Source: Phorcus lineatus (Eukaryota > Mollusca > Gastropoda > Trochida > Trochidae). Taken from it: a DNA stretch of 64,000 nucleotides. This document shows, in pieces, positions 1 to 64,000 of the stretch. The notes under the pieces are model-generated. The model did not search any database. It was not told the DNA's origin and saw only the letters and a list, made by a program, of their open reading frames with translations. How positions within the stretch are numbered: the stretch's first letter is position 1; every line of letters begins with the position of its first letter. The position numbers and the translations under genes are program-made. Location of the stretch: the NCBI GenBank assembly GCA_921293015.1, contig OV121082.1, positions 50,612,971-50,676,970 of the forward strand. Direction: 5' to 3'.

Positions 1-35
1 AATAAGTATTATCTACTGTAATTTCGAATATATTG

Positions 36-80
36 TGTTCGCATATATATTATATATATATTCGCGTATATATATTTTAA
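36..80. repeat. AT-dinucleotide microsatellite-like tract
   Basis: Runs of alternating A and T (ATATAT blocks) are interrupted by TTCGC and TTCGCG. It is simple low-complexity DNA with no sign of function. Confidence 0.6.
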
Positions 81-486
81 GTGTTTTTGTGTGGCATTTT
101 AAAAAATATTGTATAGCTTTTGTGTCTCTCGTAACCCAATATGGGTGGCTCGTCATATGTTTTTGTATGAATATATGTATATCTTTTATTTATTTATGTA
201 CGAGGCGAGACGATAATAAAATATCTGTCTGTCTGTGATAGCAGAACGATGTTAATTGTAAGAGTTAAACGTGTTGTTTTGGTAGACAGATACCAATATC
301 GACAGGTAGTTATAAAAGAAAACAGACATTTACTAGTACTCAGGTGAGTAGAGCGAATTAAAGATTATGAGATGAAGGACGCCGAGGAATCGTGATATCA
401 AAATGGCGCATCCTTGGGTTGGAGACTCAGTCATGCTTGCCCACCTATTATCTGGGATCCCCTCGCTCCCAAATACGCTGACACCT

Positions 487-500
487 GGTTACCATGGTAA
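487..500. promoter_or_regulatory. RFX X-box, perfect palindrome GTTACCATGGTAAC
   Basis: The 14-mer GTTACCATGGTAAC matches the RFX-family X-box consensus (GTTRCCATGGYAAC) at every position and is extended to a 16-bp palindrome by flanking G and C. It lies inside a CpG-richer patch, which fits a promoter or proximal enhancer. RFX binding is inferred from the motif only. Confidence 0.5.
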
Positions 501-2039
501 CCTCATTTAGCCGAGATTGGACGCTATCGGACCCTCTTTTATTTGAGTGACAAGTTAGTCCCTGGTCCGTGGGGTTTCGGGGTAACTCGCCCGTGTGATG
601 GGGATTGCGACTTGCAGTATATTGCCACAAATGAATCGTGTTAAACTGAACAGGTGCGCGGGGCTTGTTTGTTTAAGTTGGTTCATTATTCTGTGGGAGT
701 AAGTATTATTTGGTCGTAATGTTTGTTTTCAAACTTGTGTGGAATCAAACCGATAAGTCCAAGATATCCCCCAGCTATGTATTTAATGACCAGTAATCCA
801 CGCACCAATATTTGACCACCAAGCGATATTCGCAGATTAACCGTCTTGTTCAGGTGTGCTTTTGAAGTTCGCCGATATTTAGTACTAAAGTAAACAAAAA
901 CCTAGTGGTGTGTATCTCTTAGAAGTAACAGAATTCGTCAACATGTTTGCTGAAAAAAGCATGTGTGTAATCTTCGTTCTGAAACCGACATAGATACATA
1001 TTTCTCTTTAGGAAATAACGTTCGAGCCTTGGTACTATTTGTCCCCTTGCGATTATGTGTAAACTTTCAGGACAGTTCTGTCGCTTTCCTGTCAATGAAT
1101 TTTCCTTGGATCTGTTTGCACTGACCGTCTCACAAAACATAATAAACGTTTAAGACAGTTTTATTTGCAGAATTATGGCTCAATATATAATTTCGACCTT
1201 CATGTGGTTTTTAACAATTACATGATTTTAGAATCGTAAATCATAATTCAATAGATCAGCGTGGCTCCAAGACTATGACGTTTTAATGGACGGGTTTAAA
1301 AACAGCGGCGGAAAGACTATTTTACATGCAAGCAATCTCAGGTTACTTGCAACGGATACCAAATTAATTGAACAAACCTTCGCATTTGTCCCAACTAAAA
1401 TATTGCTGCATATACCAATAAAACTGGTGAAAATCAAAATCCCATTGCGATATACAAACATGTAAAAGAAAATCAACAAAATGTTTGCGCGCACTTAATC
1501 AAAAAGACCGACCAATCAAAAAAAACATTGCACTAAAACAAAATAACTTATTCAACGTTACGTTGGACATTATCAACAAAACATTACTATAATTCAACAG
1601 AACGTTATACTCTTTTAGCAGCCTAATCTCCATGTAGTTCAGAACGTTACACGTGACACGCGTATATCTCATTATACAGTTGCACGCATGTTTACAACAA
1701 GAAGAAATTTTCTACCAACAGCATGCATTTATTTATAGAAACCTTTCGTTAATTCGAAGAAACGAAACTTTTAACCAAACACTTTAAAAATAGATGATAT
1801 CCATTTAAAAATATCATATCTGTATACAATTATTGTTTGACCTTTTAAAATATCGTTTTAAGTCCACAATCCAACTATTACAGTTTGAATTCAACCAGAT
1901 GCAATATGCAAGAATAAGCTGCACATATGCACAGATAATTTTTAAAGCACTCACTGCACACAATGATAACGCCGGGAGCAAAACAAGACAGTTTGTCCTT
2001 GGGCTACCCTTTATTTTTCTTAGTGAAAGGTGGCTAGTT

Positions 2040-2165
2040 TAACGACGGACGTACGGTCAAGCAGATAAGGAGATAACGTTTACAAATGAGGGGAGCGAGT
2101 CGGGGCGGGTTACGTATAACGACTTTACAGTGGGAGGGGTGTTCTATCTGCGGGCCCGCTTTTAT
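2040..2165. promoter_or_regulatory. CpG-rich patch with a GC box, candidate promoter
   Basis: In an AT-rich surrounding, this stretch carries many CpG dinucleotides, a GGGGCGGG box near 2102-2109 and a GC-rich CGGGCCCGC just before a TTTATATT. The composition is promoter-like, but no transcript start can be shown from sequence. Confidence 0.25.
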
Positions 2166-3299
2166 ATTGCACGGTTACCTGTCTCATGCTTTTGAGCAAC
2201 TCCTACTGTAACCCATAGATTTAAGTTCATGAATAAATTCAGCCTGCAACATTGTTTGGTTAGAACAAATTCCATATCTCTAAAGCCGTTTGCTTGAGTA
2301 TCTAATTGATTTACTTTTAAAGAATTAGTTTTCGCTGACTAAGCAAGTCAAACTAATTTAGATTATAACCAATATTAACGGATTGTATATCATGTAATTT
2401 GGCAACACAGAATGGATGATTGACGGATCCTGTATTTAATGAGACGTGTAGTTTCTGTAGAAGGATCAAATGCAACGTGTGATATCGAGAGCTTGGATCA
2501 AATGCAAGCGTGAACGTGGGAGCCGACAGATGATGAGATAATAGTAACCCGCACATATGCATTTGTAAAGGTATAAAATATAATCATATATACACAAATT
2601 AAATATGTAGCATAAACTTATTACTTAAAATGTAACACAGGACAGAGCTGATATGTAGATATTGGAAGTACAGAATACAACAATAAAGTTCGCGCAAATA
2701 CTGGTATCAAGAAATATTCAAATAATGTTGTATTTGTTATGATGTATATTTGCAGTTGTTAAATTTCGAAATAAGTGAAAACGGATTTGTAGAACAGAAA
2801 AATACTAAAATAACCTTTAAAAAGTACTTAAAGGGGCTAAATAATTTGTTTTGAACAGTAGTTAAACGAAATGACCTTAGTTGCTGTGGTACAAGTCCTT
2901 AAACTATTGGATGAGAATAAACATTTATTGCTCCAGGTAGAAATACACAGTCTGTTGTATTTTCAAACCAAAGTAGTTATCCAAGCCGGTAAAGTATCAA
3001 TCACGGGACCTAGTCGGCTAAAAAGAGGAAATTCGTTTCCTGTGGCCCGGCCGTGTTGTGTACGTCACGCAAATTCACTATAGTAGTATGTGCCCAGTCA
3101 ATGAAGGCGCACCTTGACCTTTTCACCGCCACAGCACCGCTTAACGGGACATCCCGCTCGGAAAAAACGTGTCAAAAACATCGTAACAAAACTTTCAAAG
3201 CCAGTATGAAAGTTGTGTATTATCTATATCGAAGTTTTAGCATATTGCATATTACTTTTTAATAAATTTCAAAAGTGCAAATTATAAGTTACGGAGGGA

Positions 3300-3880
3300 C
3301 TATGTTTTGTAGCGCGCACAATACCTTGCCCCAGGTATTGTTCCTCTGTTGTGAGTCATGTGGTATCCGTCCGCGGTCATTTGCATACGCTCTCATGGCG
3401 AAGTGAGTAGGGCTTGTTGATAGCGGCCGATACGAAGCGAAGTAACAAGTGGTAAAATATACTGATATTTACCTGCCTGCCAGTGGATATTACTGTGTGT
3501 TATAATTCGTGGAAATCTCAGGTGAGACATTATTTCATGTATTTCATATGTTTTCTGCATGTTATTTGTCGCGGGACGTTTCGGCGTGGGGAGTACTGTA
3601 AAAAGAGCCGCACGTAAATATGGAGACATGGCAGGTATAGGAACGCCCTCTCAGGTAAAATTCAGGTGAGACGCAATCGAAATGCTAGAATAACGCCAAT
3701 TGCAAGATGCACCGGTTAGATGCAACTGAAATATTTAATTTGCACATTTTGGCACATTTGGTAGGTTAGTAGGTCATTGTTTACGTATATTTGTCAACAC
3801 GAGGTTTGGGCTTTGAAGTCGAACGCTCAGGTAATTCCTTGGGTTTTATAGTCCGTTTCGGGGAACCGGGCCACAGGTGA
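3300..3880 (+). promoter_or_regulatory. CpG-richer patch with several donor-like CAG/GTRA strings, candidate 5' untranslated exon region
   Basis: CpG density rises here. Several good 5' splice-site strings follow one another on the + strand: CAG/GTGAGA near 3521 and 3665, CAG/GTAAAA near 3653 and CAG/GTAATT near 3828. The first coding exon of USP54 at 13662 begins with an acceptor and untranslated bases, so at least one upstream untranslated exon must exist, and this patch is the best candidate. An alternative reading is that these strings belong to the CAGGT-motif clusters seen elsewhere in the window. Confidence 0.3.
3319..3340. other. Perfect 8-bp hairpin
   Basis: CAATACCT and AGGTATTG form a perfect inverted repeat around the 6-nt loop TGCCCC. 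It sits at the start of the CpG-richer patch. Its function is unknown. Confidence 0.5.
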
Positions 3881-4363
3881 CAATCCTACCTTTGTCATTT
3901 GTTGGACTATTTATTTCAGTGTATTTGATAGTCAAGCAAAAATGTGATTTTGGAATATGTATTTATTTTTACAATGATGGCAATTTAATGTAACAATGTA
4001 TTTTTATCAGGAAATAACCCAAGTTTTATATTGAAATTCATACCAATTAGGTTAAACAAAAACTATTCAAATAACATAATTTAACTACTAGTATTTAAAA
4101 AAAATTTATTCCATTTTTTTTTCTTTGATAAGTTCTATAAAAAATCATATTAAACTACATAACAGTATATTAATCTTTCAAAATGAATGGTTTGATAAAT
4201 TGATAATGGCTTCACTTCATTAGCAAATGGTGAACAGAAGGGATTGCTTGCTTCGATAGTAAATAGTGGTCAGTAACATTAGGAGTTGTATACTGCATCA
4301 ACTGGACTGGAATTAATAAACTGTGAAGCATGGTTGTCTGACCACCAGCTTGTAGGTTATCTC

Positions 4364-4430
4364 ACCTGTCAGGTTCGTCACAGGTGTTTTCCACTCAGGT
4401 ATGGTGATCTCATCCTCGGAAACACACCTG
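4364..4430. promoter_or_regulatory. CAGGT/ACCTG (E2-box) cluster B
   Basis: Five CAGGT or ACCTG pentamers fall within 67 bp (4364, 4370, 4381, 4396, 4426). The first two form the palindrome ACCTGTCAGGT. Such E2-boxes are bound by Snail/ZEB-type zinc-finger repressors and some bHLH factors in animals; binding here is inference. Confidence 0.35.
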
Positions 4431-5108
4431 TGCACAATATGCACTGTACTAATTACCCTATCCATTAAATCTGTGAAAATCGTTACAAGATTGCACAATG
4501 TTTACTTGTTTATCAGTTTGATCTTCACTAAACTGTAATCAGAAAGCAAACTGTTAAATTCAATTCAATGTGTTCTAAGCTAAATTGCTATTATGACTCA
4601 AATCAACATTAGTAAACTGTGACCAGAATGTGCACAGAGATAATTTGTTTGTGGTTTTCAGTCACAGTATTTTCAAAACTGTGATCAACTAATTTAAACT
4701 GTGAATTGACAATAAAGGAATGAAAATGTTTACCACAGGTGTCAAATATGTGAAAAACCATGACATTAATGTGGTGCTTTCTTCACTTCTTTGGCATAAT
4801 AATTCTTCACATATACTTATGATATTAATTTTTGTTTCTGAAATTACAGAATTGTAGGACTATTTATTCAGAAAAGTCTTGAAAGCTAACCTATTCATTC
4901 ATTTCAAGCATCTGATACATTTGAAATATGTTATTTCTTATTTATTATTTGTAAACATTGGTTCATATTTATCATCTGTTACTGATATATTCTTGTATAT
5001 GCTCTTTCATTCCTGAAATATTTTTTCATGAAGACAAAGCACACAAGTTATTTCCATTCATATGAAAAACCACTTCCTCAAAGGTCAGGAAATTGTGCAA
5101 ATTGTTAC

Positions 5109-5225
5109 ACCTGGATATTACCTTGAGATTTCACCTGTGTGTTACCTGCTTCTGGCCAGGTAATTAGCCCAGGTGATCCAGGTAGAGTAGGTCAGCGTCA
5201 GTAGCGTGTGTGTGTTTATTACCTG
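5109..5225. promoter_or_regulatory. CAGGT/ACCTG (E2-box) cluster C, the densest
   Basis: Seven motifs lie in 117 bp: ACCTG at 5109, 5133, 5144 and 5221, and CAGGT at 5157, 5170 and 5179. By chance one would expect roughly one per 500-900 bp at this base composition. Orientation changes once, from ACCTG to CAGGT, in the middle of the cluster. Confidence 0.35.
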
Positions 5226-6958
5226 CCTGGTTGGGTGCAAGTCGAGTCGGGGCATGTGCTATGATTTATACTGCACAGCAAATACTAGCTCAACTACACT
5301 GTTACAAATAGTAGTACCTTTACACAAAGCTACATAGTGTGTTACAGTTTATACTGCAGTACAGATATAATACTTTATTAAACATTTATTCACAGTGTTG
5401 AAGCATGTTATAAGTTATACTGCACTACTACTGTTCCACTGCTGTGGCATATGTTACAGTTGACACTGCACAAAGACTCATTTCAGCAACTAGTGTTGCA
5501 CTAGGTACCCTTGTTGTAGCCTTAATAATAGTAGAAGAAAAAGTATTGATTTGTAATGGTTTTCTGTGTATTGCATTACCGAAATTTATTCATATACAAC
5601 CAGCTAGGACGTGTGTGCTTAGCTGTTGATAAGCTTAGCATAAAACGAAAGATAGAATTGCAAATTTGAATTAGATCTGCATTATGTACAATAAATGGTA
5701 ATCATAAACATGGTTCCCATACTAAAACACTTTAGATGGGAATCCACTAGAATGAATTTTAGTCAATATGAAAGCTAAAAATTCTGAAGAAGTTAATCAT
5801 AAAAAGGTAAGAATGAATTGCAGTCAAAATCAAAGCTAAATAAATCTAAGTAAGTAATCATAAATTTAGTTTTCATGTTTTACAAATTTGTTTTATTCTA
5901 TTGAAATTTCAAAATAGTCATTTCTTTTGGGCAAGGTTTACAAAATTGAAATGTTTATGAACACTTACAAATATCAATTCAGGAGAAAAAGAACCAACAT
6001 GAATAACCCCGTAACTATAAATCAAATTAATATCTCTCTTCTCTTTTTAAGGAAAAGAACTTTTAGTGATAATAATAATTATTCTCAGCTGGAGTTGAAA
6101 AATGACAATCATGGAAGAAATTATATCCTATCATTTGAAATCAGAATTTTTGAATGCCTTGCAGGGGAGCAAACTGCATGATAACAACGCAATCTCACGA
6201 TATGGCGGGCCCCAGATAGCTGCTCAAGTTTTGCTCGTTCCGTCGCTAAAGTCACCAAGAACTTGGCAAGGACATTTGGCATGTGACGCTTAGATCAAAT
6301 GGCTCACCTCAGAGATTTTGTGTGTTTGTTGATATCCTGAAAAAATGTTTAAAGGAGGTTTATGTATGGACAGGAAATTTCATATTTGATCAAAGAAGTT
6401 GGAAGTAGATATTTTTGTATGAATAGATCCTTTATGATCTAGAGCAGTAGAGTTGGCAGGAGCGAGTAAATGAGTATAAAGGCTCACAGCGTGTATTGAT
6501 TCAGGATTTGCTGGCTTGTGTCACTTTGTCTAGACTTTGCAATAAACTTTTGTCACATTCTCTCAGACTTACCAACATTGCTGCAGTTTAGCACTCTATA
6601 TTCATGTTTTTTTAAGAGTTTTTTTTACATTTTCTGCTCTGTAAATAATTGTTTTTACTAAAATCCTAAATGTTTCTAACTATCTAAACCGTCCAGCTGC
6701 CAAGGGCCTAATAATTGTCACCAAAATACATGAATACTTAAGTGGAAAAAAGCATTTCGTAGATTGATTTGAAGTTCTAATGCATTAATGTTTTCTCTGT
6801 CAAAGATATGAGTTTACAAGTAACGATGTATTTGTTGTGAGAATCAGCATCCGTTGATGTCCTTAATTAATTGCAGTTTCCAGTTGCCCTTTTTAGAAAT
6901 GACCATTAGCTAAGCTAGCAGTACCCTTATTGTTGTATGTTTGCTGTATCTTTGTGGA

Positions 6959-6972
6959 GTTGCCATGGAAAC
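6959..6972. promoter_or_regulatory. RFX X-box GTTGCCATGGAAAC
   Basis: This is an X-box-type sequence with one half site perfect and the other GGAAAC. It is followed directly by TTGATAA. The same arrangement, X-box then TTGATAA, recurs at 25275 some 18 kb downstream. Confidence 0.5.
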
Positions 6973-7434
6973 TTGATAATTGTATACTCTCATATCTTTG
7001 ATCATGTGAAATAGGTTGTATATAGTAAATGACCGTAGGCGTTCATGTGACAATGGAGATTTTCCAGACTCCAAATTAGAGTTAGAATTGCTCATCTATA
7101 GCCAACTGTTTTGTCGGCAGATAAGAACTGCAACAGGAGTATTATTTGCCTTGTTGTGTGACAAAACTTGTTGTCAGTTAAGTGAACAAAGCATGAAACA
7201 GATTCTCTGATCTTGAGATTTGTGCGAGAGCGTTTGTAGATCATAGATCCAACACGTGGACCGACTCTCTGTCAACAAGCCACCCGATACTTCGTGTCTA
7301 TTATATACAGCCTAGGTATTAGCCTACATCCTGAAACTAGGCATAGGTTGATGTACTTCTTTATTCAACGTAGATAATGGCCTAGATCCTCATGTTTAAA
7401 ACATCAATCTTTTTTTCAAATCTAGGTCTTTGCC

Positions 7435-7473
7435 TTTGTGATTGGTTAGCAAGAGTCTAAATCCAATCACAAA
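7435..7473. other. Inverted-repeat hairpin with opposed CCAAT boxes
   Basis: TTTGTGATTGG (7435-7445) and CCAATCACAAA (7463-7473) are perfect 11-bp inverted complements around a 17-nt spacer that adds a shorter TTAG/CTAA pairing. Each arm contains a CCAAT box. It may be a small foldback element or a paired NF-Y site. Confidence 0.45.
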
Positions 7474-10400
7474 TCTACCTTGTTTCATGGTAGATCTTTG
7501 TTCAGAAGTAAGATAATTAAGATTGATAAAAAAACGTGGTTGATTGAGTTAAGTAGTGCCATTGCCAGTGAGACCATTTTACAAAAATCATTTCATTAGG
7601 AGTGAACCTGGTGCACTGGCTAAAGATAGGTTTTCTTGGCATATTCCAGTACCTACTTCTTGAAGGTTGAAGTTAATCAAATGTACTCCTTTCTAAAAGG
7701 AAGAGATTTTCTTTACTGATCTAAAAATCAGTATATAACTTTCAATATAAGTTCTAGACTTTGAGAACCTTGTCTCCCTTCCATCCTATGTGAATATGGA
7801 TACCAGCCGGTCAAATTGGCTTCTAGCCAAATGTTATCACTGTTAGTTACACATTTGAAAGTTTGAGCTCTTGTCAAAAGTCTCAGAAGGATAACAATTA
7901 CCTCAATCTTTGACAAACCGTTGACACCAAAGGATCTGCTAAATGCAAGTTTGCATTGAGTGCTGTAATAGTGATAAACTTATTCCTTGTCTAAACATGC
8001 GCAGCTCAACCCGACAGAGGAGTTACAAATCTGACTTCACTTTCTGGATTAGTCAGATTATAGGCCTTGCCTGTGTTTAAGTGTACCTGACATTGAGATA
8101 AGCTTTGAAGTTGATTGTAAATCAGGCTAATCTTTATGACAGGTTTGTTCAATGTGTCATAACTTGCCGTTAAGTCCTTCTGTTTAACTTCCATCAATAG
8201 CGCCTTCCACTTATCGGACCCCTTCCTGTAAGACAACTTCTTAGGCTTTAAATTCATCTATTGGGGAATTGTAAAGGTTGTTAGTGTTTACTTGAAACCA
8301 GCTGCATCATGGTCCCGTGTACCCAAAAGTCAGTGTTTGGAAATGGGGTGTTACCAAAGTTTATTACATGTGCTGTAGATAATGCTGTATAAGAGTGTTA
8401 CTGAAGATGTCACATGCATTGATTAATGTTATTGGATGCAAGTGAATAGGCGTTGTAGAACTTATCAATTGATGAACCTTGAGGTATGTAATATCATTGT
8501 TTAATTTCGGAAGGTAATATAAATTGGAATGCACTGGAAAAGCAAAATTTGAACTTCTTCTTCTTCTTCTTTTTGAGATATGCATACAATTAAGAAAAAT
8601 AAATGTGATAATGTCTTTTTAAAGTAGCCAGAACTTTGCAGTTTCCAAACCCACAACTTCACTGACATGCAGCTATTGCACCTTGGACTGTCCCACTTGT
8701 TTGATGTCTTGTTTTACCATTGATCTTAAATTTGCACTATTGCAATAGTTTTGATCCAAAATACAACAATTTTATGACTTCATACAACAAGATATCCACG
8801 AAAAACTAATGTATGAAAATATGGAGGATGTTGTCAGTGAGCATGTAAGTTTGTGTATATTAATTGATGATATCAGATGAGAGCAGATAAGACATTACTC
8901 ACTGTTAGTAGGTATGTAATAACATATTTATCACCTGGTTGACTCATAATAATGATCATGGATGACACCTCTCTTTATCATGAACTCAAACATAGTTTTC
9001 AGTGCTTTACACAATAGCCATTGTATTTTTATAGATAGCAAGTAAACAAATCAGGATCGACTATGTCAAGTTTTTTAAGGTCAGGCACCTGTTTGTTAGA
9101 AATCACTGTATGAGTCGACATTTTAGGGGTGTTATTATGTCGATTATTGGAGTATATCTAATCTCTAATATTGAAAATTATCAACTAGTGAGCTGACAGT
9201 TAACCATGTTGTGGTATGAAGTGGACTGAGTATAATGATAGGTATGTGATGTGAACTATTCATTGTATTGGGTTTGTCACCTGTGAAGTGATTGTATGGC
9301 ATTATCAGGTAGGTTGGTACAGCCTTCAAATTTAAGTGTGACCGTTGAAAAGTAATTCATATATTTTAAAGAATTCATAATTTATGGACAATTTGATGAC
9401 ACATTCAAGATTCAAGTTTTTTTAATGCACCAATGACTAATGCTAACTTTAAAACTTTGAAGAGTTCAAATACATTTCTTTTGTTAACATGAGGATATAA
9501 AATTTTAGAGATTTTTTTATGGTAATGTTCCAATAATGTTACTTTGCTTATGCTCAGAAATTCAGCAAAACATTTAAAAATGATACAAACATCAACTTCA
9601 TTCTTAGAATATTACGCAGTTAAAATCAATTATTGTTATCGATCTGGGCCTTAATTAGAATAATGTCCGTCAAAATGTCACACAGGAATGTGACCAATGG
9701 CTAATCACTTCCCTGGTATGCAAAATACAGGTAATCAACCTTACCTGTCCTGCTTGCTGCGTTAGTATACACCTTAATTACCCTAATTACTGACCTGTCA
9801 ACAGTGACCAATACTCTCATCAATGTGGAATCTACAAACACATCTATGTCAACAAATAAGTAACTTTGACATCTAAAAAAATACTACTTGTTTTTAAGAA
9901 TATAATGAATTAATTCTTTGTGCTTGATGTGTTCCATGAAAAACGTATTCAGAATGAGAAGGGAAAACAATCAGATGAAACAGGTACCCTGTTTGAAGAG
10001 AAAGCTAATTCTGCAGCTAAGTACACCAAAAGGTTTCAGGTGTGTTATAAGACAGCACATATTTATTCATTATGAAACAGGTAGAATGATTAGGTATTAT
10101 GAATAATCAAAGTCACAAAGGTGAGTAATAAAGGTAATACATATAGCTAGGTATTGTCAGGTGAGAGAGTACAGTGTGGGAGGGGTTGTTACCTATCGGC
10201 TGATCAATTAGTGTACCTGTTGTACTGATTGTGACTGAGCAATCTCAGGTGGGCGTTTGTAACGGTTGTAAATGGCATGTATTCATAGAGGTATTTAGAA
10301 GTGCCTGAGTATATCAAGTTTCATGAAAGATACAGTGACTACATCAGGAGAGATGAGCCTTTTTGGTCGCCAGTTTGTGAATTAGTTTTGTTCAGGGTAA

Positions 10401-12385
10401 ACTCTTTGGAACTATTTAAAGTTTTGATTATGTTGCTAAATGAATAAGCCATAGAACCTGAGAAGTTTGAACTTAGCTTTAATTTATGGAGAAATTCATT
10501 AAGAAAATGAAAATAAAAACTTTATTGCTCTTGAATACGTGAGGCAAAATTCTCTATAAATACTAAATATTTTTAAAAAATAGATTCAGTAAAAGACTCA
10601 AATAATGAATTTAATGAAGAGAAATAAGGATAACTTATTATAGAAAACCTGTGAGTCACATCTGTAGGCTGATTAGTATGATCAGCATTTGAATTGTGAA
10701 TATATCTGCATTTATATTGATTTTTGTAGATGAATAATATATCTCAGAAAAAAATTCTAATGTACATTAATAGGGCTTATTTCACCAATTGCATGCATTA
10801 ATTTTGTCTAAAAGGTTTTTCTTTTATCAAAAAATAATCCATGAAAAGATGAATCTGTTGATTTTCAATGTTTTTATGATATAGGTATGAATAAGTAAAA
10901 GTATATTGATCATATATACGTTTCAAGGTTCAGTTGTTTTGAGAAAAAGCCTTCATTGATTTTTTTGGTCTCCTGAGATAAGGTTTGGTTTGAAGGCAAC
11001 TCAAGAACCGACAAGAGACTGTTGTCTATTGATTCGTAAGTATATGTTCATTGGCTTAGGATTCAGAAGTATTTTGAAGTTTGTCTAAACGTGGACAAAA
11101 AACAACACGAAACAAACATGTCAATAAAGTTCAGAACTTGGAAACTGATTGTTAACAGTCGCGTCATTGTGTAAACGTTCGAGGTTGTCTAGAATTGAAG
11201 AAACTCAATAGCTGATTGCTGAATAACAGATATGTCGTCATAGTGTCCGTAAGCGAAGCCAAGGCACAAACTATTAAACACTAATGCCTAGCAAGCTATG
11301 TCACAAACTATTAAACATATACGCACGCCAGCATAGAAATGCCTGAAGCTAGAATTGTGATTATTATGCACTGTTGTTGGGACAGAGCCAAGAGGCACAC
11401 TCCTGTATAACAGGAAGACTTGTTTGGTGAACTTCATGAGCTTTAAATTGAAAGAGATTTTTGCATTGGTTGATAGTTCTTTAGTGTTTTGATTTGAAAG
11501 AGGAAGTTTGATATTAGTTATGGGTACTAGTACATTTTGATTTTTCCTAGATTTTTATTGTATTTTTCCTGATCGTAACTTCATTAGCCAGAACTTGAAT
11601 TTGAATTATATGTATTGGTTGCTATTCAATTGAAGGACATTTATATTCAGCATAATTGAAGGCGTGTGTGCGGGCGTACACCGTTCTGAATTTGAATAAG
11701 AATACCTCTGAAGTCCATATAGGTAAACCTATATCTTAAGCTTGAAGGGTTGTTTGTGTTTACTGTAGTCAACTGTGCAACCTGCCTGCTTCACAGTGTC
11801 AAAGACAACATGCTCAATAGGTAATACTTTGTTGGAAACCATGTTTTGGTTTAAACTCAATTTAAAATCTTCATGTTTGACATTTTCGAAAACTAAGTCC
11901 CAAGTTGACACCCCTTAAAATTGAAAAAAAGATCTGAAAACCTTGAATGAAGTCTAGATTGTTAATCATTTAATTTTGGCTATCAAAATACACATTGAAA
12001 GCCAAATAATGCCCCACAAATTATAACTGAAGACATTATGAAATTAATAATTACACTGAGACTCAATTTCACTCTGAGAATTTAATAATGAAAGACAAAT
12101 TGTGTGTCTCCAGACAAAAGCTTGAACTGCACATTGACATAATGAAGGCACGTGCTGGGCATCATGACACCGATAATGCGCACACCTTGACACACCTGAG
12201 TATAAACTCGTTAGAGACTTCTATTCATCACAGTGATGCAGCAGCTTCTTTTGTGACGGCTAATTTGCATATTGATGCACGATTGGCTCTGACAAGATGC
12301 TTAATATTTTCAAGTGCCGCCTCAATGGTCACCCCGAGGTCATGTGACATGCATGAGCGCACTTGAAAGCGACGGGACTATTTTT

Positions 12386-12450
12386 ACCTGGTAGTATTTC
12401 CACCTGAGCTACCAATGGTTGATCCAGGTAGATTCTAGTTTCATCCAGGT
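12386..12450. promoter_or_regulatory. CAGGT/ACCTG (E2-box) cluster E
   Basis: Four motifs lie in 65 bp: ACCTG at 12386 and 12402, then CAGGTAG at 12425 and 12446. The orientation pattern is the same as in cluster C, ACCTG first and CAGGTAG second. Confidence 0.3.
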
Positions 12451-13009
12451 AGCTTTTAGTTCTGCCAGGCTTGTGACACGCTTATTGTGAAAAGTGGGTT
12501 TATTACTTTCAACTCATTACAGAAAGTGTTGAGTCATTTCTGTTGTCAACAAGTGATAAAGGAACCCTCTACCTTCTCCGCCCTCTTTTCATTGAAAGCT
12601 TTTCAAAATCAAATTAAAGATATGTTTGAACATGTTCAAGGTGATATTCTAGTGCGTTGCACACCTGAAAATGATCAATAGATTTAATATATGGCCAGCT
12701 TAGAGATTTAAAGCTTAAACATATAAACAAATTCTCTACATTTAGTTTCAATAAATATTTTCACTACTTCATAAAATGTTTCAGAGAATAAATAAAAAAG
12801 ACAAATTAGGTATTTTCATGTATATCAGGACATTTATATTTGTCTGTAGTGTAAATCAAATTTAAAAATTGCAAACCTCTCTTTAGTCAGTATTGATTGC
12901 AATTAATATAAAAGGTTCCTAATTGATTTATAATTCCACCAATGAGCTAAAGATAGAAAAATGAGTGGACCACAGGAATCAGGAAACACTTAATCAGGAG
13001 CTCTGACAG

Positions 13010-13180
13010 TCAACGTATCCGTGGAGATCCGGATATATTCATGCCAGGGTCGTAGGTAACGGTACAGCCTGTCTCCTAGATATTATCAGTCCCCCTATTG
13101 TTCTCTCTCCCTCCGGTGACACCACTGGACCCCGAGGGACGGCTCATATCCTGGGTGCAGGGGGAGAAATAGCGGATTAG
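13010..13180. other. GC-richer patch 0.5 kb before the first coding exon
   Basis: About 170 bp has visibly higher GC and CpG than its AT-rich flanks, and no open frame. It could be an internal promoter or a conserved regulatory element for a transcript starting close to the first coding exon. Confidence 0.25.
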
Positions 13181-13661
13181 TGGTTTCCTATGTTAGTCAT
13201 ATTTCTGGGAAATTATTGCTTTCTTTATTCAGGAAATTATAGTCTTTTAACCTTGGTGATTAATGAGTTTGAAATAAGGGGTTTAGTTACTTTCTCAGAA
13301 AATCCTATTTCTTGAGGAACAAATTATCGCTTTGCTCACGAAGCATGGTGACCTTTAGAAGAATACTGTGTGAAATAGGGGTTTATCTAGAAAATGGTTT
13401 TAAATTACTAAAGATTTTAATGTTGATAATTGTTGATTAAGCAAATTGAAAACCTAGGATAAATCATTCTATATTCCAATAAGAATTCTTTTTTTGTAAA
13501 CCATTATTATTGTTCAAATTTTGTTTACTAAACCATGATTACTTAAAATTGTTGTCAAGTTATGCTCTATAGATTTGCTAACTTGATTATAGGATTTAAG
13601 ACATAAATTCAGTTCTTATAAAGAATTGATAAATAAATAAAAACTCCTTAAATTTTACAGA

Positions 13662-13875
13662 TAACCAAATGGATTTGACGTAAAGAACAAGCAACCCTGA
13701 AACAAAAAACAAAATGGCCACAACCATGGATGATTTGGAGAGTTATCTCCCTGCAAACTGCCCGAATCCATACTACGACACGTGGGATCGTCATGCCAGC
13801 ATCGCCTTCTCCAAGACAAAGGGGTTACGCAACGCACCTGGCGAAAACAATTGCTTCCTTAATAGTGCTGTACAG
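13662..13875 (+). CDS. USP54: USP54 coding exon 1 (5' UTR 13662-13713, CDS from 13714)
   Basis: The acceptor TTTTACAG is at 13654-13661 and the donor CAG/GTATGT after 13875. It encodes residues 1-54, ending in the catalytic Cys box (Cys47). Phase 0 at the donor. An in-frame Met at residue 5 is an alternative start. Confidence 0.88.
13669..13683 (+). CDS. Short upstream ORF in the 5' UTR of USP54 (4 codons)
   Basis: ATG GAT TTG ACG TAA lies between the acceptor at 13661 and the main start at 13714 on the same exon. Its context (ACCAAATGG) is reasonable for initiation. A 4-codon uORF 30 nt before the main ATG could lower translation; this is inference. Confidence 0.35.
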   Translation: MDLT

Positions 13876-16800
13876 GTATGTTCTTTCATTTTCTAAAACA
13901 CTCACCAATTTATTTCAGTCATGCCAGAGCAAGCTTATACATTTGAAACTAGATGTCAAGCTTGTTTGAAAGGCCGATGACAAAGTTCTCATAGTAGTCC
14001 TTGCATCATGTCAACCAACATTTGTAACACAACACAAACTTCAAATTAAAAGAGTTTTGAACCTTACAATTATCCTTACAATAACTTAGAAAAGCCCTGT
14101 CAGAGAGATCAGCAATGAAAGGGTTAATATCGAACCAGAATATTAAACAAAACTGTTTTACATTGTGTGTGCTGCTTCATTTCATGAATATTTTGACCAC
14201 ACCTTATCTTTAAATATCCTGCATAAATACATGGACAAATGTCTTTAGAGCGAACAAAATGTTTGAAAATAAGTGTCAAAGTAAAAATCACTTTTTGTCT
14301 TTTTTTTTCCATAAAAACTTTTCACTGACACACATCAATCTCCACACAATAGATTTGTAATGTATTGATTGTGAGGAAGACAAACAGATCATCATAACTT
14401 CACCCAATGTTTCCGAGACCACAGTTTTCATAAGGAGGGAGCGCACAGTGTTTTCCTGTTGATATTGTGCGATACATCCATCCTTATTTTTACATCCTCT
14501 GTCCCATCGCTGCAATGTTTCTCATGTTTATATAGAATGATAAAACCAGTGCAGTGTTTTGGTGGTCTAACCCGCTGCCATCGTGACCCCGATCCCGTCA
14601 CGGCCAAAGTTAATATTGAAAGAGAGGCTGCCTTTCAAACTATGGATTTAGTCGTTTACTCTGGGCAAAACCTGGATTACCCCTTCAGTCAGACACTTTT
14701 TTATCCCCCCGCTTTTGTTTGTCCTCTTTATTTGTATTTCCTTTCCAGTTTAGTGGGTGCCAGTTGAACTGAGTTGTATAGGTTTTCGATGTCAAACAAC
14801 AGAATTTTACTTCAGTGTTTGTTCAACAGTTTCCCTTTGCTGAGAGCATGGTTTTGGGTTAATATTCGAACATGAAATTATATAAGAGTCCCCTCTTATC
14901 TGCAATTTTGTGTCCTTTGTACGAAAAATGGATCGACTTACATCCCTAGATGTATATGTTCAAGCTCTTTTCAGCTATATGCAGAAAAGATTATATAAAA
15001 TTCAGACTTCAGGTAACAAATGAAATTTTGAAGATGCTGAAATCATTTTAAATCTGTATTGAAGAAATGATAAGAAGATAAATTACTTGGTGGAGGAAAA
15101 AGGCTATTAAATTCTAGGAAGTGGTTAATTTAAGACATAAATAAAGTTAAAAAGTTTTTAAAAGAATGACATTGATCGTCCTATTGTTCTAAAGAAGTAA
15201 ATCTGCCAGAGATATTGAAAGCAGGATATCAGGACAATGGTACCTGGACAGTGTATAATGGAGAGACCAAGATAAGTCTGGCACCACGACATGGGTTAAG
15301 GGGAGGCTTGACTTGCCGGCATTGTCTAGAGACAATGGGTAATTAGCGCCATTGTTTGGTACCGGAATCGGTCTCTGACCCTCTCCAGACTCTTGAATCT
15401 GATTGTGTCCTCTTGAACTGATTGGCTGGTCATTAGAGAGTGAATCCTCCTGGCTTATACCAGCGTTCTGAACCAAAATAGCTCTGATCAGCTCTAAGAA
15501 CTGCTTTAGTACTTAGAAGGGACTTAAACTAAGCAAGGAGAACACTTAATAAAATACTAACTGTAGTGGAAATGGAGTTATTAATTCACTACCTGCAGGA
15601 CGTAAAATGTACTGGGATATACTTTATTAGCCCTTAAAAGCAGTAACAGCAGTACTTTTAAACAAATCCTTTTGAAAAAGGTCATCATATTAATATTAAG
15701 TCATGGTTATCTTTTGGTAAGGGTGGGGTTGTGTGATAATCAAGATACAAAAGGTTAAAAACAGACATTTGATAGCAAATATTGTATTTTATCAATTTGT
15801 TATTGTTGCTGCTACGCCGCCTGATAACTCTCTGCTGTGCAAAAGTCAATGTTATCATTTAGGGCATGTGTTCAAGTCAGTGTTATCACCCAGGGCATGT
15901 GTAAACCTCTGTTATCAGCCCGGGTAGTGACAGGTCACTATGTAGATAACTCCCTGTGAAGTCAGAAAGGGAGCGACAGCATGTGTTTCATCCTATGATC
16001 TCTGTATTGACACCTGGCCATCATAACTATCTCGAGGACCCATCTAATCAGTCTATGGGACACCTTCTCTGCTCTTAATGATAATTCTTCCTTCAAAGTG
16101 CTGTATCATGCGATAAACAAAGCCTGGGCATTGTCAGGGGATTTCAGAGTCTTTCTCTCTGTAAGCTATCTATCCACGAGGGTCAGAGTATGACCATAAA
16201 GTAAAACTTGTAAATCCATTAGAGAAGTTGAGCACCCATAAAGGGGTAAATGTACCTCCCCTGAGCATGTTGACAGCCTCTTTCCAACTGACTTCCCCCC
16301 TAGAAAGATTCAACTGCATGCTCAATGATCCTTCGATGTGTCCATATTCTGTACTTCTAGGTTGCTTGTATTGTATTTCACAGTGAGAGGGTTAATCATA
16401 AGTAAGTCAATCTATATCAAGCAAAACATGTGTTAACTACTCATAGCTCATTTAACTTTGTGCAAAATGAGAAAATGAAAATTTTATTATGATCATTATT
16501 TTCATTTAGATACAGTTCTAAAATAAATTAAATTCAAATAATTTTTGTATTAAATAGTATTATTATATACTGTTTTTCTGAAATTTCTATTAATTTTGAA
16601 CATAAATTTAATTTTTGTTATAAAACGTTGAACTCTTTTCGTCTATAGTCATGAAATAGAAACATTTTAGAATAAATAGCCTCTAGGTAAATAAGAATAT
16701 TGTTTTTAATTCATGAATTTAATTCTTTATGTTACAAATCAAAGAATCCGAGTGCATAAAAATTCATCATTGCCATAGGAGCGCCAGGAAATAACACTTT

Positions 16801-19800
16801 TATTTCAGGCTGTTGTTAAGATCTTTGTGATTTATTGTGTTTTCAATGCTGGGATAGGTGAATAAGTTCATAAAAGGTTCCGGATATGCTTTTACTGAAT
16901 TTTGAGTAACAAAAGGTCTTTGATAAAACAGATTATTCTGTCACGATCAAATTATTTCAAAATAGTAAAGTGTGTTGATAAGACAAATTAAAATGTCACG
17001 ATCAAATTAGTTTAAGATCCATAATTTCCTTTGTCTCAAAAAGCTTGCCAATTGGTAAGATAATAGCCTGTTTCAACCTGATGAATATTTAATGCCTGCC
17101 AGGTAAGATGATAGCTAATGAAGACAGGTAAGGCAGTTTACCTGAGCAGGTGTGATGCTACAAGGGTTATAGATAAGAAGAAGCTGTAAGGGAAATAAGA
17201 TAAAAAAACAGTTGTTAAGGGAATAGCATGTGGAATAAAGCACTTAAAGAGCAGTGTCGTATCATCAAACAGTGTTAATGTTGCGTTAAGAAAGTTATGA
17301 ATACTTTATAAGCTTCACTATGATGATAGGTCCCAAACCTTATCACGAAGGTACTTGTTATTGATTCTAAACTGTACAATAATATTGCATCGCTTGACAG
17401 TTACTATTATAAATCTTTCCTTGATTGCCATGAATAATTGATTAATTAGAAGAAATGTGAAAATGTAATCTTAATTGTTATGCGCTATTGTACACTTGAA
17501 TACACACTCATGATATTGTCTTAAAAATCTCGTTCATAGCTCCTTCTCCAATGGTCTGAGCAATCAAAAAAGTATTAATGTCTTTTGATGTTATCAAGCA
17601 TTAATAAATCATTAAAGTAAGTATTGAATGTTGAATCAAGTTCACCAAAATTTCGAAGGTCATAGTTCAAACATAAATAAACAAAAATGGGAGAGAACCT
17701 GTTGAGACAGGTGAAGTTAGTTAAAGCAACCCACGCCAGCGTTGACCTTCAATTCAAGAAACAAAAAGGGTTTATGATAGAGAAAACAGATGGTGATTGC
17801 TCAAGCTATAATGTCAACGTGAACTTGGAACAAACAAGACTGTCTATTTATTTTGCGGACAAGCTGTGTCTGTCCTGTGATGATATGACGTAAAGAAATC
17901 GTCAATGAGTGGCACTGATCCTTTTCACCACCAGATGGCGTGCGTAACTCGTCCACGATGTTTTCACCTGCTGCTGATTCCATATGGAGGCTGTCATTGT
18001 CTGTCGATATCCCACAGGGAGGCTGTTACTGGCCGGGACATAACGATACATAATGACCACTGATGTACCCTAACCTGCACACATACTGATAGTGTGCCTT
18101 TAACTCTACACTTAATGCCAGATTAAGGGTTCTCTACTCATCACTGTGGGAGGAGACAGAGTACTTGTTTAAGTCGCATAAAGACTCGATAGACTTTTAA
18201 TGACAGGGCAGCCTAGAATTGACCAGTGGGTATTTATGTTTAACTAGCTTGTTTGAAGAAAGAGGGAGGTACTAAATGGATGTAGAAAGTAGGAGTTTAT
18301 GTGTAACAACTGGGTGGTCACCTCTTTAATCAAGGAATTAATTAATCACCGTTGACTTGGTGTTCAGTGACTTGACTTAAACTATGTAGCTCCATTCAGG
18401 TGAACCAGTATACATGGTATTGTTTGTTTGCTAATCAAAAGCTTTGTTCGGAGTAAAGGTCTGGGAAATATTGAGTTTTCCATTGAGAAGTTTTGTAGTT
18501 ATAAACCAGCTGGAACTTGAGAACTACCCTTGGGATCTGTGTATAATTACTTATTCATGATTGCAGCAAAAATGCTTGGTTATTCCAGCATAATTAATCT
18601 AAACGGTTAGATTGAATTTTCATTGATTTTGTAATTATTCAAACATAATTAAAAGATGAAAATATACCGGACAAAACTTATAAGGGATATGTGAAGATTC
18701 TGAAATTATCAGTACTGACTTATTATTACATTGGTCATGTTTTGAAATCTTGATCAAATAATGGATGATTTCCCCAAATAATTTTGTCCAATATATGAAT
18801 ACTTGCCAAAATTATGAATACAATATTGTCAATACCTGTTAAACTGGTTCAACACATTGAAATAATTCACAGATGTTAATGATGTTAAAAGGATATTTTG
18901 ACACAACCTGTCAAGCAGGTATCAGTGGAAATGAATTAAAGAGAAAATTTGAATATAGCTTGTGGGTGCATGTGTCAACATGGACATAAAGTTTGAACTT
19001 AACATGAACTTAAGACTTACATGTCGGACAAGTTAAAGAAACACATTTTGAGTACATCAGACCAAATATAAACTCTGCCTCCTTATGTATATACTTGTAT
19101 TTCAGTTTTGAACCAAGGCAAACATTTACATTTAGGTGTGTCTGTTTTGTGGCAGCCTCAAAAAATAAATTTCAAAAGGGCGCCCAAATGAATTTTGATT
19201 TTCTGAAACATCCTTTATCGTAGGGTAATTGTTTACGGGCTTACAAAATTTCTAAACTTGAGTAGACCATTTTGCATTTTCCTGAAATGTTAGTTTTTTG
19301 GCAGTTCGTTAGATGAAAGCCAATAACAAAAATAGAAAGCTCAATGTAATTATGTAATAAACGAGATCTCAAGGTGAATAATTTAGAATTTTTAAAAAAT
19401 CTTTAAACAAAAATCTAAACTTGTTAATCCATAGACTGATGTTAAAGAAGCTAATGGCAACAGATCTGTCCTTCCTCCTATCAATCATGAGGGCACCTCA
19501 ATCTGGTTTTATTGGGTTGAACTCACTCCCTCTGACTCCAGAAGCTGTGGACTGGTTGTTAGGTGTCTCTCTACCTGTGTAACGTAATTAGAGAACAACT
19601 AAATGCCTCTCTAGCTTAAGTGGTTTCACCTCATTGCTCAGTGACCAGAGAAACCTTGGACGGATTGTCAGCTGTCTTGTCAACCTGTGGACCTATATAA
19701 ACTAACATTTATGATTGAAGGACAACTTCTCTGCCTCTCTAGCTTAAGTGGTTTCACCTCATTTTTTTGGTGACCAGAGAAACCTTGGACGGATTGTCAG

Positions 19801-22800
19801 CTGTCTTGTCAACCTGTGGACCTATATGAACTAACATTTATGATTGAAGGACAACTTCCCTGCCTCTCAATCAGCTGAAGCAGTTGCACCTCATTGTTCT
19901 GTAAGCAGAGATACTGTGGACGGGTTGTCAGCTGTCTCTCTACCTGTGAACCTATACTAACATTTATGATTGGAGAACAACTTCTCTGTCTCTCAATCAG
20001 CTGAAGTAGTTGCACATCATTGTTCTGTAAGCAGAGATACTGTGGACGGGTTGTCGGCTGTCTCTCTACCTGTGAACCTATACCAACATTTATTATTGGA
20101 GAACAACTTCTATGCCTCTCAATCAGCTGAAGTAGTTGCACCTCATTCATCTCTGAGTTGCAAAGTCCCGGACAGGTTGTTAGCACATGCTTTATCTGTC
20201 CGTCTGTCGGCCATCTTGCAGGACATCGAGTGACCATCACTCTATACACACCTGTCCCTTTGTTCACAAGTCGTCAGGGATCAAACACAGGTTAAACAAT
20301 GGGTGTTTCTACCTGGATACAATAAACTTGATACATTTTAGCGGTTCCATTTTCCCTTTGTTATATTTTCCTATTAAAAGTGTTTTAAATGAAAAAAATT
20401 GAGAGATGGAATACTGATAGTCAATAGTTTTTGTAAACCTTTATTTTTTTATTAAGAAGTTATTTCTTGTAATGTTAAAAAATATCATATTTCATTAAAA
20501 CATGTTCTAACAGATTCATCCTTCATGATAATTCTTTAGTCATTTTGAATCAAGGCTGATCTTTTGAAACAGATTTAGACAAGTTTGATTGTTAATCCAC
20601 AAAGTGAAAATCATACATCAGTCCTTTTAATCATGGGATCAACTTTCAGTACGAATTCAGACATGTTCAGATGTAACAAGGCAGCCTGAGTTCTTAATGG
20701 ATACAGGGCATGTGTGATTGTCATTTACATTCTCATCTTTCCCCACATATTCAGACATGCCTCAATTACCAATTCATGCAAAGTCAAGTCCATCATTCCA
20801 CTCCCTGAGAATCTGACATGGGACTTCCTTGACCTGAATAGTGTCACCAAACTCCCTCCGTGGAAGAAGACGTTCCACTTGGCTTGCCATGATAGCGTGG
20901 CATGGTTTATGGTCCTCTATGTTTTGTCTCGGGTTTGACCGTCGCATGTTTTAGGGTCATCCTACTAGCAAGTCTAGCATCCAGCCCTGGTCACAATGGA
21001 CACAGCTGTCCAGGCAAATTACCTGAGCGTGCTCGAATCTGATTAATTAAGGAACCTGGACGCTAATTTACCCTGGTAAATCTGCCAGGTAGCTTTTAAC
21101 AGATGCCACGCGACTTCCCTTTGTCTTGGCATTGATTCTTATTTTTTTTGGCATGGATTTCACGGATGTTGATTTTTACGACGTCCACTTCCTGATGTAT
21201 AGATATGTGGGTCAACGATTGGTCGAAAACGCCCTTGTCCTGTAGAACAGGTTGTTTCGTACCTACACACAATACTACAGGTAGTAACAACAAAGGCAGG
21301 TTTACCTGTCCGACTCGTTATTGCCTTTATTATCTCATTGACCCTTTGTGTCAAACCAGGCTATTGTTGAGTGGAGCAATCATGGCACCTTAATACTCAA
21401 TTAGGGCTCTGACATCTTGACAGCTTTTCCTACATGAGTGGGGGAATATAATGAAGGGATTACACACACAAGATTTATGATGATTATATTTTCACATATT
21501 CAGGCATAAGTCACATTTGGCAAATTTTCAAGATTTTTACAACATTTGTAATGATTTTTTAATTTGATGTTTATTTTCCCCAACCTTGAAGACCAAGTTA
21601 CTACAGTTTTATGTAATTTAAGTACTTTAACTTTTAAATTTATTTTAAAAAATATATTATTTTCTCCATTATATGCATTGAAATGCACACAGGTCATTTG
21701 GGAGTTGAAATAATAATTATGTTCAAGTCAAACAGAAAATATTTTCTGTTGAACTTAGGATTACCTGAAGGAGGGATAATAGCAAAAGTCTCATTATTTG
21801 TTGACTGAACACATGCCAAAAGATTTTGATAAGTATAAACAGAAAGTGTTAGTTCTGATCTGAGAAAGCATTGAAACCACACGTATGGCGGCCATTCGAA
21901 TAATGTTTTCCATAGAAGCCATCGTATTGGATCTGAATTCTACTTGTTGACTCACGGCTTTCTCAGCGTGTATTGAAAAGATTTCTCGACATTGTAATAC
22001 AACTCTGAATTGCTTTCTGTGTTGGACACAGTAGCCATTAGATTGACCATGCTGACCAAACAAGCACCTGTTAATTACAATAACCCCAGGCAGTGGTTTT
22101 GAATTACAGTTATCTCCCCTTGTTCCATTGTGTGCCTGTCTAAGGTGGGAAGAGCTTTCTTGAAGAAATCCACCTATTGTTGTCAACACGTGGCCTGGGG
22201 GGCACCTGTTACTGAAGGGGGAGAGGGAGGGGGTATTGTTATCTTCGAAAATTAAATTGAAGGTTTCCTGGAAATTGTAATTAATTACAGCACATGACAT
22301 TAATGGCATCATGACCTGAGGATACTGACAGTTAATATTAAAAATGCATGAACCGTGACACTAAATGGATTCGGATCAAGTTGGGAATCTGCTATGATTG
22401 TGAGGTCAAATTGTAATTATCCTCCCAAATTAGTTATTAGTTTGCAGGTAAATAATTCATGGAAATCTGTTTTGGCTTTATCCAGGTGAAAGTAAATTCA
22501 TGTTGTCCTGGCATACTGGGTTAATTTTTGCCATTGATATGTTTACGATGAATTGATATTAATCAACCTAAAATAAGAGGTTTCATTGTTGATAGATGCA
22601 TTCAAGCATGGATGACAATCATTTCAAGCGTGACCTGATAACATTTATCCATTTACATTTATGTTGCTGCATGTAAATTTAGCGTGAACTTGAAATATTT
22701 GAAGCATGACCAACAACAAGTTTACGCCTCCATGTTGAGGTGAGTGGAAGTCTTACATCACCCAATGTACAGGATGAAAGCTGTTACAAATGGCTGCCTA

Positions 22801-25800
22801 TCCTGTTTGCTACAAGAACCACTCGGCCCTGTCATTGGCTTTGCGTTTGCCTCGGGGCTCCGAGTTTAAACAGACAAAGTGACTCAAGAAGCCTGTGCTG
22901 TAATCGTGGTCCTCTTGTTCGAGTCTGATGGAGCATGACATTAACAGCTACACAGCCACACAAGGAGAAACCCACACAGTCTTTGCCCTCACCCCTTCAA
23001 CTCATGAAGTAATCTCCCCCTCTTGAATTGACTTTGCTCCAAGTACCAAATATTTAACTTGCAAAATAGAAAATCCCAAAACTCACCATGAACCCCAGAA
23101 AATTCCCAGAAATTCTAATGCCCACATTCCAAAGTAAGGTATTCCTATTTATAAATAAAAATAACAAATACTGAAATTAACCCAAAAAATCCTGCCTGTT
23201 TATCTCCAGAACTTCTCTCACAAAGGTATACCTTTCCTCCTTGCCATTGATCATAACATCCCATATCCCTTAAAAGCCACCTCTTCAATCATCTCTTCCC
23301 CCTTCCTCAATCCTCATAATACCCAAACTGTAATCCACCCCAGCCTCCTAATCACATTCTCGAACTTCTCTACATAAACCACCCCTTGCTTTGTAATCTA
23401 CCCACATATCTCCCCAACATACAAATTCCAACAGATCGAACCCCACCTTGCCACTCCCACCTTTCTGACCAGTAATTAAAGCTTGAACAAAATTATTCCC
23501 CCTTGATGCAAGACCTTTAACTTGCTGAATGATGTTACCTAAAATTACCCCACCTCAAAAGGAATTGGACTTAAGAGTTTTACTTCAGCCCTAGGCTGAA
23601 CAGCTTTCTGTACTGTGATCTTTCATCTGCATACATCAAAATAACAAAGATAGAAATCGGCCTTGATCTTTCCCCTAAGTACCAATCATGCTTCTTGCCT
23701 AGACAAAAGAAATCTGTTTCCTCACAGTTGACTGTAAACCATCTCCAGAAATTGACTTGAACATAACCATAAAATCACATCTAGAAAACAGAATTTGCCC
23801 TTTTCTCAGTAAAAGAGAAACAAAATGCCCAAAAATAATCTGATACCAGCCATCGAAAACCTTTCCATTAACCAAAACTATTGCTCTGTTCACAAAGTGC
23901 CTATAGTCATGGAAAGCATAATCCAGGAGAGAAATCTAATTAAAAAGTGTGAGTCTTTTCCTAAAATGTTCTTAGTGAGGCTTAGACACATACTTCTAAA
24001 CACGAAGATTTTAAAGTAAGGCAGATTTCCACCCTTATAAAAAAATCAACCTTGTAAATCCCTTATTCATACCATGCAATCAGAACCCCTCAACGAAATC
24101 AAGACCCAGAAATGCAAACCCAACAAATCAGAGCCAGTCAACCATTACCCTCGCCCTGACATAACTCCGAAAGAACAGACCCACAGATCTACCCCCCCCC
24201 CCCCCCTCTCATTCAGACCCCCGTTTGTCATCACGTCACATTTATGTCACGCTACCCCTCATGACGCGACTGTATAGGCTCGCTTCCCATCTGTTGATTT
24301 TTGTAAAAGAATTAAAAAATCATAGGGTAGTCTTAGCCAAGAAACTAACACCTGCACTTAAAATCTCCTCATGAATAACTTCAAAGGGGGATTTGATTGG
24401 CTAACTTCAAACAAGGTGTTTTTTAAAAATAATAATGCTTTGGTCTCTTGCATTGCTATGTGCAAATAATTTTTGTGTTTTCAACAAAGAAAAATAAAAC
24501 CTTTGTTAAATCACCCTTTACACGATCATCAAAATTAATTGAGCAACAGTGATTTCACTCTTGAATCGGAACGAACATTTTTATAAGGAGACTTTTTACT
24601 GGCTCAAAGAAAATAAAAACAGTATTAAAAAAACAAAATCATTCAAACTGAAAATTTATTTTTGATAATTACAAGATTAATTTTTTTCATTTCAATAATT
24701 GATGAGGGGACCACGACAAAATCTCTTCATTCTGAAATAATATCTCTAATTGACTCGTAAAAACATTGGGCCTTGTATGAAGGTTTTCAGAAAGCCTTCC
24801 CGTGGAGATCAGAAATATGAAACTTTAATAGGTTATAATGGAAGTACCTTCGTTAGGGCATTATCTGATGCAGGTGATTAAGAGACGATGTGTACCTCTA
24901 CAAGGAAATTGTCTCCCTTTGTCTGGTCGCCGCGGGCGATACGGGCGTAGGTCAATCAATGATGGCCGCTTGTTAGAAAACATAATAAGAGGTAGTGTCA
25001 CAGTAACACCTGGATCAATAACTATAAATATCAGTCTGAGAGCACATCTTTGTTTTCCTTGTTACCATGGCAATTCGGATATTAAGGGAATGAGTATTGG
25101 GGATTTCCTACAATTTCGTAAGAGGATGACGGAAATTAGTCACATCTGCTTTGAAGTAATGATTCACCATCCATGAAGATCACTAGTTATTGGAGTCCTT
25201 AAATTAGAAAGCGGAATCATCCCGATATATGATTTTGATCCCTGGTGGAGTATTTATAAGTGGTTTTAGGAACTGTTGCCATGGTAACTTGATAACTCAC
25301 TGACTGAAATCTGTGACATCTTAAATGAGTTCCTGAAAATCTTTTGCAGTTTTCTTTATAAATCTCAACTGACTTGGTTTTTCCAGTAGTTTGAGAGTTA
25401 GATTAACAACTGTTTATCAGTAAGCTTATGATTAAGTACTTCCTTTACTTCCCAAAAGATGTTTCTCCAAATAAATGATTGTAATATTTCTAATTAGATT
25501 ATATTTCCCATTTTTAATTTAATTAAATTTCATATCAAGATACACTTGAAACTGTTTTTATCAGGAAGACAGGTGCTCTAATCAAAGGAACTTCTTTCAT
25601 ATGGTGGATGACATTTGCATATATGGACACATCTGTTGTCTGTTGAATATTCATGTTGATACTGCAGTCGCCTGTGTAACACGTGGCAAGCGGAGTCATC
25701 ATTATGAATGTCGCGCACATGCTGTGACCAATTTCCATTACAAAGCCTTTATTGACTCTTTTACCATTGAAATATATGCTAATAAACAGAAATCAATATT

Positions 25801-28800
25801 TTGTGAGAGAAGACTAATAGATACTGAGACATATTAATCGTTGTCAAAAATGAATTGAGATCAACGGAGGTTGATCCTCCGTCATCAGATAAACATTATT
25901 TTTACCTGTAATTAGTGTAGATATGAGATGTATGTTTTTAGGAAAAGTAAATTGTTGCAACACATGAAGGGATATAAATCTTTTTTTTATCAACATAACC
26001 CTTCATCTGAAATTATGATGATAATGAATATCTGAAGTCAACATCTATTTTTCGTTGTTGCTGTTTTTAAAAACCATGAAATTATTTTTAAAAAATCTTA
26101 AATAGATAAAAATTAGATAAAATTATTTTGTGTAAATGATTATTTTGTTCAAATTTTATGACATTTTCAAGCAGGAAATAATTATTATGAAATACTGGAA
26201 AAAGTTTTATTTGTAATTATTTTGATATCTCGCAGCTGTGATGTTTGATATTCAAATGTATATATCTATATGAATTCTCGTTTAGTGGTGCTATCTCATT
26301 CATATTCTCTTGAGTAAACATGTACACTGGTAGAGTTGACATGTTGCTGGTCACAACACCATTGTAGACACCTGAACACTTTCATCAAAAATATTTTCTT
26401 ATTCATTTCAATATAGAAAAGAATGCAGGTGACTGCTCGTAAAAGTAATTAACACTGTTGTGATAATGAGACAAGATCAGGGATTTAACCATAATTCATT
26501 TGAAGGATAACGGACCCAAAAGGCATTAATACAGAAACTCCAATATGTCATGTGAAATATGAATGATATTGACAGTCAATTGATAATACTTCTGAATGGA
26601 TGTAGTTTGAATTGCCATTCCTATGAGCCGGTAACAGCCGCTATGGTGACATGAGAGGGATAGGAAGTTCAACTTTTTGTGGAACCCTGGGAGTGAGCGA
26701 TTGTGGTATATGACCGACACTGCATCTCTGACCCAGTCGTCAATAACTTCTTTATGTCACGCCGCTAAACTTTTGTTCAGGTGTGTTTAGAGAGTATATA
26801 AATAGCGTTTGTTGAAAGGATAATTCCTTTTTGGAGAACTTTATGCATTTCCTCAGGAAAGGTTTCATGAAAAGTAATTCAATCTTTAATTTGTCATCAG
26901 TTTAACCTTATAGAAAATTTAAAAAAATTCTTTGATGAACTATTTGTTGTTGAATAAAGTGTCATTTGATAAAAATGAAATTATTGTGATTAATGATGAG
27001 GTGATTAAATGTTTATGTAAATAAGGAACATGGAATTTGATTGGTCAATATTTTCATCCTCTTCCCGAATCCAATCAGGAATACAAAATCTGTAAAACAT
27101 TGAATAATGAGTTATCAAGGAAAACTTTTGCATTAAGTCATATTCGTTCCTGCTACCAGGTAATTTTTACCTTTGTCGTTTGCTAAAAAAGATTAGATTT
27201 TAAAATCTAATTGAGATCAGTACATTTTGCATTTTCTTATTACCTTTACTTCTCAAAATTGCTTCAAAATTGCAGTTGAAGAAAGAAAAAGGTTAGATAG
27301 GTTGGTTTGGATTTTTTTATAACTGTTAGTTGCAATTTAAAACAGCTTTTCTGCTGATTTTGACTAGAACTCTGATCACGTGTTAGAACTTAGACAATCA
27401 AATCCTGCATTCTATAGTCAGTCCACATTTGTTTGTTAGACAGCCGTTTGTGCAATCTCATTATCCTAGCTTAGCTGAGAAAAGGATTTTCAAATATTTG
27501 TTAAAACAATGGGCAGTGTTCTCTGTTAAAGTGCACATTCAGCATAATGTGACAGTTATCTCAAGTAGAACATTTTATGTTAAAATGCGGGCGGTTAAAA
27601 TGGTTATAAAATGTGTCAGATTTCAAGCTGGTTTTAGTGATCTAAATGTAACACACTTTTATTACAATGTGCTAATTATTACTAGGTATTTATAAAAATG
27701 TCCATAAAACTTGACAGTTTCAGTATTACAATGTTTCATTCTAAAGATTAAGTGTTACAATGTAACTCTTTATGATTATAACATACTAGAAGTAAAAGTT
27801 CTAATGTTACATTGCTTTAATGTTATATTAGTTGTTAAATTTAACCTTCCCTACATTGTTGCAGCAAATATGTATTACAAAATTTGAATTTTACAATGAC
27901 TATGTTACAGAAAAGATAATAAATCCAAAAAATCTTTTCAAACTTGACTTACTTTGCAGTTGTTATATTAAGCAAGCAAATTTTTTTAAATCTTTATTTT
28001 TGATATATGTCTATATTCTTTGGTTGTGACTTAGCTATTTGATGCAAATTTACAACTCTCTCTTTATCTTCCAGGTCTTCTGGCACTTGGACGTATTTCG
28101 ACGCAGTTACCGCTGCCTGACGGGTCATGTGTGTATGGGCAACTCCTGCATCTTCTGTGCTCTCAAGGTAGGACTACTTCACCTGTATACCTGAATATAT
28201 ATATAGCTAACGACCAACTTGAGTAACTCCTTAACCTAACTGTGCATTACATGGATATCATTCTAGATTTCAAGTTAGACCTGAAACTCATAACCAACAC
28301 AAAATGTTCCCCTATAGTATGCACTATATTATTCATATTCTAGATCTCAAAGTATTTTTCATTCAAATCAGATGAACTATGTAGAAATTGCACAAAGTAA
28401 CATGTAATTTTGAGACTTATCAAGTAAACATGCGAAGCATCAAAAGTTGCCAGCCATAGTAAGTCTAGTCAATTGGTATACAGATAACATCCTTGAAATG
28501 TTAATCGCTATCTGTTCAAGACAAATAACATCCTGTAAATGTTAAAAAGGCTGTTAGCTAACTCTTTAATGTAAACTTGTGCTCGGTGAAGTAGACTATT
28601 ATGAAGCTATAAAGGCCATTAATCCTGTCTAGTTTATTTCTTTCTCACTTCAGATAAATATACAAGAAGATTGTTATGCATGTGTTGTTTTTTCGTCTTT
28701 TCAAATTTTATCTTATATTTTAAAGAGGGAAAAGACTGAAAGACATAATGTATTTTATAGAATAAAATGCCAGTTGCCTAGTTAAGATCACTCAAGTTGT

Positions 28801-31800
28801 AAAGTTTTATGTCATAAATTACTATCAGTTCATTTTCAAAAATGGTAAGAAAATAAGTTTTAAGAAAGTTCCTGCTCAATAGAACTTGCTTTCGACCTAC
28901 ACATCGTTAGCGTTAATGGCAGTTTGGTACGATAAAGTGGACGTTTGTAGCTCTTTATCACTCTTCAGTAAGGAGGTAGATAAAGATGGGGAGTAAAAAG
29001 ACGCAGAAATCACATGGGAACGAGAATTTCTCCGCATCTTTAATACTGGCAGGTACACAAACCCTTTAGTCATGCACGCGTGGATACTCTCCACTTTATA
29101 TTTCAAGCCTTTGTTAGGGGACAAATGTACCCCTATACAACTTACCTGATTCAGCCATGCTTGAAAGCATTTATAGCATTGTCAATTCATTGTCAAAACG
29201 GCTTGACAATAACTATATGGTAAGGTTTAAGATTTTAAATATTTGTTGCAGGAGTTTTGAATTCTTGCTATAAATTTGAAAATAATTCTGTCCAGGTAAA
29301 GTTTGATTAAAACTGGAAAACAGTGTATTGTCTTTATAAACACCTGTTTCTGCATAATTACATGAGGCGTTTCCTATGTTCCAATTATGCATTGTTAGCT
29401 TATGAAAACATTAATCAGTTAGAAACATCATTTCTTGCAGACCCACTCAATGTTATATTATGCAGGTAACAGTAAAGCTTTTATAAAGCTGGCTTGAATA
29501 AATATACAAGTTTGTTGTACATTGTGCAAATATAACAACATATTCACTACACAGTGTGTTGTTGTAATGGTTACCAAGTATGTTTAGAAGAAAAACGTCT
29601 TTGTATCTTTTTTCCAAGATTGATTTCCTGTGACCCCATGTTTGCTTATGCCAAGTTGTAAATGGATTTTCAAGTACGTTAAAGCGACCCACTTGTCACA
29701 TTGGCGCAGGTTTACTGTCGAGTTTGAATCTATTCTTCTTTCCTCGTGCTTCGTGATTGATAAACGCTCCTGCTAAAAACGGTGAATGATTGCATGATAT
29801 TTGATCGCTTCTACCTGTAGGGGGCAGCACTTGTCTTGTAGCCAAGTAAACAAATCAATACCTAATAAGTGCTGTTGATATTGGCATTACGTAGATCGAT
29901 GTTACAAAGTGACACGCTTTGGTTCTGTCTGTAATGACAGAAGCTCTCTGCAGGAAAATACTTCACTTATGCAAAGTGTATTTTCACCTAAAGTTGTTAT
30001 GACCTTAATTTGTGAATATTTGTTGAGTTGTTTTGAAAAGTATTTGAAGGAGAATGAGTAATTACTTTAATAAAATTCTGAAAAACATTCTATTTATGAT
30101 GTTCCATTTTTGTCTCAGAAAAGAATCTGTTATCAGTTCAAAGTATTTAAAGGTTTGATTTCACTTAACTCTAAATAGTATCATTAACCTCATTGGCTCA
30201 TGTTATCTTCATAATATTTCGTATATCGAGTTCAAGTAATGAATTATTCAAAACAATATTTCTGTTTTTGAGATAATCTTTCCAACAAGAATATTTGGTC
30301 ACAAATTGCATTACGCCTATATTTATTTCAAGTTCTGAATATGGTTTCCAAAATCATCTAATGAGCCATATCATGTTTTCAAGTAGGTATGATTTTACAC
30401 TGTAAGCAAATAACACAAAATTTACAAAATATACATGAGGAAAAAACTTGCAGGATAAACTTGAAAAGTGAAACATTTCCTTTTTTCAAGAGCTGGAAAT
30501 TACAAAATTAATTGTTTACGCCTGTAATATTTCACCTTGAAAGATAATGAACACAGGGATGTGGAAAATAGGACGATGGATTTAAAAATGATTCACTTCC
30601 AAATAGTTACAGATTGTCAATTTTGAAGCACCCTATTTGTAAAGGATATAACCTTGTGAGAAATGTTTTTTTTATGAAAGACAAAAAGAATGTTTAATCA
30701 TTATTTTTCTTGGAGTTTTAATTTTGTCTAGTAAGGTGTATAGTAATAGGGAAATGAAATATATTTTTTAAAATATCAATAAGGTCTTGGTTGATATCAT
30801 TAAAACTCTTCAGTTGGTTTATTAGAGTAACATAAAACAGTTAATTTATGAACCATTTAAACTTCACCTGGTAAGGTAGACAAGAGAAGGAAACTGAAAT
30901 ATACATAGGACAGGTTGTGTTTGATTGATGTCCCTAAAATCTTCTGTCTACGGAAGTGTCGACATACACACAGTGACCTTACAACACTCGGATATGTTGT
31001 GACATTTCTTTAATTATTCAGAGAATTTCCACCATCTTGAATAGATGACATACCAAGGATTCCAAGATGTTCGATTTGCTTGTCTTATCTCTTACACCTC
31101 ACTGTGGGATGCATTGTTAATGTTTGCCATTTGTCAGTGCTGTATAGTAGAAAAGTATTATTTAATGGCCTGGGAAAATATCTGGTACTTACACACTTAC
31201 CTCAATGGAGAGGAAATGTTTTTTCTTATCTGAAATTTTGTCTGTTCTTTTAAAATAATTCAACTATTTATTGAGGAAGACATATATGTTTGACATAATA
31301 TTGATAAGATTAAAAAAAAAAATCAGTTTACTGCAGTATAACCTTGTTCAAAGGGGCTTTATAATTTAAGAACAGAACATAAACCAAAGAAACAATTAGT
31401 TTCCTCTTTCAATTACTTCCTACATTTTAATTCACAAATCATGTAGTTTGAGATGTGAAAAATGATTTTAATAAATACTTTGGCATAGACTCCCAATATA
31501 TTAGGTTAGATATTCCATATTATGTAAGATAGTGTGAATGAAATAATTTGAACTGAAGGTTTGTAATCAGGTCAGAGAATGTAAATAATCATTCTAATAA
31601 GACACATTGACTGATGAATTTTGTTCTACTTTGCAGGTGATCTTCACACAACTCCAGTACAGTGATCAGACCTCACTTCATCCCGACGCTCTGCGCAAAG
31701 CGTTAGCGGAAACTTTCGCCAACCAGCAACGTTTTCAGTTGGGTCACATGGACGATGCAGCAGAGTGCTTCGTAAGTACTGGATTTCAAAATAATGTCCA

Positions 31801-34800
31801 TGTTTTTAAAACAGTAAGAAAATCCAACTACCCATACACTAAACAACAAGTGTTCCACAACAAGACTAACAACAACTATTAAATATATAAATATCCTTTA
31901 AGTTTCTAGTGTTTTGATATGCATTTTCAAATAGTTTTGAAAAAAGGAAAGACTTGAGAATAAATAAAGATTAATCGATTTGGAGCAACTTTTTCATGTC
32001 AAAACTACACCTAATGATTGAAATAAACTTCGATAGCAGTAGAAAAAGTGTTAGTTTAAAAAATGAAGCAGAAAAAAGTATGTAAGGGAATGCAAAAAAT
32101 ACCAGTTACCAGTTGTCAAACAGTCATTCTAACCTATTTCAAACACTGCATAAAGCCAAGTGCTTGTAAGTACGGCATGTCAAAACATCGTCCATGTTTT
32201 CACTCCATTGTTACTTGACGTAAACATGAAGCTTCACCTTGTTGCCCTATTACTGGCCCATTTGTGCGTCATCGTGTTACCAGCATTGACTGAAATACTG
32301 ACCCATTTTCAACAACTTCTTTGACCTCATTGGTCAACACAATTTATTCTTAAAATTTCCGAAAAGAAATTTTTATTTGAAATTGTTAAAGGTTTTTTGC
32401 TTAACAAGTGACACTTTTTTCTCTACAATAAACAACTTTTTAATAGCTAAATGAATGAGGAATAGGTCTTTGGATTTTCAAGTTCTTTATTGTAAAAGAG
32501 CGACGTTTCGGTGTAGATGCAACAAATGATCATTATCTAAATGCCTTTCAAAGAAATTCTTAATAGCTACTTAAAAAAAAAATGATTCTATTTTACTTTT
32601 ATTGTAAAGCTGTTTGTCATTTAGCTTTAATTGTCATTATAAGAGTTGCACTTTTGAACTATAAATGACATTAACCATAAGTTATAGCAAAAGATTCTTT
32701 GATGTATGTTAATCTCATGATTATGTCCCACTAGTGTGCAGTAAATTAGAAAATGTCATAGTTGAATTATACCTTTATTTGTCTCTGGAGAACAGTTTTC
32801 CTGTTTCTTTAGGGTCAAATCAACACATCCAAATTGTTCTTTGTCACTAGTGTCATAAATCATGCTTGGTTTGCAGAAATTATTTATCAGAGATTTTGTG
32901 GCAACCCGAAACATAGCTTGATCCATAGTGAATGATAAATAATAAATGCTGACCCTAATTCGCAGAAAAACATGCATAATAAATAGTATCACGTCAACAA
33001 TGGAGGTGTTATGGTGGTTTCAATGGTGTTAGACAGTGTGTTATAGTGAGGGAAGGCGTTATAGTGAAGGGGTACCTGCTAATGACTCAATGATTATCCT
33101 GGTTGGGCCATGTTGATATAACCCAAAGGGACATTAGCACCGAACAGCAGGTTATTTAATCAGAACCTTGCACTAATTATTTATTTTGCCTCAAGTTCGT
33201 TTTGTGACTGACTGTAATTTAGAAGAACAAATATGGTCATGTAATCACAAAAGTTCACTTAATCAGTAAACCCTCATTTATTAAACATCAACATCATGTT
33301 CTGGTTGATATTATATTCTCTTTTCTTTACAAAAACATCTGTTAAAGTTACACGATCAAAACCAATTTAAGCTTACTAATTTATTTCTTATGAAAATTTG
33401 ATTACAATCTTTATTTACTGGATATCAAGTTGATCTTGAAATTGCTAAGTCAATCAGTATTTTGTATCTAGTTGTATTAGAAATTAACAACAATTATAAT
33501 GTTTGAGTAGTATCAAGTCTCTTTAAATAAACTTCATCATTGTTGATAAACAAATGTCCAATTCTCTGAGTACAGAGTTCAAAGGTAGTAGGTCATGTGA
33601 TTAATCCCCAAGGACACAATGACTCATTAGCATAACAGTCATAATGAAATGTTATCTCAAAAACGTCAAAATATTTACACAAAGTTTGTATTGTCGACTA
33701 GTTGAAAACCTCCCACATTGAGCATGTTTCATGGACAGTTGGATTGCTTGTTTACTTGGCCTTTAAAACAAATTCCAAAATGGCCGCTCTAAAAAGTTTT
33801 GCTTCACCCAGAAAGTTGGGCTTCATGTGACTCGTCATCATGGAGTATTTATCATTGCATTCCTGCTGTCAAGAGGGACTGTGGGGTGTAAATTTGCTTT
33901 TTGTCACGGTCAGATGCTGAAAGGCACGCACAATAGTATGGCAGCCAAAACTTTCACTTATTGTTCGAAATATTTGACCTGCAGTGACTGGTAGAAACAA
34001 ACTGATTAACTTGTGGGTTTGTTTACACTCCAGTTTGGGGAAACAACTTTACTGAAGTAAAATCATGCAACTATGCTGATTTAGTGAGCATGTTTTCATT
34101 TGTTCCATATTGGTCGCCAGGTTAGAGTCAAGACCAAGGCAAATTGAATTTGAATCTAATTGCACTCTGAGCTGAAAAAAAGTGATCTTGACACTTAATA
34201 GTATTGAACCTAGGAGAGCTATGGCAACAATTCTATTTTAGTATTGAAACAATCAGAAATATTGAAACAATTCTATATTTGTAAGAGTAACAATCTGACA
34301 TGTTTTCTGATCATGACCTTATAACATTCACAAATTTACAATCAAACCACTGATGTAGTGATCGTAACCTTGGCAATCAGAAGCAACAATGAATTCACTC
34401 ACACTCAACTTGTAGAGGCATTTGAGAACTGGAGAACCGCATAGTGATAAATGTTTGAGATTGCAAGTGCGACATTGACCAAGGCACAAGTGGCATAGTG
34501 AGAAATCATTGGGATGCATGTGTGTAGGATTGTCAGTGCAGGTTTCAGCATTGGTTTGTTTGTTTCCAGGAGAACATCCTCCGACGTATTCATCAGCACA
34601 TCGCAAACGACTATTGTGAGGATGAATGCACAGCGCCTCACTGTCTGCCGCACAAGAAGTTCGCCATGGCAGTCTGCGATCAGGTGTGTATCTCATTTAT
34701 GTGGGACATAGCTTCATTTTGAAGATTTCTTTTAACCTTTCTGTCAAACTTAGAAACATTTGGATCAGTTTAGAAGAATCAATTTTCTCTTTAAAGCTAT

Positions 34801-37800
34801 ATAATGAATGCTCAAACGAAATTGATAACTTCAACTTTTTTAAAACATTGTAAAATATTTTACCTTTATAACTTTTATTATTACTTTTTAAAAGCAACCA
34901 TTGTTCTGTTATATTATGAACAATGTATTCTCCAAAATTAGAAAATTTAAATCTGCTAAATGAATTTCAATTGTGTTCTAAGCTTTATATAGGAAATAGG
35001 GAAAACAATATTCATGTTATTTGCTATTAAACTTCTGGAAAGGGATATTACCATGGAATTAACATGAGATAGATTCTATTTACCTGAAAGTGACAGTCAC
35101 TATTTTTAATGCATAAATCCTTGACACACCTGTCACACCGACCAGGTAAGCTCGTCAATACCTGTCAGGTGAGCCCGCAGGCTAATCAGTGCAGGGAGAT
35201 TGAACTCGACTTTTACTCTGTAATCTATATTGATCACCTGATAATTGATTTCTGGTTCTGTTGAACATAAAGTTCAGTTATCATTGACTTGAAATCATAT
35301 ACTTCACTTCATGCTCATGTATCTTTATTGACTAAGGCATTGATTAATTTATATAAATGAAGAAAATTTTTTATTATTGTAAACACTGTTATTCGCCTGA
35401 TAATTTATTCCTGGTTCTACAAGACTAAATATAATTTATTAACGTGATATTAACTTTGGTAGATGATTGAATACATGTTTTTTAATTAAAGGGGATAACT
35501 AATTGACCTGCATTTTTAATGAAACATTAATGATTATCATTTGTGCTTGTAGACAGGATGAAAATCATTGTAAAAAAGAAGATAAATAGTTTCAAGTTTT
35601 TGACAAATGTAATTTAGTGTTAAATAATGTGATACAGGATAATATAATGTTAAGCGTGAAAGATGAGGGAAGAATGAGTTATTACCTGGATTATGAATAA
35701 ATAATGATTGTTGTTGACAAAATGTTATCAATTATGGCAATCGATAAGTTTCTCTGGATGTTTGAAAGCAAAACAGCCCACTAATGGTGATATATCAATG
35801 ACGTTGATTGCAACCAAATATTTTTCTTTTTGAAATGATTTGATGTTTGTGGTATTAATCTTTTCATGAAATCAAAAGAGAAAAAATAATTATTTACCGA
35901 TCAACCATCATCATGCGTTACAAATCTGTGATTTTCAAATCAAAGGAACATACATGTTTCATCCTGATAAATTGATTTGGAGGAAATTAGTATGTTTACA
36001 TGTAATCTATAATATTGATGATTTCATCTAGTTTGATAACTTCATCACCATGTAAATTATTACCGTGATATACAAGGTCATATGAAAGTGAACAATTGAT
36101 AGGTGAAGATTTTTACCAATCAGGTTGTCCCCTTAGCAGTTGAGATGATCATTTTGTGGAAATAGGTACATGTTTGTCATACCCGAGGTATTGATTATTG
36201 TATCTGGGTTAATTCAAGGTGATATGTGAGTTAATGAGAGCTGATTTTCCTTTCAGATTGTGTGTCCATGCGGTGCCAGTACCAAACCACACAACTTCCA
36301 GGAAATGGTCCATTATGTGTCAGCCAACGCGCTTGTGTAAGTATTTATCATCAAGGTTTTCAATCAACCCTTTTTTGGGCAAGTCAAACATTTATTTTTA
36401 TGGTAAATAATCAGTTTTAAAAAAAACTTTGGTATGGATTGACTGTTTGAAGCTCAGCAAAATTGTGATTGTAGTCTAAAATTTGTAAAATGTTTAAAAG
36501 AAACATTACAAGTATTAATACAAAGAGTCAAAATCAATGTGGGAAATTATTACCTTTGAAGGCTTGAAGGTATTATATTCAGAAAGGATAATCATTATAA
36601 AATAAATTTTTAAAAACAAAAATCTTACTTCTAGTGCGCAAGCCCGTGTGATGCAGAAGAGCGGAGATGTCCTTCATCCAGACAGGTTCGGTCTGCTGCT
36701 GAGGAACGCTGTTGCTATGGGTGACATCCGTGACTGTCCCGTAAGTAAAAAATCTTTATATGTTTCATAAGGCGACCAAAATAAATTTTCAGTTATGTGT
36801 CTCTATATTCTCATCTAACAAATATGATATTGGATTTTTTGATGAAATCTTTATAATTGAAATAATTACATTATTGTTGATCTTGTTTCCAGGGCAACTG
36901 TGGGAAAAGTGTTCAGATGAGAAGAACTTTAAAGAGCTGTCCTGATGTTGGTAAGTGTTGGTTTGTGAAATCGGAGCTAAAGAGGAATAACTTTGAATTC
37001 CTCCTCTTAAAGTTCATATTGTTACAAAAGCACATTCCTAAGGTACATGAAAATGATGTTTTGAAGGATTTCCATGAAATTTTGATTCTGACTCATCTGT
37101 CCACAGTGAGTGTTGGTCTTGTGTGGGACTCGGATCATCCAAGCATCGAGATGACCACGGAGGTGGCAAGGAACATCGGAACAACCATCATGCTACAGGA
37201 TGTAAGTTTGCTTGTCCATTATCACACATCATCATATTCCAGTCCATTCAATGAGCTACTAGGAATTTTTGTGAATGTAATGAAAAACTTTCACATTGTT
37301 GAATGAAAGTTTTAAGGGTGTACTTCTTCAAAGATTTGAAAATGTCCAATACCAAGACATTGCCAACTGCACCTCATGGCTGCCTCATGTTAAATCTAAT
37401 GGACACACACAATTTTGACTTCATATCAAGACTTAGGAAAGATTGCTACCTTTCCCCTTGAAAAGATATTTACAATTTATTCAACCTGGATTCTTCTTAT
37501 CCTCAGGTGTTCCATTCAGTAATGGTTGATATGCCTACCCTTCCCAAGCTGCACCTGGTGGGTGTGGTTTGTTACTATGGGAAACACTACTCCACCTTCG
37601 TGTTCCACAGCAAACTCAAGGTCTGGATTTACTTCGATGATGCAACCGTCAGAGAGGTAAGTAACCCTGGAAAACCATGTACATTTTTACTTTTAAAGAT
37701 AAAAAAAAACAGTTTCTTGATTTAAAGATTTTCAATAACCCATCTTAAAAATTCTAGGACCAAAAGGTAATTATTCCTCCTTGCATTCCAGATCGGTCCA

Positions 37801-40800
37801 AGATGGGAGCATGTTGTTGAGAAGTGTATGAGGGGCCGGTACCAGCCACTGCTCCTGCTGTATGCTAACCCAGCAGCCACACCAGTGCCTGTTGAAACTG
37901 CACCAAAGAAAAGAACCATGGCAGATGGATACTCAGTGTGTAAGTGCACTTGAAGTTTGTTTTGTGATTTATTCTAATGGTGAATCGTCAAGATCACTAT
38001 GATCTGAAGTAATTAAAAGACTTGTCTTATAGTAGTATTTCCTACAAATAAATTGAAAAAATTTGTAAGAAGTAAATCAATCAATTAAATTAGATATAAT
38101 AGCTCTGTTTTCACTTATTTTCAGCTTCCTATGAGGACAGTGACAGTGGCCTTGACCGCACCCATGAGAGCATCAAGAGTATGCCAAGTAGAAGGTCACG
38201 GACACCGAATCCGGACCAACATCAGAACATGGATCCAGGACGACGGGCTGTGACTCCTGGTCCAGAAAGTTACGATGTTCCTCGACCTGCCACAAAACCT
38301 GTCCATGGGGAACACAAACGTCAACCAAGCTTCTTGTACGCAATGTCTGGAAAACCTGAAACCAACATTGCTCAGCCAATGATGACCAGCAGAGAGAATG
38401 TTCTGTATGGAGGTCAGTGTTCTGGAGAACCAGGGAGGATGCAGGCTCATCCTGAAGAAGCTGATGACTACACCTTGTCCACCAAGGACCCCTACAGACG
38501 ACCTTCCCTCAATGGATTTGATCCCAGCAATCTGAATTTGACCCAGAGCATGGGACGAGTGGCTGATACTCAGAGAAAGGAAAGCTTCAAGAAGGGCAAG
38601 GACAAAGTGAGAACTGATGTCATTAGATGTGCAGTCCCGTCTGGTTACAAGTCTCCTTCACCTGAATATACAGTTGGTGAAGACTCTGTGAGCATCAACT
38701 CTGACATTGTCAACCCAAACCAGCACCGGGTCGTGAGACCTAAGCCTTCACAGCACACGTATGAGAACATTGAGAACATGGTTCATTCTCCTGTCCAATC
38801 AGGACTTGCAACTCTCCCAAGAAAGAAAAATGGACAACAGATGGATCAGTCTGAGCTTGAGTTGAATGCACTCAACAGGCAACATTCAATGGGCAACCTC
38901 CACACTGCAAACATAGGGCCACGGTCTCTCAATAAGAAACCGATGCCTATTCCAGTCTCCATCCCAATCCCTCCCAACATGATGCATCAGAGACAAGATT
39001 GTGTGGATGGACCAGTGAGTCGAGGTCAGACTCCAGACCAAGTCACTCACAGACCGCCTCCAGCAGTTCCTGGACATGAGAGACAGAGCTCTGGAACCAA
39101 GAGTGATATCAAGAAAACCAAAACCAAGAAGTTGGCCAAGACTGGTGAGAAGAAGAAGAGCAAGAAAAACAAGGATGAAGTCGAAGGAAAGGAGTACATT
39201 CCTCGGGCCATGGTGGAAAACATTCTAAAACACCAGGGAGTGAAGAGACAGGTCTCCTCTGTCAGCAATGCAAGTTACACAAGTGGTAGTAGCATAGAGT
39301 CTGACAGCATGATGGGCAAACTCTTGGCAGGACGCAATGGAGAAGGGAAAGCACTGAGTGTTGAAATTCCTTATGACAACATTTCCATTGGTTCATACAA
39401 GGACTCTGGATATGGCAGCAGTGATCGTAACAGCTCAAGTTCAACAGGCAGTGAAACAGTCAACCCGTACAATGTATATTTCCTCTCAAGGGGTATGATT
39501 GTCCCCAACTCCACCAACAACCATCATGCAATGTTTGACAGGTACAACAACAAGCAAAGTCCAAGTCCAGAGAATATGCAAACAAACCCCATGTCTGATG
39601 CCAGCAAACTTGCCCCAGAGCAGACAAATGGTCACCATTCAAACCAAGACCACTCTGGACAGAAGACCCTCCACGACTCAATCTATGGGCGACAGATCCT
39701 CCATCCAATTAAGGAAAGGAGTTTTGAGGACAACTTGCGATCTTCACCAGCATCCTTCTTGGAAGCCCCAAAGACGGTGGTTGAAACCCGCCGGCCTGGT
39801 CAACCTCCTCTAGCTCAGTCTGGAGTTCCAAGTCCGGCTCCTTCTCCTCCAGAACCCATCACTCACACTGTGCAGAGGGAAGGTATGTGGTTTTTTTTTT
39901 ATAAATTTCTTTCAATATTCCATACCTATAGCCAAATACAGCTTTTAAGTGATGTCAAAGCATTTTGGGTTGGCCTTTTAGCACAAGTTCTGTCTGTTTT
40001 ATGATTCTCTTCATATTACATTGAAATATATTATTATAAATTTCCTGTTTTGTTTTCAAAATTTGACAATCTCTTTGAGAGCCTATGTTTTATTGTAGGT
40101 AATGTTTTCCTTAATTGTAATTGTTCATCTTGGGTCAGCATTTGAATACTTTTGTTGATGTTGCAGCTGCTGCAGGCAATGAGAAGTTCCTGATGCTGTG
40201 TCACAAATCAGACGATTTGATGGACAACTGTGTGCTGGCTGAGACAGACGGCAAGTTGGAGGAGGCCCAGCACTATTGTGACAGTGCCGTCAGTTGTCTC
40301 CGAGAAGCCATGAACCTCAAGAACATCACACACCAGTCAATGGTACATGCACAGAGGAAACACAATGCTTGTGTACTCAAGAACCGAAGTCTGCAGCTTC
40401 GGATGTCGTCAAGAGCTGCTTCTGATCCCTCTCTCAATAACAGGTTCGTATACACTTCAAGTTTTGTTTGGGGTAAAAATAATGTCACAAAATAGTTAAT
40501 GAGGATAAAGGCTTAATTTGAATGGCAATGATGTTTCTTAAAAGTCTCCAACTCTGTATTCTAAAAAGAACATGAATTTGTAATGCATATAATAAGCAGC
40601 AAACCTCTCTTTTATATCTGTGAGCTTTGTTAATCCTTTACTCATGACTTAAAGGGATTTGCCTGACAATTCTGATGGTTAACTTCCAGACTTGGTGTAG
40701 CGAGCAGTGACTCTGATGCATCTAGTCAGGACGGCAGCAGTAGGACCAGTGGGTCAAGGGAAAGACTTGAGAGATGTGGAACTCCGTCTAAACTCCAGCC

Positions 40801-43800
40801 TGGTGCAGGACATTACCGGAGTGACAGTGGCTTGTCACGACATGAGAGACAGGGAAGTGCCTCATCTCATCACAGTCGACAGACAAGTTCCAGTCTCATC
40901 CAGGAAAAGTGTCAGAGGGAAGCGGAGCATCGGACTGTTGTGCGATCAAATTCTGATCAGTTTAGTCATGGTGATTACATGGTGCATTCTCATACAGACA
41001 GTAACCTCTCTGTGAAATCATCATCATCTCATGTGTCGTCCACACATCCTTCAGGATCTCAAGAAAATCTCATTGACATTTACGCAACTCTTCCTAGACG
41101 GAAGAACAAGAAGCCAGTAGAACAGAAACCCAAAGATGCAGATGTGTATCAGTCTTATCTCACCAAACAGAAGTCATTGAACTCTACATTAAATGTTGAA
41201 CATACTCGGACTTCATCAGGTTCTAGTACAACAAATTCATTAGAGGGAAGGGAATCTGATTCTGGGAGTTCTTCTGGAAAATCTAAACTTAGTCAATCAG
41301 AAATCCGTGATCTTCTTGAGAGGAAGTATGTGAGACGGCATCAAGAACAGATCAGTCAGAGGACAACAAGCAAGGTAGCAACACGAGAAGAGCCTCGGTC
41401 TCAAACTCCAGTCACGAACTCACAGTCCAATTTATTACAGCCTCAGCCAGATCCTGCCAGTCAGAGAGCACCCATGATGAACAAGCCACAGAAATCAGAG
41501 GTTGGTAGAAACCAGAGACCAAATACAGGTCATCCTTCATCTTCAGGTCATCCTCAGCTCGGTCCTAAGAGATCCATGGGTCTTCAGTCAGGTCACTCAC
41601 AAGGAGGACCTCAGCCTGGACCCCAAAGGTTCTCAGGTCCTCAACCAGGTCATCCTCTAGGAGGATCTCAAAGATCCTCAGGTCCTCAGCCTCAGCACAC
41701 TCAAGCACAAAGGGCCAGTCAACACTCTGCCGGACCTAGACCATCATCCAATGGTCCTCAGAACAGGCCCAACATTCCTCCAAAGAATGTTCAACTCCCT
41801 TCCAAACCTGGATTTGCACCTAAAGCTGCTTCCCACAGCAACCAGTACCTGAATGTGTACAACGTGCATCCTCAGGGCCGGCCGCTGGAGCGGAGCGCTT
41901 CACAGCCAGATTGTCAGAAACTTGTAGACTCTTCGCTCGCTAGTAACCCAGGTACTTACTAACTTACCCACCTTGCATGTTCGTCAGCAAACACATTGAC
42001 AAACACAATTATATCTATATATTATATTTCAAGTAATTTCATTCTCAACACACAAAATTACAACAAAATTCCTCCCAATGCAGTTCTTCTTAAACTTTAC
42101 CATCAAGTCATTTTAACTCTTCTCATTCCCAACTAAGAAATAAGATGAGGGAAAAACGTTGCTTTTTAATTCTTATGACATTCACTCTGCATTGTGTTTG
42201 CTCTGACTTTATGTAATGACAATGAAGATGTGTGTATCATCATGATTGATCCTGCATTTGTCCTGTATGTAGAGTAATCTGTCCTCGCCAAATGCTCATA
42301 ACAAATTAACTCTGTCTTGGATAAAACGAGCATCATGCCTTGTGCCACGTCTAATTTACTGCCTCTTCTAACCTATAGAGATTGCATTCTAACTATTGAT
42401 GCCCCAGTTAAGCTAGCTAGCTGTTCTCCAGAAACTCGCTTGATACAGTTGTGGTTCTTGTAATCACCTCTCTGTCCTTGCTTCTGCAGATAGCCGTAAG
42501 CCCTCCAATACTTCAGGTTGGGGGGATATATACCCCCCTTCCCCCAGGACTGGCCAACTCACGGCCATGCGCCCTAACTCAGCAGTAAGTATGGGGCCTA
42601 TAAGGGTTACCCAGTCTAGTTGTTGTTGGGTGTTCGTACTTAGTCAAGTTATCTCTGCTTATTTGCATGAATGACCTGTTTCCTCAAATACACTTTTGCT
42701 GGTTCAATATTGTCATTTTCCTTTTGAAGACTTGTAAATGAAGTCTTTTCATTCTTTTTTCTTTGCATCTTTTTCTATGGCATGGCTTTGTCCTTTGAAA
42801 CTTCTGTTTTTCTTGTCTTCATCAGTTCTTTTGTTTCATAATGATTTCATTACCTCCTTCTTAAATGACCACCATTTTGTTTCTTCATCCATTTATTGAT
42901 TATCATGCTTGTGACCCTGTGAATGCACTAACCTACTAACCCACACAAGTTTCTGATCATTTGACTGTGAACCTCAATCCTCCATTTATATTTTTTTGCA
43001 CTCTCCTCCAATCATGTTGTGTGATTCAAGTGTGTGCTGAGTGCTGCCCTTAACCCTGGCTGTCCATGGACACCTGAAACCTGCTTTTTTTGTCATCATT
43101 GATTATTTTCTCTTGTTGAAATACTTTTCTTTTCATTGATATGGAAAATGTTTTTTGTAAATAAAGAGTTTTGCGTTGCAAGTAAAGATAAATTTTAACT
43201 TGACCAAGATCATCTAATAGAAGTAGTTTTCTGTAGATGCTTGCTTTGTCCTCATCATCATCCTCTCATTGACAAAACCTTCTATCAAAGTCTTAACATC
43301 TTACTTAACAAATTCCTTCACTATTTCAGAGTCAGCCCGACTTGCGAAGTAGCCAGCTGCTCAGTTCAGGGACAGACAACTCTGAGGAAGTGGAGGAAGT
43401 CAAGCAGAATGTCAGTGTTCGTGCTCTGGCTTCTCGGTTCGAAACAGTCACAGTAGAGCCACAGCAGGGACACATTCCCCGCAATCCAGTCCGTAAACAG
43501 ATGTCTGACATCGGACAGCGACCAAGAAGCAAATCTGAGTCCAACTCATCAATCAAGAACCCAAAGTCTGTTTTGAAAAATAAGAAAGCCAAAAACAATC
43601 GTCCACGAAAATCTGTGACATTCTGTGAAAACCTTGCTCAGGTGACGAATGTGGACTGTCACCATGGTTACGATTCAGCAGCTGAAACATCATCCCCTCG
43701 CTTCAACATGGAGGACAGGGCTTACTTCAGTGACGATGAGGACCGATACTCTCAGAAACCTGGTTATATGGACTCTGAAGTGGAAGACATGGACAGCTCT

Positions 43801-43938
43801 AACAGTGATGATTCCCCTGGTCTGGTGCCGGCCGGGGTACCTCTCTGTAACCTGTGCAGTAAGCGGGCTGTCCAACCTGAGAGTCTCTACTGTGTCAACT
43901 GTCACTTCTACATGAGCCGCATGATGCCCAGCCACTAA
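13714..43938 (+). CDS. USP54: USP53/USP54-family ubiquitin carboxyl-terminal hydrolase (whole gene, 15 coding exons)
   Basis: Spliced CDS: 13714-13875, 28075-28167, 31637-31771, 34570-34683, 36257-36336, 36635-36740, 36893-36950, 37107-37201, 37507-37656, 37792-37939, 38125-39882, 40167-40443, 40690-41951, 42490-42584, 43330-43938; 5142 nt, 1713 aa, close to human USP54 in length. The USP domain (about residues 36-355) shows the Cys box [12 protein letters not shown] with Cys47, the His box GKHYSTF with His308 and FDD with Asp325. Finger cysteines are C171-x-C173 and C229-x3-C233. The family cleaves or binds ubiquitin chains. Vertebrate members were long labelled inactive, and K63-linked chain activity has been reported more recently; here the triad looks complete. 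The tail is Ser/Pro/Gln-rich, with a Lys-rich stretch near 706-735, a helical segment at 967-1058, an RVxF-like KSVTF at 1605-1609 and C1684-x2-C1687-x11-C1699-x2-C1702. Start: first in-frame ATG, in AAAATGG context. Confidence 0.93.
17100..17151. promoter_or_regulatory. CAGGT/ACCTG (E2-box) cluster in the USP54 intron
   Basis: Four motifs occur in 52 bp: CAGGT at 17100, 17125 and 17147 and ACCTG at 17140. It is part of the window-wide pattern of clustered E2-boxes. Confidence 0.3.
19540..20200. repeat. Tandem repeat with ~126-129-bp period, about 5 copies
   Basis: The anchor TGCCTCTC/TGTCTCTC recurs at 19604, 19732, 19861, 19987 and 20113, giving spacings of 128, 129, 126 and 126 bp. Copies 1-2 and copies 3-5 form two sub-families (CTAGCTTAAGTGG versus AATCAGCTGAAG). 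Because 126 is a multiple of three, the minus strand stays open through three copies, producing a 42-residue amino-acid repeat. No known domain is recognisable, so this is treated as satellite DNA. Confidence 0.85.
22930..24290. other. C-rich, G-poor compositional island
   Basis: For about 1.35 kb the + strand is rich in A and C and has very little G, with many CCC runs, ending in a run of 15 C at 24192-24206. Flanking intron DNA does not show this skew. No coding frame of note is present. The cause (unusual transposon, transcription-linked skew, degraded satellite) is unknown. Confidence 0.6.
24192..24206. repeat. Poly-C tract (15 C)
   Basis: An uninterrupted run of 15 C on the + strand sits near the end of the C-rich island. 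On the other strand it is G15 and could form G-quadruplex structures or stall polymerases. Confidence 0.8.
25061..25074. promoter_or_regulatory. RFX X-box-like GTTACCATGGCAAT
   Basis: It matches the X-box consensus except for the last base. It is paired with a perfect X-box 214 bp downstream, which suggests an intronic RFX-responsive enhancer. Confidence 0.45.
25275..25288. promoter_or_regulatory. RFX X-box GTTGCCATGGTAAC (perfect)
   Basis: A perfect X-box followed by TTGATAA, the same extended arrangement as at 6959-6979. RFX factors control ciliary genes and other programmes in animals; the link to USP54 is inference. Confidence 0.55.
25859..25882. other. Two mutually exclusive hairpins (bistable element)
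   Basis: GATCAAC (25859-25865) can pair with GTTGATC (25870-25876) around GGAG, or ACGGAGG (25864-25870) can pair with CCTCCGT (25876-25882) around TTGAT. Both stems are perfect 7-bp helices and they overlap, so only one can form at a time. Confidence 0.5.
28075..28167 (+). CDS. USP54: USP54 coding exon 2
   Basis: Acceptor TTCCAG, donor AAG/GTAGGA, phase 0 at both ends. Residues 55-85 continue the USP thumb after the Cys box ([18 protein letters not shown]), matching the USP53/54 pattern closely. Confidence 0.92.
28168..31636 (+). other. USP54: USP54 intron, 3.5 kb
   Basis: No coding exon was seen. A possible decayed hammerhead-like repeat lies near 28925-28985. Otherwise it is AT-rich sequence without recognisable features. 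Confidence 0.7.
31637..31771 (+). CDS. USP54: USP54 coding exon 3
   Basis: Acceptor TTTGCAG, donor TTC/GTAAGT, phase 0. Residues 86-130 include [14 protein letters not shown], the QEDAxEF-like box typical of USP enzymes in its USP53/54 form. Confidence 0.93.
31772..34569 (+). other. USP54: USP54 intron, 2.8 kb
   Basis: No coding exon was found. A copy of a repeat with a CGAAACGTCGC box and an AATAAAGAA string (minus strand) lies at about 32479-32540. The rest is unremarkable AT-rich DNA. Confidence 0.7.
32479..32540 (-). repeat. Hammerhead-like / Penelope-like element remnant, copy 2
   Basis: Read on the minus strand it carries ACACCGAAACGTCGC, nine variable bases, then AATAAAGAA(C)TTG. The same module occurs at 50909-50965. 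CGAAACGTC resembles the 3' half of hammerhead ribozyme cores found in Penelope-like elements and retrozymes of molluscs. The CTGATGA half is degenerate here, so activity is unlikely. Confidence 0.35.
34570..34683 (+). CDS. USP54: USP54 coding exon 4
   Basis: Acceptor TTTCCAG, donor CAG/GTGTGT, phase 0. Residues 131-168 ([11 protein letters not shown] ... [11 protein letters not shown]) follow the family pattern ENxLxRIHxHI and HQKFAMTL. Confidence 0.92.
34684..36256 (+). other. USP54: USP54 intron, 1.6 kb
   Basis: No coding exon. It contains a cluster of five CAGGT/ACCTG motifs at 35092-35170, including the palindrome ACCTGTCAGGT at 35160-35170. Confidence 0.7.
35092..35170. promoter_or_regulatory. 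CAGGT/ACCTG (E2-box) cluster with ACCTGTCAGGT palindrome
   Basis: ACCTG at 35092, 35128 and 35160 and CAGGT at 35143 and 35166. The last pair forms the 11-bp palindrome that also occurs at 4364 and 62950. Confidence 0.35.
36257..36336 (+). CDS. USP54: USP54 coding exon 5
   Basis: Acceptor TTTCAG, donor TTGT/GTAAGT, phase 2. It encodes the first finger cysteine pair, C171-x-C173 (VCPCGAS), and VHYVSANAL. Confidence 0.9.
36635..36740 (+). CDS. USP54: USP54 coding exon 6
   Basis: Acceptor TTCTAG, donor CCC/GTAAGT. Joined to the preceding exon it restores a Val codon. It ends at GDIRDCP, the first half of the second zinc pair (C229). Confidence 0.9.
36893..36950 (+). CDS. USP54: USP54 coding exon 7 (58 nt)
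   Basis: A short exon: acceptor TTTCCAG, donor TTG/GTAAGT, phase 1. [19 protein letters not shown] completes the second zinc pair (C233). Confidence 0.9.
37107..37201 (+). CDS. USP54: USP54 coding exon 8
   Basis: Acceptor TCCACAG, donor [21 protein letters not shown] matches the conserved IGLVWDSxHSD segment of USP53/54. Confidence 0.92.
37507..37656 (+). CDS. USP54: USP54 coding exon 9 (catalytic His and Asp)
   Basis: Acceptor CCTCAG, donor GAG/GTAAGT, phase 0. Residues 282-331 contain [13 protein letters not shown] with catalytic His308 and IYFDDATV with Asp325, all as in active USPs. Confidence 0.94.
37792..37939 (+). CDS. USP54: USP54 coding exon 10 (end of USP domain)
   Basis: Acceptor TTCCAG, donor GTGT/GTAAGT, phase 1. 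It encodes [12 protein letters not shown] and [11 protein letters not shown], the usual C-terminal edge of the USP53/54 catalytic domain, then a linker. Confidence 0.93.
38125..39882 (+). CDS. USP54: USP54 coding exon 11 (1758 nt, disordered tail)
   Basis: Acceptor TTTTCAG, donor AAG/GTATGT, phase 1. Residues 381-966 are rich in Ser, Pro, Gln and Asn, with a Lys-rich block near 706-735 that looks like a nuclear-localisation or phosphoinositide-binding patch. The string DSGYGS near 807-812 fits the DSGxxS beta-TrCP phosphodegron pattern, and ATLPRKK near the middle recurs as ATLPRRK in exon 13. Reading past the donor reaches a stop at 40002-40004, giving a possible truncated intron-retention form. 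Confidence 0.9.
40167..40443 (+). CDS. USP54: USP54 coding exon 12 (helical segment)
   Basis: Acceptor GTTGCAG; an in-frame alternative AG lies 9 nt later. Donor AACAG/GTTCGT is weak. Residues 967-1058 are predicted helical by composition ([19 protein letters not shown]) and resemble an MIT-type or coiled helical hairpin, consistent with the conserved C-terminal helix region of USP53/54; the domain name is inference. Confidence 0.85.
40690..41951 (+). CDS. USP54: USP54 coding exon 13 (1262 nt, low-complexity tail)
   Basis: Acceptor TTCCAG, donor CCAG/GTACTT, phase 1. Residues 1059-1479: a Ser-rich part, [12 protein letters not shown], then a Gly/Pro/Gln/His-rich stretch of imperfect repeats built on SGPQPGHP and GPQ. 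Read-through reaches a stop at 41960-41962, a possible short isoform ending in GTY. Confidence 0.9.
42490..42584 (+). CDS. USP54: USP54 coding exon 14
   Basis: Acceptor TTCTGCAG, donor GCA/GTAAGT, phase 1 to phase 0. It encodes 32 residues, Pro-rich ([10 protein letters not shown]). It lacks a recognisable domain and could be a cassette exon, although 95 nt is not a multiple of three. Confidence 0.78.
43330..43938 (+). CDS. USP54: USP54 terminal coding exon 15
   Basis: Acceptor ATTTCAG at 43329; stop TAA at 43936-43938. Residues 1512-1713 include VRALASRFE, the RVxF-type PP1-docking string KSVTF (1605-1609), an acidic patch and a C-terminal C-x2-C-x11-C-x2-C knuckle followed by HFYMSRM. The knuckle is likely a zinc-binding module. 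Confidence 0.92.
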   Translation, partial: SQPDLRSSQLLSSGTDNSEEVEEVKQNVSVRALASRFETVTVEPQQGHIPRNPVRKQMSDIGQRPRSKSESNSSIKNPKSVLKNKKAKNNRPRKSVTFCENLAQVTNVDCHHGYDSAAETSSPRFNMEDRAYFSDDEDRYSQKPGYMDSEVEDMDSSNSDDSPGLVPAGVPLCNLCSKRAVQPESLYCVNCHFYMSRMMPSH

Positions 43939-46230
43939 CTGGGTGATATCACTCAATAATGTCCCATCTGGGATTGGACATATCATCAATATCATTCCCT
44001 TTTATGCATTGGTATCATACAACAGAGTATTGCCAGGGAAATAACATATCATGAAGCTCCTACTATACATGTTCCTTTGTGACTGGGATATTATGGAACA
44101 TAGTTATGGATGAAATATGTTAATTTTGTGACATTTCACCAGTTGTTTAGTAAATAAGATATTTTGTTAGTAAAAACATATTTTGTATGTTGTACTGACC
44201 CTTTCTCTGCTTGTTGGAATAGTAAATTTTTTTTTTCGAGATTGATCCATCAACATCTTTTTTGGTATGTTTACAACTTCAAAAAATCTTTAAAGCTCAA
44301 GGTTAGAAAACAAAATAACCTGCCTGTACATACAAATTATCAAATAATCTTTTATAAAAACAATGGCTCAGTAACATCATTGCATGTACGAGGTGTCCAA
44401 TTTTAGCATTAAAATGTGGTAAACATAGAGATACCATGTTACTGAACCTGGAAGGTCCATGGCAGAGGAAGGGTCTGAGTTTCAATTTCGTCCAGTGCAA
44501 ATGCACCCACAGCCTTGATTGATTCTGTCCAGTACGTTGTTCTGTTAGATTAGGAGCTATGCATTTGTTGACACGACAAGCCATGTACTGCCTTACTGTT
44601 GGTTCAGACACTTGTAAAAAGGTTAGGGGTATTTTGTAAGGGATTTGGGAGTACCACAATTCCGTCGTCGTTATTTTATTGGTTGCTCATATGATGGGTG
44701 TGTACAGACAAAGCAATGTTGATGTTGTCTACTGTCCTACATGTGGTGAAACCAAAGATCTGGATGGACTACTCCACCCTGTAAATCTTTTTATGGCATG
44801 TATTTTAAGCCAAGCTTACGATTATTGTAATGTTCTTATATTATTTGTTAAGTGTTTGTAGAACACTCAGATGTAAATATAAGTATTGTAAGTTTATAAA
44901 AGTTGTACAGTTTTAGTGGGGTCTCACCCTTAAGTTTTGTAGATATTTCTAAATATCACATAGAAACTACATCGCGTATTTAGCTGTTTATCCATTATGC
45001 AGCCACAGCTTATGTGACACTTTGTAGTTTCTTCCGTGATATTTTTTGGTGTTTAGCTGTTATCACTGCATGATGATATATCAGTTATACTTCTGACTTG
45101 ATATATCAATATGAAGACGGCCACATACAAGCTATGAAGTCTGAGCTTGGCTACAGCTGTATGTTAGCTGAAGTGATAACAAGCCATATCACCTGGTAGG
45201 GACGTTATTGTACAGAAGTGATGTACTTAACACATCTAGTCAACACCCTATGTACAGCAATGTCTCAACTTTTATATTTTTTATGAACAAGATGTTCGTT
45301 CGACAGTGCTGGAATCATATTTTGTAATATATAAAATATTTTGCAATTTTTGCCTTTTTAGGAGCCTGTTTATCGTACTTTGTGCCTGTCACATGAAATG
45401 TTATCATGTAATACACTTCGAAATAACAATAATCATCCATCTATTCTCCGAAAGCATTATCTCTCAAAATGGCATATCCATTTCATTATTTATTTGGTCA
45501 GTATTTGTGAAATCCTCTTCCATTAAAATTCATCTACTTATAAAAGTCAGAGCTTCGGAAATAAATCATTGCTAGTCTTCCTCAGCCATTTATCAACCCT
45601 TGCCCTAACCTGATCTTGTCTGTACATGATTGTTATAAGGTCTTGTCAGTGTAAGGGTTAATGTCAAATGGCAACTCATTACATCGTTTATCATTGCCTC
45701 CCTTATTCATTCATTGTAAGTCCTTTTCACTTTTTCGAACTATCTGGGTCCCAGTTACTTTTGAAAAGGACGGCTAGCTGTCTCCAAGATGTTAGTCTGC
45801 AATATGTGAGTAAGGGCTAGGTTAACCTGATTCCATTTCATTTATTCTCATAGATCACATTAATATTATCTGGTACTGGATGATATTTCTGAATCATCTA
45901 CAATTTGGATGATTATTGAGATTAAAAAGTGTAGTACATTGTTGCATGATTTATGGGAGAGAATGTCAAGAAAGTGATACTCAGTAAATATTTATTTTGA
46001 AATCAACTCTTCTTTTAACTTAATTGAATATAGTATTTCTTTCTAAAAGTTTAATTATAAAGTTGAACTAGACTTAAAGAGGGGCTGGTTGGATAGTTAT
46101 TTTGATTGACATTGTCTCTCATCAATCTCCATTGTGTTTTCCAGAACATTCCACATACAGACATATCAGGTCCTTATCTTTTTGCAGGCTTATCATGAAA
46201 AACTATAAATAAAATACTTTAAATATATTT
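43939..46230 (+). other. USP54: Probable 3' UTR of USP54
   Basis: AT-rich, no exon recognised. Candidate poly(A) signals AATAAA occur at 45560-45565 and 46208-46213. Which is used cannot be told from sequence. Confidence 0.45.
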
Positions 46231-47366
46231 GTTCTTTGTGTTGTGAAGAATCTAATTATGTCAGCTTTATAAAAGGAGAAGTGTGCAGTTATGAGCTGAA
46301 AGTCACAGAAAATGTTACATTGTAAGTAAACATAGGTAAACATAGGTAAACAATGAACCTATACCATAAGTATATTCATCAATGGCATTGAATGTCCATG
46401 TACCACTACTGGTCAGTTACGGTACCTATTAAAGAAGCATGTTAAAGAAATGATGAAGAATTGAAGAAGTGAGTAAAATACGTCTTGGTCTCTGTTGGTC
46501 CAGGAACCCTATTTATACCTACTGAGTGAAACAACCAGATCAATAGAGGGATCGTCTATGTTTTGAGGCACAGAGAACTTTGTGAGCATTATAATAGGAG
46601 TTTATATATCTTGTCCTTCAATTGAGATACCAATACAGATGCATAAATTGGTCATTATACGTATCGAGGGGGTGCCTAACGAATGAACGATTTAAAAGCA
46701 TAAATGTCAATCTCATAGAGGAGCATCAAATTCATTTGCCACCTGTTTAAAAAATATAACAAAACAGTAAACATCTATCACAATGAAAGTTGAAGAATCT
46801 GTTTCAGTTCTCAGCTGATCGCTGATCAGTAAAGTTCAACAACATTAGGAATTGTTCTCTGGATAGGTGGGTTATCCAACTCATTCCTGGACAAACTGAG
46901 TTTATGATAGGTGATTTTCTGACCCACACTGAAGCAGTGACAAGTAGAGAAACTTGTGATGTTACCTGTGGCAAGAGATTTTATATTCCGCTATTCCGCG
47001 CACAACATCAATGATTCGTGAATAAATAATACAACCTACCAACGTATGAAGTCAAGAACATATGTTATATAAAAAAACCGCATCATGATTCTAAGCCGAA
47101 TCAAACGGTATTTACACATTCATCACGGAAAATGCATTTCAACCTTGTGAAGCCTACTGATTGTCAATGAAAGCATATGTCATGGTACATATTGAATCAA
47201 TACCCCTATCTTTTTATGGACACAGTAACTTTAATGCCTAATATTATCGTAAATATCACATTATGTCCGTAATTCGGTGATTTTTTAGTGCTACAAAGGC
47301 AATGTATAGTCTATTAAAAAGTCAAGAAATATCAATTTACCTCTAGACTGCCTTTGAGACGCTTGT
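46231..47366. other. Intergenic, no gene seen
   Basis: No coding frame or known element was recognised. It contains three GTAAACA motifs exactly 10 bp apart at 46326-46352. Confidence 0.55.
46326..46352 (+). promoter_or_regulatory. Three forkhead-type GTAAACA sites at 10-bp spacing
   Basis: GTAAACA begins at 46326, 46336 and 46346, one DNA helical turn apart. Forkhead (FOX) factors recognise this core. It may equally be a short tandem repeat of a 10-mer. Confidence 0.4.
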
Positions 47367-48238
47367 ATGTTATGGTTGTTACTATGCTCTTGTATGGTTC
47401 AGAAATGTGGGGACATGAGAATCTCGAAGTCGTAAAAAAATCCATTCGGGTTTGAAAACAGCCCTCCAAATTTACGGTGAATTTGGAAGAGAACCGCTGA
47501 ATATCAAAATATTCAAACGATTTATATCACACTTGCATATCTTATCCTCTGATAGCACTAATTTTAACCACCCCAGCTGTTATATTATTTAATGACCCAC
47601 CGCTGATAGTACAATAAAATCCCATGGCTACGTTTCGCAAATCATATCTTATATAACTGCAGTCTATCCTATGTCTTTGTAAACCCTAAACGGTTGAAAA
47701 TTTTAATAGGTCACAGTTTCTTCAAATTGGAGAGCGCAAATTTTTTCCAATCCTAAAAGAAATCTTTACAAAAACATAAGAAAAAGAACCTAGCTTAGAA
47801 ATGTATCTCCTCCTCCAAAAAATATTTTTTATCCCATCTTAAAATTCAGAACAACTAATCACCATTTACCAATCGGGACAGGTCGATGGTTGAGCATTCC
47901 ACGTGAAGACCGAACATGTCCACTCCTAAGCAGTTGGAGACGAGTTCAATACCTGTTTAGATGTGATACTTTTCTCAAAGTTCGTAAAGAATATGTAAAC
48001 GATAAAAACTTGAAATTTCCAAACATGTTCATTTAAAAAAAATACTAACTACCCCCAGCATAAAAGATATTGAATGCCTGTCTAAATTTCTCAATGATAT
48101 ATTTAATGCTTTTAGAAAATGAATTTTCAAATTGCCAGTTAGCTGTTATCTTGTATATTAAGTAAAATGTATATGTGTCTGTCTCATGTACCGCGGCTGG
48201 CGGATTACAGAGAATAAAGAGTTTGAGTTTTGAGTTTC
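47367..48238 (+). mobile_element. Decayed non-LTR retrotransposon (LINE) 3' end
   Basis: From 47378 a single frame reads VTMLLYGSEMWGHENL, then a segment including YGEFGREPLNIK, the hallmark region downstream of the reverse transcriptase in Jockey/CR1-like LINEs. Further on, IPREDRTCP and a short Cys-rich tail correspond to the C-terminal end. Stops and frame shifts interrupt it, so it is a 5'-truncated relic. It ends with AATAAAGAGTTTGAGTTTTG, a typical LINE 3' terminus. Confidence 0.8.
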
Positions 48239-48479
48239 GAAAAGGAAGGTTTTAAAAAGATACTAGACAAAAATAGCATAATCATATTTCAAGACAGCAC
48301 AGATTGGATTAAATTGTAAAACAACATTTTCAATTTACTTTTCCCTACAGAAACGTGAATGTCAATAACGTTCAAATATATTCTCCTCGCATGGGGGAAA
48401 AGAGATATCTCCTGCAAATCGGAAACTAACATTCCCTCAATATTTGTGTGACCTCTCTGACGACCTCTCCTCTCTCTAG

Positions 48480-49050
48480 AAGACGCCTTATTATTCCTCG
48501 GACCAATCTCTTTATTGGATTCTGAGGGTCCTGATACATTCATCATGCAAAGTGGCAGTCCAATCGAGGATAATATGGACTGTTGGGCCTCCTTGTCTGA
48601 CATGGTGACCCAATAGTACCAACAAGTGTTCAATCGGGTCAATATCCGGACTCATGGCTGGCAATGGAATCGTCTGAACAGATATGGATGACATACCGGG
48701 ATCTGTGATGCTTGGCATCGTCACCGATAAAAATGGGTCTTGTGGCAAAAGTTGGTATGGTCATCAAAATCAGGGATCAAGGTCACCTGTTGCTGCCGAA
48801 GTCCTTTGAGGATTCCTTCATTTGCAATGAGACTCATCCCCCGCACAAGGGAATCGTCTCCTGGATATTGCCGGGAATCATTGCTGTACTCTTTGCCTCT
48901 ATACAAGCGTGCGGTCTTCCACCATATGCAACAAAAACCGACTACAGCCAGAAAAGTTAAGCCTCCTCCACGATGCTTCCACCAGGCAAGTTGTGCTGTA
49001 ACCTCATGCAGCCGAAGATATTTTCGATCGATTGGTAGGTTTTCTCGCAT
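48480..49050 (-). pseudogene. Broken Tc1/mariner-like transposase
   Basis: On the minus strand one frame contains PAMSPDIDPIEHLLVLLGHHVR, the Tc1-family block with the second Asp (SPDxxPIEHLW). A second frame, ending near 48480, contains RGRQRGHTN, matching the C-terminal ARGGHT block. Fragments of the upstream catalytic region lie in a third frame toward 49050. The frames do not join, so it is a dead copy, probably of a DD34E transposon. Confidence 0.75.
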
Positions 49051-49059
49051 AAGTTAATA

Positions 49060-51540
49060 ATGGGACTGAATTGATAAACGGGGGTCCTAAATACAATCGG
49101 AAAATCATACTCACATGATCTTAAGGATGTGGCAATTCACATGCATCGTGCATGCTGCACGTGCATCATTTCCTACCACGAAAATATCATGATGCATCCA
49201 AAAATGTAAAATATTAAAACTTAATTTTTAAACTTACCCTAATCTATTTCTTTGTTGATTTATTGGTTATTTAATGTGATGTTGCTTGAGTAAGTTCCAT
49301 ATAGATAGTTGATCATGCATCGTATAATACTACTGAAACATTTGCCAAATATCACCATCACGGACCATTACCAACTATTTAAGGAAGGTGAGAAAGGAAA
49401 ACATGAAATAATTAGCCTTTGACCTAATCATCATTCCCACAACAGTCGGTCTGAATCCATGTGAACATGACAACTTCACACCAAGGGTAAGAACATTCTA
49501 TGTCGACAGATGAGGACTCATTTAGCGATGTTGACAAGCCGAGCTATTCCATCAACGTGAATGTCTCCGTATTGCATGGGCTATTAACTTCTAAATATGA
49601 TTAGCTTCTGAATTATTCAGGCCTTAGATTCATAAGTAACAAATACCTTTCACTTTGAGATATATGTTCTCATAAAGAATATCGATTCAGGTTAATAATC
49701 TTTGTCAAAGTCCACTTTGAAGAACATATCTTTTCATATGGTTAATTTATTCTCTTGGGTCGTTTGCCTTTTCTGGTCATTACAGGTGCTTTCGCATGTA
49801 CACCGAAACATGCCTGCGTCGTTTTAGTAGTAGTTGTGTGCTATATATTCACATATCGAGCTCATTGTTCAAATTAAGCTCACGTTTACTAAGGCTCAAT
49901 ATGCAAATTAAAAAACATAAGGGTGTGTCAGGGTTTGTGATGTTTTTGTCTGTAGCATCAATTACAGAACATGATTACAGTTTCTAATTCTCAAACAGTA
50001 TTTAAATAGTCTTCTCTTGTCTTAACAAAGCAAGCCTTAGACCAGTGCGAGAAGGATTATCAATCAGCGACTCTTATATTTTGGTGACTCTCCCACCCAT
50101 GATACCGACATCATGCACAATGCTTTGTTATATGAGATGTTAGTTTTACAACGAATGAGATAATAAAATTGCGACAAATGGCACGGTATATCAGGGACAC
50201 GCCGATTTAGATATGATTAGCTACAATCGAGTACAATAAGAGGTTGATGATCCATAAAATTCCTTGTCTTCCTAACACATATATGTGCAAAATTTAGGAA
50301 AACATTATGTCCAAAATGTATCGCAATTTCAGAAAAGCTTTACAAATTATAGATAAGGACAGTATCTGTGTTTAATCCTTTTTAGAATAACAATAAAGGA
50401 GATAAGTAAGACTGGTATATAGACAGCGATGGCGGACATGTACTATTTCAATACAACAAAACATACGCCAACTGGACTGTCCTCGAAACGAAAACAAAAA
50501 GTTTCGGACCAACGTTGAGCTATACATTAGATTTTACGTGCGCTCTTGTCATTTATAAAGACGTTGATCTTTTCATGGTCGATCATATTTTTAAACATTT
50601 AGATCACAGAAGATCATTAGATTAAAAAACAAATCCAAATACAGCTATGGGCTCTGTAGCTCATCAGCCTTTGTTGATGTTCATGACTAAGATTCATATT
50701 CGTTAGTTCTCAAGGTGAAATACATCACCAAAATTGTCAGGTCTTTTAACATAAAATTGATATAAATTCAATTAAACCGTATCAAATTTCTTAAATCATG
50801 ATAAAAAATAGAAGACAGATTCTTAAAAAACAGAACACGTCGGTAGTAACAACGTGTATATTTTAATTCATTTTCAAATTCATATTTAAGAGAAGAATAT
50901 ATGGATGACAACTTCTTTATTCTTAGAATGCGACGTTTCGACACAGCTTCTTGTGTCGTTGTCAAGCAATGATGAAGGGATAGAGGGTGTTACAAATAAA
51001 TTCTTATATATTTGCACTCATTTATACATCAACCAAACCAGTGAGAATACGCAAAGAAATCGCAATGATATGAGGTTTCGATATGCCTGTTCATGGCTAC
51101 TGCATGTGCAGACAATATTATGTTTATAATTTGCTTTCCTGCAAGAAGTTGTAAATCCATAGAACTTTTTCTCTATTCATCCCAGTAATTTCTAAATACC
51201 TCTCAAAGAAGTAAAAAAATAATTGTTAATAAGAATTTTTACCTAATAACTTTTCCTGCGTTATTCATCATTCATTAATCTAAGGCGTATAAGCATTTTA
51301 AAAAATTGTTATACAAACATTCTGAATAAGAAAACAACATCATTTCACTGTTCAATGAACAACCTCATCGCTAGCTCTACGTTTAGACAATCTGTACCAG
51401 TAAGCGACCCAACGGTTTTAGCGGTATACACATATCTGTAAAGCGTCGGAGTTGTTTCCCTTAGAATAACAACAAATCAAGTATTGAACACATTCTAGGA
51501 ACAAGTTTTTCGGCTATATTTCACCAATTTAACACGGTTT
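49060..51540. other. Intergenic, no gene recognised
   Basis: No coding character was seen. One hammerhead-like repeat remnant lies at about 50909-50965. The promoter of the downstream phosphoesterase gene should lie toward the 3' end of this stretch, but no core element is clear. Confidence 0.5.
50909..50965 (-). repeat. Hammerhead-like / Penelope-like element remnant, copy 1
   Basis: Minus strand: TTGACAACGACAC, a short loop, GTGTCGAAACGTCGC, nine bases, AATAAAGAAGTTG. GACAC/GTGTC forms stem II and GAAAC the 3' core of a hammerhead fold. The expected CTGATGA is changed to TTGACAA, so it should be inactive. It shares its 3' module with 32479-32540. Confidence 0.4.
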
Positions 51541-51591
51541 TTCCCCTGTTACAGATAGTTTGTCATAATGGTTTAAACATGTGCCAATTTA

Positions 51592-51675
51592 GATCGTGGA
51601 AGAAAGCGAAAAGAGAGACTGGTTAGACACTCTGTCGAATGTTGTGAAACCTGAAGATACAGCATCTGAAAAGAA
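51592..51675 (+). other. Candidate 5' untranslated exon of the MPPE1-like gene
   Basis: It is bounded by AG at 51590-51591 (or TTACAG about 40 nt earlier) and the strong donor GAA/GTGAGT at 51675/51676. Two short upstream ORFs start nearby (ATG GTT TAA and a 15-codon frame), as in UTRs. It also reads as an open frame rich in Glu and Lys, so a coding exon of an unknown gene is possible. Confidence 0.3.
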
Positions 51676-52725
51676 GTGAGTAATCAATCGTAAAATTCCT
51701 ATTGGTTCTAAAATTGATTTTTGCAAATATAATTTTTATCATTTGCATTTTCTCCGAATTGCTTCCAAAAGTTGTTCACAAGTTCAGATATCTTCTCACC
51801 TGCAGAAACAATTTTCATTAAAAAAGATAGGATGATTATTATAAATTGTCATCGATTCAAAAGTCACACTATAGGCTACAGCAAATTTATCAGATTTCAT
51901 CATGGTAGTCTATGGGACAGTTGCATAAAAGTTTTATATGTGTTCCTCAATCAACTGATCAACAGAAAGATAAAAGGTAACTGTACAAATAAAAGAGATG
52001 GTTTCCTAACTTACTAACTTTAATGTGTAAAAATGACAATAAAATCAATTCTTCTCAATCATTGAATTTTTTTCCATCATATAATTAGCACATAAGTGTA
52101 TAGGGATCTTACTAAAGTTGATTCATTTTTTCCTAGGTACTGTAATAAAGTGACAAAGTTGTTGCTCTTAAACTGTAAATTGAAAACTGCACATACATAT
52201 TGATCTGTTTCAAAAGGATTTAAAAATAAGATGTAACAGGTTATTATTTGCTTATCTAAAACAGCCAGGAGGGCAGTTAGGAGTTGATAGCATTTGTTAG
52301 GTTATATAACTAGTATCCATGAATATTGGACGTGATATTTACACCTCTGTGCATTTATAAGGCTGTTTTTAGATTTTCTTGGAAAACCAGTATTTGTCAT
52401 ATATATCTTTTGGACATGAAGAGTTAAGATATTTTGATTTTATATCACCACATATGCCATTTAGGTTCGTATCAAAGGTAAATAATATGTTATGAAAATC
52501 ACGGAGTGGCTCTTTAACATAGAACTATATGCTTTTTGCTAATCCTGTGAAAGCAAAGGTGACAATCTGTAATTTTACATACAAGAATACATACCTATAG
52601 ATCTATTGAACATGTATATTGTCTAACAAACCACCCTTCAGTGATGACTCTTGCCAGTAAAGTTTTCACTGATGTTATATTTTTGCACCAGATTCAATAA
52701 CCATGTTATCAACTTATGAAATTGG

Positions 52726-52909
52726 ACAGTCTCATTAAAATCAACCATGTTCCGAGGAATAATAGTTACAAAATTTTGACTTTACACAAGATTTGAACTC
52801 AATATGTCAAATCTTGTGTAAAATCTGAAATCGATATGTCAAATCATGTGTAAAGTCAAAATTTTGTAACTTTTATTCCTTGGAACACAGTCGGTTTTAA
52901 TGAGACTGT
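52726..52909. mobile_element. 184-bp foldback MITE with 8-bp target-site duplication, next to a splice acceptor
   Basis: The ends are ACAGTCTCATTAAAA and its reverse complement. The arms pair over about 71 bp with roughly 7 mismatches, leaving a short centre. It is flanked by the perfect direct repeat GAAATTGG at 52718-52725 and 52910-52917. An 8-bp duplication is typical of hAT-type insertions, which fits a non-autonomous hAT MITE. The right end lies 15 nt before the exon starting at 52933. Confidence 0.85.
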
Positions 52910-52932
52910 GAAATTGGATGAACGTGTTCCAG

Positions 52933-53088
52933 GTTGCATTCATCAACAATGAGACGCTGTTTTGTCCTGAAGAATCTCTCATTTCGCTCCTTCCTCCTCC
53001 TGCTCATCGTCATTACTGTAGTGATCAACGAGTTCCTGGTCCACAGAATACAGAGTTGGCGTTGGCCCAGTCTGCCAGAGGGCAACAG
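52933..53088 (+). CDS. MPPE1-like exon 1 (UTR 52933-52948, CDS from 52949)
   Basis: Acceptor GTTCCAG with a poor polypyrimidine tract; donor ACAG/GTGAAG, phase 2. It encodes residues 1-46: a short basic N-terminus, then a hydrophobic stretch FLLLLIVITVVI that acts as signal-anchor. Confidence 0.8.
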
Positions 53089-56000
53089 GTGAAGTTCAAG
53101 TCTGGAGATAGATCTCAATCATTATTATACATAAAGAAGGGGAGAAATCTGTCATCAACAAAACAGAGAAGAGATGTGTTGTTAAATGAACAGATCAGAA
53201 GAGTACTGTTGCATAGCTTCTCAGGCAACCATTTTTTAAACCAAGCTCTTGTATTTTTGAGGAAATTTCCATGATTGATTTATTCTCTTCCTATTAATAT
53301 TAAGCTTTTGTATACCATGTAGCTGCCTCAATATGTGTATTGAGAGTCATGTGTGAGTATAGTGATAAATTGCGCTTGTTCCTGTCATATGCAACTAATA
53401 TCAATTATTAGCTGTAAGATTATTAAAATGTGATTATTTAGAGACTTCATCATTTTTGTAATATTTCCAATGATGACTTTCCTTTTTATGTCCTCATAAC
53501 CCTTGTAATGATAAAATAATATTTCTCAAGGACAAACTGAATTTTGATTAAATTTCATCGAACAATGTCATCAAACTTTACCGTTATTGACCGTTCCAGG
53601 AACCCTGAGGATGAAATGAGAGTGTTGTTCGTGTCGGATCCACAGATTATCGGATACCAGGATGAATCCACCTTTCCCATTGGAACTATCACCAGATGGG
53701 ACTCGGACACGTAAGTCATTACATCTTATAAATAAATCAGTTGTCAAAAATTTTGAATTTTCTACAGCACTTACCTAGAAAAAACATTAAGACATGTAAG
53801 TTTTTTTCGCAATGGAAAATAATTGTGTAGCATCATCGGATGGACATATTGAGATTATTTCAAACTGATAACTTGTGTCTCTTTATATTTGTTGCCAAAA
53901 TGGGAAAAGGGTTCCTATTCCATTTTACCTGTGTGGCTCTGTATTTAGATATCTAATCTTCTTTAGATGTATGATATTGAAAATGCTCATATATCTCATA
54001 TTCAGATGAACAAATATAAACTTTTTTCTTTTAGCTTTTTAAAACGGACATTCTCACTGGCATATAGTTATGTGGAGCCAGATGTGATAGTGTTTCTAGG
54101 AGACCTGATGGATGAGGGCAGTAAAGCCACATTCAAAGAGTACGAGTTGTACATGGACAGATTGGAGAATATCCTCTATCCAGCCAGAAACACTAAGGTA
54201 AAAAAATCTAATATGATTATGGACTGTTCATGAAGACAATAAGTGTTTTCCTTTGGTCAAAATATAACAGATATCTACTGATTTCACCAGTACTTAACTT
54301 TTTGTATATGTCTTGAATAAAAGCAAAAAGGAAAACAAAAACCTTCAGTCATGAAGGGTACGTTGATCTGATTGTTCAAGATGACATGCAAAAGTCGTCA
54401 TGATAACAGAAGCATGACATCATGAAATAATGATATGACGTTATCAAGTCTATTTTTAGTAACTCAAGTCAATTACGCTTTTGATCGGTCTTGATGAAGT
54501 CAAATGCTTTTCTGTTGACTGTCCCATGATCAGCTCTCAACCAATCGGATAGCCAGATATGCATGCATAATGACTTTTTTAAAGCTGATGATGATCACAT
54601 TGTTTTATTCATACGCAAGTCATTTGACATTTTATGTGAATAGGGCAAACTGACCGAGGTTCGGACACCACCCGAGGTCGCCCGAACTTCGGACACTTTT
54701 GACTATTAGCTGACGCAATAATACGTGCAATGTCGGCAATAAATTTGTTTTGAAATACGAATTTCTCGAATGTCAATTTGTTAATTTCATTAAATAGACA
54801 ATTGCTCGAAGGTAGTATATCTAATCGACTTTTTGCTAAAATGTACAAATGATAGATCCATGTAAGGAATTGACAAAATATTTGTTTCAACGTAAATGTT
54901 GACTATCAGATTAGGAAATATAGGAAGCGCCAAAACATTTAAAACTGTATCCATAAACAAAGATAAACAACCAAATAGCTATATTTTGCCGAACATTGGT
55001 ATATATAAAGGGGATTTTAAAGTACATTTTGAGATATTGAAAATATGTCAAAATGACCTTGCTTCGGACAGTTTTGACCATGGTTCGGACACTTTTTATA
55101 TTTCACTTGAACGGACTTGTAGTGCTGTAATTCAACCAACAAAAGTTCTGGAAACATACAATAACATACGACTAACATATTTCACTAAGTGATACATTTT
55201 TAAAAGCTACGGTTTAGCGAGTACGGCGTTTTAGCGGCAAATGCCTATGAAACTGATTGTGACGTCATAATTGTGTAACGACGCATGCAGCAGTTTTGGG
55301 AGAATTTAACGTCGGAAAGCATGCTCTGTACAGATGACAAATTAATTCATTTGGACACTTTTTATATTTCACTTGAACGGACTTGTAGTGCTGTAATTCA
55401 ACCAACAAAAGTTCTGGAAACATACAATAACATACGACTAACATATTTCACTAAGTGATACATTTTTAAAAGCTACGGTTTAGCGAGTACGGCGTTTTAG
55501 CGGCAAATGCCTATGAAACTGATTGTGACGTCATAATTGTGTAACGACGCATGCAGCAGTTTTGGGAGAATTTAACGTCGGAAAGCATGCTCTGTACAGA
55601 TGACAAATTAATTCATGTTTCCGAAAAAACTTGATATTGTTGTACATGAACTACCCAATGCGTGTTTTGGAATGTCTGAGACCATTTTGATAAATATTTT
55701 AAGCTAGGGGGTCATGCGAGAAGATCATGTGCAACTGTCCGAAGTTAGGTCAGAACTGTCCGAACCTCGGGCGATTTCATATTCGCAATAAAAACCGTTA
55801 TTTTCGGATAATTTACGAACAATTCTGCATTTTAAGATAGAAATCCAAAATAGATATTACTTTTTGATAATTTGGTTTGCTCATATTTACATTATTCAAA
55901 TTATCGTTTATAATGCAGAGTTTCAAAACATTTGATTCGATACACCGTCCGAACCTCGGTCGGTTTGCCCTATTGTATGCCGCTTTATGACAAGAAATCC

Positions 56001-59000
56001 TAATTGGTAAGGTAAGTTAAAGTATAAGTGCCCATGTTGCAGTGTGTGTTAGCTCGTTGGTTTCATCACATTGTCAAGACATAATTTTTCTTTATGATTA
56101 TTATCATAAGATAAGAATATACTTTAGGTTTAGGTAGGATTAAAAAATATATCAAATGGGAGAAAGTGACATTGTCGTCGATTTTATGTTATGTCTAATA
56201 TAGATTGACCCTTTTGTCTACATCTTATGACAGCATCTTTTAATAGAGAAAGTTGTTTTATTATCAGAATCATTTAAAATGTTTATTTTTATGTTTCCTG
56301 TTTTAGAAATAGTGTATGAGATTGTTGCATGTGAGTGATTGTTTGTCACGATGTATTGTCTCTTCCAGAAAGTCTTCTTACCAGGGGACAATGATATTGG
56401 TGGTGAAGGACGCGATTTCAGAACGCCATTTAAGATGAATCGATTTGAACAGCATTTTGAAAATATTACTGGTGTGGAAAGGGAAGGTTTCATAGATTTT
56501 ATCAAGGTAAGAGACATTGTACTCATTGAAGAATCCAAAATATATATCCAGCACCTAATCTCATATTGGAGTTATAACTGCTGGAGACAGTGGACTTTGG
56601 CAAGGTTAAAAATTGAACTTTTGAAAAATAGATATGTCACAAGAATGTGTAGTTATGCTCATCTACGACTCCATAACCCTAAGGATCTTGTTTAATGTCT
56701 AAAGGCAGTAAAATCATTTTGCAACACTATGATAAATACTTATGACTTTTTAATAACTACATTATTTGGGTTTGTTTCTAAGTTATATGAAGTTCAGTGA
56801 ATATTAGCTTAATCTTGCAGGTATGCATTTTCATTTAATAAACATTCACTCAATTTTGTTTAAACCTTTGTTATGAAAGATGGATCTGAGACTTCACCGA
56901 GATTTACCCATTGATCATCACAAAGTGATACAAGAACTGAAGAGAGACTTCACTGCTCCACTCCGCGTTATTGTCAACCATGAAACCATGCTGCCTAAAC
57001 TGAAAACTTTCATCTACCCTGTGAGTGTGTTTCTTTCAAAACTTTCATCTACCCTGTGAGTGTGTTTCTTTCAAAACTTTCATCTACCCTGTGAGTGTGT
57101 TTCTTTCAAAACTTTTATCTACCCTGTGAGTGTGTTTCTTTCAAAACTTTCATCTACCCTGTGAGTGTGTTTCTTTCAAAACTTTCATCTACCCTGTGAG
57201 TGTGTTTCTTTCAAAACTTTCATCTACCCTGTGAGTGTGTTTCTTTCAAAACTTTCATCTACCCTGTGAGTGTGTTTCTTTCAAAACTTTTATCTACCCT
57301 GTGAGTGTGTTTCTTTCAAAACTTTTATCTACCCTGTGAGTGTGTTTCTTTCAAAACTTTCATCTACCCTGTGAGTGTGTTTCTTTCAAAACTTTTATCT
57401 ACCCTGTGAGTGTGTTTCTTTCAAAACTTTCATCTACCCTGTGAGTGTGTTTCTTTCAAAACTTTTATCTACCCTGTGAGTGTGTTTCTTTCAAAACTTT
57501 TATCTACCCTGTGAGTGTGTTTCTTTCAAAACTTTCATCTACCCTGTGAGTGTGTTTCTTTCAAAACTTTCATCTACCCTGTGAGTGTGTTTCTTTCAAA
57601 ACTTTCATCTACCCTGTGAGTGTGTTTCTTTCAAAACTTTCATCTACCCTGTGAGTGTGTTTCTTTCAAAACTTTCATCTACCCTGTGAGTGTGTTTCTT
57701 TCAAAACTTTTATCTACCCTGTGAGTGTGTTTCTTTCAAAACTTTCATCTACCCTGTGAGTGTGTTTCTTTCAAAACTTTTATCTACCCTGTGAGTGTGT
57801 TTCTTTCAAAACTTTCATCTACCCTGTGAGTGTGTTTCTTTCAAAACTTTTATCTACCCTGTGAGTGTGTTTCTTTCAAAACTTTTATCTACCCTGTGAG
57901 TGTGTTTCTTTCAAAACTTTCATCTACCCTGTGAGTGTGTTTCTTTCAAAACTTTCATCTACCCTGTGAGTGTGTTTCTTTCAAAACTTTCATCTACCCT
58001 GTGAGTGTGTTTCTTTCAAAACTTTTATCTACCCTGTGAGTGTGTTTCTTTCAAAACTTTCATCTACCCTGTGAGTGTGTTTCTTTCAAAACTTTCATCT
58101 ACCCTGTGAGTGTGTTTCTTTCAAAACTTTTATCTACCCTGTGAGTGTGTTTCTTTCAAAACTTTCATCTACCCTGTGAGTGTGTTTCTTTCAAAACTTT
58201 CATCTACCCTGTGAGTGTGTTTCTTACAAAACTTTCATCTACCCTTTGGGTGTAACTGACAAAACATAAATCTGTCCTGTGATTGTTCCCTTTAGTGAGG
58301 AATTTAAAAAATTATATCAATAAATATTTAAGTGCCCTAACAAGTATGATATTGGTTTTATTATTCAATTATTTGAGTGATATTGTGCTCCGTGCCATTT
58401 CGGTTAAACTAGTAAGCACATAGTTCTACAATGTGTTCATCTTCAGATCCTGATGGAGATTCAGCCCCACCTTCTAGTCTCTGGACACTGGCACGAGGCA
58501 AGTTAATGTTTTAAACTCATCTTCTATATTTTTAGTCTCACCAATGAAGATAAACAAACAATTGGGTTATATTCTGTCATAATTTTAATATCGGATAATA
58601 TTTAAGTAATTAAAATATTTCTGGCTACAAAAGTCAGTGTATGTCAGCTGTTTTCTCCTTTACCTGTTTTTCCTCATGGGAAGTGTGGGTGGGGGAATGT
58701 GGTGGCAGTGGTGTAGGTGGGTGGATGCTTACAGTGAATAACTTACAGTCTTACAGGGATAACTGAGATCGTCCATTGAATCCATTGAAAGATTCTGGTA
58801 TGGTTATTGACATGAGCATTAGTATTTAAAGATGAGGGACGTTTGAACCAACTAATACCGATTTTGAGGTTGATTTAATGTAGGGACACAAAAGAGCCCT
58901 TGAGTGTAACAATTGATAAATCATTTACCCTTGAGTATGTCTGTTGGTTGGTTGAACCCTAGCCTCATGTTCTCTTGCCACAGTCCCGTCACTTTGTGTG

Positions 59001-59874
59001 TGAAGACTGCCTGTCCGACAATGCCGATGTGAGTTTCTGGCCTGTTCACCAACGTGATCTGACAGATATCGACTCCTTCATTGACATTGACCTCAACAAG
59101 CACCTTGATGTGCACGAGCTTATGGTGCCCACGTGTAGTTACCGCATGGGCGAGGAAAATATGGGATATGGGGTCGCCATACTAGGTGGGTTTACTCTCA
59201 TTTGGATTAAGAAAGTTGAGTGTGCTGTGTATGTTGACACCTTACTTCTTTTCAATTGTGGCGGTCAAACCTGAAATTTGGAGATAACATCCAAAATTGA
59301 TTGGTTTTGAACTTCTATAACTTTTTCAAAAGACATTGTGGTCAAAGGGAAATAACTCTTGAAGCATGAAGGGTTTTGGAAGGTAAATTTTGGAGGGAAA
59401 AAATGAGTTATTAATTTGCACTGCTTACATTTTAGGTTTTGAAATTAGGTAGTTGGAATATTTATTTGAAAAAAAGAGGGAAGCATTTAAAATGATCTAA
59501 ATCAATTTGACTTTATACAACTTAAGAAAAGAATTTTTTTGGACAAGCAAATTATAACGATTCTACCTTAATGTAGCTCTAATAATACATCAGTTGCCTA
59601 TTATATGTCCGAACTTGTAATCATCATTACATCACTGGGCATTCTTTTTTTAAGATGTTGAACCAAAATAACCTATTCTGGCTGTTAACAAATGACTGTT
59701 TCAGACCCAGAAGGCCATCTCAAGTACACAGTGTTATGGCTACCTAACCGGTACACACAGCTCTACGCTTACATCATTGTACTTGTCATCGTCATCGTCC
59801 TCTTCGTCGCCTGCTTCCTCATACAGTGTTTACAGCAGCAGCGACAACCTCAACACTACCAATACTATAGGTAG
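52949..59874 (+). CDS. MPPE1/Cdc1/Ted1-like metallophosphoesterase (whole gene, 8 coding exons)
   Basis: Spliced CDS: 52949-53088, 53600-53710, 54035-54197, 56369-56506, 56880-57020, 58447-58497, 58984-59185, 59705-59874; 1116 nt, 371 aa (human MPPE1 is about 396). Transmembrane segments at about residues 13-30 and 335-355 flank a calcineurin-type phosphoesterase domain. Metal-site motifs in order: SDPQ (Asp60), FLGDLMDEG (Asp107), GDND at 144-147, NHE (His218), SGHWH (His245, His247). Family members (PGAP5/MPPE1, yeast Cdc1 and Ted1) remove ethanolamine-phosphate from GPI anchors in the ER, helping cargo exit; this role is inferred. The usual GNHD reads GDND here, so the Asn ligand and catalytic His are replaced. 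The start is the first ATG in the exon, followed directly by the signal-anchor. Confidence 0.85.
53600..53710 (+). CDS. MPPE1-like exon 2 (first metal motif)
   Basis: Acceptor TTCCAG, donor ACAC/GTAAGT. VLFVSDPQIIGYQDE holds Asp60. The D-x-Q form, instead of D-x-H, is the form used in yeast Cdc1/Ted1 relatives. Confidence 0.88.
54035..54197 (+). CDS. MPPE1-like exon 3 (GD motif)
   Basis: Acceptor TTTTAG, donor AAG/GTAAAA. PDVIVFLGDLMDEGS contains Asp107, the bridging metal ligand, in the family's FLGDxxDEG context. Confidence 0.9.
54643..55970. mobile_element. Non-autonomous DNA transposon, 1328 bp, 24-bp TIRs, TA target site
   Basis: The left end GGGCAAACTGACCGAGG and the reverse complement of the right end GGGCAAACCGACCGAGG continue into GTTCGGAC, giving 24-bp TIRs with one mismatch. 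TA flanks both sides (54641-54642 and 55971-55972). TTCGGACA-type motifs recur about eight times near both ends in inverted orientation. The two frames of 93-98 codons inside show no transposase motif. Confidence 0.8.
55087..55616. repeat. Perfect tandem duplication, 2 x 264 bp (period 266)
   Basis: 55087-55350 and 55353-55616 appear identical base for base. They lie inside the TIR element. Complete identity implies a very recent duplication, a polymorphic copy number, or an assembly artefact. Confidence 0.85.
56369..56506 (+). CDS. MPPE1-like exon 4 (GDND motif)
   Basis: Acceptor CTTCCAG, donor AAG/GTAAGA, phase 0. VFLPGDNDIGGEGRDF carries GDND (144-147) where the superfamily has GNHD. MNRFEQHFENITG follows as in family members (RFEKxF). 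Confidence 0.9.
56880..57020 (+). CDS. MPPE1-like exon 5 (NHE motif); 3' end seeds a minisatellite
   Basis: Acceptor ATGAAAG, which has a weak pyrimidine tract; donor CCT/GTGAGT at 57021. Residues 185-231 include RVIVNHETML with His218. The last 18 exonic bases and the donor are the first part of the 35-bp repeat that follows. Only this first donor keeps the reading frame with the next exon. Confidence 0.88.
57003..58245. repeat. 35-bp minisatellite, 35 units, each with a 5' splice site
   Basis: GTGAGTGTGT starts at 57021 and recurs every 35 bp up to 58211, which is exactly 35 copies. Each unit ends in CATCTACCCT or TATCTACCCT, so every border reads CCT/GTGAGT like the true donor. Apart from this single C/T difference (T in about 12 units) and one T-to-A in the last unit, copies are identical. 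The C/T pattern of units 9-17 repeats in 20-28, pointing to an 11-unit block duplication. Confidence 0.95.
58246..58446 (+). other. Remainder of the MPPE1-like intron after the minisatellite
   Basis: About 200 bp of AT-rich intron ending in the acceptor ATCTTCAG. Nothing else was seen. Confidence 0.7.
58447..58497 (+). CDS. MPPE1-like exon 6 (51 nt, GHWH motif), followed by a GC donor
   Basis: Acceptor CTTCAG. It encodes 17 residues, ILMEIQPHLLVSGHWHE, with metal ligands His245 and His247. The only in-frame donor is GAG/GCAAGT at 58498, a GC-AG intron whose donor otherwise matches consensus. Phase 0 at both ends. Confidence 0.87.
58498..58983 (+). other. GC-AG intron
   Basis: Begins GCAAGT and ends TTGCCACAG. 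Splicing with GC joins Glu248 to Ser249 in phase, and no nearby GT gives an in-frame product. It has a G-rich stretch at about 58676-58725. Confidence 0.8.
58984..59185 (+). CDS. MPPE1-like exon 7
   Basis: Acceptor GCCACAG, donor CTAG/GTGGGT, phase 1. Residues 249-315: RHFVCEDC, an acidic insert, then VPTCSYRMGEENMGYGVAIL, which corresponds to the conserved VPSxSWR...MG segment at the end of the phosphoesterase domain. Confidence 0.9.
59705..59874 (+). CDS. MPPE1-like terminal exon 8 (second TM segment)
   Basis: Acceptor TTTCAG; stop TAG at 59872-59874. Residues 316-371: YTVLWLPNRY, a strongly hydrophobic helix (335-355), then a Gln-rich cytosolic tail QQQRQPQHYQYYR. The tail codons and the stop are the first unit of the minisatellite that follows, so tail length could vary by repeat slippage. 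Confidence 0.9.
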
Positions 59875-60990
59875 CAGCAGCGACAACCTCAACACTACCA
59901 ATACTGTAGGAAGCACTTGTAAGCGAATATCAAAACACTACCGATACTATAGGTAGCAGCAGCGACAACCTCAACACTACCAATACTGTAGGAAGCACTT
60001 GTAAGCGAATATCAAAACACTACCGATACTATAGGTAGCAGCAGCGACAACCTCAACACTACCAATACTGTAGGTAGCACCAGCGACAATCAAACACTAC
60101 CCATACTGCAGGTAGCAGTAGCGACAACTTCAACACTACCGACACTGTAGGTAGCGCAAGCGTCAACACTACCAATACTGTAGGTAGCAGCAGCGACAAC
60201 CTCAACACTACAAATACTGTAGGAAGCACTTGTAAGCGAATATCAAAACACTACCGATACTATAGGTAGCAGCAGCGACAACCTCAACACTACCAATACT
60301 GTAGGTAGCACCAGCGACAATCAAACACTACCCATACTGCAGGTAGCAGTAGCGACAACTTCAACACTACCGACACTGTAGGTAGCGCAAGCGTCAACAC
60401 TACCAATACTGTAGGTAGCAGAAGCATCAACCTCAACACTACCGATTCTGTAGGTAGCAGCAGCAACAACAACCTCAACACTACTGATACTGTAGATAGC
60501 AGCAGTGACAACCTCAACACTTCTGATTCTGTAGGTAGCAGAAGCATCAACCTCAACACTACCGATTCTAGTAGCAGTGTGATGACTTTATGATGTGTGA
60601 CATGAGCAAACATGAGCAATATAATGTGTAAAGAAGGTTGAGGAGGGACATTGCTTTATCTTGAGTGACATTGTACTACCAGGTAGCGCAAGCATCAACA
60701 CTACCGATACTGTTGGTAGCAGTAGAATCAACCTCAACACTACCGATACTGTAGGTAGAAACAGTGACAACCTCAACACTACTGATATTGTAGGTAGAAA
60801 CAGTGACAACCTCAACACTACTGATATTGTAGGTAGAAACAGTGACAACCTCAACACTACTGATATTGTATGAAGCTCAAGCATCAACACTACCGATACT
60901 GTAGGTAGCACCAGCGACAACCTCAACACTACCGATACTGTAGGTAGCACCAGCGACAGCCTCAACACTACCGATACTGTATGACATTGT
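59836..60990. repeat. 39-bp-type minisatellite beginning in the last codons of the MPPE1-like gene
   Basis: Units built on GTAGGTAGCAGCAGCGACAA, CCTCAACACTACC and (A/G)ATACT are mostly 39 bp, with 30-bp and longer variants. A compound block repeats with 231-bp period (GTAGCACCAG at 60074 and 60305). A unique stretch at about 60570-60680 splits two repeat blocks. The second block is open on the + strand with a 13-residue periodicity, NLNTTDIVGRNSD. Confidence 0.9.
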
Positions 60991-62540
60991 ACTACCACTT
61001 AGAGCACCACCCATGCTTCAACTGCTCAATGAGAGTACTGAGGTATCTGAAGTCATTTTAACACTAAGGATTATATGATGAACAGAGAAACGTTGCAGTC
61101 ACAACAGGATGCTTTGGGTCCAGTTTTTGCATTACATTAATGATTTGATAACTGCAAGAGCATTTCAACGGTAGATTGACCTTCGGGTAAAAAACATGGA
61201 ATTATTTGGTGTATAGGTGCTTTGGAGATTGGTAGCTTGTAGCAGGTTGGGTAGGAATACCTGATTGTGATGAAAGATTTTAGAGTATGATCAGTGTTCT
61301 GAATAGTTGCCTGCCTCGACCAGCAAATTCATTGTTGGATCTAGATGGGGGATGTCACATAAATATCCCCAACTTATTTAGTCCAGTATACCATGGAGAA
61401 GTGTGAGGCTTTGATTGATTATGGTGGATGACATATTCCTACGATAAAATCAAAGAAAAGTTTAAATTGAAGGCAAATTAATTCATAATTCACTAACTCA
61501 TTCAGCTTGCAAATTGCAATATCTGAAGGCAACTTAGTGAATTGCTCAAATGCAATATATACTTACTCCTTTTGTATTCTTTCATATGCTACTTTCATCA
61601 GTTTTGATGTATGATTTTACATTTTTCGTCTTCTTTTGAGCAGTTTATACTGCATAACCTATTCTTAAGAAATTAGTGTAATATTTTAACCTCATTGCTA
61701 AATACTGAATTCTATACACAAATTGAAACAACTAACAAACAAACTAGTATAAACAAATTGAACAAATATTTGGAAATTGTAAATTTTTGTATGTTGTGTA
61801 TGTAATGTTCTCATGCTGTCATCTTAGCATCTCCTTGATATGAATTGATATTATAATTATCTCATTTGTAAAGTTCATACCACAGGGTTTTGTGAAACAT
61901 TGTAATATAAAGTTTGATTAGAGAATGTTTTGATATAATATTTCTTCTCTTCTGCATAATTTTTGCATCGTTGTTGTTATTTGAAATAGTTTTATATGTA
62001 ATGAAGGTTGATATAGTTTTGATGTAAAAGGAGTGTAATTCCTATATTCAGGAGAAACAATTAAAAAACTGAATATCAAAATCAGGAATTTAAAAAAGAT
62101 TACATATGGAAATATTTTTGAGAGAAAACATGTTGATATTGTATTTGTATCTGTAACATAACCTGAATAGATTTCATTATGATTCGATGTTAGATCTTGA
62201 AAGACTATTTTAAATGACATGTGTTATATTAATCAAATATATATTTTTACTTTAATATGTCGAAAAGGCTATTGAGCCTGATAGGACTTTTGCAACATCA
62301 ACAGTTTATTGCCATAGACTATTGTGACAAGCTATTGCAACACACGATTATAGCATGTTATCTAGAGATATTTTTATGTGTATTTCTCGTCATGAAAGAA
62401 TGGTCCTGTTTACAGGTAAGCGGATGTATATATATGGAGAGCACTACATCAAATTATAAAGTTTCCGCTAGAAAGTGCATTTAAACAATTATTATCTTGT
62501 TATGTTGTTGTTAGATATTTTGTTGAATGAATTTTTCTAT
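60991..62540. other. 3' flank of the MPPE1-like gene, no gene seen
   Basis: AT-rich, likely 3' UTR then intergenic DNA. No clear AATAAA with certain use was identified before about 62937. Confidence 0.5.
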
Positions 62541-64000
62541 TTCGATATAATTTCATTTGTAGGATTCTATCTCTGATATGTCTTCAGGGATTGGGAAAGA
62601 CATCGTAAACATTTTAAAGGGTTTAAGCCATTTACAGAAATTTTTATGGGCCACCCTCTGAAGTAATAGTAAAATCAAATTCAAATAGGCCATTTTTTCA
62701 ACCAATGTGCACAATGGCCCATGGCCCATGCTTTTCCCAATCACTGTCTTTGTTTTCAAGATCTCATCAACCAGGATCTCACCAGGCCCAATTACTAAAC
62801 TTGTCTGGTTTGATTTAAGGTTTGATTTAAACAAGTTATACTCACAGAAGTGAAATGGATTAGGCACAAGTTGTCCAACTTATCAAACCCTCTCCAAAAT
62901 ATTTAAATTTCACATTTGCATTATGTATAAAGTCAGAATAAACAATAATACCTGTCAGGTTAACCTCTTGAAACAGCCAATCAGCGACTTCGCCCCACAT
63001 GCTTTGGTTATATGTGACCTTTGCTTTGCGAAGACATGCTTGATTTTAGGTACTTGAAATAACAGCATTTACAACTGTTGTTTAAGTATTGATAACCAAT
63101 ATATGCATTCATGTTCGATACTGACGTTGCCCTAAATATAGTTTCACTTGGTGAAAAAGGTTAAAGCAAATCCCTGCATGCCAACAAGGTAATGCTCTAG
63201 TTGGTGGGTTTATTTCAAATACCTGTAATTAATATTTTTGGATACAGTTACGTTTTCATATTCAATGTTTATTCTGTGTGAATTCATGAAAATATGTAAG
63301 CTTAACCTAGTTGATGCAAAGGGAAGATGAAAAACAGAGAATGACATGGCATTGTACATATTGGAGTAAAATATATGCAAATTAGAAAGATCATCTTACC
63401 GTCAAAGACTGAAGTATTTTAACAGAATTTGTCACTGGTTATTGAATCTTGAGAAAATATGCAAATTTCTTCACTTCTGTTCAAGGGAACTGAAGAGGTT
63501 GTAAGGGTTACATCAGTGTTACATTGTAAACACGTGTCTCCAAGTCAAGCCCCCTGATGATGTGCATTATGATTGGTCAAATTATGGTATTGAATCTGCG
63601 TCAGTCCAATCAGACGAATAGGTCAAACCTAGTAAAACGTGAACCTTACAGTTGAAGTAACTAGGTCTTGTGAGATCTATAGTCTATGTACCATATTGGA
63701 GCAAACCATGATTTGATTTTAATGAGATTGTTGCTTTAAGTATTTTAACCCAAGAAAATTTATCCAATTTTTTAAAAATAGAATTGGAAAGAAAACTTAA
63801 GTTCAGTTTTTGATAATGGCATGTTTTGGGATATAGTTTAATGAAACAACTGGACTTGGCTTATGATAATTTTTTGTGTTACAGATGGATAATGGTTGCG
63901 TGATCAACTGAATATTGTAAACTTGTACAGTGCAAAACACACTTTAATGTCTATGTAGTGCTCCAAAACATGTCAGACACTACTTTCAATTAATACTTAT
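62541..64000. other. End of window, no gene recognised
   Basis: A minus-strand frame at 62553-62867 shows no known domain. ACCTGTCAGGT occurs at 62950-62960. CCAAT boxes occur near 62978, 63570 (inverted) and 63608, which could belong to a promoter for a gene beyond the window. AATAAA is at 62937-62942. Confidence 0.45.

Follow-up and report, generated by a model that had tools for sequence, protein, structure and literature searches.

Background

The closest described counterparts of the locus analysed here are found in human genes. In CBS, a 31-bp VNTR (c.1444_1467+7), described with 16–21 copies, lies across the border between exon 13 and intron 13 (PMC2630376, PMC1395315), and its units are reported to be constant in length and to differ from each other by single-base variants (PMC2630376). 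As read from the notation, the CBS unit comprises 24 exonic and 7 intronic bases, and each copy should carry a donor. In F7, the first of a series of highly homologous 37-bp repeats is described as containing the natural donor of intron 7, with the rest of them located downstream (PMC6627357). The 38-bp VNTR in intron 6 of hTERT is an example of an intronic minisatellite for which copy number is reported to affect splicing, through RNA pairing (PMC3948165). Tandem duplication of coding sequence has also been described as a source of new introns, for example in the potato RdRp gene (PMC4974935).

How the splicing machinery chooses between nearby copies of a donor depends, according to published minigene work, on the way the exon is recognized. 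Identical strong donors placed 52 nt apart between flanking introns of 365 nt led to exclusive use of the upstream donor in all constructs described, whereas severe weakening of both donors led to skipping of larger exons, with smaller ones keeping the upstream donor (PMC9225289). In the same account, intron definition gives way to exon definition near 250 nt in human systems, the downstream of two donors winning under intron definition and the upstream one under exon definition, and the combination of a long upstream intron with a short downstream intron favours the downstream donor, similar to the classical intron-proximity rule (PMC9225289). In F7, the most upstream of the repeat donors is described as the only one used in the normal condition, while mutation of the natural donor results in exon skipping and in use of downstream cryptic donors (PMC6627357).

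In this article, we analyse a 35-bp minisatellite in intron 5 of a gene located in a 64,000-nt stretch of the genome of the gastropod Phorcus lineatus, referred to below as the window. The repeat unit spans the border of exon 5 and intron 5, the authentic exon end comes first (as judged from homology and reading frame), and the donors downstream of it are intact. The array is of the same architecture as the repeats in human CBS and F7 and represents a known kind of repeat in extreme form, not a new mechanism. As in CBS, the unit covers the last exonic and the first intronic bases, although the unit and the gene are unrelated to those of CBS and the CBS copies are fewer (16–21 compared to 35); moreover, the CBS repeat is reported to be polymorphic in length and to be associated with enzyme activity, whereas the snail array comes from one haplotype, an alternate haplotype having also been published (GCA_921293055.1; PMC10444997). 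The title of an article by Lievers et al. (2001) reportedly claims an association of the CBS VNTR with reduced CBS activity. The likeness to F7 consists of a nearly equal unit length (37 and 35 bp) and of a natural donor in the first copy with the others downstream in the intron. The F7 intron 7 repeats are few and variable in number, compared to 35 in the snail, and donor choice in F7 has been studied (the source cited for the use of the repeat donors is said to be Borensztajn et al. 2006). The hTERT VNTR is likewise an intronic minisatellite of similar unit size, but it is located more than 1 kb from the exon borders and acts by RNA pairing, for which the snail array gives no signal. The array shares with the potato RdRp type a tandem duplication that includes splice-site sequence and differs from it in that the snail intron appears to predate the array, with no sign of a new intron. 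Human precedents therefore exist for the architecture and partly for the idea of copy number acting as a rheostat; the new elements are the animal, the host gene, the large number of copies and how little the units differ. A literature search by titles and abstract openings recognized no donor-spanning array in a non-human animal, and such an array may still be in print.

The host gene

The gene was modelled with eight exons, ordinary splice signals (including one GC donor), a continuous reading frame and a product of 371 residues (Table 1). The introns are 511, 324, 2171, 373, 1426, 486 and 519 nt long in the order of the gene, and all seven exceed 250 nt. Intron 6, which begins at 58498 with GAG/GCAAGT (here and below, a slash marks the exon/intron border), is the GC-AG intron.

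Table 1. Features of the host gene and its repeats (positions in the window; all on the + strand)
Feature	Position	Strand	Description and basis
Exon 1 (coding), first hydrophobic segment	52949..53088	+	Splice signals, frame, protein homology
Exon 2	53600..53710	+	Gene model, homology
Exon 3 (FLGDLMDEG)	54035..54197	+	Gene model, homology
Exon 4 (PGDNDIGGEG)	56369..56506	+	Gene model, homology
Exon 5, ends ..KTFIYP	56880..57020	+	141 nt, phase 0 to 0; frame, homology
Minisatellite	57003..58227	+	35 full 35-bp units, 35 donors CCT/GTGAGT; repeat detection, unit counts, shuffles
Donor 1 (GTGAGT), productive donor of intron 5	57021..57026	+	Frame and homology
TGA	57057..57059	+	Met past donor 2 (donors 3–35) and by intron retention
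Donor 35, last intact donor	58211..58216	+	236 nt from exon 6
Partial 36th unit	58228..58245	+	18-bp exonic remnant, donor destroyed (CCCT/TTGGGT)
Exon 6 (ILMEIQPHLLVSGHWHE), HWH motif	58447..58497	+	Gene model, homology; GC-AG intron next
Exon 7	58984..59185	+	Gene model, homology
Exon 8, coding part, second hydrophobic segment	59705..59874	+	Stop TAG 59872-59874; gene model, homology
Second minisatellite, same gene	59834..60981	+	39-bp unit; 72% matches, more diverged than the exon 5 array

The protein contains a Metallophos domain (PF00149; E-value 1.9e-08, 35.4 bits compared to a cut-off of 21.5), and the residues D60, G106-D107, G144-E151, H218 and H245-H247, which include the H-W-H of exon 6 and which we take to be metal-site residues, are invariant across 16 aligned sequences. 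The closest of the 120 relatives listed among 305 found are two Haliotis proteins, P0001 and P0002, with 73% and 71% identity; the names given to these two are 'uncharacterized protein' and 'metallophosphoesterase 1 homolog', and several of the listed matches are named metallophosphoesterase 1. The domain, the conserved metal-site residues and the overall similarity characterize the product as MPPE1/PGAP5-like, the enzyme being a predicted one. None of the 120 listed relatives is a near-identical sequence that could represent the species' own transcript. When the protein was compared with the genome, the best candidates scored gave seven matches at E ≤ 0.001 and all seven lie inside the locus; the host of the array is apparently a single-copy MPPE1/PGAP5-like metallophosphoesterase gene. 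The same result ruled out a paralogue as a comparison for the ancestral state.

A minisatellite across the border of exon 5 and intron 5

The unit of the array has the 35-bp consensus AAAACTTTCATCTACCCTGTGAGTGTGTTTCTTTC, which consists of 18 exonic bases, namely the last 18 nt of exon 5, followed by 17 bases from the start of intron 5. The nine nucleotides of the donor are identical in all 35 full units: the donor of the first unit is kept intact in 34 out of 34 further full units and lost in the partial 36th, where the remnant is followed by TTGGGTGT and no donor is present. A preliminary description of this DNA had proposed that the minisatellite was seeded across an exon/intron border and that every border offers an equally good donor; the analysis supports the first point and, as to the second, finds the identical 9-nt donor in every full copy. 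It had also counted exactly 35 repeats, which is correct as a number of full units but not as a statement about exact copies, as 22 of the 35 are identical to the consensus. A change of C to T at unit position 9 is found in 12 units and a change of T to A at position 34 in a single unit, the last one. The variation is thus confined to 2 of the 35 unit positions, with a mean pairwise difference of 1.5% per site and 98% matches in the array.

Allowing up to three mismatches, the unit is matched 35 times in the window, compared to no match in any of 100 dinucleotide-preserving shuffles. Of the 36 occurrences of CCTGTGAGT in the window, 35 are in register within the array and one lies far outside it, at 10648. 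A search of the whole genome for the exact 21-mer ACTTTCATCTACCCTGTGAGT, taken from the border sequence, listed at least 23 occurrences, all 23 of them inside the array; this pattern misses the 12 units of the T type and repeat counts may be lower bounds. The window does not contain any N. From the conservation of the exonic part in relatives, we infer that the array grew by head-to-tail duplication of the end of exon 5 together with the start of intron 5. The succession of C and T units gave no sign of higher-order duplication: the longest repeated block spans 9 units, which was matched by 7423 of 20,000 shuffles.

The authentic junction of intron 5

Comparison with relatives points to donor 1 as the ancestral junction. 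The residues FIYP or FIHP of the two Haliotis proteins run straight into ILMEVQPHLL, and the junction of exons 5 and 6 is contiguous in 113 of the 120 listed relatives (of 305 found). The seven non-contiguous cases comprise insertions in P0009 and P0015, a 4-residue gap in P0051 and four further proteins that are not itemised here. P0009, an unnamed protein, has an insertion of 36 residues net near the junction, while P0015, isoform X2 from Pomacea, has an 18-residue insert at the junction that begins with VR. This start fits a GTNNGN donor at the same place, and the insert therefore looks like donor read-through; the predicted Pomacea isoform seems to read through the same donor, and leakage past the exon 5 donor seems to have a precedent in another snail. 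Because P0015 and P0009 carry inserts at the same junction, intron 5 is probably older than the array.

Products of the 35 donors

The outcome of splicing at each donor can be read from the gene model. Donor 1 leaves phase 0, and the relatives join the protein exactly there. Donor 2 adds 35 nt, shifts the frame and leads into a TGA at bases 5–7 of exon 6, and reading further, as with donors 3–35 or with intron retention, meets the TGA at 57057–57059 (Table 1). Because of these early stops, no product of donors 2–35 or of intron retention would retain either the HWH motif or the second hydrophobic segment. The preliminary description had made each of these claims, namely that donor 1 alone keeps the frame, that donor 2 shifts the frame into a stop just inside the next exon, that a TGA at 57057 awaits longer readings and that all alternatives lose the motif and the second helix, and all of them stand. 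The premature stops are located more than 200 nt upstream of at least the junction of exons 7 and 8. A premature stop well upstream of an exon junction triggers NMD, and by this established rule the products of donors 2–35 are expected to be degraded.

A further outcome, which is absent from the list in the preliminary description, is skipping of exon 5. As the exon is 141 nt long and runs from phase 0 to phase 0, skipping would keep the frame and remove 47 residues including H218. Acceptors within the array were also considered. The single AG of the unit sits inside GTGAGT, after a pyrimidine-rich stretch; the pyrimidine content at positions −20 to −4 relative to this AG is 76%, equal to the best of the seven real acceptors of the gene (53–76%). 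Microexons of 31 nt could in principle arise from such acceptors but are unlikely because GAG acceptors are weak.

Strength and accessibility of the donors

The donor 9-mers are identical, and upstream of them donors 1 and 2 share 18 bases before diverging. With a hand-entered donor matrix, the array donor scores 7.52, fifth among the seven donors of the gene (range 6.06–10.36), and its predicted pairing with U1 (−8.1 kcal/mol) ranks fourth of the seven. Folding of the first 7 units gave a structure weaker than that of shuffled sequences (z = +1.76; equalled or exceeded in stability by 197 of 200 shuffles), and the predicted openness of 5 of the 35 array donors (0.37–0.49) lies within the range of the six other donors of the gene (0.12–0.54). 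Thus there is no sign, in the first 7 units folded and the 5 of 35 donors assessed for openness, of an RNA structure that hides the donors. The middling scores, the weak fold of the first 7 units and the ordinary openness together present the array as 35 mid-strength donors that are predicted to be exposed.

Splicing of intron 5 and alternative explanations

Our preferred reading, to which we assign a probability of about 0.7, is that the array is a tolerated minisatellite passenger, with donor 1 dominant and at most a small nonproductive leak that favours the last donors. A 35-bp segment over the border of exon 5 and intron 5 would have duplicated head to tail until it reached 35 copies. Exon 5, which has an intron of 373 nt before it and one of 1426 nt after it, would be defined across the exon by the spliceosome, and its acceptor would pair with the nearest donor, so that donor 1 is used nearly always and the other 34 are passed over as intron. 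This dominance is deduced from the published minigenes with identical strong donors and from human F7, together with the observation that all introns of the gene are longer than 250 nt. Use of donors 2–35 would lead to the premature stops found above and presumably to NMD. The likeliest leak would involve the last donors instead of donor 2 and would not be spread evenly over the array: donor 35 lies a mere 236 nt before exon 6, at the edge of the short-downstream-intron class, and may be open to intron definition. Otherwise the array would be a passenger, tolerated and probably variable in length. Use of the donors can be distinguished by sequence tags, with CTAAACTGAAAACTTTCATCTACCCTATCCTGATGG marking the donor 1 junction and TTTCTTTCAAAACTTTYATCTACCCTATCCTGATGG the junction of any of donors 2–35.

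Several observations count against dominance of donor 1. The rules of splice-site choice were worked out in human cells and may not carry over to a snail. The skipping of larger exons when identical donors are weakened, the intron-proximity rule and the Pomacea isoform P0015 can be read in the same direction. So can the human CBS 844ins68 allele, where the duplicated junction of intron 7 and exon 8 is described as spliced at the more distal copy, although the passage speaks of a donor while the work cited there concerns 3' sites (PMC2630376).

The main alternative is the one favoured in the preliminary description, in which the extra donors act as a U1 decoy and compete for U1 and for the acceptor, more copies resulting in less productive MPPE1-like mRNA. 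The presence of 35 identical donors, of which all but one are nonproductive, is what such a rheostat would consist of, and the sites look exposed in the predicted RNA, the first 7 units being less structured than shuffles (z = +1.76). There are also partial human parallels: reports link the similarly built CBS VNTR to reduced activity (PMC1395315, PMC2630376) and the 38-bp repeats in intron 6 of hTERT to copy-number-dependent splicing (PMC3948165). However, the published behaviour of identical tandem donors under exon definition points to near-exclusive use of the first donor, as seen in the F7 repeats (PMC6627357) and in the minigenes with identical strong donors (PMC9225289). With 2 variable positions out of 35, the units give no power to show constraint on the donor copies, and on balance we consider a rheostat unlikely. 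More speculative, and to our judgement a little less likely again, is an array that buffers itself and tunes the gene. The 34 added units would have stretched intron 5 from about 236 to 1426 nt and thereby from intron to exon definition; alleles with few copies would splice badly and alleles with many copies well, selection would favour expansion past the threshold, and donor use would show two modes, at donor 1 and at the last few donors, with the size of the leak set by copy number.

The remaining explanations appear much less probable. That the true array has far fewer copies and was enlarged in assembly is very unlikely: tandem arrays are well known for assembly errors and the array is taken from a single assembly, but two unit types are interspersed irregularly, unlike in a simple misassembly, and an array of 1.25 kb is well inside the HiFi read length. 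The published assembly is described as built with hifiasm from 32-fold PacBio HiFi reads, with a QV of 56.5 (PMC10444997). The U1 sites of the array could alternatively bring a mild benefit through telescripting, the suppression of a premature poly(A) signal downstream. Bound U1 is known to suppress premature poly(A) signals, and one AATAAA is indeed found in intron 5 just past the array, at 58319; this signal is unremarkable in an AT-rich 64-kb window with 69 AATAAA and 55 ATTAAA on the + strand, and we regard the explanation as slightly less credible than an assembly error. We give the least credence to an action of the hTERT kind, in which the repeat RNA, by pairing elsewhere on the pre-mRNA, shifts exon choice. 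Such an action is published for an intronic repeat of similar unit length (PMC3948165), but no signal was found when two units were paired with the pre-mRNA of the gene, the best duplex (−40.4 kcal/mol) falling inside the range of five shuffled queries (−35.8 to −44.1 kcal/mol).

The array by itself is no demonstration of a new regulatory device. Its interest is that 35 identical donors in one intron, with only the first one productive, amount to a natural multi-copy version of the duplicated-donor experiment, which can test in a mollusc whether the choice of the 5' splice site follows the rule of the nearest site across the exon or across the intron. The human CBS and F7 repeats and the snail array together suggest that, where minisatellites abound, donor-spanning ones arise repeatedly and are tolerated, and that genes in the vicinity of such arrays should be annotated with care.

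Minisatellites elsewhere in the gene and the genome

Tandem arrays were surveyed in 20 stretches of 10 kb (200 kb in total) spaced over the first 48 Mb of two chromosomes. The sample contains 46 arrays with a period of at least 10, of which 7 have at least 5 copies and 4 at least 10. One of these four (L019, positions 4162–5240) is a 49-bp minisatellite of 22 copies with 13 donor-like sites on the minus strand that score at least as high as the donor of the exon 5 array, which means that donor-bearing arrays occur elsewhere in the genome; three or more such sites on one strand were found in 2 of the 46 arrays. A rough extrapolation yields about 19,000 long arrays and 252–504 border-spanning seeds under random placement, assuming 20,000–40,000 genes, 7 introns and 45-bp seeds, resting on 4 arrays and ignoring selection. 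With long arrays this common in the genome, a border-spanning array is expected somewhere.

The host gene itself contains a second minisatellite (Table 1). The segment 59834–59871 closes the coding sequence (..QQQRQPQHYQYYR) and makes up 38 bases of the first 39-bp unit; the last base of that unit is where the stop codon starts, and the array beyond the first unit is presumed 3' UTR. The second minisatellite repeats the logic of the exon 5 array in that function resides in the first copy, all later copies being noncoding.

Other repeats were noted in passing. Intron 3 carries an insertion at 54639–55974 that resembles a nonautonomous DNA transposon, with 28-bp terminal inverted repeats that are 96% complementary, and inside it a 266-bp tandem duplication (55087–55616) whose copies match 100%. 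At 19613–20147, there is a 126-bp tandem repeat of 4.2 copies, part of which is covered by a 152-codon mechanical open frame of the minus strand.
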